From: a virus
IMG/VR virus record: IMGVR_UViG_3300042314_000343
Coordinates: 1 to 64,000 of that record
Reading direction: 5' to 3' (one strand)
DNA length: 64,000 nucleotides
The notes under the pieces were generated by a model. It was not told where the DNA came from and did no database searches. It saw only the letters and a program-made list of their open reading frames with translations. Shown piece by piece: positions 1 to 64,000 of this stretch; positions within the stretch are counted from its first letter, which is position 1; every line of letters starts with the position of its first letter. The translations under genes and the position numbers were made by a program.

Positions 1-1
1 A

Positions 2-211
2 ATTGTAGCGGTATTCGCAGCATCAGGACTAACAGTCTTGGGTGCAGGAGCCGTTGTAGGAGTTGACCTATTGTCAGCTGTATTCATGGCTGGTATACTA
101 GGTGTAGCAACTGTTGTAGAAAGACTAGCTAGATCGTTCCTAGACGACGGAAAGTTGACTATGGATGAGATTAACCAGGCTTTTGCTAAAGTAGACAAAA
201 ACGCTAAATAA
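2..211 (+). CDS. Holin, r1t-like (5' end outside window)
   Basis: The C-terminal 69 residues of a small membrane protein are present; the start lies left of the window. A hydrophobic, Gly/Ala-rich segment with the pattern GAGAVVGVDLLSAVFMAG is followed by a second hydrophobic stretch and a charged tail. This fits the r1t-type phage holin family, which forms lesions in the inner membrane to release the endolysin. The endolysin gene is nearby at 4061. Assignment is by pattern only. Confidence 0.72.
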   Translation: MVAVFAASGLTVLGAGAVVGVDLLSAVFMAGILGVATVVERLARSFLDDGKLTMDEINQAFAKVDKNAK

Positions 212-215
212 ATAG

Positions 216-267
216 TTGACAACCCCTTTCTCATTGTGTATACTTTATACATAACAAGAAAGGGGTT
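216..267 (+). promoter_or_regulatory. Sigma70-type promoter inside a 10-bp inverted repeat
   Basis: TTGACA (216-221), a 17-bp spacer, then TATACT (239-244): near-consensus. AACCCCTTTC (221-230) and GAAAGGGGTT (258-267) form a perfect inverted repeat with a 27-base loop that brackets the -10. The right arm also supplies the AAGGGG ribosome binding site of the next gene. It may be an operator, a leader hairpin, or both. Confidence 0.75.
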
Positions 268-272
268 TTCAC

Positions 273-479
273 ATGGAAAGCACAACAGACAACGACAAAA
301 GCATTTTTGAAGAGTATGAGTTTGCTGCTTGGATTAGATCTGGTATTCAGAAGGGTTGGATATCAGAGCCTTTTTGCAACACCCATGATGGCGACCCATA
401 TATGACTGAAGAAGAAGAAAAAGAGTGGGAAGATGGCGGAGACCCATGTTGTCACGTTATCAAGCTACTAAATTACTAA
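273..479 (+). CDS. Conserved small actinophage protein
   Basis: 68 acidic residues with no recognised enzymatic motif. Features include AAWIRSGIQKGWISEPFC near the N-terminus, a Glu-rich stretch and GGDPCCHV near the end. I recall similar short proteins (GWISEPxCxTHDG...GGDPC) in many actinophages, function unknown. The conserved Cys and His residues would allow metal binding. AAGGGG lies 8 bases before ATG, and the gene is driven by the strong promoter just upstream. It probably shares a transcript with the protease that follows 13 bp later. Confidence 0.7.
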   Translation: MESTTDNDKSIFEEYEFAAWIRSGIQKGWISEPFCNTHDGDPYMTEEEEKEWEDGGDPCCHVIKLLNY

Positions 480-492
480 TAGAAAGATTATA

Positions 493-1278
493 ATGAGCAT
501 TAAAAAGCTAATCGCAGCAGCAGGAATTGTATCACTAGCATTCTTGGCAACACCAGCAGTTGCCCAACCAACTCAAAAATCAATTGCAATTATTGATGCA
601 AACTTTGAAAGTTCACTTATTTCTGGTGACGTAGTAGATGTTTGTGTTATGGGTGATGTGCTATGTAGCGTAGTAACTAAGCCAAAGAATGCTTCTCAGT
701 ATGAGGCATACAACCACGGCACAATTATGGCAGACATTGTTCGTGCCAACAACCCAACTGCAAAGATCATTCTTATTAGAGCATCAACGAACACTGTTGG
801 CTTTGTCAATGGTCACGGTCTAGATGCTGCCTTGAACTGGATTGTAGCCAATAGAGCTGCACACAACATTGTAAGCGTATCATTCTCCTACAACTCTGGT
901 GACGGAAAGACGTGTCTGCCATCAACTCCAGGCAAGGATGCCAAGGCAGCTCACGCAGACATCGTTTCTGACATCAGTGGTCTATTGCAAAATGGTACCA
1001 AGTTCTTTGCAGCTGCAGGAAACAACGGGGCATCAAAGAATTACCTAGACTATCCAGCATGCATTAGCGAGACAGTCTCCGTAGGGTCTACTCTGTATCC
1101 AACAACAAGAAAGCTTGCTGACGTGTTTGTATCTGGCAACACCTATACAAGCGAACGCCTAACTTCGGCTAGCAAGACTTCATCTAATGCTGGAGTTATT
1201 GGGCTTGGATTGCCAGAAAGGGTTCGTGTTGGCAACACAACTTCTGTCGCAACTGCTATAATTGCAGCTAAGAATTAA
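493..1278 (+). CDS. Secreted subtilisin-like (S8) serine protease
   Basis: A 261-residue protein with a clear N-terminal signal peptide (basic residues, hydrophobic core, cleavage near AVAQ at 24). The S8 catalytic pattern is visible in order: Asp35 in AIIDANF, His75 in NHGT, oxyanion Asn177 in AAAGNNG, and Ser251 in NTTSVATA. Four cysteines (51, 58, 141, 190) could form disulfides. It is short for a subtilisin and has no obvious propeptide. Such a protein would act outside the membrane, on host surface proteins or on a virion protein. A secreted protease beside lysis genes is uncommon in phages. Confidence 0.88.
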   Translation: MSIKKLIAAAGIVSLAFLATPAVAQPTQKSIAIIDANFESSLISGDVVDVCVMGDVLCSVVTKPKNASQYEAYNHGTIMADIVRANNPTAKIILIRASTNTVGFVNGHGLDAALNWIVANRAAHNIVSVSFSYNSGDGKTCLPSTPGKDAKAAHADIVSDISGLLQNGTKFFAAAGNNGASKNYLDYPACISETVSVGSTLYPTTRKLADVFVSGNTYTSERLTSASKTSSNAGVIGLGLPERVRVGNTTSVATAIIAAKN

Positions 1279-1332
1279 ATAGAGATTGGCGGAGACCAGG
1301 TCCCTGTAACACGAAAGTGTAGATCAGACCCC

Positions 1333-1353
1333 TCTCAGGTAAACTATAGATAG
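1333..1353 (+). promoter_or_regulatory. Possible promoter of the tRNA cluster
   Basis: AGGTAAACTATAG contains a TAAACT -10 preceded by GG, like the sequence before 52737. It lies about 40 bases upstream of the first tRNA. A GGTC...GACC structure with an ACAC-GAAA-GTGT hairpin (about 1300-1332) precedes it. Confidence 0.35.
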
Positions 1354-1389
1354 CCTGACACTTAGTCCCAGTGCGTCAAGGGACACCAT

Positions 1390-1461
1390 TGACCATTAGC
1401 TCAACGGCAGAGCAGAGAGCTGTTAACTCTAAGGTTCCTGGTTCGAATCCAGGATGGTCAG
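1390..1461 (+). tRNA. tRNA-Asn (GTT)
   Basis: Cloverleaf with acceptor TGACCAT/ATGGTCA, anticodon loop CTGTTAA and T arm GGTTCGAATCC. No CCA is encoded, so the 3' end must be completed by the host nucleotidyltransferase. Confidence 0.93.
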
Positions 1462-1515
1462 CTAATGGTGTGGTCCATACCACTCCCACGGGTATTGGGA
1501 TAAAAATGGACACCA

Positions 1516-1586
1516 GCGGATATTGCATAAAGGTAGTGCTTCAGTCTTCCAAACTGATGGTGAGAGTTCGATTCTCTCTATCCGCT
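1516..1586 (+). tRNA. tRNA-Gly (TCC)
   Basis: Acceptor GCGGATA/TATCCGC, anticodon stem TCAGT/ACTGA with loop CTTCCAA, T arm AGTTCGATT. It reads GGA (and GGG) codons, which are frequent in the window's genes. Confidence 0.93.
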
Positions 1587-1760
1587 CTATAGGCTAATCA
1601 CCTATACGTGTACAAGTGCACGTAAAAATTCAACACTTGTTGCTGTCCAGGCAGTAGTTACTCTGGCGTGTAGGTAATCTCACGATATAGGTTCGGGGTT
1701 GGTCACCCGTCTTAGGAAACGACTCAGGGATATGGATCTGATTAATCTGATATCCCACTT

Positions 1761-1828
1761 GAACAGATGGTGTAATAGGCAACACGGCGTTGATCAGCCA
1801 GTTAGAGGTTCGACTCCTCTTCTGTTCA
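1761..1828 (+). tRNA. tRNA-like, possible tRNA-Ile (GAT) with shortened anticodon arm
   Basis: A good acceptor (GAACAGA/TCTGTTC), D arm (GTGT/ACAC with GG and A21) and T arm (AGAGG/CCTCT, loop TTCGACT) are present. The anticodon arm is about 5 bases too short: only GGC/GCC pair around GTTGATCA. If U33 precedes GAT it would read Ile codons, but base 37 would then be C. It is either a degenerate tRNA or an unusual functional one. Confidence 0.5.
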
Positions 1829-1919
1829 CAAACAGCAGCTTCCTTCTGGAATGGGAGTTCTCGCTTCACTACGAAGTTGCTGGGGGATAGCCTTGCTGCG
1901 GAAGGGTTATCTCTAATAA

Positions 1920-1984
1920 GGGTTGTATGGTAACTGGAAGCACTCCAGGTGAAGCCATGTCAAACGGTGCAAATCCGACAACCC
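1920..1984 (+). ncRNA. tRNA-like structure 1 (degenerate tRNA?)
   Basis: An acceptor-like stem GGGTTGT/ACAACCC is extended by one more pair. Inside lie a CTGGA/TCCAG hairpin and a T-arm-like CGG-TGCAAAT-CCG with only 3 pairs. No acceptable anticodon arm is found. It may be a decayed tRNA or a structured spacer. Confidence 0.35.
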
Positions 1985-1987
1985 TAC

Positions 1988-2063
1988 GATTCTCGCTAGA
2001 GACGGGTATGTATGTGCCCACTCATGTGCCTCTACTGCCAGTCACAAAGTCTGGCCGAGAATC
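1988..2063 (+). ncRNA. tRNA-like structure 2 (degenerate tRNA?)
   Basis: The ends pair perfectly over 8 bp (GATTCTCG/CGAGAATC). Internal hairpins are GGGTA/TGCCC and a 3' arm GCCAG/C-T-GGC with a 9-base loop in the T-arm position. No canonical anticodon arm is found. It ends 4 bases before tRNA-Asp, so it belongs to the same precursor. Confidence 0.35.
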
Positions 2064-2067
2064 CCAT

Positions 2068-2140
2068 GTCTTGGTGGCCTAGCGGTTAAGGCACCTGGTT
2101 GTCAGCCAGGGGATCGTGGGTTCGAATCCCATCCAGGACG
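2068..2140 (+). tRNA. tRNA-Asp (GTC)
   Basis: Acceptor GTCTTGG/CCAGGAC, anticodon stem CCTGG/CCAGG with loop TTGTCAG, T arm GTGGG/CCCAT with loop TTCGAAT. Discriminator G, as expected for Asp. Confidence 0.95.
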
Positions 2141-2158
2141 CAAACACACGTGAAAGTG

Positions 2159-2167
2159 TGCTATAAT
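2159..2167 (+). promoter_or_regulatory. Extended -10 promoter, leaderless for 2173
   Basis: TGCTATAAT with 5 bases between TATAAT and ATG, so transcription should start at or next to the start codon. There is no Shine-Dalgarno sequence. Confidence 0.6.
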
Positions 2168-2172
2168 TAAAT

Positions 2173-2517
2173 ATGGCTTATAAAAACATAGAAGATAAAA
2201 AAGCATATGATAATGCTTATCGTGAGAAAAATAAAGAAGCTCTTAGAGAAAAGTCTAGGCTTTATCGTAGAGAACTAAAAAGAATTGTTCTTGAAAGATA
2301 TGGAAATGCTTGTAATTTTTGTGGGTATGGAGACATTCGTGCACTACAAATAGATCATATAAACAATAATGGTGCAGAAGAAAGAAAGTCTCTTGGTGGC
2401 CAAAATGTTTCTGGGTGGAGATTTTATCAATATCTAGTGGCAAATAATTTACCAGATGGCTATCAGACTCTTTGTGCCAACTGTAACATGATTAAGCAAT
2501 TGGGAGAAGATTTCTAG
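2173..2517 (+). CDS. HNH-type endonuclease (homing-like)
   Basis: 114 residues. A highly charged N-terminal helix is followed by a zinc-bound HNH fold: CNFC (47-50), the catalytic-type IDHINNNG (60-67) and CANC (101-104). The family cuts DNA, often as free-standing homing endonucleases. It sits between tRNA-Asp and tRNA-Glu, and its stop codon shares a base with tRNA-Glu, consistent with a mobile insertion in a tRNA cluster. The mRNA is probably leaderless. Confidence 0.82.
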   Translation: MAYKNIEDKKAYDNAYREKNKEALREKSRLYRRELKRIVLERYGNACNFCGYGDIRALQIDHINNNGAEERKSLGGQNVSGWRFYQYLVANNLPDGYQTLCANCNMIKQLGEDF

Positions 2518-2589
2518 GTCCGTTGGAGTAGTGGTTATCTCGTCTGCCTTTCACGCAGAAGACCACGGGTTCGAATCCCGTACGGACTG
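2517..2589 (+). tRNA. tRNA-Glu (TTC)
   Basis: Acceptor GGTCCGT/ACGGACT (G-T closing pair), anticodon stem TCTGC/GCAGA with loop CTTTCAC, T arm ACGGG/CCCGT. The first base is the last base of the HNH gene's stop codon. Confidence 0.93.
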
Positions 2590-2596
2590 CTATAAT
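2588..2596 (+). promoter_or_regulatory. Extended -10 promoter for tRNA-Tyr
   Basis: TGCTATAAT; the predicted start lies about 2-3 bases before the mature tRNA-Tyr 5' end. It overlaps the 3' end of tRNA-Glu. Confidence 0.6.
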
Positions 2597-2605
2597 TAAA
2601 CATAG

Positions 2606-2682
2606 CCCATGGCTGCTGGGACAGAGACGGGACTGTAAATCCTGTGCCGTTGGCTAGCGAAGTTCGATTCTTCGACATGGGA
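2606..2682 (+). tRNA. tRNA-Tyr (GTA)
   Basis: Anticodon stem CGGGA/TCCTG with loop CTGTAAA, a medium variable arm, and T arm CGAAG/CTTCG with loop TTCGATT. The acceptor CCCATG/CATGGG has a mismatch at 7:66 and starts with C, which is unusual, so the exact 5' end is less certain than the anticodon. Confidence 0.85.
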
Positions 2683-2700
2683 CAAAACATAAGGAGTGTT

Positions 2701-3282
2701 ATGACTAACAAGATAAAGGTAGTAGAAAATCTCATCAGCGATGAGGATAGAAAATTAGCAATTGATTTGATTGACATGCTTGTTGACAACGGTGGGCAGA
2801 ATTCTATCGTAGGCCAAAGCCAGGATCCAGCTGCTCAGATACAGCATGCCAGGCACGTCTTTACTGACCCAGAATATCCAGAGGTGCCATACCTTGTAAA
2901 AAAGTATCACGCCAAGATCCAGGAAGCCGATGAGGCATACAAAGATACATTTCCTCACAGCGTCATTCTAGTCAGGTATGACATTGGTGGAGAGCTAGAG
3001 CTTCACAACGATTTTGAGAACTATGATCCATGCAGAGAATGCACCCACGCAAATGCAATGTATTTGAATGATGGCTACGAGGGTGGAGACATTTATTTCC
3101 CAGAAGTTGATGTGCAGATTCACCCATCTGCTGGCACACTAGTATACTTTCCTCAGACCAGCGTAAAGGAGGACCACTCTGATATGACACATGGGGTTAC
3201 TCCAATTACTTCTGGTACAAAGTATCTAATTAACTTTTGCATCACTACCAATAAAGATCTTGTAGTCCCAGCACTACGATAG
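2701..3282 (+). CDS. Prolyl-4-hydroxylase-like Fe(II)/2-oxoglutarate oxygenase
   Basis: 193 residues, starting at the ATG that follows AAGGAG. The double-stranded beta-helix iron site is visible: H102-x-D104 in LHNDFE and distal H164 in DMTHGV, with K174 in GTKYLINF in place to bind 2-oxoglutarate as in prolyl 4-hydroxylases. GGDIYFPE is also typical of the P4H branch. The substrate is not given by sequence. Collagen-like phage fibres at 10415 and 44683 are plausible targets; nucleic acid or host protein targets cannot be excluded. Confidence 0.8.
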   Translation: MTNKIKVVENLISDEDRKLAIDLIDMLVDNGGQNSIVGQSQDPAAQIQHARHVFTDPEYPEVPYLVKKYHAKIQEADEAYKDTFPHSVILVRYDIGGELELHNDFENYDPCRECTHANAMYLNDGYEGGDIYFPEVDVQIHPSAGTLVYFPQTSVKEDHSDMTHGVTPITSGTKYLINFCITTNKDLVVPALR

Positions 3283-3312
3283 TTTAAACTATTAACAAAC
3301 AATTCCAGTCAA

Positions 3313-3321
3313 TGATATAAT
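3313..3321 (+). promoter_or_regulatory. Extended -10 promoter for the exonuclease gene
   Basis: TGATATAAT. Transcription would start near 3329, one base before a mini-ORF (ATGTCTTTATGA) whose stop overlaps the exonuclease ATG, which may couple translation. Confidence 0.55.
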
Positions 3322-3337
3322 GTAAGGATATGTCTTT

Positions 3338-3937
3338 ATGACAGAAGAAGAAAGAAAAGATATGATTACTTATATTGGCCTAGACGGAGAAATGTCTGGG
3401 ACAGAAATCAACGACGGCCACAAGCTTATTCAAATAGGCATGGCTAAGTTTGACGAAGATGGAATGACCTCAATTGGTACACTTCTAAATCCTGGAGCAA
3501 TGGCCTGGTCTGAGCAGGCAGAAGAGGTGCACCAGTTTTCAAGAGATTACATTGAGAAGAATGGTGAGGACCCTGCCATGGTAGATCAAGCACTAGCTAA
3601 CTGGGCAAATCCAACACCACACCGCAGAGACTTTGTTATGGTTGGATTCAACGTAGGCTCATTTGATAGAGCCTTCGTAGCACAATCTTTGCCAATTCTA
3701 TTTAGCAAGTTCTCAAGAAGAAGCGTTGACCTCAACTCACTAATCTTTATGATGTCAGAAACTAACTCACAGTTTGAAAGAATAAAGAAAGATGCTAAGG
3801 ACTATGCCTTTAAGATGATGGAAGGTATGTTTGAGGGTTTTCAGAACAGGCAACACGATGCAGAGTATGATGCGGTAATGTCGCTATACTGCTTTGAGTA
3901 TCTACGTGGGTTGCTTGACTCAAAAACAACAGTTTGA
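3338..3937 (+). CDS. DEDDh-family 3'-5' exonuclease / RNase
   Basis: 199 residues with the DnaQ-like exonuclease motifs in order: D16-x-E18 in GLDGEMSG, D110 in GFNVGSFDRAF, and H173/D178 in QHDAEYDAV. The family removes nucleotides from DNA or RNA 3' ends with two metal ions. It stands alone, so it is either a proofreading subunit, an oligoribonuclease-like enzyme or a nucleotide scavenger. A second start at ATG 3362 (MITYIGL) has a better purine-rich ribosome binding site and would remove only 8 residues. Confidence 0.83.
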   Translation: MTEEERKDMITYIGLDGEMSGTEINDGHKLIQIGMAKFDEDGMTSIGTLLNPGAMAWSEQAEEVHQFSRDYIEKNGEDPAMVDQALANWANPTPHRRDFVMVGFNVGSFDRAFVAQSLPILFSKFSRRSVDLNSLIFMMSETNSQFERIKKDAKDYAFKMMEGMFEGFQNRQHDAEYDAVMSLYCFEYLRGLLDSKTTV

Positions 3938-3943
3938 TATAAT
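3935..3943 (+). promoter_or_regulatory. Extended -10 promoter for tRNA-Thr
   Basis: TGATATAAT overlapping the exonuclease stop codon; the predicted start is within two bases of the tRNA-Thr 5' end. Confidence 0.6.
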
Positions 3944-3951
3944 AGATACAC

Positions 3952-4025
3952 GCTCTCTTAGCTCAGTTGGCCAGAGCATCGCACTTGTAATGCGAGGGTC
4001 GTCAGTTCGAATCTGACAGGGAGCT
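3952..4025 (+). tRNA. tRNA-Thr (TGT)
   Basis: Acceptor GCTCTCT/AGGGAGC, anticodon stem CGCA/TGCG with loop CTTGTAA, T arm TCAGTTCGAATCTGA. It reads ACA, a common Thr codon in the collagen-like genes. Confidence 0.95.
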
Positions 4026-4028
4026 CTA

Positions 4029-4037
4029 TGATATAAT
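4029..4037 (+). promoter_or_regulatory. Extended -10 promoter for the endolysin
   Basis: TGATATAAT 23 bp before the endolysin ATG; this one has a normal leader with AGGAG at 4050-4054. Confidence 0.6.
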
Positions 4038-4060
4038 TTAATAAAGATTAGGAGTCATTA

Positions 4061-4864
4061 ATGAAAGCACAGTTTCCAATTGACGGAGTTCCAGGAAAAG
4101 CTTGGAAAGTCAAGAGCAAGATGGGTTGGAGAATCCACCCAGTAAAGAATGAAAAGAAGCACCACAACGGTACCGATATTATCCCTGGTAGCATTAAGGG
4201 CAAGGTATACATTGAGGCTGCATTTGATGGCAAGGTTATGTATGCTGGTCCATCTAAGGCAAAGAAAGCTAATGGAGAGCCAGACGGCTTTGGCTACTAT
4301 GTAAAGATTGCATCTCAGATTAATGGTGAGTGGTACAGCCACCTATATGCTCACCTAGACAAGGGAAGCCTACAAGTAAAGACTGGACAGAAGGTAACTG
4401 CTGGAACCGTTCTTGGCGTAATGGGAACAACTGGTATGTCTACTGGAGTTCACCTACACTGGGAGATCTGGAAGGGCAAGGACCACGGCTGGTCTGCAGA
4501 TGGCAAGGGATTCGTAGAGCCAATTGAGTTTACGAAGTCTGTAATCGCCGCACAGAAGGCCGCAGGGTATGCTAAAGAGGCTACTCCAGAAGATGCACCA
4601 GTTGCAGATGATGGAATTAAGCCAGCAGCTAAGCCTGCAGTAAAGGCAGCCACAAAGCCTGTAGCCAAGCCAGCTGTAGCCAAGTCTACACCTAAGCCAG
4701 CCGCTAAGGCTGTAGCTAAGGCTAAGACTCACAAGGTTGTTTCTGGAGATACCCTAAGCAAGATTGCAGCCAAGCACGGAACAACCGTAGCTGCCCTGAC
4801 AAAGCTAAACGGTATCAAGAACGCCAACTCCATCTCTGTAGGTCAAGTAATTAAGTTATCATAA
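4061..4864 (+). CDS. Endolysin: M23 metallopeptidase plus LysM domain
   Basis: 267 residues. The N-terminal lysostaphin-type M23 domain shows zinc ligands H35 and D39 (HNGTD) and H133 (HLHWEI), with catalytic H98 (YAHLD). Such enzymes cut peptide crosslinks in peptidoglycan. A Lys/Ala/Pro-rich linker (about 175-220) leads to a LysM wall-binding domain (about 222-267: [17 protein letters not shown]). It has no signal peptide, so export would depend on the holins at either end of this cluster. The stop overlaps the next start (TAATG). Confidence 0.92.
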
Positions 4865-5040
4865 TGGCACTCTACGAATATAAATGTAAAGAATGCGAAC
4901 GTACTGTAACCGTAGCTAGATCAATCTCTGAACCAGAGAGCGTAATGTTTTGCGTAGGTTGCAAACTTCCACTTTCTAGGGTATACTCTTCTGTAGGAGT
5001 TACCTTTAATGGCAGTGGATTCTATTCCACAGATAAGTAG
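4864..5040 (+). CDS. FmdB-family zinc ribbon protein
   Basis: 58 residues beginning [11 protein letters not shown], with a second CVGC pair and a C-terminal FNGSGFYSTD. This is the typical layout of the FmdB/CxxC_CxxC regulatory zinc ribbon, including the xGSGFYxTD tail. The biochemical role is unknown. Translation is coupled to the endolysin by a TAATG overlap. Confidence 0.85.
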   Translation: MALYEYKCKECERTVTVARSISEPESVMFCVGCKLPLSRVYSSVGVTFNGSGFYSTDK

Positions 5041-5046
5041 GATATT

Positions 5047-5289
5047 GTGAAACTAATAACCGATCAAGAGCAGTGGACCCTTACCAACATGGATAGGTGC
5101 GATGCAGAGTGTTCTGCACAGGCATTTGTGAAAGCTGTTGGGGTATCTGGAGAGCTGCTATTCTGTTCCCACCACTACAACAAGATTGTTGATAATGCAG
5201 TTGGCTGGGATAAGCTTGCTAAGTTTGCTTATCAAATTATTGATGAGCGTGAGCGTCTCATTGAAAACAGACTAATAGGAGAAAACTAA
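5047..5289 (+). CDS. DUF7455-like zinc-binding protein
   Basis: 80 residues with a GTG start. DRCDAECSAQAFVK...GELLFCSHHYNK is the DUF7455 signature common in actinobacteria and their phages; the Cys and His residues likely bind zinc. Function is unknown. The stop codon overlaps the next gene's ATG (TAATG). Confidence 0.8.
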   Translation: MKLITDQEQWTLTNMDRCDAECSAQAFVKAVGVSGELLFCSHHYNKIVDNAVGWDKLAKFAYQIIDERERLIENRLIGEN

Positions 5290-5696
5290 TGTATGAATAC
5301 TTTGTTAGAGAAGTGAAGAAAATCGTTGATGGAGACACCATTGACGTTGTGATTGACCTAGGATTCAGCATTCTGTTTGAGTCCAGGGTACGACTAGCTG
5401 GTATTGATACTCCAGAGTCTCGTACTGCAGACAAGATGGAGAAGGCATTGGGACTAGAGTCTAAGAAGTACCTTGAGTCTAGGATTAAGGCTGCAAAGAA
5501 TGTTGTCATTAAGACTGAGAAGCTTGATAGTTCTGAGAAGTATGGTCGCATCCTTGGCTGGATCTATCTTGATGGAGAAGGTAACTCTCTCAATACTGAG
5601 ATGATTGAAAAAGGTTATGCCTGGGGATACCTTGGAGATACCAAGGTCAAGAACTTTGAAGAGCTTGCTGCTAAGCGAGCACAAAGCTCAAATTAG
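5289..5696 (+). CDS. Thermonuclease (SNase) family nuclease
   Basis: 135 residues. The staphylococcal nuclease active site is complete and falls at nearly the same numbering as in the family: D16 (VDGDTI), R35, D40, T41 and E43 (VRLAGIDTPE), and R87 (EKYGRILG). It hydrolyses DNA and RNA with Ca2+. No signal peptide is present, so it should act in the cytoplasm, perhaps degrading host nucleic acid for nucleotide recycling together with the exonuclease at 3338. Confidence 0.92.
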   Translation: MYEYFVREVKKIVDGDTIDVVIDLGFSILFESRVRLAGIDTPESRTADKMEKALGLESKKYLESRIKAAKNVVIKTEKLDSSEKYGRILGWIYLDGEGNSLNTEMIEKGYAWGYLGDTKVKNFEELAAKRAQSSN

Positions 5697-5698
5697 TA

Positions 5699-5704
5699 TA
5701 TAAT
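5699..5704 (+). promoter_or_regulatory. -10 promoter element for 5721
   Basis: GTATATAAT just after the nuclease stop; AGGGG follows as ribosome binding site. Confidence 0.45.
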
Positions 5705-5720
5705 TGTATTAGGGGTAAAT

Positions 5721-6152
5721 ATGGAATATGCTATTGGTTCTGCTGTAACCATCTTAACCCTATTTATATTTTCTAAGTTAGTCAATCTTGGCTCACAGGA
5801 AATTAGACAGGTTAAGATCAGCCACACCCAGTCTACAGTGTTTGAGCTAATTAAGCCAGCATTGCCATACATTGAGGATCTTCCAGAACCTCTGGTCTCT
5901 CAGGCAGCCAACTACGAAAGAAGCACACACCTACGGGTAGTAATTTCTGATGGCGTCGCCTACTGGATTCATAAGAATGGACTTTATTACGGCACCTTTG
6001 TTGATGGAGAACTAGATAAAGAATCTGGAAAACTAGTTGACATGATGGCACTCAGTAAGGTAGAATTAAAGAAGATGTCTTTTATAGTTGACAGACTAAA
6101 CCATGGAGGAGGAAACTTTGATTATCGCAGTACAGGGAACGAAGAGTTTTGA
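5721..6152 (+). CDS. Single-pass membrane protein, unknown
   Basis: 143 residues. An N-terminal transmembrane segment (about 4-23) is followed by a soluble domain with a HLRVVISDGVAYWIHKNGLYYG core. Not recognised. The end overlaps the following gene, whose ribosome binding site lies inside this one. It resembles hypothetical proteins near lysis genes of actinophages, but this is weak. Confidence 0.65.
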   Translation: MEYAIGSAVTILTLFIFSKLVNLGSQEIRQVKISHTQSTVFELIKPALPYIEDLPEPLVSQAANYERSTHLRVVISDGVAYWIHKNGLYYGTFVDGELDKESGKLVDMMALSKVELKKMSFIVDRLNHGGGNFDYRSTGNEEF

Positions 6153-6468
6153 AGACTATTCAGTTTTTATGAATGCAATGGGCAGAGCCTTGTTTCAAAT
6201 TAGTCCAGAAGACAAAGAGGTAAAGGTATTTTCTGCTGGCCCAGTGCGTGTAAACGCAATGGCTAAAGAGTTTGTCAATGTTTCTGAGCAGGGGTTTAGA
6301 GCCAGAGGTCGCAAGATCAAGCTGGTACTCGTTCCCCCAAGTTGGATCGATGACAACCTTCAGAGCATAGACTACTTTGCCTTCTTGTCTTTGCCAAAGG
6401 AGCCATTGTCTCCACAGGCTACGAGGGCTGACGCAAAGTCTGCCAACCTTGGAATTCATCGGTACTAA
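6118..6468 (+). CDS. Possible SLOG/Rossmann-like protein, unknown
   Basis: 116 residues if started at TTG 6118, which has a perfect GAGGAGGA Shine-Dalgarno 5 bases upstream; an in-frame ATG at 6103 lies upstream of that site and is less likely. The LIIAVQGTKSFEDY start and the later AMAKEFVNVSEQ/GRKIKLVLVPPSW pattern suggest an alpha/beta nucleotide-binding fold of the SLOG/DUF2493 type, but this is tentative. Confidence 0.55.
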   Translation: MIIAVQGTKSFEDYSVFMNAMGRALFQISPEDKEVKVFSAGPVRVNAMAKEFVNVSEQGFRARGRKIKLVLVPPSWIDDNLQSIDYFAFLSLPKEPLSPQATRADAKSANLGIHRY

Positions 6469-6508
6469 AACATAATATCCAGTTATAAAAATAAGCTAGG
6501 AGAGTGAA

Positions 6509-6718
6509 ATGAAAATAACTTCACTTGAAAAGATGGAAGAGATTGTAGAAAACAATAGAGCTCTTTCTTGGGACGGCTGGACCGTTCTACAAAACATGAC
6601 CAACATTGACGGATACGCCTCCAGGGAGGGTATCTATTTCAAGGGTAGGTGGATTGTGCAGAAACGCTACAATCTAACTGCTACTGGCTGGGAGATTCCA
6701 AACAAGTTCGTGAGGTAG
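6509..6718 (+). CDS. Small conserved phage protein, unknown
   Basis: 69 residues containing LSWDGWTVLQN and EGIYFKGRWIVQKRYNLT, a likely small beta-rich fold. Good ribosome binding site AGGAG. It lies 3 bp before the whiB-like gene, so the two are co-transcribed. Confidence 0.65.
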   Translation: MKITSLEKMEEIVENNRALSWDGWTVLQNMTNIDGYASREGIYFKGRWIVQKRYNLTATGWEIPNKFVR

Positions 6719-6721
6719 CTC

Positions 6722-7009
6722 ATGGACAAGAATGCTTGGAAAAAGGGAGCAGACTGCCTTGGCATGGATGTTAACTCATTCTTTGATGACTATGAAGAAA
6801 ATCTAGACGTTAGAGAAGAAGTTGACGCTATCTGTGCTGCATGTCCTATAGCAAGGCATTGCTTTGCAGTTGGCGTGTCCCAAAAGGGATGGGGGGTCTG
6901 GGGAGGTGTTTACCTTGAAAACGGTAAGATCTCTCGTGAATTCAGTAAACATAGAACAAAGGCCCAGTGGGCAAGCAAGTGGCAACAGCTTACAATGGAC
7001 AAGGGGTAA
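6722..7009 (+). CDS. WhiB-like Fe-S transcription factor
   Basis: 95 residues with the four cluster-binding cysteines C12, C38, C41 and C47 (C-x25-C-x2-C-x5-C) and the GVWGG turn at the family position, followed by a basic tail. WhiB-like proteins are confined to actinobacteria and their phages. They bind a 4Fe-4S cluster and sigma factor region 4 to adjust transcription; phage TM4 WhiB represses host whiB2. It is the strongest host indicator here and a candidate regulator of phage or host promoters. Confidence 0.92.
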   Translation: MDKNAWKKGADCLGMDVNSFFDDYEENLDVREEVDAICAACPIARHCFAVGVSQKGWGVWGGVYLENGKISREFSKHRTKAQWASKWQQLTMDKG

Positions 7010-7011
7010 TC

Positions 7012-7251
7012 TTGTATACGGACGCAATGAAGAGAGCTTTTCATTCATTAACACCGCCAAAGAATTTCGGGGTATCCCTGGAAGACGCAGAACACTTTAT
7101 CGTGGTTAGAGCCAAGGAAGACGTGTTCATGAGGCTGCTAGATGAAGATAAGAGAAGTGCTATAGAATATATGGCTCGTGTAAAGAAAGCCCTAGAGGAC
7201 AACGGAGCGATAGTTTTGTTGGTTAGAGAAGGCGGAAAGGAATCAGTATGA
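7012..7251 (+). CDS. Conserved small actinophage protein
   Basis: 79 residues from TTG 7012, chosen because AAGGGG sits 5 bases upstream; ATG 7027 is possible. The segment AIEYMARVKKALEDNGAIVL is a pattern I recall from mycobacteriophage hypotheticals. Function unknown. The end overlaps the next start (ATGA). Confidence 0.65.
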   Translation: MYTDAMKRAFHSLTPPKNFGVSLEDAEHFIVVRAKEDVFMRLLDEDKRSAIEYMARVKKALEDNGAIVLLVREGGKESV

Positions 7252-7655
7252 TTGAGTTTGCAATATTTGTTGCAAGCCTGGTAGCTATTCTTGGCCTAGT
7301 TTTCTATTCTGCAAAGCTAAGGTTAGAAAAGCGAAGAGCTTTCAATAGCATACTTCAGCTAGTTATGGACAAGGAAGCCTTGACCAACAAGCTGTCAGAG
7401 GCAAAGATAGAGATCCAAAGACTGTCGTCTCCAGATGATGGATTCGTAAAGTTCCTGTCTGAGTCTCGTGTGTGGGCATATGAGTACATAGAGTCCACCC
7501 AAAAAGAAATACAGGAAGTGGTCTCGGCTATTGATGCAGAAAAGGTTCTGCTAGATGAGGCAAAGACTCTCCGAAAGGCAGAGCTTGAAGATGTTCTAAA
7601 TAGAATTATCAAACATTCTGATAGACTAAAGAACATCCTTCCAGATAACAACTAA
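7248..7655 (+). CDS. Membrane-anchored coiled-coil protein
   Basis: 135 residues: an N-terminal transmembrane helix (about 3-22) followed by a long heptad-rich, charged region. It sits immediately before a holin-like gene, so a spanin-like or holin-regulating role is possible but unproven. Confidence 0.62.
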   Translation: MIEFAIFVASLVAILGLVFYSAKLRLEKRRAFNSILQLVMDKEALTNKLSEAKIEIQRLSSPDDGFVKFLSESRVWAYEYIESTQKEIQEVVSAIDAEKVLLDEAKTLRKAELEDVLNRIIKHSDRLKNILPDNN

Positions 7656-7674
7656 TAAATAATAGGAGAAACAA

Positions 7675-8004
7675 ATGAATGAACAGAACAAGGCAATTCT
7701 AGACTCATACCTAAGAAACCTCTTGGGTGTAGTCCTGGCACTTGTAACAACCACCATGGCATCTGCAGGGGTATCGTCACCACTAGACTTCGGTGCTGGA
7801 GAGTGGCTAACTGTAGCTAATGGTCTATGGGCAGCAGCTGTACCAACCCTACTGAGATACGTCAACAAGAAGGATCCAGCATTTGGTCTTGTTGCAGCAG
7901 CAGTAGCTACTGGTGTTTCAGCTAAGCTGGACACTGCTACAAAGGCAGCAGCTAAGCCTGCTCCAAAGACAGCAGCAAAGAAGCCAGCTGCTCCAAAGAA
8001 GTAA
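7675..8004 (+). CDS. Second holin-like membrane protein
   Basis: 109 residues. Two to three hydrophobic segments (about 13-32, 48-62, 68-84) contain LRYVNKKDPAFG, a pattern I associate with holin candidates of large actinophages. A Lys/Ala/Pro tail resembles the endolysin linker. It ends the lysis cluster just before a bidirectional terminator. Confidence 0.65.
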   Translation: MNEQNKAILDSYLRNLLGVVLALVTTTMASAGVSSPLDFGAGEWLTVANGLWAAAVPTLLRYVNKKDPAFGLVAAAVATGVSAKLDTATKAAAKPAPKTAAKKPAAPKK

Positions 8005-8021
8005 TTCGGGTATAAAAAGAT

Positions 8022-8050
8022 AGCCAGGCATTTTGCCTGGCTTTTCTTTT
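8022..8050. terminator. Bidirectional intrinsic terminator
   Basis: AGCCAGGCA/TGCCTGGCT 9-bp stem with a 3-base loop. T-rich tracts follow on both strands, serving the holin-like gene (+) and the glycosyltransferase (-), which converge here. Confidence 0.88.
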
Positions 8051-8052
8051 AC

Positions 8053-9966
8053 CTAGTGATGAGATAACGCATCATATTTTATAAATATCTTGTCGTATCC
8101 AGCATCCCTTAGATTCTGGCAGACAACAACCATCTCGCAATCAAACTCATTTGTCACATTGTTTATCCAACCATGCCTAACACCTTCTTGAAATGGTTTT
8201 GCCTTGTATAGGCATATTCCGTTAGATGTAGAATAGTACTCTCCATAAGATAGGTTTTCCCATCCAGGCTCAAGATCACTTCCGTTTGGATTGTATTCTG
8301 CTGTTACCCTTGTAGCCCAGCAGTCGTAGTGCTTCTTATTCTTTCTAACAGATACGGATGATACCACGTCAAAGTCTGGCTCTAGCATATGAAAGTCAAG
8401 AAGCTTTCTAACGTCAGAAGCATCGTAACGATTATCTCCCTCTACCATCAGAATTAGGTCAACGTTTTCTAAGAAGCCACCAGCAGTGATAGCTTTGTTT
8501 CTAGCATTAGACAGAATCTCAACACGCAGTGCGTCCTTTACGGATCCAAAATACGGGGTATTTATGTTCTCGCTAACAATAGATACGCCACTAAAGAACG
8601 ACCAGTCCTTTTGGAATATCTTTCTTTTGGTTCCGTCTGTAGAGTCATTCTCGTATAGAGAAAAATAAAACTCGTAGTCTGGACAAGCCTTGACAATTGA
8701 CTTTACCTGATCGTAATATCTGTCAATGCTGTTTTCGTTGTTGCGAATGATTGAGTATAGCAACACCTTTTTTCGTACCTTTGGGATTACTATGGCTGAT
8801 TCCTTTACAGGACTTAGCTTAATAATGTCGCCAACAAAGTTTTGGTAGTCTTTTTTTATAGCTTCCCAGTCATACTTCTCAAATACTTTCTTTGATCCAG
8901 AGACAAGCTTAGACACTACGGTCTCGTTAGACAGGGACCTGATGGCCTCTACGTTGCTCTTGGTGTCATTTGCTATAATCATTGAAAGACTTATCTCGTC
9001 TTCCTCAAAACCTCTTGCACCAACAGTAGATGTAATAATTGGGATAGAGTACCCCAACGCCTTCATCATCTTCAAGTGAGTTCCAGAGCCAGTCTCCATA
9101 GGGTTTATAAAGGCCAAAGACTCCTTAAAATACTCGTCAAGCTCTTCGTCTGGAATTCTACCCAGAATCTTAACGTTAGATGGTGCACCGTCCTTGGCTA
9201 CCCAGGCAGAGTCTCCACAAAGCAAGAACTCATAATCTGGAAGCTCCTTAGCAATTGGAATAATATTTTTTGCAGCTACTCCGTTTGGTGGATGTCCGCT
9301 ACCAACAAACATAATCTTATTAGACTTCATTCTGTTTGCAACTGGAACATCTTCGGATCTTGGTCCACCGTTTGGAACAAAGTGTGAGACAACCTTTGTG
9401 ATGTCATAGAATCCTGCCATCTTTGTCATGTCATCTGGGGAGCAGTAGGTCATTGCCACAGAGCCAGAGATTGCATTGCCTTCCATGCGAACTGTCTTGG
9501 CAATATCCTCAGACCCTTTAGGGTAAAGCTGGTGTGCCATATATGCCTCACAGTTGTGTGAGTTATAGATTACTGGGGTATCCCCCACATCAGCTATAAA
9601 TGGGGAGGATGATGCATGGTCAACAATTACTAGGTCAGAGGTCTCGGCAAGCTCCTTGACCTTGGCACGGTATTTCTTTAAATAGTTAAAGAATCTTTGT
9701 ATTGCCAGGTCTCTGTTTCTACTGCTAGACTGATTCACATAAACTCTTTGATTCTTTAGAACAGAGTACTCTACGCCAACATGAACGTGACGAACATTTC
9801 CCAGCTCTGTTCTGTCAAACTCTTCGCTGTCCCAGCCAAAAGACAGGACGGTTACGTTGTGATCGGTCAGTGCCTCAATTAGTGTAACAGTCCTTTCGGC
9901 ACCACCACTTTCTTTGTGCAGTGTAGCTTTGCCAAGGTTGGCGGTTAGTACAAGTATGTTTGCCAT
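8053..9966 (-). CDS. Two-domain glycosyltransferase (GT4-like + GT69/CAP59-like)
   Basis: 637 residues. Residues 1-370 form a GT-B fold glycosyltransferase: SGGAER near the N-terminus, VGSGHPPNG at the interdomain strand, and ETGSGTHLKMMKALGY in the donor-sugar region. Residues about 395-637 form a second domain with LYSIIRNNENSIDRYYDQ and YENDSTDGT, resembling CAP59/GT69 mannosyltransferases. Its own extended -10 promoter lies upstream. It may glycosylate virion proteins or phage DNA, or alter host surface glycans; no sequence evidence decides. Confidence 0.82.
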   Translation of the reverse strand: MANILVLTANLGKATLHKESGGAERTVTLIEALTDHNVTVLSFGWDSEEFDRTELGNVRHVHVGVEYSVLKNQRVYVNQSSSRNRDLAIQRFFNYLKKYRAKVKELAETSDLVIVDHASSSPFIADVGDTPVIYNSHNCEAYMAHQLYPKGSEDIAKTVRMEGNAISGSVAMTYCSPDDMTKMAGFYDITKVVSHFVPNGGPRSEDVPVANRMKSNKIMFVGSGHPPNGVAAKNIIPIAKELPDYEFLLCGDSAWVAKDGAPSNVKILGRIPDEELDEYFKESLAFINPMETGSGTHLKMMKALGYSIPIITSTVGARGFEEDEISLSMIIANDTKSNVEAIRSLSNETVVSKLVSGSKKVFEKYDWEAIKKDYQNFVGDIIKLSPVKESAIVIPKVRKKVLLYSIIRNNENSIDRYYDQVKSIVKACPDYEFYFSLYENDSTDGTKRKIFQKDWSFFSGVSIVSENINTPYFGSVKDALRVEILSNARNKAITAGGFLENVDLILMVEGDNRYDASDVRKLLDFHMLEPDFDVVSSVSVRKNKKHYDCWATRVTAEYNPNGSDLEPGWENLSYGEYYSTSNGICLYKAKPFQEGVRHGWINNVTNEFDCEMVVVCQNLRDAGYDKIFIKYDALSHH

Positions 9967-9989
9967 ATATAAACTTTCAGTAGACTTAT

Positions 9990-9998
9990 ATTATATCA
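9990..9998 (-). promoter_or_regulatory. Extended -10 promoter for the glycosyltransferase
   Basis: TGATATAAT on the minus strand, 23 bp before the ATG. Divergent from the candidate small RNA promoter at 10005. Confidence 0.6.
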
Positions 9999-10004
9999 TT
10001 AGTG

Positions 10005-10110
10005 TATAATGAAATAGTCCTCACACAGGGCAAGGCAACTTTTGTTATCTTAGGATGAGTAGTTACCATTTTATGCTGGGCAACGCCAAGGTTTCTGTGT
10101 GGGGATTTTT
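10005..10110 (+). ncRNA. Candidate small structured RNA with own promoter and terminator
   Basis: TATAAT at 10005-10010 predicts a start near 10017. TCCTCACACAG (10018-10028) pairs with CTGTGTGGGGA (10095-10105, one G-T pair), followed at once by TTTTT. The enclosed ~65 bases hold GGGCAAGGCAAC and GGGCAACGCC motifs. It precedes the separate promoter of 10134, so it is either a free small RNA or a leader ending in a terminator. Family unknown. Confidence 0.5.
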
Positions 10111-10118
10111 AATTACCG

Positions 10119-10127
10119 TGGTATAAT
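10119..10127 (+). promoter_or_regulatory. Extended -10 promoter, leaderless for 10134
   Basis: TGGTATAAT with 6 bases to the ATG and no Shine-Dalgarno. Confidence 0.62.
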
Positions 10128-10133
10128 ATCAGC

Positions 10134-10415
10134 ATGACTACACACGCACTTACTACCCTGTCAAGTACGACAGCTACCAGGCTTACTCCAAACGGACTAC
10201 ACTCTGGAATGGACATTACAATTCAAAATGTTCACGAATCTGCTACCGTCTATGTTGGTGGAGAAGGAGTGACGTCCTCTAACTACGGATACCGCCTTCT
10301 CGCTGGTAACGCTATCTCATTTGAACTTCCAGGAAGGGATGCCCTTTATGCAATTACATCTACCAACAACTCTCAAGTTGCCATCATTAAGACAAATCTG
10401 GAAGCTGGTAACTAG
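10134..10415 (+). CDS. Small virion-associated beta protein (putative)
   Basis: 93 residues. The motif ATVYVGGEGVTSSNYGYRL followed by AISFELPGRDALYAI recurs in small proteins next to tail or capsid accessory genes of actinophages. It is likely an all-beta structural or decoration protein. The stop overlaps the GTG of the next gene by one base. Confidence 0.65.
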   Translation: MTTHALTTLSSTTATRLTPNGLHSGMDITIQNVHESATVYVGGEGVTSSNYGYRLLAGNAISFELPGRDALYAITSTNNSQVAIIKTNLEAGN

Positions 10416-10990
10416 TGGCTAGGTTTAGTGGCAGCTCTGGTGGTGGAGAAGGTACCGTAGGACCACAAGGCCCAGCAGGTGCAGACGGAGCAGATGGTGC
10501 CCCAGGAGCTGACGGTGCTGATGGTGCAAGCGGAACTTCTGGTCTAGAAACTTCGACAAGATACACACCAACCTTCACGGCAACTGGTCTAACATTTACT
10601 GGAACAGGTGCAACTCACCCTACCTATAATTCATACTACGTTAAGGCAGGCAAACTAGTTAGTTTTGTTATTGAGGTTGACCTATCTACCGTGACAAATT
10701 TTGGAACTGGTCAATACAAACTTCAACTACCGTTTACTCCGCAGTTTGGCTTCAACCACTTCTCTGGTTGGATTTGGGCTGATCCAAACGTTTCCCCAGA
10801 TGTTGGAACTGGTCACACAATTCTTAATGCCGATACAGCAGGAGTCACTGATGTTCTAGATTTGCACTACCTAAAGCAAAGTGGTGGGGCAAACTCCCCA
10901 ATTAGAGAAGGTCTGTTTGTCCAGGGTACTCCAGTAACACTATCAACCATTAGCAAAATTTATGTTAATGGTACCTATATCGCAGAGTAA
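10415..10990 (+). CDS. Short collagen-like fibre protein
   Basis: 191 residues, GTG start. A Gly-rich N-terminus leads into about 10 collagen-type Gly-x-y triplets (about 15-45), then a beta-rich C-terminal head with Thr/Ser-rich strands. The layout is that of a trimeric phage fibre with a distal knob. It is translationally coupled to 10134. Confidence 0.75.
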   Translation: MARFSGSSGGGEGTVGPQGPAGADGADGAPGADGADGASGTSGLETSTRYTPTFTATGLTFTGTGATHPTYNSYYVKAGKLVSFVIEVDLSTVTNFGTGQYKLQLPFTPQFGFNHFSGWIWADPNVSPDVGTGHTILNADTAGVTDVLDLHYLKQSGGANSPIREGLFVQGTPVTLSTISKIYVNGTYIAE

Positions 10991-10999
10991 TGGTATAAT
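10991..10999 (+). promoter_or_regulatory. Extended -10 promoter, leaderless for 11006
   Basis: TGGTATAAT with 6 bases to ATG. It overlaps the upstream stop region. Confidence 0.62.
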
Positions 11000-11005
11000 A
11001 TACTC

Positions 11006-11932
11006 ATGCCATATCACGTTGGAGAAAAGGGATCGTACGGTTGCTCAGGCTACCCTGCCCTAAAAGATGACGGTACCGTAATGGGTTGCCACACCACAGC
11101 TGAAGAAGCTGCTAATCAAATCTATGCCATTAACCAGTCTGAAGGTAACGTGGATAAGGTTGCCCCATGCTGGGATGGATATACTCAGCGAGGCATGAAG
11201 CCAGGAGAAGGTGGGAAGATGGTTCCAAATTGTATTCCAGTAAGTAAAGCGAACCGTGCAATTGTTGAAGGCGACTACGTAATGGGCGGTACCTCAGAAG
11301 GTATCGTAGTTGGACAGGTAGAGCACATTATGACTGAAGGTGGGACATATGGCACACCAGGAACAGAATACGCTATTGAGTCAACCCCAGAGAACCCAGC
11401 TATGGCTGTAAGAATGTTTGAGCAGGAAGAAGATGGTAAGTATTGCCCAACTGCATACTCAATCGGTATGCTATACAATAGTGCTACTCTGGTAGACATT
11501 GAAATTGAAGAAGAGGAAGATGATGAATATGAAGATGACATGGAAAAGGCTGAAGGCTATTCTCCTCCTGCTGGTGCCAGGTCTGCTGCTCGTCGTGCTA
11601 TTAAGTTCAAGGAAGACGGGAAAGCAAACGGTGCAGGGACTGCTGTTGGATGGACTAGAGCTAGACAGTTGGCTAATGGAGAGACACTCTCGCTCAGCAC
11701 GGTAAAGCGTATGTACTCTTACTTCTCTCGTCACGAGGTTGACAAGAAGGGTAAGGATTGGGCAAACCAGGCTAACCCATCTAACGGATATATCATGTGG
11801 CTTGCTTGGGGTGGAGATGCTGGCTTCAGCTGGTCTCGTGGAATTGTAAATAGAATGAAGGACAAGTCACTCTTTGCAGACTTTGGCAAGGACTACACTC
11901 GCTCTGAGAAGCTAGATCAGCCGTTTCTATAA
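11006..11932 (+). CDS. Phage protein with N-terminal YHVG...CSGYPAL and C-terminal RSAARRA/WGGDAG domain
   Basis: 308 residues in three parts: a Cys-containing N-terminal domain (1-80: GSYGCSGYPALKDDGTVMGC), a beta-rich middle rich in Gly and Glu, and a C-terminal domain (about 190-300) with GARSAARRAIKF, RHEVDKKGKDW and WLAWGGDAG. The last domain occurs in head-associated or protease-linked proteins of many phages. The acidic stretch EIEEEEDDEYEDD separates the parts. Exact role unknown, probably virion morphogenesis. Confidence 0.65.
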   Translation: MPYHVGEKGSYGCSGYPALKDDGTVMGCHTTAEEAANQIYAINQSEGNVDKVAPCWDGYTQRGMKPGEGGKMVPNCIPVSKANRAIVEGDYVMGGTSEGIVVGQVEHIMTEGGTYGTPGTEYAIESTPENPAMAVRMFEQEEDGKYCPTAYSIGMLYNSATLVDIEIEEEEDDEYEDDMEKAEGYSPPAGARSAARRAIKFKEDGKANGAGTAVGWTRARQLANGETLSLSTVKRMYSYFSRHEVDKKGKDWANQANPSNGYIMWLAWGGDAGFSWSRGIVNRMKDKSLFADFGKDYTRSEKLDQPFL

Positions 11933-12091
11933 TTCGGGGGTAGTGATATACCCCTCTAATATTGATTTAAGCTCAGCTATGTATTTATCATAGTCAATTG
12001 ACAGAATCATGTTGTCATTATCAATATGAAGAACCTTTATTTCTTTGCCAAGATTAAACAAAACTTGCTCAATCTGTTCTTCAAGACTCAT
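11927..12091 (-). CDS. Small protein, unknown
   Basis: 54 residues from the internal ATG (MSLEEQIEQVL), chosen because it overlaps the stop of the HNH gene upstream and has AGGGAACAGG before it. Predicted helix followed by beta (KVLHIDNDNMILSIDY). Not recognised. Confidence 0.55.
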   Translation of the reverse strand: MSLEEQIEQVLFNLGKEIKVLHIDNDNMILSIDYDKYIAELKSILEGYITTPEL

Positions 12092-12362
12092 TTTCCTGTT
12101 CCCTCTGATAGCTTCTGATCTTGTGACAGTTTGCACACACTACTTCGCACTTTGCAACCTCTTTCCAGGCCATCTCTTCTCCATAGTTTCTTAGAACACG
12201 ATAAACAACATCAATCTTTTGGAATCCAGGCATATGGTCAAACTCAAGAACATAGTGTGGGTAATGACTTCTACAGTCAGCACAGCCTTTTTTCTCTTTA
12301 TAGAGGTGTAATTCCTCTAACACCGAAGCTACAGCTTTACGGTGCTTAGCCGTTTTTACCAT
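12081..12362 (-). CDS. HNH-type zinc nuclease, short
   Basis: 93 residues: CADC, then LEFDHMPG, then VCANCHKIRS, the HNH order with Asp-His in place. It may be a homing-type nuclease like the one at 2173. It is oriented against its neighbours, which supports mobility. Probably leaderless. Confidence 0.78.
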   Translation of the reverse strand: MVKTAKHRKAVASVLEELHLYKEKKGCADCRSHYPHYVLEFDHMPGFQKIDVVYRVLRNYGEEMAWKEVAKCEVVCANCHKIRSYQREQENES

Positions 12363-12370
12363 ATATTACA

Positions 12371-12379
12371 ATTATATCA
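12371..12379 (-). promoter_or_regulatory. Extended -10 promoter for 12362
   Basis: TGATATAAT on the minus strand with 8 bases to the ATG. Confidence 0.6.
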
Positions 12380-12462
12380 CCCAATTAAAGGTTGACTTTG
12401 AGGCAGGTAGCTGGTATCATTGTCTTATTCTAAAGTAACAACTACATGAGTTAGGAACCCAA

Positions 12463-12750
12463 GTGATTAAACCGCTTGAAGACAAGGTAGTGGTACGTCC
12501 TATCAAAGAGGCAGAGACCACCACATCATCTGGATTTATCATTCAGAGAAGCACTGACGAGAAGCCGTCAGAAGGTATCGTAGAGGCAGTTGGCCCAGGT
12601 ATCATATTCCCAAATGGCACAAAGCTAGAGATTGACCTAAAGCCAGGTCAGAAGGTAGCCTACTCTAAGTATTCGGGTACGGAGTATGAAGACCTACTAA
12701 TTCTGCCATATAAGGACATCTTTGCAGTAATTGAGGAGAGCAATGACTGA
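12463..12750 (+). CDS. GroES-like co-chaperonin
   Basis: 95 residues, GTG start. The Cpn10 fold is evident: IKPLEDKVVVRPIK, then the mobile loop (TTTSSGFIIQRS), then GIVEAVGPG and KPGQKVAYSKYSGTEYE, ending DIFAVIE. It should cap host GroEL rings, as phage T4 gp31 does, probably to fold the capsid protein. The last codons overlap the start of the next gene. Confidence 0.92.
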   Translation: MIKPLEDKVVVRPIKEAETTTSSGFIIQRSTDEKPSEGIVEAVGPGIIFPNGTKLEIDLKPGQKVAYSKYSGTEYEDLLILPYKDIFAVIEESND

Positions 12751-13036
12751 TCGTCTTAGTGCATTTAAGCAGCTTGCTTCGCCACACTACGAAGGAGCAC
12801 TAGAGGTTCTTGTTAAGAAGCAGAGCGACTATGGTCCAAAGAACATCTCTTTGGCTCCAGGCGGACCACTCAATGGACTTCGTGTTCGCATGCATGACAA
12901 GATGTCCCGTATCAATCACCTGATTGATAGCGGTGCTACACCAGAGAACGAAAGTCTGAGAGACAGCTTCTTAGATATGCTCAACTATAGCGTAATTGCA
13001 ATGATGGTACTAGATGGGGATTGGCCAACAGAATGA
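12743..13036 (+). CDS. DUF1599 (nucleotide modification associated domain 1-like) protein
   Basis: 97 residues, started at ATG 12743 because of GAGGAGAG 7 bases upstream. KKQSDYGPKNI and GLRVRMHDKMSRINHL match DUF1599, a family predicted to act on nucleotides and often located next to thymidylate synthases or base-modification genes. It lies directly before thyX with an ATGA overlap, which supports a nucleotide role. Confidence 0.82.
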   Translation: MTDRLSAFKQLASPHYEGALEVLVKKQSDYGPKNISLAPGGPLNGLRVRMHDKMSRINHLIDSGATPENESLRDSFLDMLNYSVIAMMVLDGDWPTE

Positions 13037-13746
13037 CAGTATATATTAGAACAACACCAGAGCCAGTAAACGTTCTTGATGAAGGATACGTTAGACTTGT
13101 AGACGTCTTGGGAGACGACCTTTCAGTAGTGAATGCTGCAAGAGTATCCTACGATAAGGAGTCTACAGATTTTTCTGAGAAGGATGCTAAGCTAATTAAC
13201 TTCCTATTGCGTGAGAAGCACACCAGTCCTTTTAGACATGCTGCACTCACCTTTGAAGTCTATGCTCCGCTTTTTGTGGCACGGCAATGGTGGAAGTATG
13301 CAGTGGCATCAAGCCATGTTGATGACCAGAATGGTTGGAACGAGTCTTCACGTAGATACATTACGGAAGAAGAGAAGTTCTATGTCCCATTGCCAAATGA
13401 ATGGCGTTCAAAGCCAGAGAATAGCAAGCAGGGATCTGGGGAGCCAGTAGACGAGAAGATCGGTGAGAAGCACTTCAGCAGGCTTTGTGAGGCTGTTGTG
13501 CTAGGTGTAGACAACTATCACCAGGCACTTGAAGATGGTATTGCTCCAGAGATTGCTAGACTATTCCTGCCTGCATATGGCATGTATGTACGCTGGCGTT
13601 GGACGGTATCTCTACAGGGAGTGCTAACCTTCCTGGACCAGAGACTAGAGCATGATGCCCAATACGAGATTCAGAAGTATGCGGAGGCAGTTCTTGAGCT
13701 AACCAAGGACGCATTCCCACAAACGATTGCTGCTCTTTACGAGTAG
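13033..13746 (+). CDS. thyX: FAD-dependent thymidylate synthase ThyX, divergent motif
   Basis: 237 residues. Conserved ThyX blocks are present: VVNAARVSY, HTSPFRHAALTFEV, PLFVARQW and NESSRRYI, with RLFLPAYGMYVRWRWTVSL near the C-terminus. It makes dTMP from dUMP using methylene-tetrahydrofolate and FAD. The usual RHRxxSxNExSxRY signature is altered: RQW is followed by WKYAVASS and about 8 extra residues before NESSRRY. It is either a functional variant or acts on a modified base substrate. ATGA overlap with DUF1599. Confidence 0.9.
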   Translation: MTVYIRTTPEPVNVLDEGYVRLVDVLGDDLSVVNAARVSYDKESTDFSEKDAKLINFLLREKHTSPFRHAALTFEVYAPLFVARQWWKYAVASSHVDDQNGWNESSRRYITEEEKFYVPLPNEWRSKPENSKQGSGEPVDEKIGEKHFSRLCEAVVLGVDNYHQALEDGIAPEIARLFLPAYGMYVRWRWTVSLQGVLTFLDQRLEHDAQYEIQKYAEAVLELTKDAFPQTIAALYE

Positions 13747-13752
13747 CAGTTG

Positions 13753-13826
13753 GGGGTGTTAGCTCAGCTGGTTAGAGCAAACGACTCATAATCGTTCGGT
13801 CGTGGGTTCAAGTCCCACACACCCCA
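13753..13826 (+). tRNA. tRNA-Met or tRNA-Ile2 (CAT)
   Basis: Acceptor GGGGTGT/ACACCCC, anticodon stem AACGA/TCGTT with loop CTCATAA, T arm GTGGG/CCCAC with loop TTCAAGT. Elongator Met and lysidine-modified Ile cannot be separated by eye. Confidence 0.93.
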
Positions 13827-13839
13827 CGTCGCCATAGGG

Positions 13840-13845
13840 TATAAT
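13840..13845 (+). promoter_or_regulatory. -10 element for 13872
   Basis: AGGGTATAAT just after the tRNA, with AGGAG further on. Confidence 0.45.
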
Positions 13846-13871
13846 TAGTATTATAGATAGGAGTAAGTTAG

Positions 13872-14261
13872 GTGAGTTATAAAGAAGATATTTTAAGACT
13901 GAGGCTAGAAGGAAAAACCTATAGCCAGATCAGTGAAGAGCTTGGTTGCTCAAAGGGAACAATCGCATACTATATGAAACAGCAAAATGAGGAAGAGGTT
14001 ACTGTGTCAGACATCAACAATGAGTTCTACAGCAAGGTTATTGCATACGTTGATAACTTTAAGGAGAAGCGACCATGTAATGATTGTGGACAATACCTCC
14101 ACAAGAGTCAGCTAGATGCACTATCGCCATCAGCTCTTCATGAGATTGCCAGTGCTGTTTTTGATAAGAAAACTTTTGAAGAGTCAAAGCGTAGGATTTC
14201 GCAGCTAAAGTTTGTTTGTGCTAACTGCAACAGGCTAAGAGAGTTTAAGGCTAACAATTAG
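13872..14261 (+). CDS. Helix-turn-helix plus zinc-finger protein (HNH remnant?)
   Basis: 129 residues, GTG start. N-terminal HTH: EGKTYSQISEELGCSKGTIAYYM. The C-terminal half has CNDCG and VCANCNRLR, the zinc-binding pairs of the HNH nucleases encoded nearby, but no Asp-His catalytic pair between them. It is probably a DNA-binding protein derived from, or resembling, homing nucleases. It lies between two tRNA genes. Confidence 0.68.
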   Translation: MSYKEDILRLRLEGKTYSQISEELGCSKGTIAYYMKQQNEEEVTVSDINNEFYSKVIAYVDNFKEKRPCNDCGQYLHKSQLDALSPSALHEIASAVFDKKTFEESKRRISQLKFVCANCNRLREFKANN

Positions 14262-14267
14262 TCAAAA

Positions 14268-14340
14268 GCCCTCGTAGCTCAGTGGATAGAGCAAGAGCCT
14301 TCTAATCTCTTGGTCGCAGGTTCGATTCCTGCCGAGGGCA
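14268..14340 (+). tRNA. tRNA-Arg (TCT)
   Basis: Acceptor GCCCTCG/CGAGGGC, anticodon loop CTTCTAA, T arm GCAGG/CCTGC with loop TTCGATT. It reads AGA, the dominant Arg codon in these genes. The 3' half is overlapped by a gene on the other strand. Confidence 0.94.
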
Positions 14341-15027
14341 CTCGTATTTAGACGGCTCAGGAAACATCTCTAACAAGACACCATTCTTTATGGTCTCAAA
14401 TGACTGATCATCTGATGATATAAACACCAGGCTTTGGTCTTCCATTGACGGCGATCTTTTGCTTAGCTTGCTTCTTGGGTTGTATTTCTTTACATCTGCC
14501 ATTGCTTTGCCACCAACACTAAATAGATTGCCATACATTGATCTGGGTAGGTATCCGTTTATCATTACGGAAAGCAGTTTCTTTTTGTTGAATTGCATGG
14601 GCACGTGAATGTCGTAATCTATTGGCCTATCTATGCCCTTGGATATAATCTTCATGTTTGTTTTAGATAACAGGGATATGTAGGCATTTGATGAGCCAAC
14701 CAGGCTCCTGTATTCGTCTATCTTATCTGACAGATAGCCACCATGCATCTTTGGAATTCTTTTGAGTGGCTTTAATAGAAAGAAGTCATCGTTCATAAAC
14801 ACAAAGTTTGACGATATGGCTGGGGTATTGCAGGCATAAGCAAGACAATTAGATATGTTTAAGAACTTGTTGCCAATATCCTCTACTGGAATAAAGTCAC
14901 CACAATACCAGGATGGCCTGTATCCAACCACAACAACATTGTGCCCTGGCAAATTCTTTTCTATTGATCTAAGGGAATACTTTAACTCTTCGTTTTCACC
15001 CTTACGACATACGTATACTAAGTCCAA
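14302..15027 (-). CDS. Stealth-like hexose-1-phosphate transferase
   Basis: 241 residues. MDLVYVCRKGENEELKYSLR, VVVGYRP and FMNDDFFLLKPL match conserved regions of Stealth proteins, which transfer sugar-1-phosphates in capsular polysaccharide synthesis. Typical members are longer. The last 12 residues are read from antisense tRNA-Arg, so the 3' end of the gene has been replaced or truncated by the tRNA. May alter host or virion glycans. Confidence 0.72.
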   Translation of the reverse strand: MDLVYVCRKGENEELKYSLRSIEKNLPGHNVVVVGYRPSWYCGDFIPVEDIGNKFLNISNCLAYACNTPAISSNFVFMNDDFFLLKPLKRIPKMHGGYLSDKIDEYRSLVGSSNAYISLLSKTNMKIISKGIDRPIDYDIHVPMQFNKKKLLSVMINGYLPRSMYGNLFSVGGKAMADVKKYNPRSKLSKRSPSMEDQSLVFISSDDQSFETIKNGVLLEMFPEPSKYECPRQESNLRPRD

Positions 15028-15028
15028 A

Positions 15029-15241
15029 TTAATAACTTTCTGCTATGGTTTGCCAAAGCCAAGATATTGTTTCTTCAGCAACGTAGTCGTTTTCCTTCTG
15101 CTTCTGCATCATGATTTCTCTCATTGCTTCAAAGATCCTAAATCTTTCTAGCTGGCTGGACAAGTAGAATATCTGCTCTCCATCAGTACCAATCCTATTA
15201 ATGAGATTGTGAAGTTCTAGCAAGATTTCTTCCTTATCCAT
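15029..15241 (-). CDS. Small helical protein, unknown
   Basis: 70 residues, mostly predicted helix with Glu/Lys/Gln-rich heptads. Not recognised. It is transcribed from one half of a divergent pair of extended -10 promoters and is probably leaderless. Confidence 0.55.
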   Translation of the reverse strand: MDKEEILLELHNLINRIGTDGEQIFYLSSQLERFRIFEAMREIMMQKQKENDYVAEETISWLWQTIAESY

Positions 15242-15247
15242 AAAGCA

Positions 15248-15270
15248 ATTATACCAGGGTATGGTATAAT
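15248..15270. promoter_or_regulatory. Back-to-back extended -10 promoters, both leaderless
   Basis: TGGTATAAT on the minus strand (15248-15256) and TGGTATAAT on the plus strand (15262-15270), each exactly 6 bases from the ATG of 15241 (-) and 15277 (+). Confidence 0.65.
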
Positions 15271-15276
15271 TTATAT

Positions 15277-15462
15277 ATGAATAACTGTCCAGCTTGTGGG
15301 GATGCCCTAGTAAACATTATCTATGGAGTACCTGGTCAGCGTCTGATTGACATAGCTAAGACTGGTGACATAGTTCTGGGAGGAACCCCTTCTGGACCAA
15401 GAGCAGAGTATTTTTGCACATCATGCAATGAAGAATACAGCAAAACAGAAAGCCCATCTTAA
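15277..15462 (+). CDS. Small zinc-ribbon protein
   Basis: 61 residues: CPACGDALVNIIYGVPG at the start and YFCTSCNEEY at the end form two CxxC pairs. Similar proteins with a VYGxPG...GDxxLGG core occur in actinobacteria. Function unknown. TAATG overlap with the next gene. Confidence 0.68.
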   Translation: MNNCPACGDALVNIIYGVPGQRLIDIAKTGDIVLGGTPSGPRAEYFCTSCNEEYSKTESPS

Positions 15463-15686
15463 TGGATATTAACAATCTCGCAAACATGCGACTAACAGAT
15501 TTTGAACAGCTTGGAAAAGCACAATATAACAGTGGCTTTGTGGCTGCTATGGATGCTATGATTAAGCTACTAGAGGGCCAGACAGAAGAGAACTGCATAG
15601 CAGGAGAGAGCTGTTCGGACCCAGGATACGACAAGATGCTAGAGATCATAGAGGGATTGAAGATAGCCAGACTAAATCTGGTATAA
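15462..15686 (+). CDS. Small protein of the SGF/GMYEAI paralogue group
   Basis: 74 residues. GKAQYNSGFVAAMDAMIKLLEG resembles the NSGFNAGIQIGMYEAIGIL segment of 17618 and the related one of 16959, so these may be diverged paralogues. Function unknown. Confidence 0.55.
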   Translation: MDINNLANMRLTDFEQLGKAQYNSGFVAAMDAMIKLLEGQTEENCIAGESCSDPGYDKMLEIIEGLKIARLNLV

Positions 15687-15734
15687 GTTCAACAAATAAA
15701 TGATGGCTGTTCAATTGACACCATCAGCCTTTAG

Positions 15735-15743
15735 TGGTAAAAT
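15735..15743 (+). promoter_or_regulatory. Extended -10 promoter, leaderless for 15750
   Basis: TGGTAAAAT with 6 bases to ATG. Confidence 0.5.
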
Positions 15744-15749
15744 ATAGTA

Positions 15750-15914
15750 ATGCAATCAAAGTTCAAATTTCCAATATACGAAGATAGAGTTTATACTCTA
15801 AGGTATGACGGATTTGAGCTGGAGGTTACTGGTGAAGCCATCCTAGCACAGTTTCGTAGGCAAGCTTTTATGTTAGATTTTATTGAACAGTTAGACAAGG
15901 AAAAAGATGAGTAG
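15750..15914 (+). CDS. Small protein, unknown
   Basis: 54 residues (MQSKFKFPIYEDRVY...). Not recognised. Its 3' end overlaps the next gene by 8 bases, and the spacing to the promoter suggests a leaderless mRNA. Confidence 0.58.
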   Translation: MQSKFKFPIYEDRVYTLRYDGFELEVTGEAILAQFRRQAFMLDFIEQLDKEKDE

Positions 15915-16320
15915 CTTTCAGTCAGAGTCTACCAAATCTGGCAACAGTTTTGAGGACTTGGTGCTATCAGATCTTTCAAAGTACGGTGCAAAAGACATAA
16001 CAAAGAACTTCGTACTTGATGACGTTGGTGTAGAGGCAGACTTTTACTTCCTAGACGGTGTTGGAAGAAAGTTTTATGTAGAGGCCAAGGGTGGCGAAGC
16101 TGGTCCAAACAAGCGTCCAGGAGCCAAGAGAACTGACAATGTAAAGAAGGCTGTGGCTAACGGGGCATTGATCAAGGCAGCACACCCAGAGTCACAGTTT
16201 CTGATATACTTTTCTGAGTTACCAAAGTTTGGCAGCTCATCACACAAAATGATAAAGAACGCTGTTATGGCAGGGTACGTTGACGGAGTAAGGTATTTGA
16301 TTAAGTATGAACAAAATTAA
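15907..16320 (+). CDS. PD-(D/E)XK-like nuclease (putative)
   Basis: 137 residues. GNSFEDLVLSDL, then VGVEADFYF and KFYVEAKGGE, fit the restriction-enzyme fold: an acidic residue on strand 2 and the E-x-K pair on strand 3 (VEAK). The rest is a helix-rich end. It could be a recombination or repair nuclease or a restriction-type enzyme. No methylase lies next to it. Confidence 0.65.
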   Translation: MSSFQSESTKSGNSFEDLVLSDLSKYGAKDITKNFVLDDVGVEADFYFLDGVGRKFYVEAKGGEAGPNKRPGAKRTDNVKKAVANGALIKAAHPESQFLIYFSELPKFGSSSHKMIKNAVMAGYVDGVRYLIKYEQN

Positions 16321-16525
16321 CACAGACATTCAGAATGCAAAGTGGCACACTCTTTGGAAGAAGCGTATGGCACAGGGCAAGCCACGTGAGGGCGACTACA
16401 ACTTTGTAGTATGGAAGAATGGTGGAGAGCTTGTGGTTGAGCCTTGGACTAGGTCTGAGCCACCGTCAGTATTCACAAATGGTGAATGGGTAGCCTTAGC
16501 AGGCGACTATAGAGAGGAAGACTAA
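16307..16525 (+). CDS. Small protein, unknown
   Basis: 72 residues, Trp-rich (WHTLWKK, VVWKNGG, VEPWTR). Overlaps both neighbours, indicating translational coupling in a run of short genes. Confidence 0.6.
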   Translation: MNKINTDIQNAKWHTLWKKRMAQGKPREGDYNFVVWKNGGELVVEPWTRSEPPSVFTNGEWVALAGDYREED

Positions 16526-16635
16526 TGGCAGCAAAGACCAAGGGGAATAGAAACTCCGAACGACAGAATGGCAAGGCGGCCAAGAAAAGCCCAAAGGTGT
16601 TTGATCCACAGAAGAGACGCCTGGTAAAGAAATAA
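16525..16635 (+). CDS. Short basic peptide, unknown
   Basis: 36 residues, very rich in Lys/Arg/Asn (MAAKTKGNRNSERQN...). TAATG overlaps at both ends support it as a real gene. It may bind nucleic acid, on charge only. Confidence 0.5.
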   Translation: MAAKTKGNRNSERQNGKAAKKSPKVFDPQKRRLVKK

Positions 16636-16766
16636 TGAGCCAGTTTGAATACTCAGTTGGCTTGGCAAGACCGAGAACTGATGAAGAATTTTATGCCTTG
16701 GTTGTAGAGTATCTTAAGAATAAAGCCTTGACACAAGAGGCTTCTGACGATACAATTGATGTATGA
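16635..16766 (+). CDS. Short protein, unknown
   Basis: 43 residues (MSQFEYSVGLARPRTDEEFY...). Start overlaps the previous stop; its TGA overlaps the next ATG. Confidence 0.5.
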   Translation: MSQFEYSVGLARPRTDEEFYALVVEYLKNKALTQEASDDTIDV

Positions 16767-16975
16767 TATTTGTACAAGCCAAGCGTGATACATACATTAA
16801 CCTAATGAAGAACATGGATGCAGAGACTGCAATCCCAAAAGGTACTCGCATGTTCCTAATTACATCCGATAAGCAAACTAAATACCTAGAGCCTAGGGAG
16901 ATCTGTGTCTATACACCAGAACTTGGGCTAAACTACACATACGAAGGAGACTGGGAAGATGCCAAAAGTTTTTAA
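16763..16975 (+). CDS. Small protein, unknown
   Basis: 70 residues, beta-rich (GTRMFLITSDKQTKYLEPREICVY). Not recognised. Overlaps both neighbours. Confidence 0.58.
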   Translation: MIFVQAKRDTYINLMKNMDAETAIPKGTRMFLITSDKQTKYLEPREICVYTPELGLNYTYEGDWEDAKSF

Positions 16976-17177
16976 AAGAAAGAAGCTAAACAACGCATAC
17001 AATGACGGCTGGTTTGACGGCTATGCCGAGGGCGTTGGTACTGGAATGATTGAGGCTATCGGTATTCTAGAAACACAGCAGGAGAAGTTTGGCGGTATCG
17101 CTGCCATTGACGACCTAATCAAACTAATTAATAATAAGACAGCTATCACGGTCCAGAGCTACAGGGATGACACGTGA
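16959..17177 (+). CDS. Small paralogue, GMIEAIGIL family
   Basis: 72 residues with DGYAEGVGTGMIEAIGIL and AIDDLIKLINNK. Clearly related to 17618 (GMYEAIGIL, GIDDLIKLIRED) and loosely to 15462: a local gene family of unknown role. Confidence 0.62.
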   Translation: MPKVFKRKKLNNAYNDGWFDGYAEGVGTGMIEAIGILETQQEKFGGIAAIDDLIKLINNKTAITVQSYRDDT

Positions 17178-17392
17178 GAACACCAATCATGAGCAAGGTT
17201 CTTCGGTATGAAAAGAGTTCCTGGAATTTTGGAGGAGCTTTAGTATTCTTTGACAAGGCTTCGCTTTACCTAGGAAGAACAGATCACTGGGGCATTGGTG
17301 CAAACATTAACTTCTATGACAGATCATTCACATTTGAGATACTAAACCTTTATATGGGCATAGAGTTCTGGCATTCAGAGGGAGAAAACTAA
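17174..17392 (+). CDS. Small beta-rich protein, unknown
   Basis: 72 residues from GTG 17174, which overlaps the previous TGA; ATG 17189 is an alternative. Aromatic, strand-rich (WNFGGALVFFDKASLYLG). Not recognised. Confidence 0.55.
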   Translation: MRTPIMSKVLRYEKSSWNFGGALVFFDKASLYLGRTDHWGIGANINFYDRSFTFEILNLYMGIEFWHSEGEN

Positions 17393-17499
17393 TGGCTAAG
17401 ATGGCAAGCCTACACGCAGAAGGCTATACGGACAAAGAGCTAGAAGAGATGAGCGAAGCTGAGCTCGTTGAAATTTTAGAAGACATTTTAATAGATTAA
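17392..17499 (+). CDS. Short acidic peptide, unknown
   Basis: 35 residues ending in a Glu-rich helix (EEMSEAELVEILEDIL). TAATG overlap with the upstream gene. Confidence 0.48.
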   Translation: MAKMASLHAEGYTDKELEEMSEAELVEILEDILID

Positions 17500-17551
17500 G
17501 TTCGGGCGTAAAATTCGGCGGTAAATAAGAGATGGTTACAAGCACAAGTGC

Positions 17552-17580
17552 TTGACATTCTCTAGTATTCCCTGTATACT
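17552..17580 (+). promoter_or_regulatory. Consensus sigma70 promoter
   Basis: TTGACA, a 17-bp spacer, TATACT. It drives 17618 onward; AAGGAAAG ribosome binding site follows. Confidence 0.82.
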
Positions 17581-17617
17581 TTCATTAAACAAACAATATC
17601 TTTCATTTAAGGAAAGC

Positions 17618-17839
17618 ATGAAGAAAAAGAAACTAAAGCAGTTAGAAATTGACCTAAAAGAAAGACACCATGAAGTCTGGAATTCTGGGTTTAATGCAGG
17701 TATCCAAATTGGCATGTACGAAGCCATTGGCATTCTAATGTTCCAAGCAGATAACCATGGTAACGTAGCAGGTATTGATGATCTAATTAAACTAATTAGA
17801 GAAGACATTGAGAAGGTAGCAGGGAGTTACGGTATCTAA
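17618..17839 (+). CDS. Small paralogue, GMYEAIGIL family
   Basis: 73 residues from the ATG after AAGGAAAG. Shares SGFNAG...GMYEAIGIL...GIDDLIKLI with 16959. Function unknown. Start of a separate operon of four genes. Confidence 0.65.
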   Translation: MKKKKLKQLEIDLKERHHEVWNSGFNAGIQIGMYEAIGILMFQADNHGNVAGIDDLIKLIREDIEKVAGSYGI

Positions 17840-17937
17840 TGGATTTTATGAGAGAAGCACTAGGACCTGGCTGGGCATATTATGTAGCCTTTGGCATTCT
17901 ATTTGTATGGTGGGTGTTAGTAAAGGTAAGTAAGTAA
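17839..17937 (+). CDS. Short membrane peptide
   Basis: 32 residues, almost entirely one hydrophobic helix (WAYYVAFGILFVWWVLVKV). TAATG overlaps on both sides. Confidence 0.52.
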   Translation: MDFMREALGPGWAYYVAFGILFVWWVLVKVSK

Positions 17938-18143
17938 TGGTATCTAAGCAGCACTGTCCCGTATGTGGCTTTTTGATGATGTATAGTGTTGAAGATGAAG
18001 GCACTACATATACCTGTATTAATAGCCATGGAACAATTGGTAAGGCAGACCAAGGAGTTCACATGTCACAGGGTTTAGCAGAGGCATATAGGTCTTTGGG
18101 ATCTAATGTAGATATTTTGCTGGAGTATTTGAAGAGACCCTAA
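17937..18143 (+). CDS. Small protein with CPVC motif
   Basis: 68 residues. CPVCGFLM with a single later Cys and His (YTCINSHG) suggests a minimal zinc ribbon. Not recognised further. Confidence 0.6.
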   Translation: MVSKQHCPVCGFLMMYSVEDEGTTYTCINSHGTIGKADQGVHMSQGLAEAYRSLGSNVDILLEYLKRP

Positions 18144-18910
18144 TGGCAGGCAAACCCCACCCAAGAGAGCACGGTAGCATAAAGGGATATAAGCAGCACG
18201 AGTATTACAAAGAACCCAAGTGCCAGGATTGCTTAGACGCTAGAGCTGCGATGATGCGAGAACATCGCAAGACTGATAAATACCAAGAGTATCGTAAAGA
18301 TTGGTACGCTAGAAACAGGGATCGTGAGCTAGAAAATGCTCGTCAGTGGAAGAAAGCCAACAAAGAGCGTGTTGCTGAGTATGTAAGAAAGCGGTACTCA
18401 GAAAAGAAGGATGAGATTAATGCTCAGAGACGTGAGACATATCACAACAATGAGGAGTCTCGAAAGAAAGTATTAAAGAAGAATGCTCAGTGGGAGAGAT
18501 CAAACAGGGATAAGATAAATCAGTCTAATAGAGAAAGACGTAGAAGACATCCTGAGAAGCATAGAGAATCAAGCAGAAGATGGTATGCTGCAAACAGAGA
18601 AAAGATTAGAACTGTTTATCGTAGAAGAAGAAACGATAGGTATGGCTATGGCTTTTTGAGAGAAGCATACAGCACTCAAGAAGTGATTGATACCTATGGC
18701 AGTGACTGTCATATCTGTAGCAATCCTATCGATCTTAATCAGAGTAGGAAACCAGGAGTAGAAGGATGGGAGAATGCTTTGCACATTGACCATGTCATTC
18801 CACTTGTAGCTGGAGGACCAGACAGACTAGACAATGTGCGTCCAGCACATGCCTTTTGTAATCTATCCAAAGGTGCTAAAATTTCGGGGAATAAAAAGAA
18901 CCCTTCGTAA
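18143..18910 (+). CDS. HNH endonuclease with long charged N-terminal region
   Basis: 255 residues. Residues about 1-170 are extremely rich in Arg, Lys, Glu and Asn, with repeated WYARNRD/WYAANREKI and WERSNRDK units that look like DNA-binding helices. The C-terminus holds the HNH core: CHIC (about 194), LHIDHVIPLVAGG with the Asp-His pair, and PAHAFCNLSKG. Probably a sequence-specific nicking or homing nuclease. It borders the repeat-rich non-coding region, a common place for such enzymes near origins. Confidence 0.82.
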   Translation: MAGKPHPREHGSIKGYKQHEYYKEPKCQDCLDARAAMMREHRKTDKYQEYRKDWYARNRDRELENARQWKKANKERVAEYVRKRYSEKKDEINAQRRETYHNNEESRKKVLKKNAQWERSNRDKINQSNRERRRRHPEKHRESSRRWYAANREKIRTVYRRRRNDRYGYGFLREAYSTQEVIDTYGSDCHICSNPIDLNQSRKPGVEGWENALHIDHVIPLVAGGPDRLDNVRPAHAFCNLSKGAKISGNKKNPS

Positions 18911-18911
18911 T
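18886..18911 (+). repeat. TCGTAAT bipartite repeat, copy 1
   Basis: GGGG, 15 bases, TCGTAAT. Overlaps the 3' end of the HNH gene. Confidence 0.6.
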
Positions 18912-18946
18912 ACCTATATAAACATCTATAGAAAGAATAACCCTAT

Positions 18947-19021
18947 ATGCAAGACATAATCCTCATGTTCCTGATATCCCTGATAGGAGCAGCTATTGCT
19001 TTATGGATCAGAGAGCATTAG
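18947..19021 (+). CDS. Possible 24-residue membrane peptide
   Basis: One hydrophobic helix (ILMFLISLIGAAIALWI). GAAAGAAT precedes the ATG. Weakly supported because of its length. Confidence 0.35.
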   Translation: MQDIILMFLISLIGAAIALWIREH

Positions 19022-19311
19022 AAGGCTTTGGAGATATCCCCCTATCCGACTTTCAAGATTGAACTTATACCCTCGCAGAATGGCATACAGAGCTTCTGAG
19101 AGGTGTTTCTGATAGCTTATTTGATGAAATACATCTTACTGGATATGTTTGTTTAGATAGTGAAGCAAGATGGAGAAGTAAGTATTGGGTAATTATGCCC
19201 ATATATATAAGGCTTCGTAATCCATTCTACACCAAATACCCATATCTGTCAATCCTTTTTACCAAATTGTTATATCCCCAATGCCCAAATATCCCTGTTT
19301 ATTTTGTTTAA
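19003..19311 (+). pseudogene. ORF interrupted by an in-frame TGA
   Basis: 19 codons, then TGA at 19060, then 82 further in-frame codons before TAA. The first half after TGA (AEWHTELLRGVSDSLF) looks coding; the last part overlaps the repeat region and does not. It is either a decayed gene or a chance frame. Confidence 0.3.
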
Positions 19312-19326
19312 AAACATAGCAATTTT

Positions 19327-19352
19327 GGGGAAAAATATATGTCCTTCGTAAT
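19327..19352 (+). repeat. TCGTAAT bipartite repeat, copy 2
   Basis: GGGG-N15-TCGTAAT; first of the dense cluster. Confidence 0.65.
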
Positions 19353-19380
19353 CTTTTTTGTCATTATATATACATAATTT

Positions 19381-19406
19381 GGGAGATTTTATATGTGTAT
19401 CGTAAT
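19381..19406 (+). repeat. TCGTAAT bipartite repeat, copy 3
   Basis: GGGA-N15-TCGTAAT. Confidence 0.65.
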
Positions 19407-19573
19407 GTATATTATATAGGGGGAAATCAGGTATGATCTACTGGATACCCTGGCCTTTGGCCACCCGCTTTGCGGGGGTATTGAATAAAGTATAAGCAAT
19501 ATCCCCTATATAAACATAAACAAATAGATCTATATATCACTATACATCTTGATAACCATATAGTCCATATTCT

Positions 19574-19599
19574 GGGAAAAATATATTTGGGATCGTAAT
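19574..19599 (+). repeat. TCGTAAT bipartite repeat, copy 4
   Basis: GGGA-N15-TCGTAAT, followed by GTCTTTT as in copies 5 and 7. Confidence 0.65.
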
Positions 19600-19635
19600 G
19601 TCTTTTTAATCAAACAAACATGTACATAAGTTTCA

Positions 19636-19660
19636 GGGATTTTTTAAAGTCCTTCGTAAT
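19636..19660 (+). repeat. TCGTAAT bipartite repeat, copy 5
   Basis: GGGA-N14-TCGTAAT followed by GTCTTTT. Confidence 0.65.
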
Positions 19661-19678
19661 GTCTTTTATGTATATATA

Positions 19679-19703
19679 GGGAGAAATATGTCATGATCGT
19701 AAT
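19679..19703 (+). repeat. TCGTAAT bipartite repeat, copy 6
   Basis: GGGA-N14-TCGTAAT. Confidence 0.62.
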
Positions 19704-19733
19704 ACCCTGGCAAACCCTGGAAATGTAGATTTC

Positions 19734-19759
19734 GGGGAAAAATTATACACCATCGTAAT
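19734..19759 (+). repeat. TCGTAAT bipartite repeat, copy 7
   Basis: GGGG-N15-TCGTAAT followed by GTCTTTT. Confidence 0.65.
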
Positions 19760-19782
19760 GTCTTTTGTCAATACCCTGCATG

Positions 19783-19820
19783 TAACGGTTTGATAACATT
19801 TGGAGCCCCCAGGGGCCCCT
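19783..19820. repeat. Phased TAAC pair next to a GGGGCCCC element
   Basis: TAAC at 19783 and 19794 (11 bp apart), then a GCCCCCAGGGGCCCC palindromic stretch. Confidence 0.5.
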
Positions 19821-19907
19821 CAAACAAAAAACTGGTAGAAGATTACGAATACCCCAGTTGCAATAACCGAAAGACGCATATCTCCTACCAGTAGTTCTAT
19901 TGTAGCA

Positions 19908-20174
19908 CTACTCCACTACGAAGTCAAGCAAATCATCCAAAGTTTCAAAGCCTGTGTCTTCTTTAATATTTAAACCAGCAAGCAAGACATCGAATGCCTC
20001 CAGGACAAAACCCTCTGCGGTTTCGTTTGCCTTAACCAGACCATTAGAGATTAGGTAAGCCAGTGGCAGTCCAAGATCGTTATACTCCATGAAGTCTTTG
20101 AATTGCTCTTCCCCACGATAGTCCATCCATAAGTCTGCTAGGATACTTATCTTTGCTTCTTTAGTAGTCTCCAT
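19908..20174 (-). CDS. Small conserved phage protein (GLPLAYLI group)
   Basis: 88 residues. DFMEYNDLGLPLAYLISNGLV aligns with EWVNQENISLPLAFAVDFGF of the next gene upstream, so the two are paralogues. Acidic. Function unknown. Confidence 0.65.
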   Translation of the reverse strand: METTKEAKISILADLWMDYRGEEQFKDFMEYNDLGLPLAYLISNGLVKANETAEGFVLEAFDVLLAGLNIKEDTGFETLDDLLDFVVE

Positions 20175-20176
20175 TA

Positions 20177-20473
20177 CTATACCGCCTCTGGAATCGTTAG
20201 TGTCATTATTCGTGTTGGAACCTTTGTAGTTTCATACACAAGGTCAGTTACATCTTCAAGACCACGCTCATCTGCAATCTGCTTGGCGTGTTCGTATGTC
20301 AATCTTAGGTTCTCAGCACCCTTGTCTGTCAAGGTAGCAAATCCGAAATCAACTGCGAATGCCAGCGGTAGAGAAATGTTCTCTTGGTTTACCCACTCAA
20401 TAACATTTGGGTTCTCATCGTGCTCTGTGCCAATGAATGATAGTGCCTTGATAATTTCTTCCATAGTATCCAT
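20177..20473 (-). CDS. Small conserved phage protein (SLPLAFAV group)
   Basis: 98 residues, paralogous to 19908 in the central SLPLAFAVDFGFATL block with a longer C-terminus. GGAGGGTAAGG precedes the start. Function unknown. Confidence 0.62.
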   Translation of the reverse strand: MDTMEEIIKALSFIGTEHDENPNVIEWVNQENISLPLAFAVDFGFATLTDKGAENLRLTYEHAKQIADERGLEDVTDLVYETTKVPTRIMTLTIPEAV

Positions 20474-20494
20474 TATACCCTTACCCTCCGACTT

Positions 20495-20704
20495 TTAGAA
20501 CAGACTTGTCTGCTCGTATGCGTTTTCTTTTTCCCACTCTGCTGACTCAGTTACTACTAGCAATCTGTTGTAATGGACATTCTGCATTCTTGCTATGTTT
20601 CTTCCTACTTCGTCAAGGTTGATAGTAATTGGTTCTAGCAACTGAACAATCTGCTCTGCTACTTTTTCTTCTCTGCTCTTTGGTAATCGTCTGCTTCTTG
20701 CCAT
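20495..20704 (-). CDS. Small protein, unknown
   Basis: 69 residues with a basic N-terminus (MARSRRLPKSREEK) and an amphipathic helix. Not recognised. AAGGAGAG ribosome binding site; first gene of a three-gene operon. Confidence 0.6.
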   Translation of the reverse strand: MARSRRLPKSREEKVAEQIVQLLEPITINLDEVGRNIARMQNVHYNRLLVVTESAEWEKENAYEQTSLF

Positions 20705-20725
20705 TTGGTTGCTCTCCTTGTGTCC

Positions 20726-20754
20726 ATTATCTCATAAGTTGTAGAGGGTGTCAA
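20726..20754 (-). promoter_or_regulatory. Sigma70 promoter for 20704
   Basis: Minus strand TTGACA, 17 bp, GATAAT. No GTCAGAC box. The -35 lies in one arm of a 12-bp inverted repeat. Confidence 0.72.
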
Positions 20755-20782
20755 GGAAGAAAGTAGGAAATCCTTGACACCC
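20746..20782. repeat. 12-bp inverted repeat over the -35
   Basis: GGGTGTCAAGGA and TCCTTGACACCC, perfect, with a 13-base loop. A candidate repressor operator for the operon at 20704. Confidence 0.6.
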
Positions 20783-20783
20783 C

Positions 20784-20860
20784 CTGTGTGATACGATGAG
20801 CGACCCCTCACTCATTTGCCGTATCACGTCCCACTGGAGTAGTCTCGACAGTGGGAATCT
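20784..20860 (-). terminator. Double hairpin, likely terminator of 20865
   Basis: Two hairpins follow the gene's stop: CCCACTG/CAGTGGG, then a nested GTGATACG/CGTATCAC stem with an inner ATGAG/CTCAT. No clean U tract on the minus strand, so it may be a 3' structure rather than an intrinsic terminator. Confidence 0.5.
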
Positions 20861-20864
20861 TTGT

Positions 20865-21260
20865 TTAGTTAGTTAGTCTATCGCCATAGTTACCAGACTC
20901 CAGGTCCTCCCAGTACTTTGGCAATCGATCGAAATACTCTTTGAGTCTGTCTGAAAGCTTGCTCCAGTAGTTCTTTCGGAATTCCTCCAAGCCGTACCAT
21001 AGGTCAGCCTCATCTTTAAAGTAATCATCTCTATTAAATCCAATAGACTGAATCTCTTCAGCTGTTAGGTCAATAGGGTCATCCCACTCATCTTGGTTAC
21101 CGTCCTTATATGCATAGACGTGAATCTTCCAGGACGCTGGGTCAAAGTAGCTATCGCCCTTGTCCTCGTCGTACTCTTCAGGCATGAAGATATTGAGGTC
21201 CCACTCAATGTGCTCCTTGCCTGCATTCTTATTACGCTTATCCAACATAGTTTGTGACAT
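20865..21260 (-). CDS. Conserved acidic phage protein, unknown
   Basis: 131 residues from the ATG that overlaps the end of 21238 (GAGGG upstream). Rich in Asp, Glu, Trp and Tyr (DLWYGLEEFRKNYWSKL). Acidic surface proteins of this kind include DNA mimics, but nothing shows that here. Confidence 0.58.
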   Translation of the reverse strand: MSQTMLDKRNKNAGKEHIEWDLNIFMPEEYDEDKGDSYFDPASWKIHVYAYKDGNQDEWDDPIDLTAEEIQSIGFNRDDYFKDEADLWYGLEEFRKNYWSKLSDRLKEYFDRLPKYWEDLESGNYGDRLTN

Positions 21261-21630
21261 ATCCACTACCCTCACATTTCTCACAGTCTGGGTCTCCCCA
21301 GTTATCATTACGCTTTACTAGAACATCTTCTTCTTCGCTGTAGCACTCGCACTCTTCTTCCACGGAAAGAAGAACATAGTCGTCCTCGTCTTCCCAAGGA
21401 ACCTCACAGACATAATAGCTAAGTCTGTTTACAAATGAGTAGCCTGCAACAATAAGTGTTGACAAGTCTGCGTCAACAAGTGTCCAGACATACCTCTGGT
21501 CTAGAGACCTGACATAGTCAACCTCTTCACCATAGGTTTCGAACTGTTGCTCATCATGCTTCCTAAAATGATTAGTCTTAGGCTTGAACTTTGCTTCCCA
21601 CTCTGCCCAACCCTGATACTCTGTTGCCAT
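21238..21630 (-). CDS. Acidic protein with C-terminal Cys motifs
   Basis: 130 residues ending CECYSEEED...CEKCEGSGYVTN; the CxxCxGxG pair resembles a DnaJ-type zinc centre. Function unknown. Confidence 0.6.
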   Translation of the reverse strand: MATEYQGWAEWEAKFKPKTNHFRKHDEQQFETYGEEVDYVRSLDQRYVWTLVDADLSTLIVAGYSFVNRLSYYVCEVPWEDEDDYVLLSVEEECECYSEEEDVLVKRNDNWGDPDCEKCEGSGYVTNYVG

Positions 21631-21643
21631 TATTTCCTACTTT

Positions 21644-22168
21644 CTAAAAATGGAAGTCTACAAATACAAGATACCAGTTTTTGTTGCCTGTGTCAATACT
21701 TTCCAACATATATTTTGTATTGGTTGTCTCGTGATACATGTCGTAGAAGTAAGAGTTGAAATCCCACTTGCCCTGTGTCATGTCAATCATCTTGTGTAGG
21801 TCATACAGCTGGAACCCAAAGTCCATTTGTCCGTTATAGCTATCAAGAACACTGTTTATATCAACATTCTTATTGTTGAAAGTTTGGCGGTAGCGATTGA
21901 ATTCCACCATACGTTCTGCAATAGCTTCATCGACAGTATCAAGAAACTTCTTAGGCTCTTCATCATATGAGATAGTCATAGACTGGTCTTCTTCATCATA
22001 GACGTCGCTACCGTTGTCATTCCAACGTCCGCCTCCAGTTATAAACCAGTCATACCAAGAGGATAGGTTATACTCGTCACCCATTTCATTCTCAAGATAA
22101 TCTTTGACTAAACGGAATGCGTGGTCTTTGTCTTCTGCTTGAACTGCTATACGTTGCAATACGTGCAT
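21644..22168 (-). CDS. Conserved phage protein, unknown
   Basis: 174 residues. Starts with a beta-alpha-beta-like RIAVQAEDKDHAFRLVKDYL, then an aromatic, acidic middle containing WYDWFITGGGRW. Not recognised. Likely co-transcribed with the genes on both sides. Confidence 0.62.
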   Translation of the reverse strand: MHVLQRIAVQAEDKDHAFRLVKDYLENEMGDEYNLSSWYDWFITGGGRWNDNGSDVYDEEDQSMTISYDEEPKKFLDTVDEAIAERMVEFNRYRQTFNNKNVDINSVLDSYNGQMDFGFQLYDLHKMIDMTQGKWDFNSYFYDMYHETTNTKYMLESIDTGNKNWYLVFVDFHF

Positions 22169-22189
22169 GGGGTTACTTTCTACTAGGGT

Positions 22190-22414
22190 CTAGAATATAT
22201 TATACGCTGAAAAGTCTGAATTGTCAACAGCGAATCTCTGTGCATTCATCCACGCTGCTTCGCCAAAGAAATACTTAGGCTTGCCAGAAACTGGGGAAAC
22301 TTTATAGAAGTCGTAATACTTGTCTGCCTCATATACTGAGACACCACTGTTGTGGAAGATCCTGGTCCACGTTGTGGATCCAACGGATGGTTTCTTAGAT
22401 ACGTGTACTTGCAT
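22190..22414 (-). CDS. Small protein, unknown
   Basis: 74 residues from the ATG overlapping the upstream gene's stop (TAATG). Beta-rich, with VYEADKYYDFYKV. Not recognised. Confidence 0.58.
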   Translation of the reverse strand: MQVHVSKKPSVGSTTWTRIFHNSGVSVYEADKYYDFYKVSPVSGKPKYFFGEAAWMNAQRFAVDNSDFSAYNIF

Positions 22415-22512
22415 TATTCTCCATAACACTTAGGGCAAATTTCATTGGTGTCTTCAAATGAATAGTAAAAGTTACCGTCTACTATTGGTGCTTCGCATTC
22501 ATAGCACTTCAT
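22414..22512 (-). CDS. 32-residue zinc-ribbon peptide
   Basis: CYECEAPI near the N-terminus and CPKCYG at the end give two CxxC pairs. AAAGTAGGA upstream and a TAATG overlap downstream support it. Confidence 0.62.
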   Translation of the reverse strand: MKCYECEAPIVDGNFYYSFEDTNEICPKCYGE

Positions 22513-22536
22513 GAAATCCTACTTTCTTGATACTCA

Positions 22537-22565
22537 ATTATCTCAGAAACTGGGGAAAAAGTCAA
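22537..22565 (-). promoter_or_regulatory. Sigma70-like promoter for 22512
   Basis: Minus strand TTGACT, 17 bp, GATAAT. The spacer contains CCCC of bipartite repeat copy 8, so the repeat overlaps the promoter. Confidence 0.6.
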
Positions 22566-22577
22566 GAGGTTCTTAAT
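22552..22577 (+). repeat. Bipartite repeat copy 8 (TCTTAAT variant)
   Basis: GGGG-N15-TCTTAAT. Confidence 0.55.
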
Positions 22578-22649
22578 AGGTATTTTATGACAGTCAGTAC
22601 TGCTTGTCATGATTGCCTGGATCTGGGCCCCCCCGAAGGGGTACCTTAG

Positions 22650-22772
22650 TTAGATAAAATCGATGATGTCACCATCAAAACCACCCATATCCAAGTCGAA
22701 CATAAGGTCACGATAAGAAATTTCTCCATTAGCTGCCATCTCAAATAGTTCTACTACTTGCTCGTTGTCCAT
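22650..22772 (-). CDS. 40-residue acidic peptide, unknown
   Basis: MDNEQVVELFEM start, Asp/Gly-rich end (DMGGFDGDIIDFI). Overlaps the upstream stop (TAATG). The C-P-rich CCCC-TTCG-GGGG hairpin after its stop probably ends the transcript. Confidence 0.55.
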   Translation of the reverse strand: MDNEQVVELFEMAANGEISYRDLMFDLDMGGFDGDIIDFI

Positions 22773-22942
22773 TAGTCATCCTTTTCTTGTAGGGAAGCAA
22801 TTAGTATACCAAGAACCTGTCTTGGTGTCAAGATGTCTAGTGCTGGATTGTCCATAGCACTTTCAATTATTTTGATGGCATAGGCAAGTCCATCTTCCAT
22901 ACCTGCCTCGTAGCCAATCTGCTCCATCTCTGATACAGCCAT
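22772..22942 (-). CDS. 56-residue protein, unknown
   Basis: GYEAGMEDGLAYAIKIIESAMDN resembles the GMYEAIGIL family on the plus strand in pattern (Gly-x3-Gly, helical). TAATG overlap with 22650. Confidence 0.55.
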   Translation of the reverse strand: MAVSEMEQIGYEAGMEDGLAYAIKIIESAMDNPALDILTPRQVLGILIASLQEKDD

Positions 22943-23133
22943 TAGCAACTCCCATCGTTAGGAATCTCATTCTCTGGCACACCCATCATACGCAATACTG
23001 ATTGGCTTCTGTCAATGACCCCAATAATGTAATCAGAAAAACTATCGTTTATGTCAAGTTCATTCTGCTGAATCATTAGGTCAAGAATGTCTGTCTTCAG
23101 ATAGTCAATGATTTCTTCATTAGTCTTCAACAA
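22942..23133 (-). CDS. 63-residue helical protein, unknown
   Basis: Starts at TTG, since GGGAGG lies 6 bases upstream and no in-frame ATG is near. Helical, acidic. Overlaps both neighbours. Confidence 0.52.
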   Translation of the reverse strand: MLKTNEEIIDYLKTDILDLMIQQNELDINDSFSDYIIGVIDRSQSVLRMMGVPENEIPNDGSC

Positions 23134-23257
23134 CTGTTGCCTCCCATACTCCGTCAGGTAGATTAGCGTGATACTCTAGTGCTAGGTCAATAGCCTCGTC
23201 TTCGTCTAATGCTTCCACATCATACTCACAAACATAAGTAACTAGATACTTCTTCAT
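23120..23257 (-). CDS. 45-residue acidic protein, unknown
   Basis: MKKYLVTYVCEYDVEA with DEDEAIDLALEYHANL. The strand-then-helix pattern recalls short DUF-type proteins such as 24378. GGAG upstream. Confidence 0.58.
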   Translation of the reverse strand: MKKYLVTYVCEYDVEALDEDEAIDLALEYHANLPDGVWEATVVED

Positions 23258-23358
23258 TACACATTCTCCAACATCTCTGCTAGTCGCTGCAATTGTTCTG
23301 GGGTAAGGCTGTTTAGAACATCCTCGTTGATTAGATTACTGTTAGTCCAGTCACTCAC
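23257..23358 (-). CDS. 33-residue peptide, unknown
   Basis: GTG start; MSDWTNSNLINEDVLNSL then LTPEQLQRLAEML. Coupled on both sides by overlaps. Confidence 0.48.
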   Translation of the reverse strand: MSDWTNSNLINEDVLNSLTPEQLQRLAEMLENV

Positions 23359-23461
23359 TTATTCCTACTTTCTCTCTCAGTTCCTCGTCTGACAAGGATA
23401 CTATTTTATCAAGACCCTCTGACATTATTACATCCAGCAGTTTGCGAAAGTTCTCAATCAT
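23351..23461 (-). CDS. 36-residue peptide, unknown
   Basis: MIENFRKLLDVIM...SDEELREKVG; its first residues match MENFRKLDIL of 31669, so the two are probably paralogous. An internal GTCAGAC-box promoter lies within it. Confidence 0.5.
   Translation of the reverse strand: MIENFRKLLDVIMSEGLDKIVSLSDEELREKVGISE
23403..23431 (-). promoter_or_regulatory. GTCAGAC-box promoter, intragenic
   Basis: Box ATGTCAGAG starts 17 bp before -10 TAAAAT. Inside 23351; would serve 23257 and below. Confidence 0.45.
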
Positions 23462-23702
23462 TCCAGCCAGCCTCTTCTTCTAATGTATAAGGGTTTAGTT
23501 TGTGATTGAAATACATTTCTTGGCACGGCATACAGAAACCAAGTTCCTCGTGCCATACATCTTCTTCTACCTGTGTTCCGCAATAAGCAAATCTATTACA
23601 GGGTAGATAACCATTAGACTCATACTCTTGGTTACCCTCACAGATACGACAGAACGGGTTGCAGTCAAAACTACCATTGTGGTTGGGGCATACTTTTATC
23701 AT
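23454..23702 (-). CDS. Cys-rich zinc-binding protein
   Basis: 82 residues from an internal ATG; an upstream ATG (23732) belongs to the promoter box. Nine Cys and several His in CPNHNGSFDCNPFCRIC, CNRFAYCG and CMPCQ pairs suggest two zinc sites. Function unknown. Confidence 0.62.
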   Translation of the reverse strand: MIKVCPNHNGSFDCNPFCRICEGNQEYESNGYLPCNRFAYCGTQVEEDVWHEELGFCMPCQEMYFNHKLNPYTLEEEAGWND

Positions 23703-23709
23703 AGTATCC

Positions 23710-23738
23710 ACTATAGCAGGGGGGTATGACATTATAGA
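23710..23738 (-). promoter_or_regulatory. GTCAGAC-box promoter for 23702
   Basis: Box ATGTCATAC, 17 bp to -10 TATAGT. It begins within the stop codon of the upstream gene. Confidence 0.7.
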
Positions 23739-23911
23739 ATCTCCACTTCAACGGCCTGGTTCAACTCACCATACTTTACAAAGCTATAGATATCGTCAAT
23801 GTACGATGCCCTGACATATTCCAGCAGGTCTTCTTTGGTCAGATTCTCCATTATCGGATCCTCGTCTGGGTAGTAATCAAAAGTAATACTAGCTCTGATA
23901 ACCCTACTCAT
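23732..23911 (-). CDS. 59-residue acidic protein, unknown
   Basis: Start ATG overlaps the stop of 23908 (ATGA). SRVIRASITFDYYPDEDP then a helix. Not recognised. Confidence 0.55.
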   Translation of the reverse strand: MSRVIRASITFDYYPDEDPIMENLTKEDLLEYVRASYIDDIYSFVKYGELNQAVEVEIL

Positions 23912-24012
23912 ACATACCATCCTGAATCTATCTTTACAAAGTGTGTAAGCTTAGCTACCTTATTAGCAATGTAGGTTCCATTGCGTCTTGCCTTAGCTCT
24001 TGATACTGTCAT
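23908..24012 (-). CDS. 34-residue basic peptide, unknown
   Basis: MTVSRAKARRNGTYIANKVA; overlaps both neighbours by 4 bases (ATGA). Confidence 0.5.
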   Translation of the reverse strand: MTVSRAKARRNGTYIANKVAKLTHFVKIDSGWYV

Positions 24013-24185
24013 CGGTGTCTCCTACAGGTAGCTTCTTTGTGTCCCATTTTCTTGGCGGTAGATAGCCAAGACTTATAACAACCCATACATACATAAGAAT
24101 CATACGGGTCACCCTTCTTCTTCATAAGATAGATAGTACCGTCACCGTAAGTTGGTAGGTCATCCCTCCAAGACTTAGTCTTCAT
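24009..24185 (-). CDS. 58-residue protein with Cys pairs
   Basis: YVCMGCYKSW and a final CRRH suggest a small zinc site. Overlaps both neighbours. Confidence 0.55.
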   Translation of the reverse strand: MKTKSWRDDLPTYGDGTIYLMKKKGDPYDSYVCMGCYKSWLSTAKKMGHKEATCRRHR

Positions 24186-24294
24186 CTTCCCACTCTTCCC
24201 ACTCTTCTACATAACGCTCAACAGCTTCACATAGAGCTTCCCAAGCTGAATCCGAAAGGTATTCAGGTCTTTCAATGGTAAAGGTATCACTCAT
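24175..24294 (-). CDS. 39-residue acidic peptide, unknown
   Basis: MSDTFTIERPEYLSDSAWEAL with a Trp/Glu repeat end (EEWEEWEDED). Overlaps both neighbours. Confidence 0.5.
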   Translation of the reverse strand: MSDTFTIERPEYLSDSAWEALCEAVERYVEEWEEWEDED

Positions 24295-24388
24295 CGTCTT
24301 CCTCACTATCTCCATTATCAAAGCCTATCTCACGAAAGAAAGAATCCCATACTCCTCCTGGAGTTGGTTCCCAAGTGTTACTCACCAT
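24287..24388 (-). CDS. 33-residue acidic peptide, unknown
   Basis: MVSNTWEPTPGGVWDSFF then an acidic tail. Overlaps both neighbours. Confidence 0.48.
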   Translation of the reverse strand: MVSNTWEPTPGGVWDSFFREIGFDNGDSEEDDE

Positions 24389-24569
24389 CTTCGTCTTCCT
24401 CTTCCTCGTCTAGTTCCTCAACATCAATAGAGTAAACGCCGTCATAAGTGATTGCGTTGTCATAAGTGTCACCCCAAGATGTCCAAGCCAATTCCTCAGC
24501 GTGTTCCTTTGAATCTGCCTCAATCTCTCCAGCAAAATCAACTTTCATTTGAACATAAAATCTAGCCAT
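24378..24569 (-). CDS. 63-residue protein, unknown
   Basis: RFYVQMKVDFAGEIEADSKEHAEELAW: a strand-helix start often seen in short DUF proteins, then a poly-acidic end. First gene of a seven-gene overlapping operon. Confidence 0.6.
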   Translation of the reverse strand: MARFYVQMKVDFAGEIEADSKEHAEELAWTSWGDTYDNAITYDGVYSIDVEELDEEEEDEDGE

Positions 24570-24595
24570 TAGATTTCCTTTCCTACTTGCTTACA

Positions 24596-24624
24596 AGTAT
24601 AGGGGTAGGGTCTGACATTATCAA
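24596..24624 (-). promoter_or_regulatory. GTCAGAC-box promoter for 24569
   Basis: -35 TTGATA, box ATGTCAGAC immediately after, -10 TATACT; 17-bp spacer. Confidence 0.78.
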
Positions 24625-24632
24625 GAGATTCT

Positions 24633-24658
24633 GGGAAATATTTTGTAAGGTTCTTAAA
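24633..24658 (+). repeat. Bipartite repeat copy 9 (TCTTAAA variant)
   Basis: GGGA-N15-TCTTAAA, just upstream of the 24569 promoter. Confidence 0.55.
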
Positions 24659-24700
24659 GGTTTATTTGTGAGTAAAAGGTTTGATATACATTGATGGGTT

Positions 24701-24715
24701 CTGGGGCCCCCGATC
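24701..24715. repeat. GGGGCCCC element
   Basis: TGGGGCCCCCGATCG, about 55 bases after the DUF932 stop. Confidence 0.5.
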
Positions 24716-24768
24716 GAACATGCCAAAAGTGGAATGGGCAGTTTTACTACATACCCAGGTAGGAATAC

Positions 24769-25767
24769 TTAGTTAGCCAAAACCAACTGAAGCAAGCGGT
24801 TTTTCTCTGCTGTGGTCACAGGGTCGAAACCAGATGCAGCAGCGAGAATACTCTCGTTAGTTCCACCTCGTGCTGAGCGATACCAATCCAAGCGTTCGGT
24901 TAGAGCGTTGAAAGCACCCCACTTGGTTCCAGCAATGGTGTTGTTGAAGTCACCAACATAGATACCGTTGATTAGGTCAATCTTGTCGTTGTGCTTCTTG
25001 AATGAACCCTTAGCGTCTTTCTCTGGTGCAGGGTAAGCAAGAGCAACAATCTTGTCGAACTGTGCCTTGGTGATTTCGGTCTCAATCATAGCTTTTGCCA
25101 TTTCATCGAACTTGTCCATATAAGCATTTGCCAAGCCTAATGCCTCACGTGCCTGCTGAACCTTGCCAGAAGCGGTAGCGGTGTGGCGAATCTTGAAGGT
25201 CTGCTTGATACCCTTGTTGCCCTTGCCAAGTGCTAGGTTTAGAGTGTTTGCACAGACAACACGCACAGGTGTAATGCTTGCCTGAATTGCCACTGAACCA
25301 TCGTGAGAGGTGTTGATTAGAAGATAAGTGTTTACCTTATCAGACACGCCGTTAGGGTCAAGAACGGTTTCACGCTCAAGAGCAAGCGAACCAAAAACCT
25401 GTCGTCCTCCCTTGATAGAACCAGCGGTCTCCCAGCGACCTCCGCCGTCTAGCATTAGGTCTCCAAAGTCAAATAGGTCTTCGTTCTGCAATGGAACATA
25501 ACGCTCACCAACTACGCCAAGAACATCGTTCTTAGTGTTGTCGAATGGGTTAGTGCGAGTGACAAAAGAGTAAGCCTTGTCAGAGGTGAAGGTGTCTGGA
25601 ATTGCTACGTCCTCTAGGCGAACATTCCACTTGTCAAGGTGTGCCAGCTTTAGCATTTCTGCGGTGGTAACTTCCTCAGTGAAGACAGTGCCAAGTCCGT
25701 GCCAAGCAGGTTCACGCAAAGAAGCAAAAGAGGTCTGTCCGTTTACGGTTTCTAGTTCGTGTGCCAT
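24769..25767 (-). CDS. DUF932 phage/plasmid-like protein
   Basis: 332 residues. The family is recognised by PAWHGLGTVF near the N-terminus, VVGERYVPLQNEDLFDF, INTSHDGSVAIQASITPVRVVCANTLN, and AKWGAFNAL-type end (GTKWGAFNALTERLDWYRS). DUF932/TIGR03299 proteins are widespread in phages and plasmids of actinobacteria; their function is not established. It is the largest gene in the small-gene block and has its own strong box promoter. Confidence 0.9.
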   Translation of the reverse strand: MAHELETVNGQTSFASLREPAWHGLGTVFTEEVTTAEMLKLAHLDKWNVRLEDVAIPDTFTSDKAYSFVTRTNPFDNTKNDVLGVVGERYVPLQNEDLFDFGDLMLDGGGRWETAGSIKGGRQVFGSLALERETVLDPNGVSDKVNTYLLINTSHDGSVAIQASITPVRVVCANTLNLALGKGNKGIKQTFKIRHTATASGKVQQAREALGLANAYMDKFDEMAKAMIETEITKAQFDKIVALAYPAPEKDAKGSFKKHNDKIDLINGIYVGDFNNTIAGTKWGAFNALTERLDWYRSARGGTNESILAAASGFDPVTTAEKNRLLQLVLAN

Positions 25768-25802
25768 ATGATTTCTTTCTGTTGGGGATTACTGATAAGA
25801 CA

Positions 25803-25831
25803 ATTATACAGTGTAGGTCTGACATTGTAAA
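25803..25831 (-). promoter_or_regulatory. GTCAGAC-box promoter for DUF932
   Basis: -35 TTTACA, box ATGTCAGAC, -10 TATAAT, 17-bp spacer. The best match of the class. Confidence 0.82.
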
Positions 25832-25837
25832 GAATCT

Positions 25838-25863
25838 GGGGAAAAATAATTAGACATCTTAAA
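25838..25863 (+). repeat. Bipartite repeat copy 10 (TCTTAAA variant)
   Basis: GGGG-N15-TCTTAAA, 7 bp upstream of the DUF932 -35. Confidence 0.55.
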
Positions 25864-25949
25864 TAACGTTTTGGTTACGATCATTGATCTGGTGGCTGGG
25901 GGGCCCCACAACTACCCCCAGACTGTCAAGTCCAGGGGTAGCGTGTTGG

Positions 25950-26498
25950 TTACCTAACTAATTGAGAATCCTTACAGCTCACAAGGTAGTCATCTACGCT
26001 CATCTCACGAATGCTCTCAAAAGCCAAGACTAGAGAGATGTCCCAAGAACCCTTATACTTACTAAACTGGGTGTGGAAAAGTTCTCTGTCCAAGTCTACG
26101 GTGTAGATACCCTCGCAGAACAACTCGTCATTCTCAAACTCTAAGTCTCTGACAATAGGGATAGGGGAATCGTCCCAGTCAGCGATTACCCTGAAAATCT
26201 CTCCACCAGTATCTCTGGTTAGAGTTGGAAACTGCTCCGCAAACTTCTTGCCAGAATCCATAGACATAGACCCGTCCATAACTCCGTCCTGAAATGGCTT
26301 TAGAAGTGCTTCCACATCAGAGTCGCTGGGGTAGTAAATCTGTGGAATCTTATCAATAAAAGCCTTCACCACATCAGGGTTAGTCAGGGTATGGAATAGG
26401 GTAACACCCTGTCCCTCTGGATAGTGGTCCCATTGTCCATACTGGGCAACGATAACCTGATTCTTGTAGATAACCTTAGTTAGTCCTCTAGTTCCCAT
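25950..26498 (-). CDS. Conserved phage protein (MGTRG...QYGQWDHYPEGQG)
   Basis: 182 residues. The N-terminal MGTRGLTKVIYKNQVIVAQY followed by GQWDHYPEGQG is a motif I recall in proteins of many large phages and some bacteria, function unknown. The rest is alpha/beta with an acidic middle. Confidence 0.68.
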   Translation of the reverse strand: MGTRGLTKVIYKNQVIVAQYGQWDHYPEGQGVTLFHTLTNPDVVKAFIDKIPQIYYPSDSDVEALLKPFQDGVMDGSMSMDSGKKFAEQFPTLTRDTGGEIFRVIADWDDSPIPIVRDLEFENDELFCEGIYTVDLDRELFHTQFSKYKGSWDISLVLAFESIREMSVDDYLVSCKDSQLVR

Positions 26499-26521
26499 TA
26501 TTCCTACTTTCTATTTAGATT

Positions 26522-26550
26522 ATTATAAACTGGGGGTATGACATTTTAGA
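26522..26550 (-). promoter_or_regulatory. GTCAGAC-box promoter for 26498
   Basis: Box ATGTCATAC, -10 TATAAT, 17-bp spacer; weak -35 TCTAAA. Confidence 0.7.
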
Positions 26551-26749
26551 AGTCAACTAGAATGTCTTGGTCTACTCGTCTACCATACTCAAAAGCCAAG
26601 TTCTCGTCAATGATTTCTATTTCACCAGAACCATTGTCCCACTCCTCAGCAACGCTGGCTGGTAGGTCATCGGTGTCAAGAACATAGATAACACGGTTAG
26701 GCTGGTATTCCCACCAGTCACCATTCTCGTTTGCGATAAAAATTGCCAT
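26546..26749 (-). CDS. Small acidic protein, unknown
   Basis: 67 residues from the ATG after AAAGGATA; an upstream ATG lies before the promoter. DDLPASVAEEWDNG is a typical short-motif linker. Not recognised. Confidence 0.6.
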   Translation of the reverse strand: MAIFIANENGDWWEYQPNRVIYVLDTDDLPASVAEEWDNGSGEIEIIDENLAFEYGRRVDQDILVDF

Positions 26750-26773
26750 TTGTATCCTTTCTTTAGTTATCTT

Positions 26774-26802
26774 ATTATGACACAACCCTCTGACATTATC
26801 AA
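26774..26802 (-). promoter_or_regulatory. GTCAGAC-box promoter for 26749
   Basis: -35 TTGATA, box ATGTCAGAG, -10 CATAAT, 17-bp spacer. Confidence 0.72.
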
Positions 26803-26837
26803 TATCCAGCTTTTGGGGGGCCCCCGATCCAGGCAAA

Positions 26838-27046
26838 GAAAAACCACCCAAGCGAGGGTATCAGGTAGTATCATTTCTGACCTATGCTTCAACCGATAGC
26901 AGGGTGGTGTTCTTCGCCTCACAGCCTTGCGGTATTGCTAATGCTTGTTTCTTGTATCGTGGAAACCACCACGCTTGTAAGCCGTTGCCTAGGACACTTA
27001 CAAGAGGTCTAGTGAGCAGTTTAGACACTTGCTCAGGTGTGTCCCC
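26838..27046 (-). ncRNA. Candidate structured RNA ending in a terminator
   Basis: Gene-free stretch with stacked hairpins on the minus strand: CTTGTAAG/CTTACAAG (8 bp, 27004-26974), CGTGG/CCACG (26973-26958) and ACCACCC/GGGTGGT (26908-26843), the last followed by TTTTTC. It lies just below the stop of 27047, so it is either a 3' UTR structure or a separate RNA. No family recognised. Confidence 0.5.
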
Positions 27047-27502
27047 TTAGATAAGGTCAATCACAGAGGAGTAGGAACTTGCGTTCACTTCCTCTTGAGA
27101 GGTCATCTTTAGGATACGAAGGTTCTTCTCAAGAATTGCCTTACGGGTGGTGTATTCCCTGCCAAAGTGCTGGTTGGTGTTTGGCTGTTCTGGCTTTACA
27201 GGCTTCTTTGGGAAGTTGGCAATAACTGAGATGTCCAACTCAATCTCAAACTTGTTCTGAGAGTAGTGGTTCTGAACTAGACGAATGGTGCTGTCATACT
27301 CAAAGCCAATCTTGTCAGCGTTGTTAGTGATGTAGTTGGTGGCAAACTTAGTTACCTCAGACTTGTATGCCTCTAGGTCTGCCTCATACTGCTTTACCTT
27401 CTCAGGGTAAGACTCAACATCAGCGTCAATCTGGGCAATAGTTGCCTCAATGTCAGCGATTAGAGCAGAGGTTGGGATTTTTACGGAAAGGGTTCTAGCC
27501 AT
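27047..27502 (-). CDS. Coiled-coil phage protein, unknown
   Basis: 151 residues. A long N-terminal coiled coil (ADIEATIAQIDADVESYPEKV), then FELEIDISVIANFPKKPVKP-like strand-proline region and a helical end. May oligomerise. Not recognised. Confidence 0.62.
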   Translation of the reverse strand: MARTLSVKIPTSALIADIEATIAQIDADVESYPEKVKQYEADLEAYKSEVTKFATNYITNNADKIGFEYDSTIRLVQNHYSQNKFEIELDISVIANFPKKPVKPEQPNTNQHFGREYTTRKAILEKNLRILKMTSQEEVNASSYSSVIDLI

Positions 27503-27531
27503 TTCTTTCTACTTTCTTTTGGGTTAGTTAC

Positions 27532-27560
27532 ATTATAGGGGAAGGGTGTGACATTTTGGG
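27532..27560 (-). promoter_or_regulatory. GTCAGAC-box promoter for 27502
   Basis: Box ATGTCACAC, -10 TATAAT, 17-bp spacer; no clear -35. Confidence 0.7.
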
Positions 27561-27589
27561 TAGTTTATTGTGATACCCAGCACATCTGC

Positions 27590-27811
27590 CTAGAAAATAC
27601 CGAATACCTTCTTGCGAGGTTCAGTAATAGTCTTGACAATGACCTTTGGTTCTGGCATAGCCAAGAAACGGGTCTGGTTGGTAGCACCATCAAAAGTGCC
27701 GTTTGGGTTGCGAACAACTGCCTTGATACCTTCGCCAGACTTGGTGTTCCAAATCTCGGTGCGAACTTCTAGGCGTTGGTTTTTCTTCTGTGAAATAATC
27801 TTTCCAGACAT
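27590..27811 (-). CDS. Small basic protein, unknown
   Basis: 73 residues, basic and strand-rich (KKNQRLEVRTEIWNTKSG). May bind nucleic acid on charge. Not recognised. Confidence 0.6.
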   Translation of the reverse strand: MSGKIISQKKNQRLEVRTEIWNTKSGEGIKAVVRNPNGTFDGATNQTRFLAMPEPKVIVKTITEPRKKVFGIF

Positions 27812-27841
27812 TTTATTCCTCTTTCTTTTCAGGGTAGTTCT

Positions 27842-27870
27842 ATTGTAAAGGTGGGGTATGACATTTTAGT
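27842..27870 (-). promoter_or_regulatory. GTCAGAC-box promoter for 27811
   Basis: Box ATGTCATAC, -10 TACAAT, 17-bp spacer. Confidence 0.68.
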
Positions 27871-27874
27871 AAGA

Positions 27875-27911
27875 GGGGGGATAGAGAAAGGATAAGAAAC
27901 GCTATCCCCCC
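27875..27911 (-). terminator. Hairpin terminator of 27921
   Basis: GGGGGGATAG/CTATCCCCCC, 10-bp stem, with TCTTACT after it on the minus strand. It separates 27921 from the next promoter. Confidence 0.7.
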
Positions 27912-27920
27912 AAGACTAAA

Positions 27921-28067
27921 TTACTTTACAGTAGTCCAGCGGTCTTGACCATTTACATCAAGACGAACACGGAACGAACCCGTCTTGTTCTGGATTACTT
28001 CCTGAATTACACCTGACACGCCAGACTTAGCGGTGGTGAACTGTGAGCCAACAGTTAGAGTGTTCAT
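27921..28067 (-). CDS. 48-residue beta protein, unknown
   Basis: SQFTTAKSGVSGVIQEVIQN then FRVRLDVNGQDRWTTV: a compact strand-rich chain, possibly an SH3-like fold. Its promoter is a TGGCATAAT extended -10 at 28134, without the GTCAGAC box. Confidence 0.6.
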   Translation of the reverse strand: MNTLTVGSQFTTAKSGVSGVIQEVIQNKTGSFRVRLDVNGQDRWTTVK

Positions 28068-28363
28068 TTTGCTTCCTATTCCGCCCCAGAGGGACTGTTT
28101 TGATTATTTACCAACTTTTGTTGATAGGTCTATTATGCCAGAAAAATGAATAAACCACAAGAGGGAAACACTATTTTCTTTACAAAGTTTTGGGGGATTT
28201 TTTGTAGGTTTCGTAAATTGACAAGCAGTAGGCTGGGGGGGGCTCCGTTAGATCTTTGGGGGCCCCGAAAGGTGGCCAGTTTTACGTCATGGCCAGGACG
28301 TGGTCCGCAATGCATGTTAGTTAGAAAGGATATGCGGACCGTCCCATATTCCCCTATGAGAAT
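28068..28363. other. Gene-free gap with repeat and inverted repeat
   Basis: Holds the promoter of 28067, bipartite repeat copy 11, a GGGGGGGCTCC...GGGGGCCCC stretch (28235-28264), and an imperfect inverted repeat GGACGTGGTCCGCA/TGCGGACCGTCC (28299-28345). A short plus-strand frame from 28334 with a good AGAAAGGAT site is possible but overlaps the GP88 gene. Confidence 0.5.
28192..28217 (+). repeat. Bipartite repeat copy 11
   Basis: GGGG-N15-TCGTAAA. Confidence 0.55.
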
Positions 28364-29080
28364 TTACTTTTTAGACCTAGAGAATAGGATGTCATTACGC
28401 TCATAGACACACTGGCCACAGGTAACGCAGGCAGAACCCTTATCACTAATTAGTTTTAGTTTCTTGTTGTTTTCAGGGCAGGGCACAGCAGACTTTACAG
28501 TTATCTCTAGCATACGCTCTTTGCCAGCTGCAAAGTTTTCTGCAAGGTATGCAAGCTTGACGCCAGTAGTTGCTTTTAGCTTACTTGCCAATTCAAAGTT
28601 AGCGTCATCAGCTGAAAAGTAAAGTGCTAGGTTTGGAATGTTCTGCAATACAGGAACCGCAAAGTCGCTGCGAGTGTATACCCAGAATTGAGTATCAGAA
28701 TGCTTTTTGATTACGGTTGCCCAAGCAATGGCATACTGAACACTAAAGAAGTCGCCGTCCCAGTGAATGCGAAACAGCTTGTCTGCATTACGCTTGTCAC
28801 AGTCTTTCTTGAAGTCAATAATCATCTCATCAAGCAACATAACCATTTGAGGATACTTAGCGTCCTTGAGTTGGTTCCAATTGTCAACTAGAATGTCTTT
28901 AACACCCTTGTAAATTCTTTCAAGGTTGCCAGCATAACAAATTTTTTCGCAAACGGATGTTGCTCCAGGGCATGAGTAAGCCTTGCCAGAAGGCAGACCA
29001 AAGGTGTTGGCAATGGTTGGCGTCTTACCGTTAGGGGAGACGGCGTTGGTTACTTTTCTATCTTTTGAACGTCTTAGCAT
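28364..29080 (-). CDS. GP88-like phage protein (Cys-rich, Fe-S?)
   Basis: 238 residues from the internal ATG after AAGGATT. Family features: KTPTIANTFGLPSGKAYSCPGATSVCEKICYAG at the start, FRIHWDGDFFS, QFWVYTRSDF and C-terminal CVTCGQC with upstream Cys. This matches the phage gp88 family, which has two Cys clusters likely to bind metal. Role unproven; seen in mobile elements and actinophages. Confidence 0.82.
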   Translation of the reverse strand: MLRRSKDRKVTNAVSPNGKTPTIANTFGLPSGKAYSCPGATSVCEKICYAGNLERIYKGVKDILVDNWNQLKDAKYPQMVMLLDEMIIDFKKDCDKRNADKLFRIHWDGDFFSVQYAIAWATVIKKHSDTQFWVYTRSDFAVPVLQNIPNLALYFSADDANFELASKLKATTGVKLAYLAENFAAGKERMLEITVKSAVPCPENNKKLKLISDKGSACVTCGQCVYERNDILFSRSKK

Positions 29081-29106
29081 TTGGGGGAATCCTTTCAACT
29101 AACTAC

Positions 29107-29135
29107 AGTATAGGATATGGGTCTGACATTTTTAG
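29107..29135 (-). promoter_or_regulatory. GTCAGAC-box promoter for 29080
   Basis: Box ATGTCAGAC, -10 TATACT, 17-bp spacer. Confidence 0.76.
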
Positions 29136-29147
29136 CAGCATGTCTAT

Positions 29148-29172
29148 GATCTGGGGGGCCCCCGAAGGGGTA
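29148..29172. repeat. GGGGCCCC element with CCCC-TTCG-GGGG hairpin
   Basis: Directly after the stop of 29177 on the minus strand. The UUCG tetraloop hairpin is also found after 22650; likely a transcript end. Confidence 0.55.
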
Positions 29173-29176
29173 GAGG

Positions 29177-29458
29177 TTAGTCCTCTAACCCTTCCTCATC
29201 AAGTTCCAGCCAAGGGTCAAGGTGATGTTGCTCAATGATAGCCGAGGTTGGAGCGTGAGTTCCACCCTTCCACTTGACAGGCTTAGGCAACTCAACAGGC
29301 TTATACCATCTACCCTCAAGAGCGTTCTGGATAGCCTCAATACAGGCTGGAACCATAGAAACTGGAACAGGTGGATAGTGGTTGCTCTGCAAGTGCCAAG
29401 CGATAGCGTCTTCCATAGATAGCATTTCTGCCATTTCTACTGCCTGAAGTGAACCCAT
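29177..29458 (-). CDS. Conserved phage protein, unknown
   Basis: 93 residues from the ATG overlapping the upstream stop (TAATG). AIAWHLQSNHYPPVPVSMVPAC is a motif I recall from actinophage hypotheticals. Function unknown. Confidence 0.62.
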   Translation of the reverse strand: MGSLQAVEMAEMLSMEDAIAWHLQSNHYPPVPVSMVPACIEAIQNALEGRWYKPVELPKPVKWKGGTHAPTSAIIEQHHLDPWLELDEEGLED

Positions 29459-29640
29459 TAGTTGCTCTCCTTTTCTGCCTTGATTTCGGCTAGTTTTCTT
29501 TCTGCGTATTCGATTAGTTCTTCTTGCTTTGCCTTGGTTAGAGAAGTCCACACCATACCAAAGGCGAAGGCATAGGGACTAGAGTAAGGACCACTGCCTA
29601 CTCGCTCTTTCGCATACTCAATCATCTTGTCGCTGTTCAT
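29458..29640 (-). CDS. Small helical protein, unknown
   Basis: 60 residues. FAFGMVWTSLTKAKQEELIEYAERKL resembles the end of 29688 (AELIEYAVIQMKYEF), so a shared helical module is likely. Confidence 0.58.
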   Translation of the reverse strand: MNSDKMIEYAKERVGSGPYSSPYAFAFGMVWTSLTKAKQEELIEYAERKLAEIKAEKESN

Positions 29641-29664
29641 CTGTATCCTTTCTAAGTTAGTTAG

Positions 29665-29693
29665 AGATTACCATAGGGGACTGACATTTATTT
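29665..29693 (-). promoter_or_regulatory. GTCAGAC-box promoter for 29640
   Basis: Box ATGTCAGTC, -10 TAATCT, 17-bp spacer. Confidence 0.62.
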
Positions 29694-29825
29694 CCAGAAC
29701 TCATACTTCATTTGAATTACAGCGTATTCAATTAGTTCTGCTTCAATGCCCTTCAACTCTCTACCAATGATTTTGACAGCGTGTTCCTTGATGTAGTCCA
29801 TTACTTCTGGGGTAGTGAGTTCCAT
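29688..29825 (-). CDS. 45-residue helical protein, unknown
   Basis: Start ATG overlaps the upstream TAA. MELTTPEVMDYIKEHAVKII then IEAELIEYAV. Related in pattern to 29458. Confidence 0.55.
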   Translation of the reverse strand: MELTTPEVMDYIKEHAVKIIGRELKGIEAELIEYAVIQMKYEFWK

Positions 29826-29956
29826 TACTTTACCAACTTTCTTGCTGAGGGGTGTCCAACTCTTATAGCATAGCATTGGGGGCAGACATTTATTGTTTTG
29901 ATAGTGAATAGGTTTCTAGTTAGTTTGTTACAGTCAAAGCAGTTGTAGTTAGTCAT
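29825..29956 (-). CDS. 43-residue zinc-ribbon peptide
   Basis: NYNCFDCNKL and INVCPQCYAI give two CxxC pairs. The GTCAGAC-box-like site at 29867 lies inside this gene. Confidence 0.58.
   Translation of the reverse strand: MTNYNCFDCNKLTRNLFTIKTINVCPQCYAIRVGHPSARKLVK
29867..29895 (-). promoter_or_regulatory. GTCAGAC-box-like promoter, intragenic
   Basis: Box ATGTCTGCC, -10 TATGCT, 17-bp spacer; would serve 29825. Confidence 0.5.
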
Positions 29957-30089
29957 TTCGCAACTCCCAACCATTTATCCAGCCAGCCTCATACCAACCC
30001 TTTACCAAGTCAATAGTTTCCTGCTTGCTTGCCTCATCAACCCAGATAGGGGATTCGCTAAAGTCCTTGTGAATTGCTACTACCTTCAT
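29949..30089 (-). CDS. 46-residue protein, unknown
   Basis: KVVAIHKDFSESPIWVDEASKQETIDLV and a Trp-rich end (GWYEAGWINGWELRND). Overlaps both neighbours. Confidence 0.55.
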   Translation of the reverse strand: MKVVAIHKDFSESPIWVDEASKQETIDLVKGWYEAGWINGWELRND

Positions 30090-30247
30090 TAGTTGCCACT
30101 TTCTCTAATAGCCTTGTTTTTGTTACTCTGGCGTGTGCCTTTGTATTTGTCTGGGGTGACAATTTGCTTCTTGCCAGCCTTTAGCATTTGTCCAAATAGT
30201 GCTTGGCTCTCAGCCTTGCGTCTTGCTTCATTTCTTTTACCTAACAT
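30089..30247 (-). CDS. 52-residue basic protein, unknown
   Basis: Lys/Arg/Gln-rich (MLGKRNEARRKAESQAL). First gene of a five-gene overlapping operon; only 6 bases separate its ATG from the -10, so leaderless. Confidence 0.55.
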   Translation of the reverse strand: MLGKRNEARRKAESQALFGQMLKAGKKQIVTPDKYKGTRQSNKNKAIRESGN

Positions 30248-30253
30248 ACCTGA

Positions 30254-30282
30254 AGTATAACAGGATGGTCTGACATTTTGGG
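30254..30282 (-). promoter_or_regulatory. GTCAGAC-box promoter, leaderless for 30247
   Basis: Box ATGTCAGAC, -10 TATACT, 17-bp spacer, 6 bases to ATG. The -35 region is taken by GGGG of repeat copy 12. Confidence 0.75.
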
Positions 30283-30351
30283 GATATTTTTTAATGTTTC
30301 GTAAGAAAATTTTTGGGAAAATTTCGGGGGCTCTCTTAAAGAGTTCTTAAA
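30280..30351 (+). repeat. Bipartite repeat copies 12-14, overlapping
   Basis: GGGG-N15-TCGTAAG (30280-30305), GGGA-N15-TCTTAAA (30315-30340) and GGGG-N14-TCTTAAA (30327-30351). Confidence 0.55.
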
Positions 30352-30414
30352 GATATTTATAGATCATGCCCAGGGTGATCTGGTGGATCGGGGGTAGGCG
30401 GTTGGGGTACCCTC

Positions 30415-30579
30415 CTAGTCGAAGGCGTACCTAGAGGCATACAGTTCACCGATAGCCTGCTCCTCCCGAAGGCGAGCCTGAGCCAAGTCAGACTTAGCCT
30501 GCTCCTCTGGGGAGAGAGTCTCCTCCTCCCAGAAGTCGTCGTCCAGCGACCAGCCAAAATCCTGTGCCATATCTTCCAT
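30415..30579 (-). CDS. 54-residue acidic helical protein
   Basis: MEDMAQDFGWSLDDDFWEEE then a Glu/Ala/Gln helix. GC-richer codons (CTC, GAG, GCC) than neighbours, hinting at a different origin. AGAGGATAA precedes the start. Confidence 0.58.
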   Translation of the reverse strand: MEDMAQDFGWSLDDDFWEEETLSPEEQAKSDLAQARLREEQAIGELYASRYAFD

Positions 30580-30604
30580 AGTTTATCCTCTCTAACCTAC
30601 CTAT

Positions 30605-30633
30605 AACCTATCACACCCCACGGACATTTAGCA
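30605..30633 (-). promoter_or_regulatory. GTCAGAC-box-like promoter for 30579
   Basis: Box ATGTCCGTG, -10 TAGGTT, 17-bp spacer. Confidence 0.5.
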
Positions 30634-30644
30634 ACATTGGTTTA

Positions 30645-30669
30645 TAACAGTTTGATAACGGGGGGCCCC
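30645..30669. repeat. Phased TAAC pair with GGGGCCCC element
   Basis: TAAC at 30645 and 30656 (11 bp), then GGGGGGCCCC. Confidence 0.55.
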
Positions 30670-30684
30670 ATTCGGGCGTGTCGT

Positions 30685-30750
30685 TTAGAACTCAGGTCGC
30701 TCGCAGTCGCCGTATTCGTGTCCACAGCAAGGGTAGTCTTCACATCTCAT
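30685..30750 (-). CDS. 21-residue Cys-rich peptide
   Basis: MRCEDYPCCGHEYGDCERPEF: four Cys and one His in 21 residues. GAAAGGATA upstream and its own promoter support expression. Confidence 0.5.
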   Translation of the reverse strand: MRCEDYPCCGHEYGDCERPEF

Positions 30751-30773
30751 AGTTTATCCTTTCAATTACTTAT

Positions 30774-30802
30774 AGATTACATCAGGGGTCAGACTTTTAT
30801 CG
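30774..30802 (-). promoter_or_regulatory. GTCAGAC-box promoter for 30750
   Basis: Box AAGTCTGAC, -10 TAATCT, 17-bp spacer. Confidence 0.62.
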
Positions 30803-30809
30803 ATCCTTG

Positions 30810-30862
30810 GCCTGGGCCCCCGAAACTCAAGATTTGTCAAATCCTGGTTCGGCGTGTCGCCT
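30810..30862. repeat. GGGCCC element with GTCAAA...GACACGCC-type arm
   Basis: GGGCCCCCGAAAC, TTTGTCAAAT and GGCGTGTCG, the shared layout of the intercistronic elements. Confidence 0.5.
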
Positions 30863-30980
30863 AGAATGGTGGCTTGTTTCTTTCCACACCCTTGCGGTAG
30901 CCAACTCCGTGAGCAACTACAAACACTAGGGCAACTAGGACTAGGTCTACTAGTAGGTTGAATCCGTTGTAAAAAATCAT
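30861..30980 (-). CDS. 39-residue membrane peptide
   Basis: One hydrophobic helix (LLVDLVLVALVFVVAHGVGY) and a basic tail. GAAAGTAGATAGAG precedes the start. Confidence 0.55.
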   Translation of the reverse strand: MIFYNGFNLLVDLVLVALVFVVAHGVGYRKGVERNKPPF

Positions 30981-30982
30981 CT

Positions 30983-31078
30983 CTATCTACTTTCTTCTGT
31001 TAGGAATAGCTTATCAGGGGTATCAGACAACATCAAGTCTATTTTCCAAATTAGTTCTTCTAGTTCTGCAATAGTCAT
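30983..31078 (-). CDS. 31-residue peptide, unknown
   Basis: MTIAELEELIWKIDLML...; overlaps the upstream stop (TAATG), and the next gene's promoter lies inside it. Confidence 0.48.
   Translation of the reverse strand: MTIAELEELIWKIDLMLSDTPDKLFLTEESR
31008..31036 (-). promoter_or_regulatory. GTCAGAC-box-like promoter for 30980
   Basis: -35 TTGATG, box TTGTCTGAT, -10 TAAGCT, 17-bp spacer. Confidence 0.58.
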
Positions 31079-31227
31079 TATACCAACTCCAAGTATTCTT
31101 CTGGGAATGTTTCACCAAGATAAGACTTGGCATCTCTCAAGGGCATTAGTCCCTTGTAGTCGTTGCACTCGTGGCAAACATAGTCGTTCACCAAGTTCAT
31201 ACAAAACACGCAAATCTGTTCTGACAT
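31078..31227 (-). CDS. 49-residue zinc-ribbon protein
   Basis: CVFCMNLV and YVCHECNDY give two CxxC pairs. The true start is the ATG after AGAAAGAAGG; an in-frame ATG further up is part of the promoter box. Confidence 0.62.
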   Translation of the reverse strand: MSEQICVFCMNLVNDYVCHECNDYKGLMPLRDAKSYLGETFPEEYLELV

Positions 31228-31252
31228 TTTTACCTTCTTTCTATTTGTTATA

Positions 31253-31281
31253 AACTTATCGGCAGGGTCTGACATTTTAGT
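31253..31281 (-). promoter_or_regulatory. GTCAGAC-box promoter for 31227
   Basis: Box ATGTCAGAC, -10 TAAGTT, 17-bp spacer. Confidence 0.7.
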
Positions 31282-31486
31282 TCAGACTATTTAGCAATTC
31301 TAGGTTTCTTAGGCTAGCTCCAGGCTTGGAGAAGTCTAGCTCTCTGGTAAGTAGCACCTTACGCTGACGGCACACGCCAAGAGTGTGAGTAGTCTCCCAC
31401 AACTTCTTGTCTAGGCGGTAAGAGACATTGGTGGTCTGAGACATACCGCACCCGTTGCAGGTGGTCTTGCGATACATTGTGGTCAT
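31277..31486 (-). CDS. 69-residue basic protein with CNGC
   Basis: TTCNGCGMSQTTNVSYRLDKK with one later Cys; possible zinc site. The start after AGAAAGAAAGG is used, not the upstream in-frame ATG inside the box. Confidence 0.6.
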   Translation of the reverse strand: MTTMYRKTTCNGCGMSQTTNVSYRLDKKLWETTHTLGVCRQRKVLLTRELDFSKPGASLRNLELLNSLN

Positions 31487-31514
31487 TGGGATACCTTTCT
31501 TTCTAACTACTACA

Positions 31515-31543
31515 AACCTAGCACATAGGTCTGACATTTATGA
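31515..31543 (-). promoter_or_regulatory. GTCAGAC-box promoter for 31486
   Basis: Box ATGTCAGAC, -10 TAGGTT, 17-bp spacer. Confidence 0.7.
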
Positions 31544-31554
31544 GTAGCGTTTGG

Positions 31555-31668
31555 TAACAGTTTGGTAACATTGCTAAATCCTATATCTAGTGGGTGCAAG
31601 ATCTTTCGGCACTACATATTGTGGGGGGGCCCGAAACCAGGGGATCTGTCAAATCGACACGCCGTGTT
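31555..31668. repeat. Phased TAAC pair and GGGGCCC element
   Basis: TAAC at 31555 and 31566 (11 bp); GGGGGGGCCC at 31622; then CTGTCAAATCGACACGCCG. Confidence 0.5.
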
Positions 31669-31836
31669 TTACCAACTTTTCTTGGTGCCGAGTGACTTAG
31701 CCAATTTGATTAGGTCAGATACCTGCTTGATTTCTGAATCATCTGGAATTCTATCCCCAATGATTTCAATCATTATGTCAATCTCACGCTCAACCTCTGA
31801 TAGGGAGAGAATGTCTAGCTTGCGAAAGTTCTCCAT
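31669..31836 (-). CDS. 55-residue helical protein, unknown
   Basis: MENFRKLDILSLSEVEREID; start resembles 23351. Overlaps the upstream stop (TAATG). Confidence 0.55.
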   Translation of the reverse strand: MENFRKLDILSLSEVEREIDIMIEIIGDRIPDDSEIKQVSDLIKLAKSLGTKKSW

Positions 31837-32000
31837 TAGTTTACCTCCTCTGGCTTTAGGTCTACCAAGCCAAGTCTAATCTGGGTGAGAGTATACTCAA
31901 CCATAGCCTCTTCCATAGCGGTTAGGTCACGCTCTAGGACACCCTGCAACTTTGCTACTAGGATACCCTTGGTCTCATCTGTGATTTTTGCTTGTAGCAT
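31836..32000 (-). CDS. 54-residue helical protein, unknown
   Basis: LQAKITDETKGILVAKLQGVLERDLTAMEEAM: amphipathic helices. Not recognised. Confidence 0.55.
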   Translation of the reverse strand: MLQAKITDETKGILVAKLQGVLERDLTAMEEAMVEYTLTQIRLGLVDLKPEEVN

Positions 32001-32026
32001 TTATTCCTTCTTTCTAACTTATCTAA

Positions 32027-32055
32027 AATCTAGCATAGGGGTCTGACTTTTTACT
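32027..32055 (-). promoter_or_regulatory. GTCAGAC-box promoter for 32000
   Basis: Box AAGTCAGAC, -10 TAGATT, 17-bp spacer. Confidence 0.66.
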
Positions 32056-32173
32056 TACTTACTGACTCGCAGTAGAAGCAGTCATCTGAAATTGTCTGAG
32101 GAACAATTCCGTGAAACTCGCAGTTGTAGGCTACATCCCTACCATTTACTTTCTTAGTTTCTACATTTTTCAT
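32051..32173 (-). CDS. 40-residue Cys-containing protein
   Basis: YNCEFHGIVPQTISDDCFYCESV: Cys/His spacing of a small zinc finger. Upstream TTGACAAA...TGATTGACTAT resembles the sequence before 33559 and lacks the box. Confidence 0.55.
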   Translation of the reverse strand: MKNVETKKVNGRDVAYNCEFHGIVPQTISDDCFYCESVSK

Positions 32174-32240
32174 TTATTTATCCTTTCTTTATCTACCTAT
32201 AGTCAATCAGATAATTAGTCATTTGTCAAGCTTATTTAGG

Positions 32241-32288
32241 TAAACATTAGGTAAACAATTTGTAACAGATAGGTAACGACGGGGGCCC
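32241..32288. repeat. Four TAAAC/TAAC repeats phased at 11 bp, then GGGGGCCC
   Basis: Repeat starts at 32241, 32252, 32263 and 32274, each 11 bp apart, immediately followed by GACGGGGGCCC. The best example of the phased array. Confidence 0.65.
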
Positions 32289-32325
32289 ACAAAAAACCTG
32301 GTATGTCAAGTGACACGCCCTACAT

Positions 32326-32532
32326 CTAGTACAGGCTTGTACTAAACATAGGCTTGACCAACTCAACAGGGTCTTTAGCCTCAACTAAAGTGTAGTCAGA
32401 CACCTTGTTAGGCTTGTCTGAACACTCGTGAAAGTCAAAGGCTGACTTAGCCATACGGAGATTGGAAGCGATCTCCTCATTACCGCAAGAGTCGCACTCT
32501 ACTAGGTATCCACTCGTTGTAACTCTGAACAT
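32326..32532 (-). CDS. 68-residue protein with CDSC
   Basis: VTTSGYLVECDSCGNEEIASNLRMA then FDFHECS; a likely small zinc finger. Not recognised. Confidence 0.6.
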   Translation of the reverse strand: MFRVTTSGYLVECDSCGNEEIASNLRMAKSAFDFHECSDKPNKVSDYTLVEAKDPVELVKPMFSTSLY

Positions 32533-32556
32533 TATTTATCCTTTCTAACTACCTAT

Positions 32557-32585
32557 ACACTAACAGGTAGGTCTGACATTTTTAG
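32557..32585 (-). promoter_or_regulatory. GTCAGAC-box promoter for 32532
   Basis: Box ATGTCAGAC, 17 bp, -10 TAGTGT (poor; TATAGG lies 5 bp further on). Confidence 0.64.
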
Positions 32586-32752
32586 TTAGCACCTAGGTTG
32601 ACGATAGAACCGTCTTCCAACTCAATGCGATATCCCTGAATCTCTAGGTTCCAGTAAGCCTTAGTGTAGAAGCCAATAACCTCAGCCTTGTGCTGTGGGT
32701 CAAAGCCATAGGTGGTCTCAGTGTTGTCGTTGTTTCTGGTAGTTACTAGCAT
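32582..32752 (-). CDS. 56-residue protein, unknown
   Basis: TTRNNDNTETTYGFDPQHKAEVIGF then YRIELEDGSIVNLG; strand-rich end. Similar overall plan to 32898 (YFFDPEHYYTAF). Confidence 0.56.
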   Translation of the reverse strand: MLVTTRNNDNTETTYGFDPQHKAEVIGFYTKAYWNLEIQGYRIELEDGSIVNLGAN

Positions 32753-32788
32753 TTCTTTTATCCTTTTTCTTTCTTTCTTTATACTTAT

Positions 32789-32817
32789 ACTATAGTGCCT
32801 ATGGGCGACATTATTAG
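32789..32817 (-). promoter_or_regulatory. GTCAGAC-box-like promoter for 32752
   Basis: Box ATGTCGCCC, -10 TATAGT, 17-bp spacer. Confidence 0.58.
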
Positions 32818-32840
32818 ACTGAATTGCTTGTTATTTAGGT

Positions 32841-32880
32841 TAACATTAGGTTAACAATGGGGCCCCCATTTCGGGGTACT
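32841..32880. repeat. Phased TAAC pair and GGGGCCCC element
   Basis: TAAC at 32841 and 32852, then GGGGCCCCCATTTCGGGG with a CCCC-GAAAT-GGGG hairpin on the minus strand. Confidence 0.52.
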
Positions 32881-32897
32881 TGTCAAGCTACCTAAGA

Positions 32898-33041
32898 CTA
32901 GTAACGAAGTAGAGTAAGACTAAAGGTATCGATCTCACCAGTACGAACCATCTGAGTGTAAGCATCGAATGCAGTGTAGTAGTGCTCAGGGTCGAAGAAG
33001 TATTCGGTTCTGATTCCGTCTTTTAGAACTGTTGCTTTCAT
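32898..33041 (-). CDS. 47-residue protein, unknown
   Basis: KATVLKDGIRTEYFFDPEHYYTAFDAYTQM. Not recognised. GGATAGAA upstream. Confidence 0.55.
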   Translation of the reverse strand: MKATVLKDGIRTEYFFDPEHYYTAFDAYTQMVRTGEIDTFSLTLLRY

Positions 33042-33065
33042 TTCTATCCTTTGTTTGATAAGTCT

Positions 33066-33094
33066 ATTATGGGGTAGGTGTCTGACTTTTTAGT
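33066..33094 (-). promoter_or_regulatory. GTCAGAC-box promoter for 33041
   Basis: Box AAGTCAGAC, -10 CATAAT, 17-bp spacer. Confidence 0.68.
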
Positions 33095-33299
33095 TGGTGA
33101 ATCCTGGTAGCTTGATGAATGACTCACCGTCTGCCATTGCACAAGCAAAAGTCTCATCGCAGTAGCCGTAGTCTGGAATTCCTGTATACTCAGCAGAACA
33201 AGTGTCGCACACTACGAACACGCCCTCACACTGAACGGTATACATAGTGCCGTCTAGCAACTTTACCTGAGTTCCCTTGTTCTCTACTACTACTGACAT
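33090..33299 (-). CDS. 69-residue zinc-binding protein
   Basis: YTVQCEGVFVVCDTCSAEYTG and FACAMADG; CxxC plus further Cys. Not recognised. Confidence 0.6.
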   Translation of the reverse strand: MSVVVENKGTQVKLLDGTMYTVQCEGVFVVCDTCSAEYTGIPDYGYCDETFACAMADGESFIKLPGFTN

Positions 33300-33326
33300 T
33301 TGCTTTCCTTCTTTCTTGATACTTAT

Positions 33327-33355
33327 AATTTAGTAGATGGCACTGACATTGTCAA
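33327..33355 (-). promoter_or_regulatory. GTCAGAC-box promoter for 33299
   Basis: -35 TTGACA (consensus), box ATGTCAGTG, -10 TAAATT, 17-bp spacer. Confidence 0.74.
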
Positions 33356-33375
33356 ATTAAACACACATTATTGTG

Positions 33376-33435
33376 TAACATTTTTATAACAGCAGGGGCC
33401 CACAAAAAAATCGGTATGTCAAGCGACACACCTCA
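33376..33435. repeat. Phased TAAC pair and GGGGCCC element
   Basis: TAAC at 33376 and 33387, GGGGCCCACAAAAA, then TATGTCAAGCGACACACC, nearly the same as 32279-32320. Confidence 0.55.
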
Positions 33436-33448
33436 TTCCTTTAGAGTA

Positions 33449-33559
33449 TTAGTGGATTTCTCCATACTCTTCCCAGCAACCTGGGCAAGCATACTCGCCC
33501 TCCTCTGCTACGAAGATTTTTTCTACTACTACATCACATAGTTCACAAGTTGAAAACAT
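33449..33559 (-). CDS. 36-residue zinc-ribbon peptide
   Basis: STCELCDVVV and YACPGCWEEY: two CxxC pairs. Last gene of the minus-strand block before the tail module. Confidence 0.6.
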   Translation of the reverse strand: MFSTCELCDVVVEKIFVAEEGEYACPGCWEEYGEIH

Positions 33560-33979
33560 TTTTTATCCTTTCTATGTTTTTCTTTATTTATCTTTATATA
33601 CATATTCAATCACAGAAATGGCTGTTTGTCAAGTCTATTTGCGTGTTTCTAAATGAACGTTAGGTTAACAAATCATTGGGGTGGCACGGGTGCTCTTGGA
33701 TCTTGAACCTGGATGTGTGCTCACTAAAAAAGAGTTGTTTTCTTTTAAAAATCATGCATCATACATCTCTGCAAAATATTCAGATTTTGGTCATTTTGCT
33801 TTTTAAAATTTTTTTCAGAATGCTCCAGGAGGCAAAAATATATTTTTTCAGATTTTGCAAGTATCTATTATAACAATTCGATAACGAAATAGTAACATAG
33901 CACAAATTTGGGTATATATTATAACGTTTTGGTAACATTTATATAAACATTCTGTTATTTTTGGGGGTATAATAGATCT
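33560..33979. other. Gene-free AT-rich region with phased TAAC repeats
   Basis: No convincing gene. TAAC/TAAAC at 33871, 33882, 33893 and again at 33922, 33933, 33944 form two three-copy arrays at exactly 11 bp. The promoter of 33980 lies at its right end. Confidence 0.55.
33968..33973 (+). promoter_or_regulatory. -10 promoter, leaderless for 33980
   Basis: GGTATAAT with 6 bases to ATG. Confidence 0.55.
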
Positions 33980-34048
33980 ATGAGTGAAACTCCAGTAAAG
34001 AACAATCCAGAATGCAAGTGTGAAAGCTGCAAGTGTGGAAAGAACTAG
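33980..34048 (+). CDS. 22-residue metallothionein-like peptide
   Basis: PECKCESCKCGKN: four Cys as C-x-C-x2-C-x-C in a 22-residue peptide. Leaderless promoter upstream. Could bind Zn or Cd, or act as a small regulator. Confidence 0.5.
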   Translation: MSETPVKNNPECKCESCKCGKN

Positions 34049-34054
34049 TCTTCT

Positions 34055-34150
34055 TTAGAATATAAACAAGACAATTGCTCTGATAGATGCTATCCAGGCA
34101 TAAACTATTGCTGCGTATCCAGCTAACCTAAGAAATTTCTTTATTTTCAT
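34055..34150 (-). CDS. 31-residue membrane peptide
   Basis: Basic start MKIKKFLRLAG then a hydrophobic helix. Weak promoter evidence. Confidence 0.42.
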   Translation of the reverse strand: MKIKKFLRLAGYAAIVYAWIASIRAIVLFIF

Positions 34151-34194
34151 ACTATTAGTGTATCAAAATTCGACGGTACACAATGGCGAAGCCA

Positions 34195-34413
34195 TCACCA
34201 TTTACCAATAGGACACTTAGCTTGAAGCAATGTAGTCTTTAACTGCATAAAGCAACCACACTTGCCACATCTCTGAGTATGAGGCTTAAACGATGCACAT
34301 CCCTTACATGTTTCCAGGCGTTGCTCAATTAACTCCTGATCGGACCTAGGCTTGCTTTTATCGAATAGGTCGAAAAAGGTGACATCCCTCTGTCCTGATG
34401 TATTGTCTTCCAT
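34195..34413 (-). CDS. DUF6171-like zinc module protein
   Basis: 72 residues. The domain C-KGC-ASF-x5-QRCGKCGCFM-x2-KTTLLQAKCPIGKW is shared with 38901 and with the C-terminus of 49521. Four or five Cys likely bind zinc. Function unknown; a role in joining partners to glycosyltransferases is possible. Confidence 0.7.
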   Translation of the reverse strand: MEDNTSGQRDVTFFDLFDKSKPRSDQELIEQRLETCKGCASFKPHTQRCGKCGCFMQLKTTLLQAKCPIGKW

Positions 34414-34753
34414 TGTGATATTTTAGCATATCCTTCATACTAGTGTCTATTTGGGCTATTTGGTAATTGGTTATATTTTATACCCCCGAAACTTAGAAAG
34501 CTCCACAGGCTTTCCCATAGAATGCATTTTGCATATTTGTTGGGGATGGTGTGGTGGGCATCTCTCGCCACGAACTAAAAGCGAACTTATATTGCGGTGA
34601 GCTTTATATCCAAACATATCTCAAACGCCGTAGAATCGATTTTGAGAGCTTTTAAATGTATTTGAGCTTACCGACCCGCCGAGCTTTTTTGGACCCGTCA
34701 GGAAGCCGTACAGCAACACTATTTAATTTTAAAAAACTAATATAATTATTCAT
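34414..34753. other. Gene-free gap
   Basis: About 340 bp without a gene. GAAAGC-TCCACAG-GCTTTC hairpin near 34496; a TATAAT at 34741 belongs to the next gene. Otherwise I see no clear feature. Confidence 0.45.
34741..34746 (+). promoter_or_regulatory. -10 promoter, leaderless for 34754
   Basis: TATAAT with 7 bases to ATG. Confidence 0.52.
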
Positions 34754-35038
34754 ATGACCCCAATCGAAATAGCTAATATGACTTTGGGTATTTTTATATC
34801 AATAGGAACAGTTATTTCTCTAGCAGCTTTAGGAATCAGATGGCTGGTAAAACATTATTTTGATGAGATCAAAAAAGAACTAAAGCCTAATCACGGATCA
34901 AGTATAAAAGATCAGGTAACGAGATTAGAACAAAAAGTTGAAGAATCAGAAGCAAAGAGAAAGGCGATGTCACAAAAGATAGATCACATGTATGATTTGC
35001 TAATAGACTTTTTCTCAGATCAGGCATCAAAGAAATAA
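34754..35038 (+). CDS. Membrane-anchored coiled-coil protein
   Basis: 94 residues: a transmembrane helix (about 8-30), then a coiled coil (QVTRLEQKVEESEAKRKAM). Similar plan to 7248. Unknown function. Confidence 0.62.
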   Translation: MTPIEIANMTLGIFISIGTVISLAALGIRWLVKHYFDEIKKELKPNHGSSIKDQVTRLEQKVEESEAKRKAMSQKIDHMYDLLIDFFSDQASKK

Positions 35039-35073
35039 CGACTTGCGATTATTATTATTTATATATATTATAT

Positions 35074-35198
35074 AAGGTATAAAGGTATATAGGTTTTATT
35101 TATATATATTATTTATATATAGATTATACACACAGAAAACACTTTGTCAATCACTTTTTATATTAAATTCACATAACGACTTTATAACAATTAATAAC
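35074..35198. repeat. AT-rich TATA tract with TAAC repeats
   Basis: Alternating TATATATTATTTATA tract, then TAAC at 35174, 35185 and 35195 (11 and 10 bp). Confidence 0.45.
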
Positions 35199-35220
35199 AA
35201 CCCTTTAAAATAGCGAAATC

Positions 35221-35292
35221 TGATATAATTTTAAACGAACTGGTGTCCAGGAGAAATCTCTCATACCCACACTCCTGGGCATCAGTTTTTTT
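35221..35292 (+). ncRNA. Candidate ~55-nt RNA: promoter plus strong hairpin and T tract
   Basis: TGATATAAT (35221-35229) predicts a start near 35236. AACTGGTGTCCAGGAG (35238-35253) pairs with CTCCTGGGCATCAGTT (35272-35287, two G-T pairs), followed by a T run. The next gene has its own promoter beyond it, so this is a separate short transcript or a terminator for upstream transcription. Confidence 0.5.
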
Positions 35293-35298
35293 ATTTAA

Positions 35299-35307
35299 TG
35301 TTATAAT
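35299..35307 (+). promoter_or_regulatory. Extended -10 promoter, leaderless for 35314
   Basis: TGTTATAAT with 6 bases to ATG. Confidence 0.62.
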
Positions 35308-35313
35308 AGCGTC

Positions 35314-35685
35314 ATGACTATTCAGGATCAATTTGGGCAAAAGCCTATTAACTTAAAGTGGAACATCGTTCGTGGTGATACCGCCAAACTTAAAGTAGAG
35401 TTTCTTGAGAATAATGAGACTACACCTTTTGACACAGAAGGATGGGAATACTCTTCATCTGCCTATGATACTCGTGGAGATTTTCTTGACGAACTTGAAG
35501 TTGTTGTTGAGGATGGCTATATTCAAATTGTAGCCAATTCAGACATTACTGAGAACTGGGGAGTAGGCTCAGGTGCAGTAGTTGCAGAGCTAGTCTTTGA
35601 CCTAGAGGTTACAATTGATGATGAAGTATGGACACCAGTCCTAGGAACCATTGTTGTTGCTGGTGATGTTACTGGAGGACTCTAG
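35314..35685 (+). CDS. Tail-associated beta protein (VRGDT family)
   Basis: 123 residues. NIVRGDTAKLKVEFLEN followed by alternating strands is repeated in 40901 (VVRGDTASFKVYV) and 35805 (YKGDTYEFRIYP): a family of small Ig-like or baseplate-type domains in the fibre region. Stop overlaps the next start (TAGTG). Confidence 0.65.
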   Translation: MTIQDQFGQKPINLKWNIVRGDTAKLKVEFLENNETTPFDTEGWEYSSSAYDTRGDFLDELEVVVEDGYIQIVANSDITENWGVGSGAVVAELVFDLEVTIDDEVWTPVLGTIVVAGDVTGGL

Positions 35686-35771
35686 TGCCAGTTATTAGAA
35701 TCTCAAGCCCTAGACCAGAACTACCTCCGTTGATCAAGATTGGTCAAAAGATTTACAAGACAAATAAATAG
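35685..35771 (+). CDS. 28-residue peptide, unknown
   Basis: GTG start overlapping the previous stop; MPVIRISSPRPELPPLIKIGQ. Analogous in place and Pro/Ile content to 41290 after 40901. Confidence 0.45.
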   Translation: MPVIRISSPRPELPPLIKIGQKIYKTNK

Positions 35772-35804
35772 TCTTTGTAGTGTATAATAATTTTTGGAGG
35801 AATT

Positions 35805-36161
35805 ATGGCATTTCCAGGCACATATAACATTTCGTATTACAAGGGTGATACGTATGAATTTAGAATTTACCCGAAAACTAACGCAGGCACAATCTTTGAT
35901 CTAACTGGTTACTCTGTTAAGTTTATGATTTCTGCTCTTCGTGGTCCAGATGGCGTAGCTGGAAGAATTACCGCATACGCATCCATTTCATCTGACAAGA
36001 CGCACATTGATTGTGCAATTTTGCCAGGTAACGGTGCATCACTAGACCCACTAGTAACATATGTTTATGACGTAGAGATATCTAAGACTGCAACTCCGTA
36101 TTCTTTGGTCAACACAGTACTTACTGGAGAGATCTCTGTAACAGATCAGGTGAGCACGTAA
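35805..36161 (+). CDS. Tail-associated beta protein (KGDTY family)
   Basis: 118 residues. ISYYKGDTYEFRIYPKTNAG and FDLTGYSVKFMISA: same plan as 35314. GGAGG upstream. Likely structural. Confidence 0.65.
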   Translation: MAFPGTYNISYYKGDTYEFRIYPKTNAGTIFDLTGYSVKFMISALRGPDGVAGRITAYASISSDKTHIDCAILPGNGASLDPLVTYVYDVEISKTATPYSLVNTVLTGEISVTDQVST

Positions 36162-36757
36162 TGGCAGACGCTATTGATGTAACACTTGGTGGTGCAACAG
36201 ATGTTGTTATTTCTGGAGGTCCAGCAACCGTAAACGTTGAGCTAGACTTTGGCCCAGCTGGAGAAAGAGGAAGCAAGACATTCGTTGGATATGGTAATCC
36301 AAATTCACCTTCGATGACTTTTCCAGACGACCCAATTGCACTAGACCTTTTTATCAATATTGCTCAATTCGATGAGACTTCAGAATACCTTTCTATGTAT
36401 CAGTACGTAATGGAAAGCGGAAGCATGACCTGGAAGTACGTTGTGTCTCTAGTTCCAACAATATTCTCCGACAACTACACAGCAACTTTTACAGATGGAG
36501 AAACATCAATTGACATTCCTTTGAACTCATTTGTTCCATCAACAATTTTGTCAACAGTAGAGTCAGATAATTTTAATACACAGGTTACAGTGAATAACCT
36601 TCACCCAGTTTCATTTGGTGTATCATCTGGTTCAATTTCTACCAGCGGAAACCTGAGAACCTTAACCCTAGACATTTCTGCTGTAGAGTTTGTCGGTGGA
36701 GAGTGGATTCCGCTTGATGGTCAAAAGGTAGTTCAGACATTTATTACTATGGTATAA
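36161..36757 (+). CDS. Tail fibre-region structural protein
   Basis: 198 residues, Ser/Thr-rich beta protein. The end (VESDNFNTQVTVNNLHPVSFGVSS) looks like a strand-rich fibre segment. Coupled to 35805 by a TAATG overlap. Confidence 0.6.
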   Translation: MADAIDVTLGGATDVVISGGPATVNVELDFGPAGERGSKTFVGYGNPNSPSMTFPDDPIALDLFINIAQFDETSEYLSMYQYVMESGSMTWKYVVSLVPTIFSDNYTATFTDGETSIDIPLNSFVPSTILSTVESDNFNTQVTVNNLHPVSFGVSSGSISTSGNLRTLTLDISAVEFVGGEWIPLDGQKVVQTFITMV

Positions 36758-36758
36758 T
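36750..36758 (+). promoter_or_regulatory. Extended -10 promoter for 36776
   Basis: TGGTATAAT overlapping the stop of 36161. Confidence 0.55.
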
Positions 36759-36775
36759 CAATTTAGGTGATATGA

Positions 36776-37216
36776 ATGGCTTCTGAAGATATTGGATCAT
36801 TATTTCCAACAAAAATTCCTGGTTATGACGACGCTGCTGACATCCAAGCAGCACTAAGGTTATACCACTACGGATCGTCTACCTATGACGAGACCAACGA
36901 AGACCTTGGCGAACTCGTAAGAGACTCAGTCGCAGGGCAATTTAACAACATTGATGAAAGAATTGGTGCCATTGAAGATTCTGGATTTGGAAGCGAGGCT
37001 TCAACAGTAGAACCAGTAGACCCTATTGATGGTTACATTTGGATGAACCTAAACAGCACGGCTACCGTTTCATCAAGCTCAGTAGCAGCTTATCAGAATT
37101 CTGCACCAACGACAAATCTTGTAAATGGTGCATTGTGGGTAGACAAAGACTCTTCTCCACTAAAGATGTATGTTTATGACTCAGGCACTTCTGCCTGGAG
37201 GGAGATCGGTGCATAA
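36776..37216 (+). CDS. Tail fibre N-terminal-type protein
   Basis: 146 residues: GSLFPTKIPGYDDAADIQAALRLYHYGSSTYD and NEDLGELVRDSVAGQFNNIDERIG, then a linker with DGYIWMN and GALWVDKDSSPLKMYVYDSGTSAW. These sequences are typical of adaptor or fibre proteins. TAATG overlap with 37216. Confidence 0.65.
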   Translation: MASEDIGSLFPTKIPGYDDAADIQAALRLYHYGSSTYDETNEDLGELVRDSVAGQFNNIDERIGAIEDSGFGSEASTVEPVDPIDGYIWMNLNSTATVSSSSVAAYQNSAPTTNLVNGALWVDKDSSPLKMYVYDSGTSAWREIGA

Positions 37217-37875
37217 TGTCAACAATTAGCACGGTAGGTAAGATTGCATATGTGTACCAGGAGTCAACTGATACCTGGCATCCAGTAGCTGGATCAACTA
37301 ATACCGCAGCACCATATGTATGGACAGGAAATCACACCTTTGACGATGGTTCAAACGTTTCATTTGAAGAGGTTGTTTCTGCAAAGGCTGGAATTAACAA
37401 CTTCTTGAACCCATCAGCTAGAAACACAGCACTAGGTTCAAGTCCATCGGTAGACGGTATCGTTGTTTTTGTACGACAGGACGCTGACGGAAACTCAATC
37501 AATCAAGTTCAATATTCACAGAACGGTTCTTGGAAGAATGCATTTGGTCAAACTGAACTAAAGCAGGTGTCAAGCAACACATCGTACAACCTAATCCTTT
37601 CAGATGCAGGAAAGACTGTAGAACTATCTCCAAACTCTGGTATAACCATGACTGTTCAAATCCCAACAGAGGCTTCTGCTGGTTGGTCAAAGGGACAGAG
37701 AATAGAGTTCGTAAGAGTTGGGCAGGGCGTAGTAAGCTTTGCACCAGCATCTGGGGTAACTCTTAACAGCAAGAACGGTAACCGTCAGATTGCGGCTCAG
37801 TGGTCAGCAGCATTGCTCTACTACAGAGGTTCAAACTCTTGGGTTTTGATTGGTGACCTGACGGCATCTGCGTAG
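37216..37875 (+). CDS. Tail fibre protein with C-terminal head domain
   Basis: 219 residues. The C-terminal part (TSYNLILSDAGKTVELS ... VSFAPASGVTLNSKNGN ... SWVLIGDLTA) is a domain also found at the end of the collagen-like fibre 44683, so the two fibres share a tip module. Confidence 0.68.
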   Translation: MSTISTVGKIAYVYQESTDTWHPVAGSTNTAAPYVWTGNHTFDDGSNVSFEEVVSAKAGINNFLNPSARNTALGSSPSVDGIVVFVRQDADGNSINQVQYSQNGSWKNAFGQTELKQVSSNTSYNLILSDAGKTVELSPNSGITMTVQIPTEASAGWSKGQRIEFVRVGQGVVSFAPASGVTLNSKNGNRQIAAQWSAALLYYRGSNSWVLIGDLTASA

Positions 37876-37884
37876 GAGATCTTT

Positions 37885-38499
37885 ATGCTAGGTTCAGCTG
37901 CGATATTTGGTTCAAAGGGTATGGTAAGAGTTCCTACCATTACTGGACTTAGCACATCTGCAGCAGCAACCACAGCACAAGCATCTGGTTTAACCGTTTC
38001 ATCAACTGGAACCGTTACCACATACGAAACTGGACTTAACGGTATAGTTGCTTCTCAGTCACCATCTGCAAACTCTTTGCTAGATTATGGATCTGCAATA
38101 TCTTACACCTATTATGTTTACGAAACGCCACCATGTACTGGAACCAGAACTATTTGGTGGGGTTATTGTGATGGATCAACCCCAATGACTGGAAGCTTTG
38201 AGTATGACCACTGTAATGTAAGTTTTGAGGCTGCTCTAGAGGCTGAGTGGCCTTCGGCATATCGCCCAGCTGGATTCCAGGCATCTAACGGCGGCCCAGT
38301 TTCTGTAAGCTGTGGCGGCGGCGGCGGCTCTGGCGGCGGCGGAGATAGCGGTGGTGGAGATAGCGGCGGTGGAGGACCATCTTGCACAGTAGGAGATATT
38401 TGTGATACCAATACAGACGACTTCGCCTGTACCACTGTATATTATGTATACGATTCTAGCTGCAACTGTGTATACAGCTATTCTTTGCCAATATGCTAA
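37885..38499 (+). CDS. PASTA-domain surface protein with Gly linker and Cys-rich end
   Basis: 204 residues. Residues about 13-77 match a PASTA domain (VPTITGLSTSAAATTAQASGL then VASQSPSANSLLDYGSAISY). A middle domain with WWGYCDGSTP follows, then a Gly/Ser/Asp linker (about 140-162) and a Cys-rich tail (6-7 Cys in the last 40 residues). PASTA domains bind peptidoglycan or beta-lactams; here it may help attach to the host wall. The linker is coded by CGGCGG repeats, unlike neighbouring codon use. Confidence 0.72.
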   Translation: MLGSAAIFGSKGMVRVPTITGLSTSAAATTAQASGLTVSSTGTVTTYETGLNGIVASQSPSANSLLDYGSAISYTYYVYETPPCTGTRTIWWGYCDGSTPMTGSFEYDHCNVSFEAALEAEWPSAYRPAGFQASNGGPVSVSCGGGGGSGGGGDSGGGDSGGGGPSCTVGDICDTNTDDFACTTVYYVYDSSCNCVYSYSLPIC

Positions 38500-38501
38500 T
38501 G

Positions 38502-38510
38502 TGGTATAAT
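38502..38510 (+). promoter_or_regulatory. Extended -10 promoter for 38530
   Basis: TGGTATAAT just after the PASTA gene; AGGAG follows. Confidence 0.58.
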
Positions 38511-38529
38511 CTTTGTTATAGGAGAAAAC

Positions 38530-38895
38530 ATGAGTAGCTATGATTTGCAAGGATACGCTCTTTTTGTAGATAATACATTTAAGACTATCTTGTATTATCC
38601 ATCAGGCGGTAGCTGGCAGGCAGTAAGGGTTACTGCAGCACTGAAAAGCAATCCAACAATCTCGTTAGATCTCTCTAATCAGGTTGAGAGTGTAAACAAG
38701 TATTCAATCCTCGTAGACGGAGAGTACGCTGACTACCTATTTATTCCAAAAGAGAACGATTCTTTTGATTTAAGCAAGCTACACAACGCTCTTCAAGACA
38801 ATCCAACCGTAGTGTGGATAGATTCAGAAACTAGGCCCCATCCAGACAGCAAGTGGTCATACGAAAATAATATATTGACTCAGGTAGAGGACTAG
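38530..38895 (+). CDS. Beta-rich protein, unknown
   Basis: 121 residues (DLQGYALFVDNTFKTILYYPSG ...). Likely small virion-associated or assembly protein. Not recognised. Confidence 0.58.
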   Translation: MSSYDLQGYALFVDNTFKTILYYPSGGSWQAVRVTAALKSNPTISLDLSNQVESVNKYSILVDGEYADYLFIPKENDSFDLSKLHNALQDNPTVVWIDSETRPHPDSKWSYENNILTQVED

Positions 38896-38900
38896 CCAAC

Positions 38901-39137
38901 TTGGAAGAGCTGACGCCATGGCAGCAGTATAAGAAAAATCTTGGAGAGACTAGGCCCTGGGATCTTGTAAATCCAAAAACTGAGTATGCAGAAGATTCAG
39001 TTGCATCTTCTAGATTTTTGATATGTGAAGAATGCCCATTTTTTATTTCTCTTACGTCTCAATGTAAGAAGTGCGGATGTTTTATGAAGGCAAAGACAAA
39101 GCTAGCAAAGGCTAAATGCCCAGAGCATAAGTGGTAA
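38901..39137 (+). CDS. DUF6171-like zinc module protein
   Basis: 78 residues, TTG start. TRPWDLVNPKTEY, then CEECPFFISLTSQCKKCGC and KAKCPEHKW: near-copy of the C-terminal module of 49521 (ARPWDLLNPN ... CPVGKW). Unknown role. Confidence 0.7.
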   Translation: MEELTPWQQYKKNLGETRPWDLVNPKTEYAEDSVASSRFLICEECPFFISLTSQCKKCGCFMKAKTKLAKAKCPEHKW

Positions 39138-39141
39138 TTAA

Positions 39142-39645
39142 TTAGCCGACTAGCTTCTTTGCAGCATTTTCGGTAGACCAGGCAGACCAGTTCTTTCCAC
39201 CATTTGACATTTGATATGCAATTTGTGCACTGATCAGTGGGTTGTACAAGTCTTCGTTAGACTTTAAGTTGTACTTGTCTCTACGATTAGGACCCATAGA
39301 TCCAGACATATTGATTTGAAATAATCCGTAACAGTTGCTAGATCTGTTCAAAGACATTGGTCTATTTGTAGATTCATAGAATGCAATGGCTTTAGCCATC
39401 TTTAATCCATTACCAGAAAACCCAGCTTGCCTGAGAATACCGTCAAGTTCTTCATCAGACAGCTGGGTAGTTCTGTCGTAACTAGCTTTTACTATTTCAT
39501 ATGAGCCACGAACAAATTCAATCTCGTAGCTAGGCACAGACAGAGTCTGTAATCCAGAGATGTCAGTCTGACCTAAACCAGACATATTTGTGGTACCAAG
39601 ACTAGCAAGTAGACTTATGGTGCTAATAACTGCATATGTTTTCAT
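39142..39645 (-). CDS. Secreted lytic transglycosylase-like (SLT) protein
   Basis: 167 residues with an N-terminal hydrophobic signal-like segment. AIAFYESTNRP (catalytic-type Glu91), then SSNCYGLFQINM and QIAYQMSNGGKNWSAW match goose-type/SLT lysozymes. It should cleave glycan strands outside the membrane. Placed with 39648 as a minus-strand pair within the fibre region; may help DNA entry, lysis or superinfection exclusion. Confidence 0.82.
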   Translation of the reverse strand: MKTYAVISTISLLASLGTTNMSGLGQTDISGLQTLSVPSYEIEFVRGSYEIVKASYDRTTQLSDEELDGILRQAGFSGNGLKMAKAIAFYESTNRPMSLNRSSNCYGLFQINMSGSMGPNRRDKYNLKSNEDLYNPLISAQIAYQMSNGGKNWSAWSTENAAKKLVG

Positions 39646-39647
39646 AA

Positions 39648-40265
39648 TTAATTTTCTATTACTCTAATAAAGGAAATCTCGCTTTGAGAAAACCATCCAT
39701 CTGTTAATTCAATTTTTTCTGTTTTTGTTCCTGGTTTCTTGGAGTGGATTACCTGGTTGTTACCAGCGTAAATTCCAACATGGTAATATTTTTTAGAATT
39801 CAAATGCTTGAATCCAACAATATCTCCAACCTGTGGGGTCTGTACATAGTAGCCAGCGTTCTTTGCTTGCTTGCTAGCTGAATGATCTAGCTCAATATCA
39901 ATTCCTTCATAGAACCATCTGGTCAACCCAGAGCAGTCCCACCCAGAAGGAGAGGATCCGCTAAATACGTACCAGGTCTTTCCAACATATTTTTCTAGCT
40001 CAACAAGCCTATCTTTAAGAGCTTGCCTATTGGCAACTCTTTCCTTTTCAGCCTTTTGTTGTTCAGCTATATTTTTCAAAGCTTCGGCAGCTTGCTGCTC
40101 CAGCATTGTTTGTTCCTTGTGAGTCTCAATGATCTGAGACATGGCGTTTACTTCGTAAACTGGCTTATATTTATTTGTACTTAATGATTTATGGTCATCA
40201 GCCACGGTAGCTGCAGAACAGCCAAGTAAAACTACTACCGCTCCTAGTATTACAATCTTTTTCAA
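39648..40265 (-). CDS. NlpC/P60 lipoprotein
   Basis: 205 residues, TTG start after AGGAGG. A lipobox LLGC (13-16) predicts lipid attachment at Cys16. A coiled coil (45-92) precedes an NlpC/P60 domain with catalytic C111 (WDCSGL), H162 (YHVGIYAG) and H174. Such enzymes cut peptide stems of peptidoglycan. A phage lipoprotein hydrolase may remodel the host wall from outside. Confidence 0.86.
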   Translation of the reverse strand: MKKIVILGAVVVLLGCSAATVADDHKSLSTNKYKPVYEVNAMSQIIETHKEQTMLEQQAAEALKNIAEQQKAEKERVANRQALKDRLVELEKYVGKTWYVFSGSSPSGWDCSGLTRWFYEGIDIELDHSASKQAKNAGYYVQTPQVGDIVGFKHLNSKKYYHVGIYAGNNQVIHSKKPGTKTEKIELTDGWFSQSEISFIRVIEN

Positions 40266-40271
40266 GTTGCA

Positions 40272-40305
40272 CCTCCTAAAGCAAAAAGCACCTTTTTTAA
40301 GGGTG
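40272..40305 (-). terminator. Leader hairpin with T tract (possible attenuator)
   Basis: GCACCCTT-AAAAAA-GGTGC then TTTTT on the minus strand, between the promoter (40324) and the NlpC/P60 ribosome binding site. Confidence 0.5.
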
Positions 40306-40323
40306 CCTAGATTTGGTCTTAAT

Positions 40324-40360
40324 ATTATAGCATCGTTTGCCTAGATTGTCATGCTATAAT
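40324..40360. promoter_or_regulatory. Divergent extended -10 promoters in an inverted repeat
   Basis: ATTATAGCAT (40324-40333) and ATGCTATAAT (40351-40360) are exact inverted repeats, giving TGCTATAAT on each strand. The plus one lies 6 bases from the ATG of 40367 (leaderless). Confidence 0.65.
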
Positions 40361-40366
40361 TAAAAC

Positions 40367-40882
40367 ATGGCACAAGGAAGATCAGACGGGCTGGACCTGC
40401 CCTACCCACTAGCAGAAGATTACGTCAACGTTCACGGAGACATTCGTCAGCTAGTAGAAAAGCTTGAGGTTGTACTACCTCCGCTTGGACTTTCGTATTT
40501 TCAGCTTCAGGTTACCAATAACAGTGGTGCAGCCATAGCAGCAGGAGATCCTCTGGTTGCATCAGGTTTTACCACAAAGACAAACGTTAGAGAGGCTATT
40601 GCTGCTGACGTGCTACCAATTTTGGGTCTAGCTAAAGAAGCAATTCCAAACGGAACTGATGGCGTAGCTGTTGTTGCTGGAGTTCTAAATGGGGTAAACA
40701 CTTCTGGATTTGCAGCTGGAGATATTCTATATGTTGGAGTATCTGGAGGACTTACCAATGTCAGACCTTCCGCAGGTGGAGGTGCCGTAGGGCTTGTTGC
40801 ACACGCAGCAACAGATGGTGTAGTTATCGTTGAGCCAAAGGGCAATGGAACTTGGGGAGCACTCAAGGCTGGACTAGCCTAA
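40367..40882 (+). CDS. Virion structural protein, fibre or decoration
   Basis: 171 residues. LDLPYPLAEDYVNVHGDIRQLVEKLEVVLPP at the N-terminus, then AIAAGDPLVASGFTTKT and AAGDILYVGVSGGLT, a decoration-type beta domain seen in phage head/fibre proteins. Very Gly/Ala/Val-rich. Confidence 0.65.
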   Translation: MAQGRSDGLDLPYPLAEDYVNVHGDIRQLVEKLEVVLPPLGLSYFQLQVTNNSGAAIAAGDPLVASGFTTKTNVREAIAADVLPILGLAKEAIPNGTDGVAVVAGVLNGVNTSGFAAGDILYVGVSGGLTNVRPSAGGGAVGLVAHAATDGVVIVEPKGNGTWGALKAGLA

Positions 40883-40885
40883 AGG

Positions 40886-40894
40886 TGGTATAAT
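40886..40894 (+). promoter_or_regulatory. Extended -10 promoter, leaderless for 40901
   Basis: TGGTATAAT with 6 bases to ATG. Confidence 0.62.
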
Positions 40895-40900
40895 AATAAA

Positions 40901-41290
40901 ATGGCCAGATCAAAATCTTATGAAGTCGGAAGTATTCCACCGCAGGTGGCGTGGACAGTAGTCCGTGGAGACACTGCCTCATTCAAGGTTTACGTTACAA
41001 ATGATGCAAAGCAAGCACTAGAGCTAGAAGACTGGACAATCGCAATGAAGATAAAGCGTCCAAACCTAGCTAAGAATTCTGGAATTATTACTGACGACGC
41101 CACTCTAATTTCTACCCTCACACCTGCCGCAGATGAGGACGACCTTCCTGGAGAGTTTACCGTATCTCTAACAGCTAACGAGTCTTTAAATCTGCAAACT
41201 GGAGACATATTTGATATTCAGCTATCTCAGCCAGGAACTGTTTGGACAGTTGCCCAGGGAAGAATGGTTATCATTGAAGATGTGACATAA
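40901..41290 (+). CDS. Tail-associated beta protein (VRGDT family)
   Basis: 129 residues. TVVRGDTASFKVYVTND, WTIAMKIKRPN and ADEDDLPGEFTVSLTANES: same fold family as 35314. TAATG overlap with the next gene. Confidence 0.66.
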   Translation: MARSKSYEVGSIPPQVAWTVVRGDTASFKVYVTNDAKQALELEDWTIAMKIKRPNLAKNSGIITDDATLISTLTPAADEDDLPGEFTVSLTANESLNLQTGDIFDIQLSQPGTVWTVAQGRMVIIEDVT

Positions 41291-41514
41291 TGGCAAAAGC
41301 AGTCATAGTAGCTGATACAAAGCGACACACAAGAAAGATCACACCATCAAACTTTTTTAACTCAAAAATAAAGTTTAAGTCTGGAAATGCAAAGATAGAC
41401 GAAGTTCTTCCATTCAGGGTTAAGTTTATAAACGTTGATATCGCTCAATACACAAGCACTACCCCAGCAGGTATTGGAATTGCAATCATTGGAGTTAGTA
41501 ACTACATCTTGTAA
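41290..41514 (+). CDS. Small basic protein, unknown
   Basis: 74 residues; basic N-terminus (DTKRHTRKITPSNFFNSKIKF), hydrophobic end. Follows a VRGDT gene as 35685 does. Confidence 0.58.
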   Translation: MAKAVIVADTKRHTRKITPSNFFNSKIKFKSGNAKIDEVLPFRVKFINVDIAQYTSTTPAGIGIAIIGVSNYIL

Positions 41515-41521
41515 AGATAAA

Positions 41522-41530
41522 TGTTATAAT
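41522..41530 (+). promoter_or_regulatory. Extended -10 promoter, leaderless for 41538
   Basis: TGTTATAAT with 7 bases to ATG. Confidence 0.6.
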
Positions 41531-41537
41531 GTAATTT

Positions 41538-41861
41538 ATGGCTATTTTAACTATTCAGCAGTTGCTAAACAAATTTGGCCCTGGAGAGATTCCAAGATCT
41601 GACGACTACCAGGACCTAATTCAAACGCTCTCGGATGATAGAAATGCCGTCCACTTTTCTGACACACAGCCAGCAGACCCTTTGGCTACCCCAATATGGT
41701 TTAATACTTCTTCGCTCACACTTTCCGTATATGACTCAGAGTGGAAGTCTGTTGGTGTACTTCTAGATATTTCCTCAGCTGCAAATGGAGATGTTCTGGT
41801 ATATTCATCTAGTAATGATGCCTGGGAAAACCAGTCCGTACTAGATGGAGGCACCCCATAA
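41538..41861 (+). CDS. Tail fibre adaptor-like protein
   Basis: 107 residues. LATPIWFNTSSLTLSVYDSEWKSVG and a terminal LDGGTP, an ending it shares with 44221 and an internal segment of 52737. Probably a fibre attachment or chaperone-like piece. Confidence 0.62.
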   Translation: MAILTIQQLLNKFGPGEIPRSDDYQDLIQTLSDDRNAVHFSDTQPADPLATPIWFNTSSLTLSVYDSEWKSVGVLLDISSAANGDVLVYSSSNDAWENQSVLDGGTP

Positions 41862-41877
41862 TCATAAAAAAAACCAG

Positions 41878-41883
41878 TATACT
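41878..41883 (+). promoter_or_regulatory. -10 promoter, leaderless for 41890
   Basis: AGTATACT with 6 bases to ATG; supports the ATG at 41890 rather than an upstream one. Confidence 0.5.
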
Positions 41884-41889
41884 TGTTAC

Positions 41890-42336
41890 ATGTCCAGATC
41901 CCAAATCACATATGTTAAGTCTCGCTTTGAAAGCGGAGACAGGCCATCACAATCAGACTACGAAGACCTGATTGATACCTCTACCGCTCAGGCTACAGAC
42001 CTGGGCACCTTTGGAAATAACGAAAACACCATCACAGGCATTGAGAACGTCACACACATTGATGAGTTTGATGCGACGGTATGGAGAATGGTAAAGTATG
42101 TAATCTCACTGTCAAAGACGACCCAGGGAGACAACTACTTTTATGCAACAGAGTTGACCGTACTAATTGATGGAGAAGATGTCTCTGTTAGCGAGTACGG
42201 CACAATTGACAACGATGGGAATATGGGAACCATTAGCGTCTCTAGGACTGGAGATACGGTTAAACTTACCGTTACCCCAGATTCAGTCATTAAGCCAGTT
42301 ACCGTACGTTTTGCACGTATGGGACTTAAGGCATAA
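41890..42336 (+). CDS. Tail fibre protein with T4-like C-terminal domain
   Basis: 148 residues. ITYVKSRFESGDRPSQSDYEDLID at the start, then a C-terminal domain (VWRMVKYVISLSKTTQGD ... EYGTIDNDGNMGTISVSRTGD) like that ending 42357 and like domains of T4-type and marine phage structural proteins. Confidence 0.65.
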   Translation: MSRSQITYVKSRFESGDRPSQSDYEDLIDTSTAQATDLGTFGNNENTITGIENVTHIDEFDATVWRMVKYVISLSKTTQGDNYFYATELTVLIDGEDVSVSEYGTIDNDGNMGTISVSRTGDTVKLTVTPDSVIKPVTVRFARMGLKA

Positions 42337-42356
42337 CTAAAACAGGAGATAATAAA

Positions 42357-44180
42357 ATGGCAACAGTCGTAAAAGACTTTAAGATTAAGAGCGGACTGGT
42401 TGTTGAGGGTACCACAGGAACCATCAACACCTACGACATTCTTACAAAGAAGCAAGCAGACCAGGATTACATCATTGGTCTTATCGGTGGCACAGCCACT
42501 TCAGAAAACACAGCAGACACCGTTGTAAAGCGTGATGAGGATGGCAGCTTTGCTGCTGAAGTCATTACAGCAGAAGGCGGATTTGTTGGTAACCTAACAG
42601 GTGACGTAACAGGTGATGTATCTGGTAATGCAGGTACCGCAACTGCACTAGAAACAGCTCGCACCATTGAGCTAACTGGTGACGTAACTGGCTCTGTATC
42701 ATTTGATGGTACATCAAACGTTCAGATCTCTGCAACCATTGATGGTGACTTTGCAACTGACTCAGAGGTAGCAACTGCTAAGCAGGAAGCTATTGATGCA
42801 GCTGCTCTAGATGCAACTTCAAAGGCAGACGCCGCTGAAGAAGCCGCTAACGACTACACAGATGGTCGTGAAACAGCTATCACTACAGCTTACCAGTCTT
42901 ACGCAGACCAGGCAGAGCTAGACGCTGTTGCAACTGCAGAGTCTTACACAGACGCTCGTGAGACTGCTATCACAACCGCTTACGAAGCATACGCTGACCA
43001 GGCAGAGGTAGACGCTAAGGCCTACACAGACGCTCGTGAAACAGCAATCACAACTGCCTACCAGTCTTACGCAGACCAGGCAGAAGTAGATGCTAAGGCA
43101 TACGCAGACCAGAAGGTTGCAGACCTAGTAGATGGTGCACCAGCACTTCTAGACACTCTAAACGAGTTGGCAGCAGCACTTGAGGACAACCCAGATGTTA
43201 TTGCTGACCTAAGAGACATTGCTGATGGAAAGCAGGACACCCTAACCGCAGGTGCAAACATTGACATTACAGGAGACACAATTTCTGTAACTGGTCTAGA
43301 CACCAACGACGTTGCTGAAGGAACTAACCTTTACTTCACAGACGCTCGTGCAGTTACTGCAAACACTGGTCTATGGGACACCATTGGTGCCGCATCAGAC
43401 GCACAGGAAGCAGCAGAGGACTTCGCTACCGCAGCAGACACAACCCTTTACGGAACTGTTACTGGCGACATCGCAACTGCAAAGTCGGAAGCTGGAACAA
43501 TTGCTCAGGGCTATGCTAACACTGCAGAGCAGAACGCAAAGGACTACGCTGACGGAATCGTTGAAGAGCTTGACGGCATCGTTAACGACCTAACCACAGA
43601 CGACATTGCAGAGGGTACAAACCTTTACTTCACTGACGGCCGTGCCAAGACATCTGCAGCAGAGCTTCTAACTGGTGCAACCCTAACCAACATTACCATC
43701 ACTGGTAACGGTTCTGGTCTAACAATTACCGCAGAAAACGGTGTAGCTGACTCTACCACTGACGACCTTGAAGAAGGAGAGGACAACCTTTACTTCCTAG
43801 ACTCACGTGCAGTAACAGCTCTTGAAGCAGTAGTTCCAAACTTTACAGCTGTAGAGTTTAACTCTGTTGCAAAGCAGGTAGCTGCAGAGGCATCAGTCGC
43901 AACAGCAAGCACAAGCAATGCACTAACATGGGCAAAGGCTGAGTACCGCTCTGCTGAGTTCCTAGTCAAGATCAAGCAGGGTAACCACACAGAGGTTTCC
44001 AAGCTAGTTCTAACAATGGACGTATCTGACAACATTGCTATCACCGAATACGCAATGGTTGGAACTAACGGAGACCTAGGATCCTACTCTGCTACCGTAT
44101 CTGGTGACAACGTAGCCCTAACCGTAACCACCCTAAACAATAACTCTGATGTTATGGTTGTAGGAACACTGCTTAAGTAA
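42357..44180 (+). CDS. Large repetitive tail fibre
   Basis: 607 residues. A head-binding start (VVKDFKIKSGLVVEG, also in 44221 as MDKDFKVKNGIQVTG) is followed by GDVTGDVSGNAGTATAL motifs and near-identical ~22-residue helical repeats (YTDARETAITTAYQSYADQA, four copies about 165-245). NLYFTDARA segments lie at about 320, 425 and 478. The C-terminal ~110 residues form the T4-like domain shared with 41890. Likely a trimeric fibre. Confidence 0.8.
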   Translation: MATVVKDFKIKSGLVVEGTTGTINTYDILTKKQADQDYIIGLIGGTATSENTADTVVKRDEDGSFAAEVITAEGGFVGNLTGDVTGDVSGNAGTATALETARTIELTGDVTGSVSFDGTSNVQISATIDGDFATDSEVATAKQEAIDAAALDATSKADAAEEAANDYTDGRETAITTAYQSYADQAELDAVATAESYTDARETAITTAYEAYADQAEVDAKAYTDARETAITTAYQSYADQAEVDAKAYADQKVADLVDGAPALLDTLNELAAALEDNPDVIADLRDIADGKQDTLTAGANIDITGDTISVTGLDTNDVAEGTNLYFTDARAVTANTGLWDTIGAASDAQEAAEDFATAADTTLYGTVTGDIATAKSEAGTIAQGYANTAEQNAKDYADGIVEELDGIVNDLTTDDIAEGTNLYFTDGRAKTSAAELLTGATLTNITITGNGSGLTITAENGVADSTTDDLEEGEDNLYFLDSRAVTALEAVVPNFTAVEFNSVAKQVAAEASVATASTSNALTWAKAEYRSAEFLVKIKQGNHTEVSKLVLTMDVSDNIAITEYAMVGTNGDLGSYSATVSGDNVALTVTTLNNNSDVMVVGTLLK

Positions 44181-44220
44181 GCAAAACAAAACAAGTTAAT
44201 CTGAAAGGAGGAGTATTTAA

Positions 44221-44607
44221 ATGAGCACAATGGACAAGGACTTCAAAGTCAAAAACGGAATCCAGGTAACTGGAGGTGGAACCTTTGGAGCACCAGTCGT
44301 AGTTGCTACACCAACGGAAGACAATCACGCAGTAACAAGGGCATACCTTGACGATGCGATTGCTACCCCAGTTGGAGATACTCCTCCTTCAGATCCAACA
44401 AATGGAGACTTTTGGTTTGACACTGAAACCGAAAGACTGAAGGTATATTTCAACACAGAGTGGATCAGCCTTGCAACAAGAGGAGATCAGATTCCTGATC
44501 ACATCCACGACACAACCATTGACGGCGATGGAAGAATTACAGAGATTTTCTGGGACGGCCAGTTCCCAGAATTGGCAATGCAGATTCTGGATGGCGGAAC
44601 CCCGTAA
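44221..44607 (+). CDS. Short tail fibre protein
   Basis: 128 residues; MSTMDKDFKVKNGIQVTGGG shares the fibre head of 42357. Middle NGDFWFDTETERLKVYFNTEWISL is a common fibre segment; ends LDGGTP. AAAGGAGGAG ribosome binding site. Confidence 0.68.
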   Translation: MSTMDKDFKVKNGIQVTGGGTFGAPVVVATPTEDNHAVTRAYLDDAIATPVGDTPPSDPTNGDFWFDTETERLKVYFNTEWISLATRGDQIPDHIHDTTIDGDGRITEIFWDGQFPELAMQILDGGTP

Positions 44608-44635
44608 TCTTTAACCCTGTTTGCAAAAAAATAAC

Positions 44636-44644
44636 TGGTATAAT
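44636..44644 (+). promoter_or_regulatory. Extended -10 promoter for 44683
   Basis: TGGTATAAT 38 bp before ATG, with AGGAG between. Confidence 0.6.
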
Positions 44645-44682
44645 TAAGTAATTGGTAGCACCCCAATAGGAGAATTTTAAAT

Positions 44683-46647
44683 ATGGCAACTAGAATGCAG
44701 CAACGCAGAGGAACTGCGTCACAGTGGACAACAGCTAACACAATTTTGGCAGCTGGAGAAATCGGTTTTGAGACCGACACCAACCAGTTTAAGATTGGTG
44801 ATGGAACCACTGCTTGGTCATCTTTGCCATACTTCAAGAACCTTGAAGACCTAGGTGCTAACCTAGATGACTACGTTCTAGTAGAGCTATTGGGAGAGCC
44901 AGAAGGTGTTGCTACTCTAGATGCAACAGGAAAGCTTACAGACTCTCAGATTCCAGATACAATTCATGGACCTACTGGCCCTACAGGTCCTACAGGACCA
45001 ATCGGACCTACTGGTGCAGATGGAGAAATGGGTCCAGAGGGACCACAGGGTGAGACTGGAGACGACGGTGCTGTCGGACCAACAGGCCCAACTGGACCGC
45101 AGGGTACAGATATTCACTTCGCAGGATCAGTTGCTGACGTAGCAAGCCTGCCATCAAGCGGTAACGAAGTAAACGATGCGTACATTGTTGACGCTGACGG
45201 AAACCTATACGTATGGAACGGAACTTCCTGGACTGACGCTGGTCAGATTGTTGGACCGCAGGGAGATACTGGTCCTACTGGACCAACGGGGCCAGAGGGT
45301 CCACTAGGTGGAGTATTTTATGTAAGTGCAACACAGCCTACAACTACGGTTGACGGTTCTGTTTGGTTCCAGGAAGGAACTGGACTATCTTATGTTTATG
45401 TTGCAGATGAAACTTCTTGGGAATTGCTAAACATGTTTGGACCTACTGGTCCACAGGGACAGGTTGGGCCAACTGGACCTCAAGGTGCTACTGGAGATAC
45501 TGGACCAACAGGGCCAGTCGGAAATGTGGGTCCTACAGGGCCAATCGGTGCTACAGGACCACAAGGTGACCAGGGACTTCAGGGTGCTCAGGGTGACCAG
45601 GGTGACCTAGGACCAACAGGTCCACAGGGAGAAATGGGGCCAACAGGACCTCAAGGATCTCTAGGACCAACAGGTCCACAGGGTCCTACAGGACCAATCG
45701 GACCAACTGGACCAACTGGTGCTGACTCTACCGTAGCAGGACCAACAGGTCCTACAGGTGCAACTGGTCCACAGGGTGTTGCTGGTGAAGACTCTACTGT
45801 TCCAGGTCCTACAGGACCAACTGGACCTACAGGACCACAGGGATCGTTCGGTGGTGCAACATTTGACTACACCTATGACTCTGAAACAAGCCACCCAGAA
45901 ACGCTGCCTGATGGAGTTCTAAGGCTGAACAACGCAGACTTGACACTTGCCACGGCACTCTACATTGACTTCCTAGATGATGCATCAGTAAACGTCTACA
46001 ACTTCTTGCAGACAATTGATGACTCAACATCTGCAGTTAAGGGGTCATTTAAGCTTTACAAGAAATCCGCCCCAGATGACTTTGTGTTCTTTAACATAGT
46101 CGGAGAGCACACTCATGTCACAGACCACTTTGACGTACCAGTTGCGTATGTTACTGGATCTGTTTCAAGCTTCTCAGACAACGAAGATGTGTTGATCACA
46201 TTTGCAAGAACTGGTGACATTGGTGACACTGGACCTACAGGTCCAACAGGACCAGCAGGAGCTACGGGACCAACAGGTCCACAGGGAAATGCAGGACCAA
46301 CAGGTCCAACTGGACCAGCAGGTGCTGACTCCCCAACAGTAGTCTCAATTGTTTCTGCAACTGACAACTATAGCGTAACAGCAGCAGACAAGAACAAGAT
46401 GGTTAAGATCACCTCTTCTTCTGCTAAGACAGTTACCTTCCCAACTATATCTACCGAACCAACTCTTGAGGTAGGCATGACCTTTACAATTGCTCAGATG
46501 GGAACTGGAAGACTAACAATGACTCCAGCATCATCAGCAGTTGTATACACCACACCAGGAAACAAGACTAGAGCTCAGTACTCAACTGTATCTGCACTCT
46601 ACCTTGGTTCTAACGAATGGCTAGTCTCAGGAGATTTGGCGGTATAA
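44683..46647 (+). CDS. Long collagen-like tail fibre (GPT repeats)
   Basis: 654 residues. A head domain ([19 protein letters not shown] then [19 protein letters not shown]) is followed by three collagen-like blocks, about 98-145, 192-205 and 254-386, plus 518-548, dominated by Gly-Pro-Thr and GPQG triplets. Globular inserts include [24 protein letters not shown]. The tip (about 550-654) matches the end of 37216. GPT triplets carry O-glycans in some bacterial collagens, relevant to the sugar transferases nearby. Confidence 0.88.
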
Positions 46648-46650
46648 CAT

Positions 46651-47730
46651 ATGTTTAGAGATATATTTAGAGGTTCACTATCATCAGCTTTCCGAAAGGT
46701 AATCGGAACAGCAGGATCTAACCCATTTAACGATGACTTTAATCGTACAGATGGTTCTATTAATCCAGCTGAAGACGGTGGAGTTTGGCAGGCTATAAGA
46801 GGAACCTTTCAGGTTTCTGGAAACAAGGCATCATCTCTAAATGACTCTAACTATCCAATCGCAGCTGTAGACTCGTTCACATCAAACGTTGACGTTGACA
46901 TCAAGGGAACCACTGGTGCAGGTGCTGCACTTTGGGTAACGGATTCTGGAAACTGGTGGTCAGTGGGAGCGGTACAGACATCTGAATCATGTAACTGTAC
47001 AGAATACTACAACAGCTATACATACACATATTACTACACTTACATCTCTGGATACAACCAGGGAAACTGTGTAAGAAATAATAATGACTGCTGTGCCTCA
47101 AACTACTGCCTATACTATAGCGGTGGAAACTGTGCAGCCTACGAATGTGTGGCATACAATACCTCAAACTGCTGTGGATTTAGCTGCTATGGCTACAATG
47201 CCTACAACTCTAGAAACAAGACTGGTGGAAACTGTATGGGTAACTTCTGCTCTTGCTATAATGGATCTAACTGTGCTGCAACTGGATGCTCGGCCTATAA
47301 CCCAATCGTATGTGGACAGTACGCCTGCTCTGACTACACGTCTTGCAACAACTGTGCAGAGTACAACGCTGGAAACCCTAACTATGCAGAGGCATCTGCA
47401 AATGCAACTGGATACAATGGACCATACTACAGCTGCCAGACATGCTACCCTAGCTACATCAGGGTATTCCAGTCCGCATCAAACGTGGTAACAACCATGC
47501 TAACTCAAGCAGTTAGTGCAGTGGTTCAGTCACTAAAGGTAAAGACCAACGGAAACCAGATAACTGTAAAGGCCTACTCTGATGCAAACCAGGTCACACA
47601 GATTGGTAGCGACATTGTGTACACTGCTACTGGTGCAGCGATTGCTCCTAGATTTGGAATCACAGTTGTGCCTAGCTCTTACGGACAAACCTACAACGTT
47701 GACGAAGTCACAATAACACCAAACTCGTAG
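46651..47730 (+). CDS. Tail protein with a Cys/Tyr/Asn-rich insertion
   Basis: 359 residues. The ends form one beta-sandwich-like domain: FNDDFNRTDGSINPAEDGGVW to GNWWSVGAVQ, then YIRVFQSASNVV to NVDEVTITPNS. Between them (about 112-265) is a ~150-residue insertion with 22 Cys, mostly in NC, CC and CxC spacings among Tyr, Asn, Ser and Gly (NNDCCASNYC, TSNCCGFSCYG). It has no hydrophobic core, so disulfides or metal must hold it. Likely a surface-exposed adhesin. Confidence 0.78.
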   Translation: MFRDIFRGSLSSAFRKVIGTAGSNPFNDDFNRTDGSINPAEDGGVWQAIRGTFQVSGNKASSLNDSNYPIAAVDSFTSNVDVDIKGTTGAGAALWVTDSGNWWSVGAVQTSESCNCTEYYNSYTYTYYYTYISGYNQGNCVRNNNDCCASNYCLYYSGGNCAAYECVAYNTSNCCGFSCYGYNAYNSRNKTGGNCMGNFCSCYNGSNCAATGCSAYNPIVCGQYACSDYTSCNNCAEYNAGNPNYAEASANATGYNGPYYSCQTCYPSYIRVFQSASNVVTTMLTQAVSAVVQSLKVKTNGNQITVKAYSDANQVTQIGSDIVYTATGAAIAPRFGITVVPSSYGQTYNVDEVTITPNS

Positions 47731-47768
47731 TTCGTGATATACTTGGTATATCAAAAAAGAGAGAGACT

Positions 47769-48467
47769 ATGAAAATTTTTAAGGTGTTTTCCAGGCCAGG
47801 CCTGAGAGATTGGGGCAAGCCTCAGCCAGCAAAAGGCTTTGTGCCAGAGTGGTATCGCCAAAGCGAAAACACTTATGTTAGCGATAAAGATCCAAGTAAG
47901 AAGGAAAATGCAGGATTAAAAAAGTGCGTACCGCTTCTGGATGCACTTGTTTCTGGATACATGCTGACCATCCCAGTAGACATCTATGTAACTAAAGACG
48001 AAGATGGAAATCCAAGATTTAGCTGGAATGGGCCACAACAACTTTCTGGGTTTGTAGATGAAAGATCTCCACAGCTAGGAAAGCTTATGCCAAGGCCAGC
48101 AGGCCATCACCCAAACCACCTAGTATTCAGTGGTTTTTGGGGGTACAAAACTCCAAGAGGTTGGTCATCACTTATTGTGCATCCACTAAACAGGTTTGAC
48201 CTACCATTCACTATCTCATCTGCAATAGTAGATAGTGACGACTTCAATTCACCAGGAAATATTCCATTCTTTATAAAAGAAGGTTTTGAGGGGGTTATCC
48301 CAGCAGGAACACCATTTGCACAAATCATACCAATAAAGAGATCGTCGTGGACCCTGGTAGATGACACAACTGGCATGTCAGATGTAGAGCCTGTTCAGGC
48401 AGTGTTGGTTAGGCAACCAGAGACACTTTATAAAAAGATATACTGGAGAAAGAAGGACTACCGCTGA
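47769..48467 (+). CDS. DUF6065-like protein A
   Basis: 232 residues. FVPEWYRQ, KKCVPLLDALVSGYMLTIPVD, TPRGWSSLIVHPLNR and GVIPAGTPFAQIIPIKRSSW are shared with 48877, so the two are paralogues. This is the pattern I associate with DUF6065, found beside glycosyltransferases in phages. Reaction unknown. Confidence 0.68.
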   Translation: MKIFKVFSRPGLRDWGKPQPAKGFVPEWYRQSENTYVSDKDPSKKENAGLKKCVPLLDALVSGYMLTIPVDIYVTKDEDGNPRFSWNGPQQLSGFVDERSPQLGKLMPRPAGHHPNHLVFSGFWGYKTPRGWSSLIVHPLNRFDLPFTISSAIVDSDDFNSPGNIPFFIKEGFEGVIPAGTPFAQIIPIKRSSWTLVDDTTGMSDVEPVQAVLVRQPETLYKKIYWRKKDYR

Positions 48468-48880
48468 TGGCAAATCCAAAAAGAAGAAAATCAGAGAGAA
48501 AGCTTGTAGTCAACGTACCAGGAGATGTCAAGAGAATAACCACTCTTGACCTTATAAAGATGGCAGTCCTTAAGTCACTTGATAGCAAAAAGGCCAAAAA
48601 GTCTGTAGTCTCTGAAAATGGAATTATGCCAGACATGAGCAGAATGAACGACATCTCTACGCTAGCAATAGTTGTAGATAATGAAGTCGTAGATGTAATG
48701 AGGGCACAGCCTAGATTATCATCAATACTTTTGGCAGAGCCAAAGTTTGTAAAGATTAACAAGGAAGATGGCGGAGTTAGAATTGGAGATAAGTATCTGG
48801 ATGGAAAGTTTGTCCCTCAAGATGACAAAGTTGACATTAACCTAAATCCACAAGAGTTTAAGCTAGGAGAGACGCAGTGA
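48467..48880 (+). CDS. Unknown protein between two DUF6065-like genes
   Basis: 137 residues, basic N-terminus (MANPKRRKSERKLVVNVPGD). VVDVMRAQPRLSSILLAEPKFVKI suggests an alpha/beta end. ATG and TGA overlaps on both sides tie it to the paralogue pair. Confidence 0.58.
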   Translation: MANPKRRKSERKLVVNVPGDVKRITTLDLIKMAVLKSLDSKKAKKSVVSENGIMPDMSRMNDISTLAIVVDNEVVDVMRAQPRLSSILLAEPKFVKINKEDGGVRIGDKYLDGKFVPQDDKVDINLNPQEFKLGETQ

Positions 48881-49545
48881 AAATAAGAGGAAAAAACATA
48901 ACCTTTCATTCAGATAAAACTGAGTTTGATTTGCCAAGACCTGCTGCAGCAAGTCGTTTTATTCCAGACTGGTTTAGAACCATGCCAGGCGTGATTGACA
49001 GAGTTGAAACAGTAAAGAAGTGCATTCCAGTTTTAGACTCGCTAACTTTGGGGTACATGATTCCTCTGCCAGCAGATGTTATGTATGAGCCAGAGTCAAA
49101 GCAGATAATCTCAAATGCGAAGTTTAAACTTAACAGCGATCACGTGCCAGTGCAAACACAAAATGTAGCTTTGCCAGACCACTTTGACCCACAGCCACAC
49201 AAGTGGGTTAACTCCTGGTATATCAAAACACCAAAGGGGTATAGCACTCTATTCGTTCACCCACTAAACAGGCTTGATCTGCCATTTCAGTCATTCAGTG
49301 GAGTGGTTGATACCGACAAGCACCCCATTGTTATTAACTTTCCGTTTGTAATTCGTAAAGACTTTTCTGGTATAATACCAGCAGGGACTCCAATGATTCA
49401 GGCAATTCCATTTAAAAGAGACACTTGGGATAGCAAGGTAATTGACGAGAACGAGTCGTATTCATACGAGTTTGCAAATGCAAATCAAGATGCACCACTA
49501 GCATGGTATAAGAGGAATATATGGAACAAGAAGACCTATCGTTAA
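48877..49545 (+). CDS. DUF6065-like protein B
   Basis: 222 residues, paralogue of 47769 (FIPDWFRTMPG, KKCIPVLDSLTLGYMIPLPAD, TPKGYSTLFVHPLNRLDLPF, GIIPAGTPMIQAIPFKRDTW). Both end in a basic KKxYR motif. Overlaps the next gene by 25 bases. Confidence 0.68.
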   Translation: MKIRGKNITFHSDKTEFDLPRPAAASRFIPDWFRTMPGVIDRVETVKKCIPVLDSLTLGYMIPLPADVMYEPESKQIISNAKFKLNSDHVPVQTQNVALPDHFDPQPHKWVNSWYIKTPKGYSTLFVHPLNRLDLPFQSFSGVVDTDKHPIVINFPFVIRKDFSGIIPAGTPMIQAIPFKRDTWDSKVIDENESYSYEFANANQDAPLAWYKRNIWNKKTYR

Positions 49546-50963
49546 AAACGATCTACGTAGCAATCCCGTCACTATATGACGCAGAGCTGGCAAGAACAAT
49601 TGCCGACGCATTTGCCAAAGCTGATCACCCAGAAAGGGTATTTGTTGGAGTAGCAATCCAGGACGACAATCAAAAGATTTTTAAGCAGCTAAAGAAGCTG
49701 TACAAGAACAACAAGAATGTAAAGCTGTCCTTTACAAAGCTAACATCAAAGAACGTACTTGACGAGCTTGGGGTTGGTACAGGAAGAGCAAAATCACATT
49801 CCATGTACAATGACGAAGACTATGTTCTTCAGATTGACTCACACACTATGTTTGAGCAAGGATGGGATGCCATACTTGTTGATCTTCACCTAGAGGCAGT
49901 AGGAGAGATACAGAACGATAAGATTGTTCTTACCGCATATGCTGGTCACTACTTTTTAGACAAAGACGGAGAGCGAACTGTAGAGCTTCCAGAAGGATTC
50001 TCGGCAACCCAAAAATTCTTTTATTCTCTTTACGCACAGTTTCAAAGACGGTACGGAGTAATTCCAGCAGCGTCTATGGTTGACTTCGCAACTATAACAG
50101 ACGCCGACAGAAGACTTTTCCCAGCATCAAAATTTAGTGCCAACTTCGCATTTGGCAATAAAGAGTTTGCAAAAAACTTAGGACTAGACCTAAAAGCGGT
50201 GTTTTTTGAAGAAGAGGTTATCCAGTCTGTCAATCTTTTGTCATCAGGATTTAGCCTAGTATTTCCAAACATTGAAAGTGCACTTGTTCGCCACCTATAC
50301 ACTAAGGCAGGGTCAAAGCCAGAGCTTAGAAAGTCGTCAGCTGATTATCTAACTCAAGAGCAAGAGCGTCAGCTAAATCTAAGACAGCAGGAGAACTATC
50401 TGTCATTTTTGGCAGACGAGTCTCTAAAGGAATACCGTGAGTCTTATGAGAGATACTCCAACATAAGCCTAGAGCTTGGAAGGCAGTCAGCATCTACTCT
50501 GCACCCATCAACCTGGACTATTGACGCAGTAAGATACGACTTAATAGTGCAGGAATATCAGGATAGACTAAGAAGTCGTAACGTTGATGCAGCAGCTACT
50601 GAAGCTTCGGCACCAACTTCTGGTAACGAAGATGGTTGTAACTGTAAGACTAAGCACAACGCTACTGAAAATCATGAGGGACACAGTCACGATGAGGTAG
50701 TTGTAGAAGAGCAGTCTGGTGAGCAAGGAGAGCAGGCAAAGCCTAAAGTTGCAAGGCCTTGGGACCTTCTAAATCCAAATATTGGTAGGGTAAGCGATGA
50801 AGTAAAGAAGCTTAGAATGGACTACTGCAACGGCTGTGAGTTTTTCATCTCCCTTACACAGCAATGCACAAAGTGTGGATGCCACATGCCTTGGAAGACA
50901 GGTTTGCCACACGCATCTTGCCCAGTTGGAAAGTGGGACGCAGTTCCAGATGAAGGTAACTAA
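49521..50963 (+). CDS. GlcNAc-transferase-like glycosyltransferase fused to a zinc module
   Basis: 480 residues. Residues about 8-270 fit the GT60-type GlcNAc transferase family: IYVAIPSLYDAELARTI, VFVGVAIQ, GVGTGRAKSHSMY and the DxH metal site D106/H108 in LQIDSHTMF. GT60 enzymes add GlcNAc to hydroxyproline or serine/threonine in eukaryotes. A linker with Glu and His leads to the DUF6171-like zinc module (about 415-475) also encoded alone at 34195 and 38901. Confidence 0.76.
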   Translation: MEQEDLSLKTIYVAIPSLYDAELARTIADAFAKADHPERVFVGVAIQDDNQKIFKQLKKLYKNNKNVKLSFTKLTSKNVLDELGVGTGRAKSHSMYNDEDYVLQIDSHTMFEQGWDAILVDLHLEAVGEIQNDKIVLTAYAGHYFLDKDGERTVELPEGFSATQKFFYSLYAQFQRRYGVIPAASMVDFATITDADRRLFPASKFSANFAFGNKEFAKNLGLDLKAVFFEEEVIQSVNLLSSGFSLVFPNIESALVRHLYTKAGSKPELRKSSADYLTQEQERQLNLRQQENYLSFLADESLKEYRESYERYSNISLELGRQSASTLHPSTWTIDAVRYDLIVQEYQDRLRSRNVDAAATEASAPTSGNEDGCNCKTKHNATENHEGHSHDEVVVEEQSGEQGEQAKPKVARPWDLLNPNIGRVSDEVKKLRMDYCNGCEFFISLTQQCTKCGCHMPWKTGLPHASCPVGKWDAVPDEGN

Positions 50964-51645
50964 TTTACTTGGAGATGCTACAAAGCTAAAGGTTGACTCA
51001 AATAGTGTTGACCTTGTAATAACTCACCCACCATATATTGGCATAGATGTAGAGCGTTATGGAGGAGATCCAGCTAGTCAGATTAACTTTTCACAAAACG
51101 AAAAGAACGTCTTAAAGCTTTTCAAGAAAGCCTTTTTAGAAGTTGAACGGGTATTACGTCCAGGGGGAAACTTAATCTTGGCTAACAACCCAAAAGGTGG
51201 TTTTGACGCAAAGCTTATGGTCCAAATTATTAAGACAACCAACCTACAGTTTTCATCCTACTACGCACAACACTCAGACGAGCCACATAAGAATATAACC
51301 GTTTGGCAGCACTACACTAAGGGAATTCAAAAAGGATTCTCTAGCTTTATTGGAACCAAGCGTTACGGATCAACAAAGATAGAGTGCGATATCAATAACG
51401 AAAAAGACCCAGTAGACATGCAGCTGGCAAAAGAAGGTTTTCACATATTTGATGCCATGCACAAAGATGTACCAACAAAGTTTATAAATATGTTTTCTGA
51501 GGATGGTCACGTAGTCTTGGATCCGTTTGGTGGTTCTGGGATTGTTGCCGTAACAGCTGCCCAACTAGGCAGGGTAGGGATTACTAATGATATATCAACC
51601 AAGCAGTTTGAAGCTGCACAAAGAAGAATGGAGCTAAGTCTATGA
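50950..51645 (+). CDS. DNA methyltransferase, DPPY-type variant
   Basis: 231 residues from ATG 50950, which overlaps the previous gene. Motif IV is HPPY (26-29, THPPYIG), motif I is LDPFGGSG (190-197) in the C-terminal half, so the order is of the N4-cytosine/N6-adenine class with S-adenosylmethionine binding last. LRPGGNLIL (69-77) fits the strand before. Could protect phage DNA from restriction. Confidence 0.82.
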   Translation: MKVTNLLGDATKLKVDSNSVDLVITHPPYIGIDVERYGGDPASQINFSQNEKNVLKLFKKAFLEVERVLRPGGNLILANNPKGGFDAKLMVQIIKTTNLQFSSYYAQHSDEPHKNITVWQHYTKGIQKGFSSFIGTKRYGSTKIECDINNEKDPVDMQLAKEGFHIFDAMHKDVPTKFINMFSEDGHVVLDPFGGSGIVAVTAAQLGRVGITNDISTKQFEAAQRRMELSL

Positions 51646-52703
51646 AAGTAGCCGTATATACAATAGCACTAAATGAGCGTCAATTTGTACAAAAGTGGTA
51701 CGACAGTGCCAAGGACGCAGACTACCTTCTCATAGCCGACACAGGCTCCTCTGACGGCACAAAAGAGCTTGCAGAGTCTTTAGGTATACACGTTATTGAT
51801 GTATCCGTAAAACCGTGGAGATTTGATGATGCAAGGAATGCATCGCTAGCAGCATTGCCATCAGACATTGATTACTGCATAGCTTTAGATATGGACGAAG
51901 AGCTACAGCCAGGATGGAAAGAGTCTCTAGAAAAGGCATACGAGTCTGGTTGGAGTAGGCCAAGATACAACTACACCTGGTCTTGGAACCAGGACGGTAC
52001 TCCAGGACTACAGTATGGTGGAGACAAGATTCACACTAGAAAGAATTACCGCTGGAAGTTTCCTGTGCACGAAGTCCTGACGGTTTATGGACAGGAAGAG
52101 ACTCAGGGTTGGATAGATCTAGAGATTCACCATCACCCAGACAGCTCTAAGCCTAGAAGCCAATACTTGCCATTGCTAAAAATGTCGGTACAAGAAGATC
52201 CTTACAACGATAGAAACGCTCACTACTATGCCAGAGAGCTATACTTTTATTCAATGTTCTCCCAAGCAGCAGATGAGTTTAGAAGACACCTTGCTCTACC
52301 TGGTGCAACCTGGAAGCCAGAGAGGGCAGCCTCAATGAGATACCTTGCTAAGTGCGAGCCATTAAATGCTGAGCACTGGCTAAAGCTTGCGATAAATGAA
52401 GCACCAGATAGAAGAGAAGCATACGTAGAGTTGGCAACCCTCTACTACAAAGACAAGAAGTGGGAGCTTTGCAAACAGGCTGCAGAGTCCGCTATTCTCA
52501 TAACAGAGAAGCCTTTAGAGTATCTAGTAGAAGGATTTGCTTGGGGTTCAACGCCATATGAGCTTGCTGCCTATGCTGCCTATAACCTGGGGGAATTCCA
52601 GAGGGCGTACGACTTATCAGAGATGGCATATAAAACTAATCCAAATGACGAAAGGCTCAAGAAAGAGCTAGACGCATACGCACTAAAACTAACAGCAATC
52701 TAA
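51642..52703 (+). CDS. GT2 glycosyltransferase with helical repeat C-terminus
   Basis: 353 residues. YTIALNERQFVQKW, ADTGSSDGT and ALDMDEEL are the GT-A nucleotide-sugar and metal motifs of GT2. From about 200 onward the sequence is helical repeats of the TPR kind (RHLALPGATWKPERAASMRYLAKCE). It is the third glycosyltransferase of the window, directly after the methylase (ATGA overlap). Confidence 0.85.
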   Translation: MKVAVYTIALNERQFVQKWYDSAKDADYLLIADTGSSDGTKELAESLGIHVIDVSVKPWRFDDARNASLAALPSDIDYCIALDMDEELQPGWKESLEKAYESGWSRPRYNYTWSWNQDGTPGLQYGGDKIHTRKNYRWKFPVHEVLTVYGQEETQGWIDLEIHHHPDSSKPRSQYLPLLKMSVQEDPYNDRNAHYYARELYFYSMFSQAADEFRRHLALPGATWKPERAASMRYLAKCEPLNAEHWLKLAINEAPDRREAYVELATLYYKDKKWELCKQAAESAILITEKPLEYLVEGFAWGSTPYELAAYAAYNLGEFQRAYDLSEMAYKTNPNDERLKKELDAYALKLTAI

Positions 52704-52736
52704 ACACTCTGTGTGGTAAACTATAGGAGGTGAACA

Positions 52737-55700
52737 ATGTCTAGACCTTCTAATTTATACGCCGAGAAAATATTCTCCGAGCACCCAGTCGCTATGTGGG
52801 CTTTAGACGAGCAGGCTGATTATGTATCAATTATAGATGAAGACTTCAGGCTACTATCTGACTCGTCTAATTGGACGATAACTAATGGCACAATGGAAGA
52901 TACCGTTTCTGGGCCACTACAATCACCTTTCCCAGATAGCCATACATGTTTGTCTACAACAGATCACGAAGATGACAGTATCACAATCCTTAGCGACTTT
53001 GTCCCCAACATCTTTTCTGTTTCTGGAGGAATATTAAGCTTTGACGACCTAAACAAAGATCTTGGCACATTGTGCATCGGAATGTACGTATACTCACAGT
53101 CTGAAAATACTACGGGGTATGAGATAGGCTACTCCTATTTTGACTCAGTTTCTGCAGAAAGCGTAGAGGTAACCAAAAGCTTTGATATTGAAACTTATGG
53201 CAAATGGCTGCACATATCTGCAACATTTCCAATCTTAGATCAAGATGTTTCATTCAAGCTATTGTTTAGGTCAAAGTTCAAGCAGTCTATAGTGACACCA
53301 ACCCCACATACCGTTCTTTACAATGGCCTTACTTTGGGGCAGTGGTCAGAAGAATTTTGTTCAACATCCTTGGGCTCAGATGTAATTGACATCCCAGAAG
53401 AAATAGGTTTTTTGCCAGAAGGGTACAAGGCAATAGAGGCAAGGTCCTATTCTAGAGAAGACATCCCAGGATATTACCTAGTTAGCGGATCCTCTATCTA
53501 TGCCAAGAATTCTGGTATTCCGTTAGTGTATGGTGCTGAAAACTCAACTGTTATTTACGAAAATCTGAATGAGACAGAGGCTCCATCACTTATAGTCCCA
53601 GGACTTGGGTTCCTTAATGGTAATGGCAGATACCAGACAATGACTGCAGAGATGTGGCTCAACATAAACTCCTCAACATTTGAGCTAAAAAGAATTTTCG
53701 GACCAGTGTTTTCAACAGATGGCCTTTATGTAGACGGTGCATTCTTAGGGCTAAAGATTGGAAACAGCTATAGTTCTCACTACGTTGGTGAGTGGGCAAG
53801 ACCAATGCTAGTGCATATCAGATATTCAGAATCCGCAGCCAGCCTGCTGATAAATGGAGAGGAAGTTATAAACCTAGTTTTTGACCAGTCAACCATAAAC
53901 TTTCCAGACCCAGAGGTAGAAGGCGTAAGCACCGACTGGCTTGGCTTTTATGCTCATGAGCACATCTCACCAATCCTTGTAGACTGCGTTGCAATATATG
54001 GATACAAAGTTCCACCAGTTGTCGCAAAAAGAAGATTTGTTTACGGTCAGGGCGTAGAGTTTCCAGAGAATATCAACAACGCCTATAGCGGAACAACTAC
54101 ATTCTTTGACTATTCATTCTCTAAGTATTCAAATAACTACTCTTATCCAGGAGCTGGCTCTTGGACACAGGGGGTATACAACAACCTTGATCTACAGAAG
54201 AATTACCTTGCAACAAAGAGCTACGAAAAGCCACAGCTAATTTTTGACACTTTCGGAAGAGATATTTATCAAGAATGGAAGCAGGATAGTCTAGAGGTAA
54301 CGCAGGAAACCTCGCCATTCTTTTCCCTAAAACCAAACAGCAATTGGAATGGACTGAACGGATACATATACTTTGACAAGTATCAGATGATTGATGAGCC
54401 AGTAGCAGCTTTTTATGGTATTTTTAAAGTTTCGCAACTTACTAGCTCAGAGCAAGTCCTATTTAGAATAGACGACAAGCTCCAGGATAGGTACTTTGAG
54501 ATAGTTCTTGTTAATAATATAATTAAGTATAACTTTAAGGATAGCAACGCCAGCATCGAAACCCTGTACCAAACTGAAAGTGTTATTCCTGGAGAGCAGT
54601 TCACTATAGGAATTTCTGTAAAAGATTTTGTTAGCTATTTCGAAGGTAACATGAGGCCATTCTTTGGAAATCCTAGCCAGCTTTCGATGAGCGTGGGGGG
54701 CAGATCAGAGCTATCCTCAACATTTTCTGGAAAGATATACTCCATATCTATCCTTAATGCCCAGAGCCTTCTGACCGTTCCATATATGTTTTCTGCTCGT
54801 GGAATACCAGTCGACTACGAGTACGGCTTTGACGAATACGACTCCTTTGTACTCTATGATGCTGGAGACGAATACTTTGGAAATGATGGTTCATATTGGC
54901 AGCACATTCTTGACGGTGGTACCCCAACATCATTTATCACCGCCAGAGCACTTGGACATACTGGAACTTATACGCTAAGAGCCAAAGAGGTTTTTGACAA
55001 CTTTGATCTGTGCGTATCTACAAGCTCTACCTGGGAAGACTATCTTCCCCTTAGCTATTTTGCAAGGTACGTCACTAACGAAAAAGGCAAGAGCTACTAC
55101 GACCTTGACTTTATTCAGTTCAACATAGACTATCCTGCACCAAATAAATTTTCTAAGATAGACACTCAGGGCGGTCAGTGGACTTACGGCGACCTATATG
55201 AAGAATACTCGTTGCCAACAAAGAAGACATACGAAGTTTTGTCAAACCAGCTATTCACTGGGTACGACAACTATGCCGATCTAGCACAGAGGTCATCATT
55301 TGAGTATGTATACGATACCGCAGAAGCAATGGTAAAAACATACGTAATGTTTTCCTACACCTCATCACTTAAAGGAACCCTGTCTGGAAAATACTCAAAC
55401 ACTGTTAGTCTGCCAAAGAGTGGTATTGTCGTGCCAGGCGATGACTGGCTGACCACCAGGTACGAGGTTGTAGACAACTCTATCATCTATCCACCAGCTG
55501 GGGTAAACGTTAATCAGATAGTTATGACAACTCAGGTAGAGATTGTTAATCCAGACACAGAGACATACCCAATAGCAATTAGATCTATTCAGTATTCTCC
55601 ACAGTCTTTAGAGAAATCTTCCCCAACTGCAATTGGTACAAGATTTGGAATTGATGTTGCTCCATACACACAGAATGGCTTTTACGTAGATTATGCTGCA

Positions 55701-56510
55701 AACAATCCGTTTAGCGTTTACAAGGGCAGCACCCCATATCTCTATAACACTAGATACAGCGGAGTGCAGCCAAGAGGTGTGTTCAGCCCTCTGACTAATC
55801 GTGGAGTTTCTATCCCAGTTAATCCAGAAAAGACGAGAAACTACGAAATCATTGCGATGCAAATATCGCTAAGATTTGACGAAGACTTCTTCCCAATTTC
55901 ACCAATTCAAATCTTTGAGGTACAGGGCAGAAGAGACCACATAAAGTTCTTCCTTGTATCAACCAGTCCAAATGGAAAACGTGCAAAGATATACGCTGTA
56001 AACGCAAAGACTGGTCAGCTAGATGCTAATGTTGGACTTTACATAAATGGCAAAATATCTAAGGACGCCACTCTAACAGTAAAGGAGTGGGCAACTCTAG
56101 GAGTTAGCTTCTCTAAGATCCTAGACGTTTCTCTGACGGCAGGCTCCATTAGGATCAACGGTCCAATTCTTGCAAACAACATTTCATACTATCAGTCAAC
56201 AAGTCTTGAAGAGCGTCAGGACACCCAAGAAAGAGACTGGGAAGATGTTTTGCAAAATGGTACGATAGAGCTAGAGTGGGATTTCTGGGACTCGTTCATT
56301 TGGAATGACGTCCTAGTTCTGACATCAACATCACTTTTTGGTGTATCTCCAGTAGAAATATACAAGGCATTTACAGGAACAAACAGGATTGTGGTAGACG
56401 ATTATTCTGCAACAGCTCAGGGGCAGCCAGATAAATTGGTGTTTAAGGATTACCAGTACTCCGTGTATTCCGACATATCATGGTTTAGCACTACTAGGTC
56501 AGCCCTATAA
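52737..56510 (+). CDS. Giant minor tail protein
   Basis: 1257 residues, the largest gene here, with AGGAGGTG before ATG. Starts SNLYAEKIFSEHPVAMWALDEQ, then beta-sandwich segments resembling LamG/ConA-like domains (for example YVDGAFLGLKIGNSYS, SASLLINGEEVINLV, and again about 590-680). WQHILDGGTPTSF links it to other fibre genes. Probably the central fibre or baseplate hub of the tail tip, contacting host glycans. Confidence 0.78.
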   Translation: MSRPSNLYAEKIFSEHPVAMWALDEQADYVSIIDEDFRLLSDSSNWTITNGTMEDTVSGPLQSPFPDSHTCLSTTDHEDDSITILSDFVPNIFSVSGGILSFDDLNKDLGTLCIGMYVYSQSENTTGYEIGYSYFDSVSAESVEVTKSFDIETYGKWLHISATFPILDQDVSFKLLFRSKFKQSIVTPTPHTVLYNGLTLGQWSEEFCSTSLGSDVIDIPEEIGFLPEGYKAIEARSYSREDIPGYYLVSGSSIYAKNSGIPLVYGAENSTVIYENLNETEAPSLIVPGLGFLNGNGRYQTMTAEMWLNINSSTFELKRIFGPVFSTDGLYVDGAFLGLKIGNSYSSHYVGEWARPMLVHIRYSESAASLLINGEEVINLVFDQSTINFPDPEVEGVSTDWLGFYAHEHISPILVDCVAIYGYKVPPVVAKRRFVYGQGVEFPENINNAYSGTTTFFDYSFSKYSNNYSYPGAGSWTQGVYNNLDLQKNYLATKSYEKPQLIFDTFGRDIYQEWKQDSLEVTQETSPFFSLKPNSNWNGLNGYIYFDKYQMIDEPVAAFYGIFKVSQLTSSEQVLFRIDDKLQDRYFEIVLVNNIIKYNFKDSNASIETLYQTESVIPGEQFTIGISVKDFVSYFEGNMRPFFGNPSQLSMSVGGRSELSSTFSGKIYSISILNAQSLLTVPYMFSARGIPVDYEYGFDEYDSFVLYDAGDEYFGNDGSYWQHILDGGTPTSFITARALGHTGTYTLRAKEVFDNFDLCVSTSSTWEDYLPLSYFARYVTNEKGKSYYDLDFIQFNIDYPAPNKFSKIDTQGGQWTYGDLYEEYSLPTKKTYEVLSNQLFTGYDNYADLAQRSSFEYVYDTAEAMVKTYVMFSYTSSLKGTLSGKYSNTVSLPKSGIVVPGDDWLTTRYEVVDNSIIYPPAGVNVNQIVMTTQVEIVNPDTETYPIAIRSIQYSPQSLEKSSPTAIGTRFGIDVAPYTQNGFYVDYAANNPFSVYKGSTPYLYNTRYSGVQPRGVFSPLTNRGVSIPVNPEKTRNYEIIAMQISLRFDEDFFPISPIQIFEVQGRRDHIKFFLVSTSPNGKRAKIYAVNAKTGQLDANVGLYINGKISKDATLTVKEWATLGVSFSKILDVSLTAGSIRINGPILANNISYYQSTSLEERQDTQERDWEDVLQNGTIELEWDFWDSFIWNDVLVLTSTSLFGVSPVEIYKAFTGTNRIVVDDYSATAQGQPDKLVFKDYQYSVYSDISWFSTTRSAL

Positions 56511-56512
56511 TA

Positions 56513-56521
56513 TGGTATACT
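56513..56521 (+). promoter_or_regulatory. Extended -10 promoter, leaderless for 56529
   Basis: TGGTATACT with 7 bases to ATG. Confidence 0.55.
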
Positions 56522-56528
56522 GTTGGTT

Positions 56529-56906
56529 ATGAAACCACAAAAACCACGCATGCCTGGTCAAATAGGCGACACAAAGATAAGAGTTATCGAAGAAAACTTT
56601 TCAAATTTTGGAACTTACGTTTGGGTTAAGCCAAATGGAAAGCCATTCATGGATTCCGACAAGAATGTTTTGTCCATTGAAGGCATGAGGGATGACAAGT
56701 CAAAGATTAGAGAGCTTGCAGACGCTGCAAAGTACTGGGGACAGCCAGATGGTCGTGCCGTATTCTACCCAAACATGAAGAAGATCTCCGATGAAGAGCA
56801 CTCCGAGCAGGTAGACAGAATGAGCCAGGGATTAATTCCAAGCCTGAATGACCTTGGTGCTGTCATGGCAGCAAAGAAAACACTAGAACTTTATGGAGAT
56901 GAGTAG
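56529..56906 (+). CDS. Head-region protein, unknown
   Basis: 125 residues. GTYVWVKPNGKPFMDSDKNVLSIEGMRDD then RELADAAKYWGQPDGRAVFYPN. Position before the portal suggests a role in packaging or assembly. Not recognised. Confidence 0.6.
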   Translation: MKPQKPRMPGQIGDTKIRVIEENFSNFGTYVWVKPNGKPFMDSDKNVLSIEGMRDDKSKIRELADAAKYWGQPDGRAVFYPNMKKISDEEHSEQVDRMSQGLIPSLNDLGAVMAAKKTLELYGDE

Positions 56907-56907
56907 T

Positions 56908-58551
56908 ATGTCAGAAGAATACATTAGAGAAATTAGCCTAGACAGCGTACAAGAAAACCAGGACCAATTTAAGGATCACGACCCGTTTACAAAATCCTGG
57001 AATAGCCTAAAAGATTTCTCTGGAATTGAAAAGAACTTTAAGCGTCGCACAGACAGAATTGAGAAGGCAAATAACGACTCTCTAGTAGACTCAACTCTAC
57101 AGTACAACAATGTAAACGTAATGTCGCTTGAGTACCAGGACAGTGCCCTAGCAATTAATTCTGGAAAAGACGGGGCATACTCAAAAGAGATTAACCCTGG
57201 CAAGGTATATCGCAACGGATATGGACTATTTGACGTAATCACTCCACCATGGAACCTATATGAGCTAGCTAACTACTACGACACATCGTTCGCTAATCAC
57301 GCTGCTATTGATGCTAAGGTAGAGAACATCGTTGGCCTAGGGTATGATCTCCAGGCAACAGAGAGAGTTCTCATGGCACTTGAGGCATCTGATAATGATA
57401 GTGCAGTAGATAAGGCAAGAAAAAGAGTTGAAAGAGCCAAGGTAGAGGTTAAGGAATGGTTTGAGTCTTTAAATATGGACGAGTCTATGACATCTACTTT
57501 CATGAAGGTGTGGACCGACTACGAGTCTACTGGGAATGGATACTTGGAAATCGGAAGAACAGTTGCTGGCGAGATTGGCTACGTCGGTCACATTCCAGCA
57601 ACCACCATGAGGGCACGTCGACTACGTGACGGCTACGTTCAGATTATTGGAAACAAGGTTGTGTACTTCCGCAACTTTGGTGCAAGAAATGTAAATCCAA
57701 TTACAGACGACCCTAGACCAAACGAGATTATTCACATTAAGCAGTACTCTCCGCTAAACTCCTTCTACGGAGTTCCAGACATTCTTTCCGCAGTTGGTGC
57801 CTTGCAGGGCGACGCCCTGGCTTCACAGTATAATATTGATTACTTTACCAATAAGGGTGTTCCAAGATATATTGTTACCCTAAAGGGTGCAAAGCTATCT
57901 GAGGATGCAGAAGATAAGATGTTTAGATTCCTGCAGACAAGCCTAAAGGGGCAAAATCACAGGACACTATACATTCCTCTACCAGGAGACTCTGACACAA
58001 ACAAGGTAGAGTTCAAGATGGAAGCGGTGGAGACTGGAACTCAGGAGGCATCGTTTAACGAGTACCGCATTCGTAATCGTGATGACATCTTGGTGGCACA
58101 CCAGGTACCACTTTCAAAGATTGGTGGTGGAGATTCTGCTGCAATCGCTGCAGCACTTGCACAGGACCGTACCTTCAAGGAGCAGGTGGCTAGACCAGCA
58201 CAAAGAAACTTTGAAAAGGTTATTAACAAGATCATTAAGGAAAAGACTGATATTGTAGAGCTAAAGTTTAAAGAACTTACCCTAACAGATGAAATTGCTC
58301 AGTCTCAGATCATTGAACGCTATGTTCGAAACCAGGTAATGACTAGGAACGAAGCAAGAGAAGCACTAAACCTACCACAGCTAGAAGAGGCAGACAGCTT
58401 TCTTGAGATGACTGCAAGGTCAGCTGCAGACGCAAGTGCTAATACTAGACAGACTCGTGAGCGAGATTCAGAGAGAAGTTCAAACTCCTCAGATAGCTCG
58501 GCTACAGTTGCTGGAAGAAACCCACAAGGTGAAGGTCGCTCAGTTCAATAA
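56908..58551 (+). CDS. Portal protein, PBSX/SPP1-like
   Basis: 547 residues from ATG 56908 (GGAG about 10 bases upstream; in-frame ATGs at 56893 and 56899 are alternatives). ALQGDALASQYNIDYFTNKGVPRYI and EYRIRNRDDILVAHQVPLSKIG, with KEKTDIVELKFKEL after, fit phage portals of the PBSX family. The portal forms the dodecameric ring for DNA entry. Ser/Asn/Arg-rich C-terminal tail. Confidence 0.85.
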   Translation: MSEEYIREISLDSVQENQDQFKDHDPFTKSWNSLKDFSGIEKNFKRRTDRIEKANNDSLVDSTLQYNNVNVMSLEYQDSALAINSGKDGAYSKEINPGKVYRNGYGLFDVITPPWNLYELANYYDTSFANHAAIDAKVENIVGLGYDLQATERVLMALEASDNDSAVDKARKRVERAKVEVKEWFESLNMDESMTSTFMKVWTDYESTGNGYLEIGRTVAGEIGYVGHIPATTMRARRLRDGYVQIIGNKVVYFRNFGARNVNPITDDPRPNEIIHIKQYSPLNSFYGVPDILSAVGALQGDALASQYNIDYFTNKGVPRYIVTLKGAKLSEDAEDKMFRFLQTSLKGQNHRTLYIPLPGDSDTNKVEFKMEAVETGTQEASFNEYRIRNRDDILVAHQVPLSKIGGGDSAAIAAALAQDRTFKEQVARPAQRNFEKVINKIIKEKTDIVELKFKELTLTDEIAQSQIIERYVRNQVMTRNEAREALNLPQLEEADSFLEMTARSAADASANTRQTRERDSERSSNSSDSSATVAGRNPQGEGRSVQ

Positions 58552-58588
58552 TATGTTATAATTATGTAATAATATTGTAAAAGGGAAC

Positions 58589-58594
58589 TATAAT
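58589..58594 (+). promoter_or_regulatory. -10 promoter, leaderless for 58602
   Basis: TATAAT with 7 bases to ATG. AAGGGAAC lies upstream of it; a further TGTTATAAT at about 58555 may also act. Confidence 0.5.
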
Positions 58595-58601
58595 TAAAGT
58601 T

Positions 58602-59942
58602 ATGACTATTTCAAAAGTTCAGTGGGACACCGAGGGTGAGAATGTTCGCCTCTCTATGCCGTTTAGCAAGGTAGACAAGGAGCGAAGAATCGTCTCTGGT
58701 TTTGCTACCCTAGATAACGTTGATCGTCAAAAAGATATTGTAACTGCAGAAGCCTCTGTAAAGGCATTCTCAAAGTTCCGTGGCAACATCCGTGAGATGC
58801 ACCAGCCACTAGCCGTTGGGAAAATGGTATCGTTCAGAGAGGACAAATACTTTGACCCAGAGACAAAGAAGTTCTATTCTGGTGTCTATGTTTCTGCATA
58901 TGTTTCAAAGGGTGCACAGGATACTTGGGAAAAGGTCCTGGATGGCACCCTTTCTGGCTTCTCTATCGGTGGCCGTATGAACAAGTACGACGACGCTTAT
59001 GACGACACCACCAACTCACCAATTAGAATTATTAAGGAGTACGACCTGATGGAGCTATCCTTGGTTGACACTCCAGCAAACCAGTTTGCAAACATCCTGT
59101 CTGTTCAAAAGGTGGACGGTATTGACGTAGTAAAGGGTGACTCCCTAAACGTTGAGATTGAGAATGTATTCTGGGATCCAGAGTCTGGCGTAGTAAAGAT
59201 TTCTGAGAATGACACAGAGGTTAGCCCAACAACTGGCAACCCAATGCAAAATATAGGTTTCGTTGAAAAGAATGATAACGAAAAAACAAACATGATAAAG
59301 TTCTTAGTTGATAGTGCTAAAGGCATTAATACATCTAAGATTAACAAGGAGGTAAGTCCTATGACTGACACAACAAATGAGGTAGTTGAGACTCCTGCTC
59401 AAGAAGCAGTCGTTGAAGAAACTACAGTTGAAGAATCACAGGTCGCTCCAGAGGCAGATGCCCCAGTAGAAGAAGCAGCAGATGCAGCAGTTGAGGTAAC
59501 AGAAGTTACTGATGCTGACGCCGAAGAAGTTCTTGTAACCGAAGTAGCAGAAGAGTCAGAAGGCTCAGAAGAAAACCAGGTGACAGAAGAGTCGGATGCT
59601 GTGACTGAGGATGTATCTAAGTCAGACGAGGCTCTTGAGACTGCTGTTGCAGACATCAAGGACACCGTTACAAAAGCCTTTAGCGACCTAACTGCAGTTG
59701 TTCAGGCACAAGCCGAACAAATTGCAGAGCTACACAAGTCACTTGCCGCAGTAAAGAATGAGGTAACTGCAAGCAAGGACGTGTTTAATGAGTTTGGAAA
59801 GAGAGTGGATGCCGTAGAGGCCGACACAGCTTTCCGCAAGTCTGGCGATCTTGGCGAGATCGTACAGGAAACTGAACCAGAACAGGTTCAGAAATCCCTA
59901 TGGGGCGGACGTTTCCTCAAAACTGCCGATCTATTTAGATAA
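58602..59942 (+). CDS. Prohead protease with C-terminal scaffold region
   Basis: 446 residues. The first ~185 match S78/XkdF-type prohead proteases: RIVSGFATLDNVDRQKDIV, catalytic-type H67 (REMHQP), and the Ser in LSGFSIGG (118-121). The rest is an acidic, Glu/Val/Thr-rich region (about 255-345) and a coiled-coil end, as in scaffold proteins. An internal start at 59361 would also make the scaffold part alone. Confidence 0.84.
   Translation: MTISKVQWDTEGENVRLSMPFSKVDKERRIVSGFATLDNVDRQKDIVTAEASVKAFSKFRGNIREMHQPLAVGKMVSFREDKYFDPETKKFYSGVYVSAYVSKGAQDTWEKVLDGTLSGFSIGGRMNKYDDAYDDTTNSPIRIIKEYDLMELSLVDTPANQFANILSVQKVDGIDVVKGDSLNVEIENVFWDPESGVVKISENDTEVSPTTGNPMQNIGFVEKNDNEKTNMIKFLVDSAKGINTSKINKEVSPMTDTTNEVVETPAQEAVVEETTVEESQVAPEADAPVEEAADAAVEVTEVTDADAEEVLVTEVAEESEGSEENQVTEESDAVTEDVSKSDEALETAVADIKDTVTKAFSDLTAVVQAQAEQIAELHKSLAAVKNEVTASKDVFNEFGKRVDAVEADTAFRKSGDLGEIVQETEPEQVQKSLWGGRFLKTADLFR
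59361..59942 (+). CDS. Nested scaffold protein (internal in-frame start)
   Basis: 193 residues in the same frame as the protease. AAGGAGGT (59346-59353) lies 7 bases before ATG, stronger than the site of the full-length gene. The product would be only the acidic and coiled-coil region. The same arrangement is known for lambda C/Nu3. Confidence 0.7.
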   Translation: MTDTTNEVVETPAQEAVVEETTVEESQVAPEADAPVEEAADAAVEVTEVTDADAEEVLVTEVAEESEGSEENQVTEESDAVTEDVSKSDEALETAVADIKDTVTKAFSDLTAVVQAQAEQIAELHKSLAAVKNEVTASKDVFNEFGKRVDAVEADTAFRKSGDLGEIVQETEPEQVQKSLWGGRFLKTADLFR

Positions 59943-59967
59943 AAAAATCACTTAGGAGGTGAACAAT

Positions 59968-61104
59968 ATGTCGGAAGATATTAAGAAGAATAACCCTGAT
60001 TCAGCAGGCAACGACTCTGGTCTATACAACGGAGAAGGAGCTTTCGCTTCAGGTTCAGATGCTGGTAACAATGTTCCAGGCAACTACGCAACTGGTGGTG
60101 CCATCGGCAACATTCCAACAGCACTAAACGGACTAACAACTGGTCCAAACGCAATCAACCCTTCTGGTGAGGCAGGTAGCGGTATCCTACGCCCAGAGCA
60201 AGCACGTCGTTTTATTGACTACGTGTGGGATGCCACAGTTCTCGCCAAGGATGGTCGTCGTGTGACCATGCGAGCAAACACCATGGAACTTGAAAAAGTT
60301 AACGTGGGAGAGCGTGTAATCCGTGCAGCTGCACAGGCAAATGGTGACTACACCAATGCTGGTGCATCCTTCACAAAGGTAGAGCTTACAACCAAGAAGA
60401 TTCGTCTAGACTGGGAAGTTTCTGCTGAAGCACTTGAAGACGGTATTGAGGGTGGTGCTCTAGAGGACCACCTAGTACGTCTAATGACAAATGCATTCGC
60501 AAATGACATTGAGGATCTAGCAATCAACGGTACTGGTGACAGTGGCGATGGTGCATTCCTCGGTATTATGGAAGGCTTTGTTAACAAGGTAACCACAAAT
60601 GGAGATGCCCACGAGTCAGTAGTAACAGTTGCTGACAACGCATGGACTCCAGACGTTATGCAGGACATCATCTTGGCTATGCCACGCAAGTACCGTGCAC
60701 TTAAGAACAACCTTAAGTTCTACGCTGGTACTGACGCATTCCAGGGAATCATCAAGCACAACGGTACCCTTGCTGACGCTATTGCAGAGGCATTCACTGG
60801 TGCAGCAGGTACACCTGCTAACCGCCAGGCTTACCTAGACGGTAACGGCCAGACATTCGGTGGTGCTCGCACTACCCGTGTTCTAGGTGTTGACGTGCAG
60901 GAAGTTCCTTACTACCCTGAAGGATATGTCGACTTGACATTCCCTCAGAACCGTATCTGGGGATTCCAGCGTGACATCACTGTAAACCGTGAGTACAAGC
61001 CAAAGAAGGACACCATTGAGTACACCGTATTCGTACGTTTCGGTATTCAGTGGGAGGAAGAGGACGCAGTCGCATTTGCTGATGCAGCAGGTTCGGACAG
61101 CTAA
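59968..61104 (+). CDS. Major capsid protein
   Basis: 378 residues from the ATG 7 bases after AGGAGGT. After a Gly/Asn-rich start, LRPEQARRFIDYVWDATVL, KKIRLDWEVSAEALEDGIEGGALEDHLVRLM and KYRALKNNLKFYAGTDAFQGI match HK97-fold capsids, and VFVRFGIQWEEEDAVAFADAAG near the end is typical. It follows the scaffold/protease gene and is followed by a terminator, suiting high-level expression. Confidence 0.88.
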   Translation: MSEDIKKNNPDSAGNDSGLYNGEGAFASGSDAGNNVPGNYATGGAIGNIPTALNGLTTGPNAINPSGEAGSGILRPEQARRFIDYVWDATVLAKDGRRVTMRANTMELEKVNVGERVIRAAAQANGDYTNAGASFTKVELTTKKIRLDWEVSAEALEDGIEGGALEDHLVRLMTNAFANDIEDLAINGTGDSGDGAFLGIMEGFVNKVTTNGDAHESVVTVADNAWTPDVMQDIILAMPRKYRALKNNLKFYAGTDAFQGIIKHNGTLADAIAEAFTGAAGTPANRQAYLDGNGQTFGGARTTRVLGVDVQEVPYYPEGYVDLTFPQNRIWGFQRDITVNREYKPKKDTIEYTVFVRFGIQWEEEDAVAFADAAGSDS

Positions 61105-61124
61105 TCTAGTTATCCTTTAAGCTG

Positions 61125-61164
61125 GAGGGGCTGGGCATTTTGCCTGGCCCCTCTTTCTTTTTTA
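61125..61164 (+). terminator. Intrinsic terminator after the capsid gene
   Basis: GAGGGGCTGGGCA/TGCCTGGCCCCTC stem (61125-61153; two G-T pairs) followed by TTTCTTTTTTA. Confidence 0.88.
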
Positions 61165-61168
61165 TATC

Positions 61169-61177
61169 TGATATAAT
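61169..61177 (+). promoter_or_regulatory. Extended -10 promoter for the head-tail genes
   Basis: TGATATAAT, then AGGAGG and ATG 61195. Confidence 0.62.
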
Positions 61178-61194
61178 TAACTTAGGAGGTCATT

Positions 61195-61641
61195 ATGTCA
61201 AATGAACTAAATAATGAGGAAAAGGTTACGCCACTAACTGCACGGTTGCAGGATGGAGAGCCAGTAATTCCAGAGCTTAGCGAAGAGTCGCAAGCGGTAG
61301 TAGAAGAGCTTGTTAGCAAATATTCTCAGATGGTAGATCAGTTAGAAGACGATGCCGAAGAGGTAGAGTCTATTGTTGAAGAAATCACAGAAGAGCCAGT
61401 AGTTGAGGAAGTCAAGGCTGCAAAGCCAGAGCCAAAGGCTGCGAAGCCAAAGGCAGCTAAGAAGAAGGATGACGAAAAGATTGTTGCAGTATTCTCCACA
61501 AAGAATGTAACATGGAATGGCGTAGGAAAAGTTTACAGAGGTTACAACATTGTGACCCAGGAAGAGGCAGACCTATGGGCAACAAGAAGCCACATCCGTA
61601 TTGCAACCCCAGAAGAGGTAGCAAAGGAATTCGGTCTATAA
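61195..61641 (+). CDS. Head-associated protein with acidic linker
   Basis: 148 residues. Glu/Asp-rich first half, a Lys/Ala/Pro linker, then a compact C-terminal domain (VAVFSTKNVTWNGVGKVYRGYNI ... LWATRSHIRIATPEEV). May bind the capsid and present the end, or be a connector. Not firmly identified. Confidence 0.62.
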   Translation: MSNELNNEEKVTPLTARLQDGEPVIPELSEESQAVVEELVSKYSQMVDQLEDDAEEVESIVEEITEEPVVEEVKAAKPEPKAAKPKAAKKKDDEKIVAVFSTKNVTWNGVGKVYRGYNIVTQEEADLWATRSHIRIATPEEVAKEFGL

Positions 61642-61642
61642 A

Positions 61643-62554
61643 ATGGAAATTTTGAGAGTCGCTGAGAACATCACATCAGATGGGGTAGAAGTAACAATCC
61701 AGGTCCCAGGTGACCACACAGAATCTGATCATGTTTTGTCTATTACAGACCTCAGCGACTTTTCTATTTTAGAGCAGGAAATTGTCACAGCTGGAGGAGA
61801 GTCGTTAACCTTCTACCTTGATAAAAACTTCGACAACTCATACGACGTAGAACTACTTCTTGACGGAGATGTAATATTCTCCGAAAGCTACGAGGTAGTA
61901 AGGCCATATCTTGATCCATATGCTGTTGCAGAAACGGCAACAGAGATAGCAGAAATAAGAAAACTAGAAAGACTTTCTAGGGCAATCATAGATTCATTTC
62001 TAGACAACATAGATTTTTATAACAAGAAGGCTATTTATGAGGTCACAGGAAACGGGCTTGACTTAATACCAGTGTGGAAGGACGTAAACAAGATCCTTAA
62101 GGTTTACGAAAACAATGAGCTTGTGTACGATGCAAATGCAGAAGAAAATGATTTTGTTTTTGCTATTACAAAAGATAAATCAGCCATCTACAGAGTCGTA
62201 TCTGGTGCCAACAACGTCATTGATGCCAGGGTACCTAGCCTGCCAGTATCTCCAACAGACTATGTAGACTTGTCGCTAACAAGATCAACATTTAGAAAAG
62301 GCAATGACTTTGCATTTGTTCTAGACATCGGATACAAAACTTTGCCATCTTCGGTTGTAGATGCCACAGAGATGCTGGTTGACGATCTAAAATGCGGAAG
62401 ACTAGACTATTTTCAAAGATATGTTACTTCATACAATACAGATCAGTACAGAATTCAGTTTGACAAGAGAGTCTTGGAAGGAACGGGAAACATCCTGGTA
62501 GACAAAATACTAGAAAAGTATAGAAAGTCTATTACAAGAGTTGGAGTTCTGTAA
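61643..62554 (+). CDS. Head-tail connector protein (putative)
   Basis: 303 residues. A beta N-terminal domain (1-95) and a helical middle (AETATEIAEIRKLERLSRAIID) with DLIPVWKDVNKILKVYENNELVYD. The position after the capsid and the adaptor-like helices fit a gp6/gp15-type connector. TAATG overlap with the next gene. Confidence 0.62.
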   Translation: MEILRVAENITSDGVEVTIQVPGDHTESDHVLSITDLSDFSILEQEIVTAGGESLTFYLDKNFDNSYDVELLLDGDVIFSESYEVVRPYLDPYAVAETATEIAEIRKLERLSRAIIDSFLDNIDFYNKKAIYEVTGNGLDLIPVWKDVNKILKVYENNELVYDANAEENDFVFAITKDKSAIYRVVSGANNVIDARVPSLPVSPTDYVDLSLTRSTFRKGNDFAFVLDIGYKTLPSSVVDATEMLVDDLKCGRLDYFQRYVTSYNTDQYRIQFDKRVLEGTGNILVDKILEKYRKSITRVGVL

Positions 62555-63003
62555 TGTCAAAATGCGAAACTACTGACTTTATATACCCACTACTTGCAGA
62601 TGTTTACTATCCGCTAGTAAAGCAAGACGCACTGGGTTCAATAAAAAAGCAGTGGGTTCTTGACAGAAGTGTTGCATGTAGCCTGGCACCTGCAGGGTCT
62701 GCAATGGCAGAAGACGTTAAGCCAAATGTAAACATTACAAGAGAGGTAATTCTAGTAGGAAGAGTACGCTCAGATATCAGGGTGGCAGCTACAGATTCAA
62801 ATAACGCAATAACCAATGTTCTGATAACCAACATTAGAGATAAGTCTGGTAACAGCATTTACAACGAAACTTCTGGTGTTAGAAACAATAAGACAACCCT
62901 TTTCGAGGTTGCTACAAATGAGCCAATTGTTGGCCCATTTGGTAAAACAGAATACTTTAAGCTTGTCCTAAAAAGATCGGAGAACCAGGCGGTAGATCTG
63001 TGA
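62554..63003 (+). CDS. Head closure-like protein (putative)
   Basis: 149 residues, beta-rich, with SIKKQWVLDRSVACSLAPAG and GPFGKTEYFKLVL at the end. Place and size match head-closure proteins. Four-base overlap with the next gene. Confidence 0.62.
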   Translation: MSKCETTDFIYPLLADVYYPLVKQDALGSIKKQWVLDRSVACSLAPAGSAMAEDVKPNVNITREVILVGRVRSDIRVAATDSNNAITNVLITNIRDKSGNSIYNETSGVRNNKTTLFEVATNEPIVGPFGKTEYFKLVLKRSENQAVDL

Positions 63004-63677
63004 GAGTTTTAATGAACTCTAAAAAGCTAAAAAAAGATTTAGATAATTTAATGAATTATTCTATAGGCTTTCTAGAGGGTGCTCACCGTGGTAAGCAGGT
63101 ATTCTTAAACTCAGTTGGAGCCCAGACCATAGAGGTATTAAAAGAATACATAGACTCAAGTGCAAGGGTAAACCCATCAGCCATGCACCATATCTATGAG
63201 TGGATGCAGACTGGAAGCCCAGACGCAAGACTATTTGATATATCTTATACGGTAAGCAATCTTGGCCTTTCTGTAAAATCAACCTTTAGGCAGTCGACAT
63301 CTCTCCAGGCAGGGTCAACTGTACCATTTTATGACAAGGCAAGAATTATGGAAGAGGGAATTCCAGTAAGAATTGAGCCGAGAAGGTCTAACGTCCTCGC
63401 CTTTACTGATGATGCTGGAGAGCAGGTCTTTACTAGTGCAGCAGTAAACGTTTCAAACCCTGGAGGCGATCAGGTACAGGGGTCGTTTGAAAGAACATTT
63501 GACTCATTTTTTAATCTATACTTTAAGCAATCATTCCTTAAGTCGTCTGGTATAATGGACTATCTGCAAAATCCAGTATTGTTTAAAAAGAACTTCGCTG
63601 CTGGAAGAGCTGGTGGAAAGCAAAAGGGCATATCTACTGGTTACAGGTGGATCGCTAACGCAGGACTAGGAGGATAA
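63000..63677 (+). CDS. Neck/tail-completion protein (putative)
   Basis: 225 residues from GTG; ATG four codons later is possible. MHHIYEWMQTGSPDARLFDI and a C-terminal IMDYLQNPVLFKKNFAAGRAGG are patterns of HK97 gp10-type or minor tail completion proteins. Not certain. Confidence 0.58.
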   Translation: MRVLMNSKKLKKDLDNLMNYSIGFLEGAHRGKQVFLNSVGAQTIEVLKEYIDSSARVNPSAMHHIYEWMQTGSPDARLFDISYTVSNLGLSVKSTFRQSTSLQAGSTVPFYDKARIMEEGIPVRIEPRRSNVLAFTDDAGEQVFTSAAVNVSNPGGDQVQGSFERTFDSFFNLYFKQSFLKSSGIMDYLQNPVLFKKNFAAGRAGGKQKGISTGYRWIANAGLGG

Positions 63678-63678
63678 C

Positions 63679-64000
63679 GTGGCAAAGACATTTCCGCCCA
63701 TCTTTATCAATAAGTATCTTGCTGCAAAGATATCTCCAGCACTGCCAGAATACTTCTCTAACCCACTAAAATTCTTTCCTACTATGCCAACAGACATAGA
63801 GTCTCTTACAGAAACATTTCCTGAAGCAGCCAACGACGTATTTGCTGTATACGACAGAATGCTTAAGATGAGGAGAAAGGCTTTTCCGCACATCAAGAGT
63901 GAGCAGGTGCTGTACTACTTCTACAAGGTAGCTGGAGACATTTCAGGACTGTTGTACACCACACAGGCAGTTCAAGACTTACTAGACCGTGGCGACGAGT
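63679..64000 (+). CDS. Tail-completion-like protein (3' end outside window)
   Basis: First 107 residues seen, GTG start after AGGAGGA. TFPPIFINKYLAAKISPALPEYF then helical FAVYDRMLKMRRKAFPHIKSEQVLYYF. Unknown; position suggests a neck or tail-terminator protein. Confidence 0.6.
   Translation, partial: MAKTFPPIFINKYLAAKISPALPEYFSNPLKFFPTMPTDIESLTETFPEAANDVFAVYDRMLKMRRKAFPHIKSEQVLYYFYKVAGDISGLLYTTQAVQDLLDRGDE

Follow-up and report, generated by a model that had tools for sequence, protein, structure and literature searches.

Uncultured tailed phages encode a family of proteins that we interpret as tail-fibre-associated adhesins, in which a lectin-like beta-sandwich would carry a giant antiparallel hairpin stapled by nested disulfides; we put the probability of this reading at about 0.7. 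The member analysed here is encoded in the window, a stretch of 64,000 nucleotides comprising positions 1 to 64,000 of IMG/VR virus record IMGVR_UViG_3300042314_000343, and its cysteine-rich insert most probably forms a single giant hairpin with a nested disulfide ladder and a variable tip. The parity of the cysteine counts, the mirror symmetry of their spacing, the pairing of indels across the two arms, the exchange of inserts and the gene neighbourhood are properties of the sequences themselves; the disulfides are predicted from the cysteine pattern.

A cysteine-rich insert in a predicted beta-sandwich

The window gene (46651-47730, plus strand) encodes a predicted lectin-like beta-sandwich protein of 359 residues with a cysteine-rich hairpin insert. 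The N-terminal half of the sandwich (residues 1-113; 46651-46989, plus strand) is marked by conserved columns, among them those of the family motif WVTDSGNW at residues 95-102, and is modelled by AlphaFold at pLDDT 77-91 from residue 21 onwards; the C-terminal half (residues 266-359; 47446-47727, plus strand) is modelled at pLDDT 78-94. The initial annotation had described a 22-cysteine insertion splitting a beta-sandwich, and both elements of that description held: every one of the 22 cysteines lies within residues 114-265 (nucleotides 46990-47445), with none in the other 207 residues, and the flanks are predicted, mostly at pLDDT 77-94, to form a beta-sandwich. Cysteine makes up 0.58% of the other long open reading frames of the window, a frequency at which about 0.9 would be expected per 152 residues. 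Asn, Tyr, Ser, Gly, Ala and Thr are likewise abundant in the insert, and Leu, Ile, Val, Met and Phe together contribute 6%, in agreement with the annotated Cys/Tyr/Asn/Ser-rich composition without a Leu-rich core.

When the window protein was compared with its relative L003, the reading frame was conserved and pN was far below pS, both in the insert (0.118 and 0.632) and in the flank (0.06 and 0.57); 20% of aligned insert residues differ, and all 22 cysteines are kept (22/22). By this comparison the insert is translated and under selection, which answers the concern that the segment might not be translated.

AlphaFold extended the sandwich by a hairpin of two strands (residues 112-131 and 246-265), whose base contains C114/C116 and C262/C265. 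Structure prediction, which had been suggested as a check, recovered the sandwich and this hairpin base and left the rest of the insert unpredicted: residues 131-250 have a pLDDT of about 25, and the ladder is absent from any model. A relative devoid of cysteines, L134, was modelled at a mean pLDDT of 31. If straight, the hairpin would measure ~23 nm in the window protein and ~77 nm in L293; the ribbon may instead coil or trimerise.

The predicted beta-sandwich of the flanks may be of the ConA-like lectin/glucanase type, a two-sheet jelly roll. In Foldseek comparisons, VIP36 and legume lectins of the ConA type reached probabilities of up to 0.95, but with E values of 0.075 or worse, and a 208-residue protein of the mycobacteriophage Refuge is an insert-less look-alike (probability 0.99, E 0.1); the window flanks alone comprise 207 residues. 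The best match over the whole model was the central fibre of mycobacteriophage Douge, gp20 (PDB 8ZDP), which is located at the tail tip and, as recombinant domains, bound glycans of mycobacteria (PMC13033339); its probability was 1.00, but with an E value of 0.016, a TM score of 0.36 and 9% identity, and disulfides go unmentioned in its paper. BFVD held six structural relatives, all uncharacterised proteins from uncultured Caudovirales phages.

Scans of IMG/VR yielded 111 distinct usable inserts, after omission of seven sequences that were partial or in which the motif was not recognisable. Throughout the family, two beta-sandwich halves surround the insert, and the N-terminal half ends in a WxTDxxNW-like motif. 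The insert carries 4 to 50 cysteines, or none in a single clade of five proteins (L105, L112, L124, L126 and L134), whose inserts contain Thr/Tyr/Ser repeats of the TYTSG/PYTSNV type. This clade apart, the relatives carry cysteine inserts, contrary to the concern that the pattern might be lacking in them. Many Phe/Tyr exchanges separate the Cys-free L105 and L112. One contig (IMGVR_UViG_3300046787_000129) carries two paralogous putative adhesin genes in one phage (L005 and L066), with 16 cysteines each at the same spacing. In L019 and L020 (also L106 and L107), an apparent frameshift within the cysteine insert splits the gene; it is common to two contigs, so that either the allele is broken or both assemblies contain the same error.

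The window protein had no match in Pfam or PHROGs, and a PDB sequence search returned bikunin as its sole match (E 0.32). Among isolate phages, no match was obtained when four members were compared by tblastn with 50,697 phage records, and a motif scan of one genome per species from 84,980 bacterial and archaeal species (GTDB) gave chance matches only. No account of such a protein family was found in the open-licence papers searched. The window's 103-kb IMG/VR record encodes a portal 47% identical to Streptomyces phage portals, as well as a Gp88 family gene, and an actinobacterial host is plausible for this phage.

Parity and mirror symmetry of the cysteines

Cysteine counts were even in all 52 proteins of the discovery set and, under a fixed rule for the insert boundaries, in 57 of the 59 inserts of the validation set. 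The odd pair, L182 and L190, each have one additional cysteine that belongs not to the insert but to the C-terminal flank (VLQC/ILQC), and once these are set aside all 111 distinct inserts are even (0 to 50 cysteines). On a tree of the flanks the count changed at least 49 times, with parity even throughout. A few further proteins have odd totals over the whole ORF: L204 and L209 have a cysteine in the C-terminal flank, L164 has one in an additional C-terminal domain, and in L273 and L294 one precedes the probable start. As a control, other ORFs with at least six cysteines in the loci retrieved first comprised 19 with even and 16 with odd counts. Single-cysteine repeat units (7-mers, 9-mers and 11-mers) are frequent in the inserts, and even counts are therefore not a mere consequence of two-cysteine units.

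The spacing of the cysteines is palindromic about a central gap. In the window protein, the left arm of the predicted hairpin (46990-47187, plus strand) contains 11 cysteines, at residues 114, 116, 140, 147, 148, 153, 161, 166, 174, 175 and 179, and the right arm (47233-47445, plus strand) another 11, at residues 195, 200, 202, 208, 213, 221, 226, 232, 235, 262 and 265; between them lies the predicted tip loop YGYNAYNSRNKTGGN (residues 180-194; 47188-47232, plus strand). The residues between successive cysteines number 1, 23, 6, 0, 4, 7, 4, 7, 0 and 3 in the left arm, 15 across the tip, and 4, 1, 5, 4, 7, 4, 5, 2, 26 and 2 in the right arm, so that the spacings of each arm mirror those of the other. 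The corresponding lists are 1, 5, 7, 9, 9, 9, 9, 9, 7, 7, 4 / 14 / 4, 7, 7, 9, 9, 9, 9, 11, 9, 9, 2 for L007, and 16, 16, 16, 13, 17, 17, 8, 11, 8, 11, 20, 12, 10, 9, 12, 12, 8 / 9 / 8, 12, 13, 8, 10, 12, 20, 10, 9, 10, 9, 18, 18, 13, 15, 15, 15 for L293. The bonds predicted for the window protein are C114-C265, C116-C262, C140-C235, C147-C232, C148-C226, C153-C221, C161-C213, C166-C208, C174-C202, C175-C200 and C179-C195. The earlier suggestion that an even number of cysteines would reflect 11 disulfides is strongly supported by the parity of the 111 inserts and by this mirror symmetry.

The mirror arrangement about the middle of the insert had a Fisher p of about 1e-26. Permutation tests on 24 discovery representatives gave a combined p of 2e-27, and 22 validation-only clusters, for which the mirror rule was fixed before the test, gave a combined p of 7e-11; these combined values are approximate, clusters (60% C-flank identity) being taken as independent. 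The best centre corresponded to exact nesting in 14 of the 22 validation clusters (chance, 11.5%), and exact centring was absent from the remaining eight. Mirror pairing was closer than translational pairing in 34 of 42 representatives. Mirroring appeared only as unit sums in the CC subclade (L035/L127/L137), and in L014-type proteins and L032 the mirror rule would require a local disulfide. The composition of mirror segments showed a weak aromatic anticorrelation (z -3.1; exploratory, nine groups tried). Duplication of DNA gives no reversed protein pattern whereas antiparallel pairing of two halves does, and the insert is therefore likely one hairpin; the nesting of Cys(i) with Cys(N+1-i) expected of a disulfide-ladder hairpin was found in the form of evolutionary symmetry.

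Variation of the insert and the proposed finger

The repeat turnover anticipated among relatives is real and symmetric, occurring at mirror positions of both arms. L034 and L131 differ by one unit per arm (left, a 9-mer; right, an 11-mer), L009 and L015 by one cysteine per arm, and L127 and L133 by five cysteines per arm. In the pair L021 and L026, two left-arm heptads are of the SPSYPC type in one protein and of the YYYAC type in the other, and the right arm differs oppositely; these blocks use different codons and thus are not simple copies of one another. The length difference between the window protein and L003 falls mainly in the predicted tip, the site of their main indel.

Both arms of L013 and L090 are strongly diverged and the tip less so (29-41 versus 13 differences per 150 nt), and their downstream flank is identical; L013 and L098 form the reverse mosaic, with a near-identical insert between diverged flanks. 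Thus, inserts move as modules. Among 25 pairs of Cys-bearing relatives, 23 keep all aligned cysteines; the other two, L032/L034 and L127/L133, have large indels. In most pairs the flanks, which are under purifying selection, are better conserved than the insert. Lys and Arg make up 6.2% of residues in tip loops versus 1.4% in the arms, and third codon positions are rich in C/T.

We propose that the lectin-like beta-sandwich presents one very long antiparallel hairpin, in which the first cysteine would bond with the last, the second with the second-last and so on, giving 11 bonds in the window protein and 2 to 25 in Cys-bearing relatives. Arms stapled in this way would form a finger that can dispense with a hydrophobic core. 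Contact with the host receptor would be made by the tip loop, which is variable and somewhat basic, and by the Tyr/Asn/Ser surface of the arms. The two arms gain or lose matching units together, and recombination swaps whole inserts between phages, which would shift host range. The disulfides would probably form after phage release, in oxygenated water, formation after lysis being the simplest guess. We lean slightly towards regarding these disulfide-zipper fingers as a new architecture, one that would give uncultured tailed phages a receptor probe able to evolve, its arms growing, shrinking and being exchanged in register by two-strand matching. If true, these would be self-standing fingers whose arms measure at most about 230 residues, or tens of nanometres when straight, and which 2-25 nested disulfides hold together in place of a hydrophobic core; no precedent was found at such a scale. 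With the pairing readable from the mirror rule, exact bonds could be predicted where AlphaFold gave no usable model, and such an adhesin could vary its length and surface while keeping its fold.

T-even gp38-type adhesins are encoded by a separate gene after the fibre gene and carry variable segments, swapped by recombination, on a conserved scaffold; they are Gly-rich, with polyglycine helices and no cysteine ladder. The window family is likened to them by organisation, in that a putative adhesin gene follows a fibre gene and segments are exchanged, not by homology, and it differs in having a predicted cysteine ladder in place of the polyglycine helices. Theta-defensins and similar beta-hairpin peptides are tiny and have few disulfides, their antiparallel strands being joined by nested cross-strand bonds. 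The disulfide ladder of theta-defensins (PMC13408038) resembles the predicted hairpin in its antiparallel strands and nested bonds, whereas the phage insert spans hundreds of residues and lies in a tail-fibre gene block. Bovine ultralong CDR-H3 antibodies also have a beta-sandwich that projects a long antiparallel beta-ribbon with a diversified, disulfide-rich binding element (PMC5994613, PMC8602281). They are not homologous to the phage family: the bovine element reaches up to about 70 residues, with its disulfides in a compact end knob (PMC5994613, PMC8602281), whereas the phage arms, of about 30-230 residues, would carry 2-25 predicted disulfides along the whole ribbon and are varied by phage evolution. 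The virion of Agrobacterium phage Milano is held by many disulfides, and excerpts of its description place the cysteines across sheath, baseplate and fibre contacts, mentioning no Cys-rich insert or hairpin ladder (PMC10811340). The Milano network, cow CDR-H3 and theta-defensin ladders are the nearest published ideas among open-licence papers.

Gene neighbourhood and alternative readings

Upstream of the window gene lies a collagen-like tail-fibre gene (44683-46647, plus strand) whose product has an Mtd_N domain, collagen repeats and a conserved C-terminal domain (Pfam/PHROG), and downstream lies a conserved phrog_7084 gene (47769-48467, plus strand). As expected of a phage tail adhesin encoded in a tail-fibre block, 28 of 32 loci have a fibre-type gene, usually with the same C-terminal domain, upstream of the family gene; phrog_7084 follows it in 30 of 32, and the loci without one or other neighbour include contig ends. 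This neighbourhood suggests that the window gene product is a tail protein, and we infer that the family proteins are receptor-binding tail adhesins, presumably present in the virion, with the upstream collagen-like fibre as their likely carrier. Host contact is plausible, given that the gene lies beside fibre genes, evolves fast and exchanges its insert between phages. Thioredoxin and glutaredoxin genes, found in 3 and 6 of 20 records, respectively, look like ordinary reductases, and no family-specific thiol-disulfide helper was found among them. In most loci, as in the window (47769-48467 and 48877-49545), paralogous phrog_7084 genes flank a small gene, and phrog_7084 homologs are present in HF2-like haloarchaeal viruses.

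The regular C-x6-C, C-x9-C and C-x10-C units, and a Thr/Ser/Asn/Tyr composition lacking a hydrophobic core, would also suit a disulfide-stabilised beta-solenoid resembling the Tenebrio antifreeze protein, in which each coil is closed by its own disulfide and repeats are stacked in direct order. Such coils predict translational symmetry, however, which was weak (Stouffer z -2.1 for direct repeats versus -14.6 for the mirror), unit lengths are unequal between the arms of one protein (9-mers versus 11-mers in L034), and indels are paired across arms. The tests did not bear out the direct-repeat pattern of a TmAFP-like solenoid, and the outcome of the mirror test led us to drop this reading, which we rate as quite improbable. 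A Zn or Cu thiolate mesh in place of disulfides, raised in the initial annotation, would draw on the numerous cysteines and on some CxxC and CC pairs, but 53 of the 106 Cys-bearing inserts have counts of 2 modulo 4, so that four-Cys metal sites cannot serve throughout. His accounts for 0.1% of insert residues across the family, the sets of four Cys (or Cys with His) typical of zinc or Fe-S cluster proteins were not found, and a profile search of the window protein gave no match to zinc-finger families. Sites of four cysteines are thus disfavoured, and even with two-Cys metal bridges placed within the same ladder, a metal reading overall has a very slight probability; given the mirror-symmetric spacing, the supposed mesh is better described as one antiparallel ladder.

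The hairpin ladder might be correct and the protein something other than a receptor binder: it could cap the fibre, act as a structural spacer or be released without entering the virion. That the flanks are under purifying selection agrees with this, and conserved synteny might likewise suit an assembly factor; yet in most pairs the insert has diverged more than the flanks, and it is swapped as a module, as expected for a specificity determinant. The tip loops also vary and are comparatively basic, and we regard a non-binding role as unlikely. The hypervariability of the insert, C/T-rich third codon positions and the adjoining Mtd_N-domain fibre recall the variable region of a diversity-generating retroelement, but the variation consists of paired indels and block exchange with the cysteines fixed. 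A search for reverse transcriptase (PF00078) was negative in 20 records, which may be fragments and include the window's 103-kb record, and positive in control genomes; with no reverse transcriptase nearby in those records, this candidate was rejected as having a probability close to nil. The adhesin reading with its nested ladder is the one we retain.

Several other genes of the window are of interest. A 2OG-Fe(II) oxygenase (2644-3282), the collagen-like fibre (44683-46647) and a PF11397 GlcNAc-transferase (49521-50963) occur together in one phage; PF11397 also includes the Skp1 hydroxyproline GlcNAc-transferase, and the collagen-like tail fibre is possibly hydroxylated and glycosylated. Fused to the GlcNAc-transferase is a Cys-rich C-terminal stretch (CNGC..CTKCGC; 50700-50960), which in most relatives seems to correspond to an independent small ORF close to the putative adhesin gene. 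A second Cys-rich protein encoded in the same gene block (37885-38499) has a PASTA-like domain, a Gly-rich linker and 10 cysteines.
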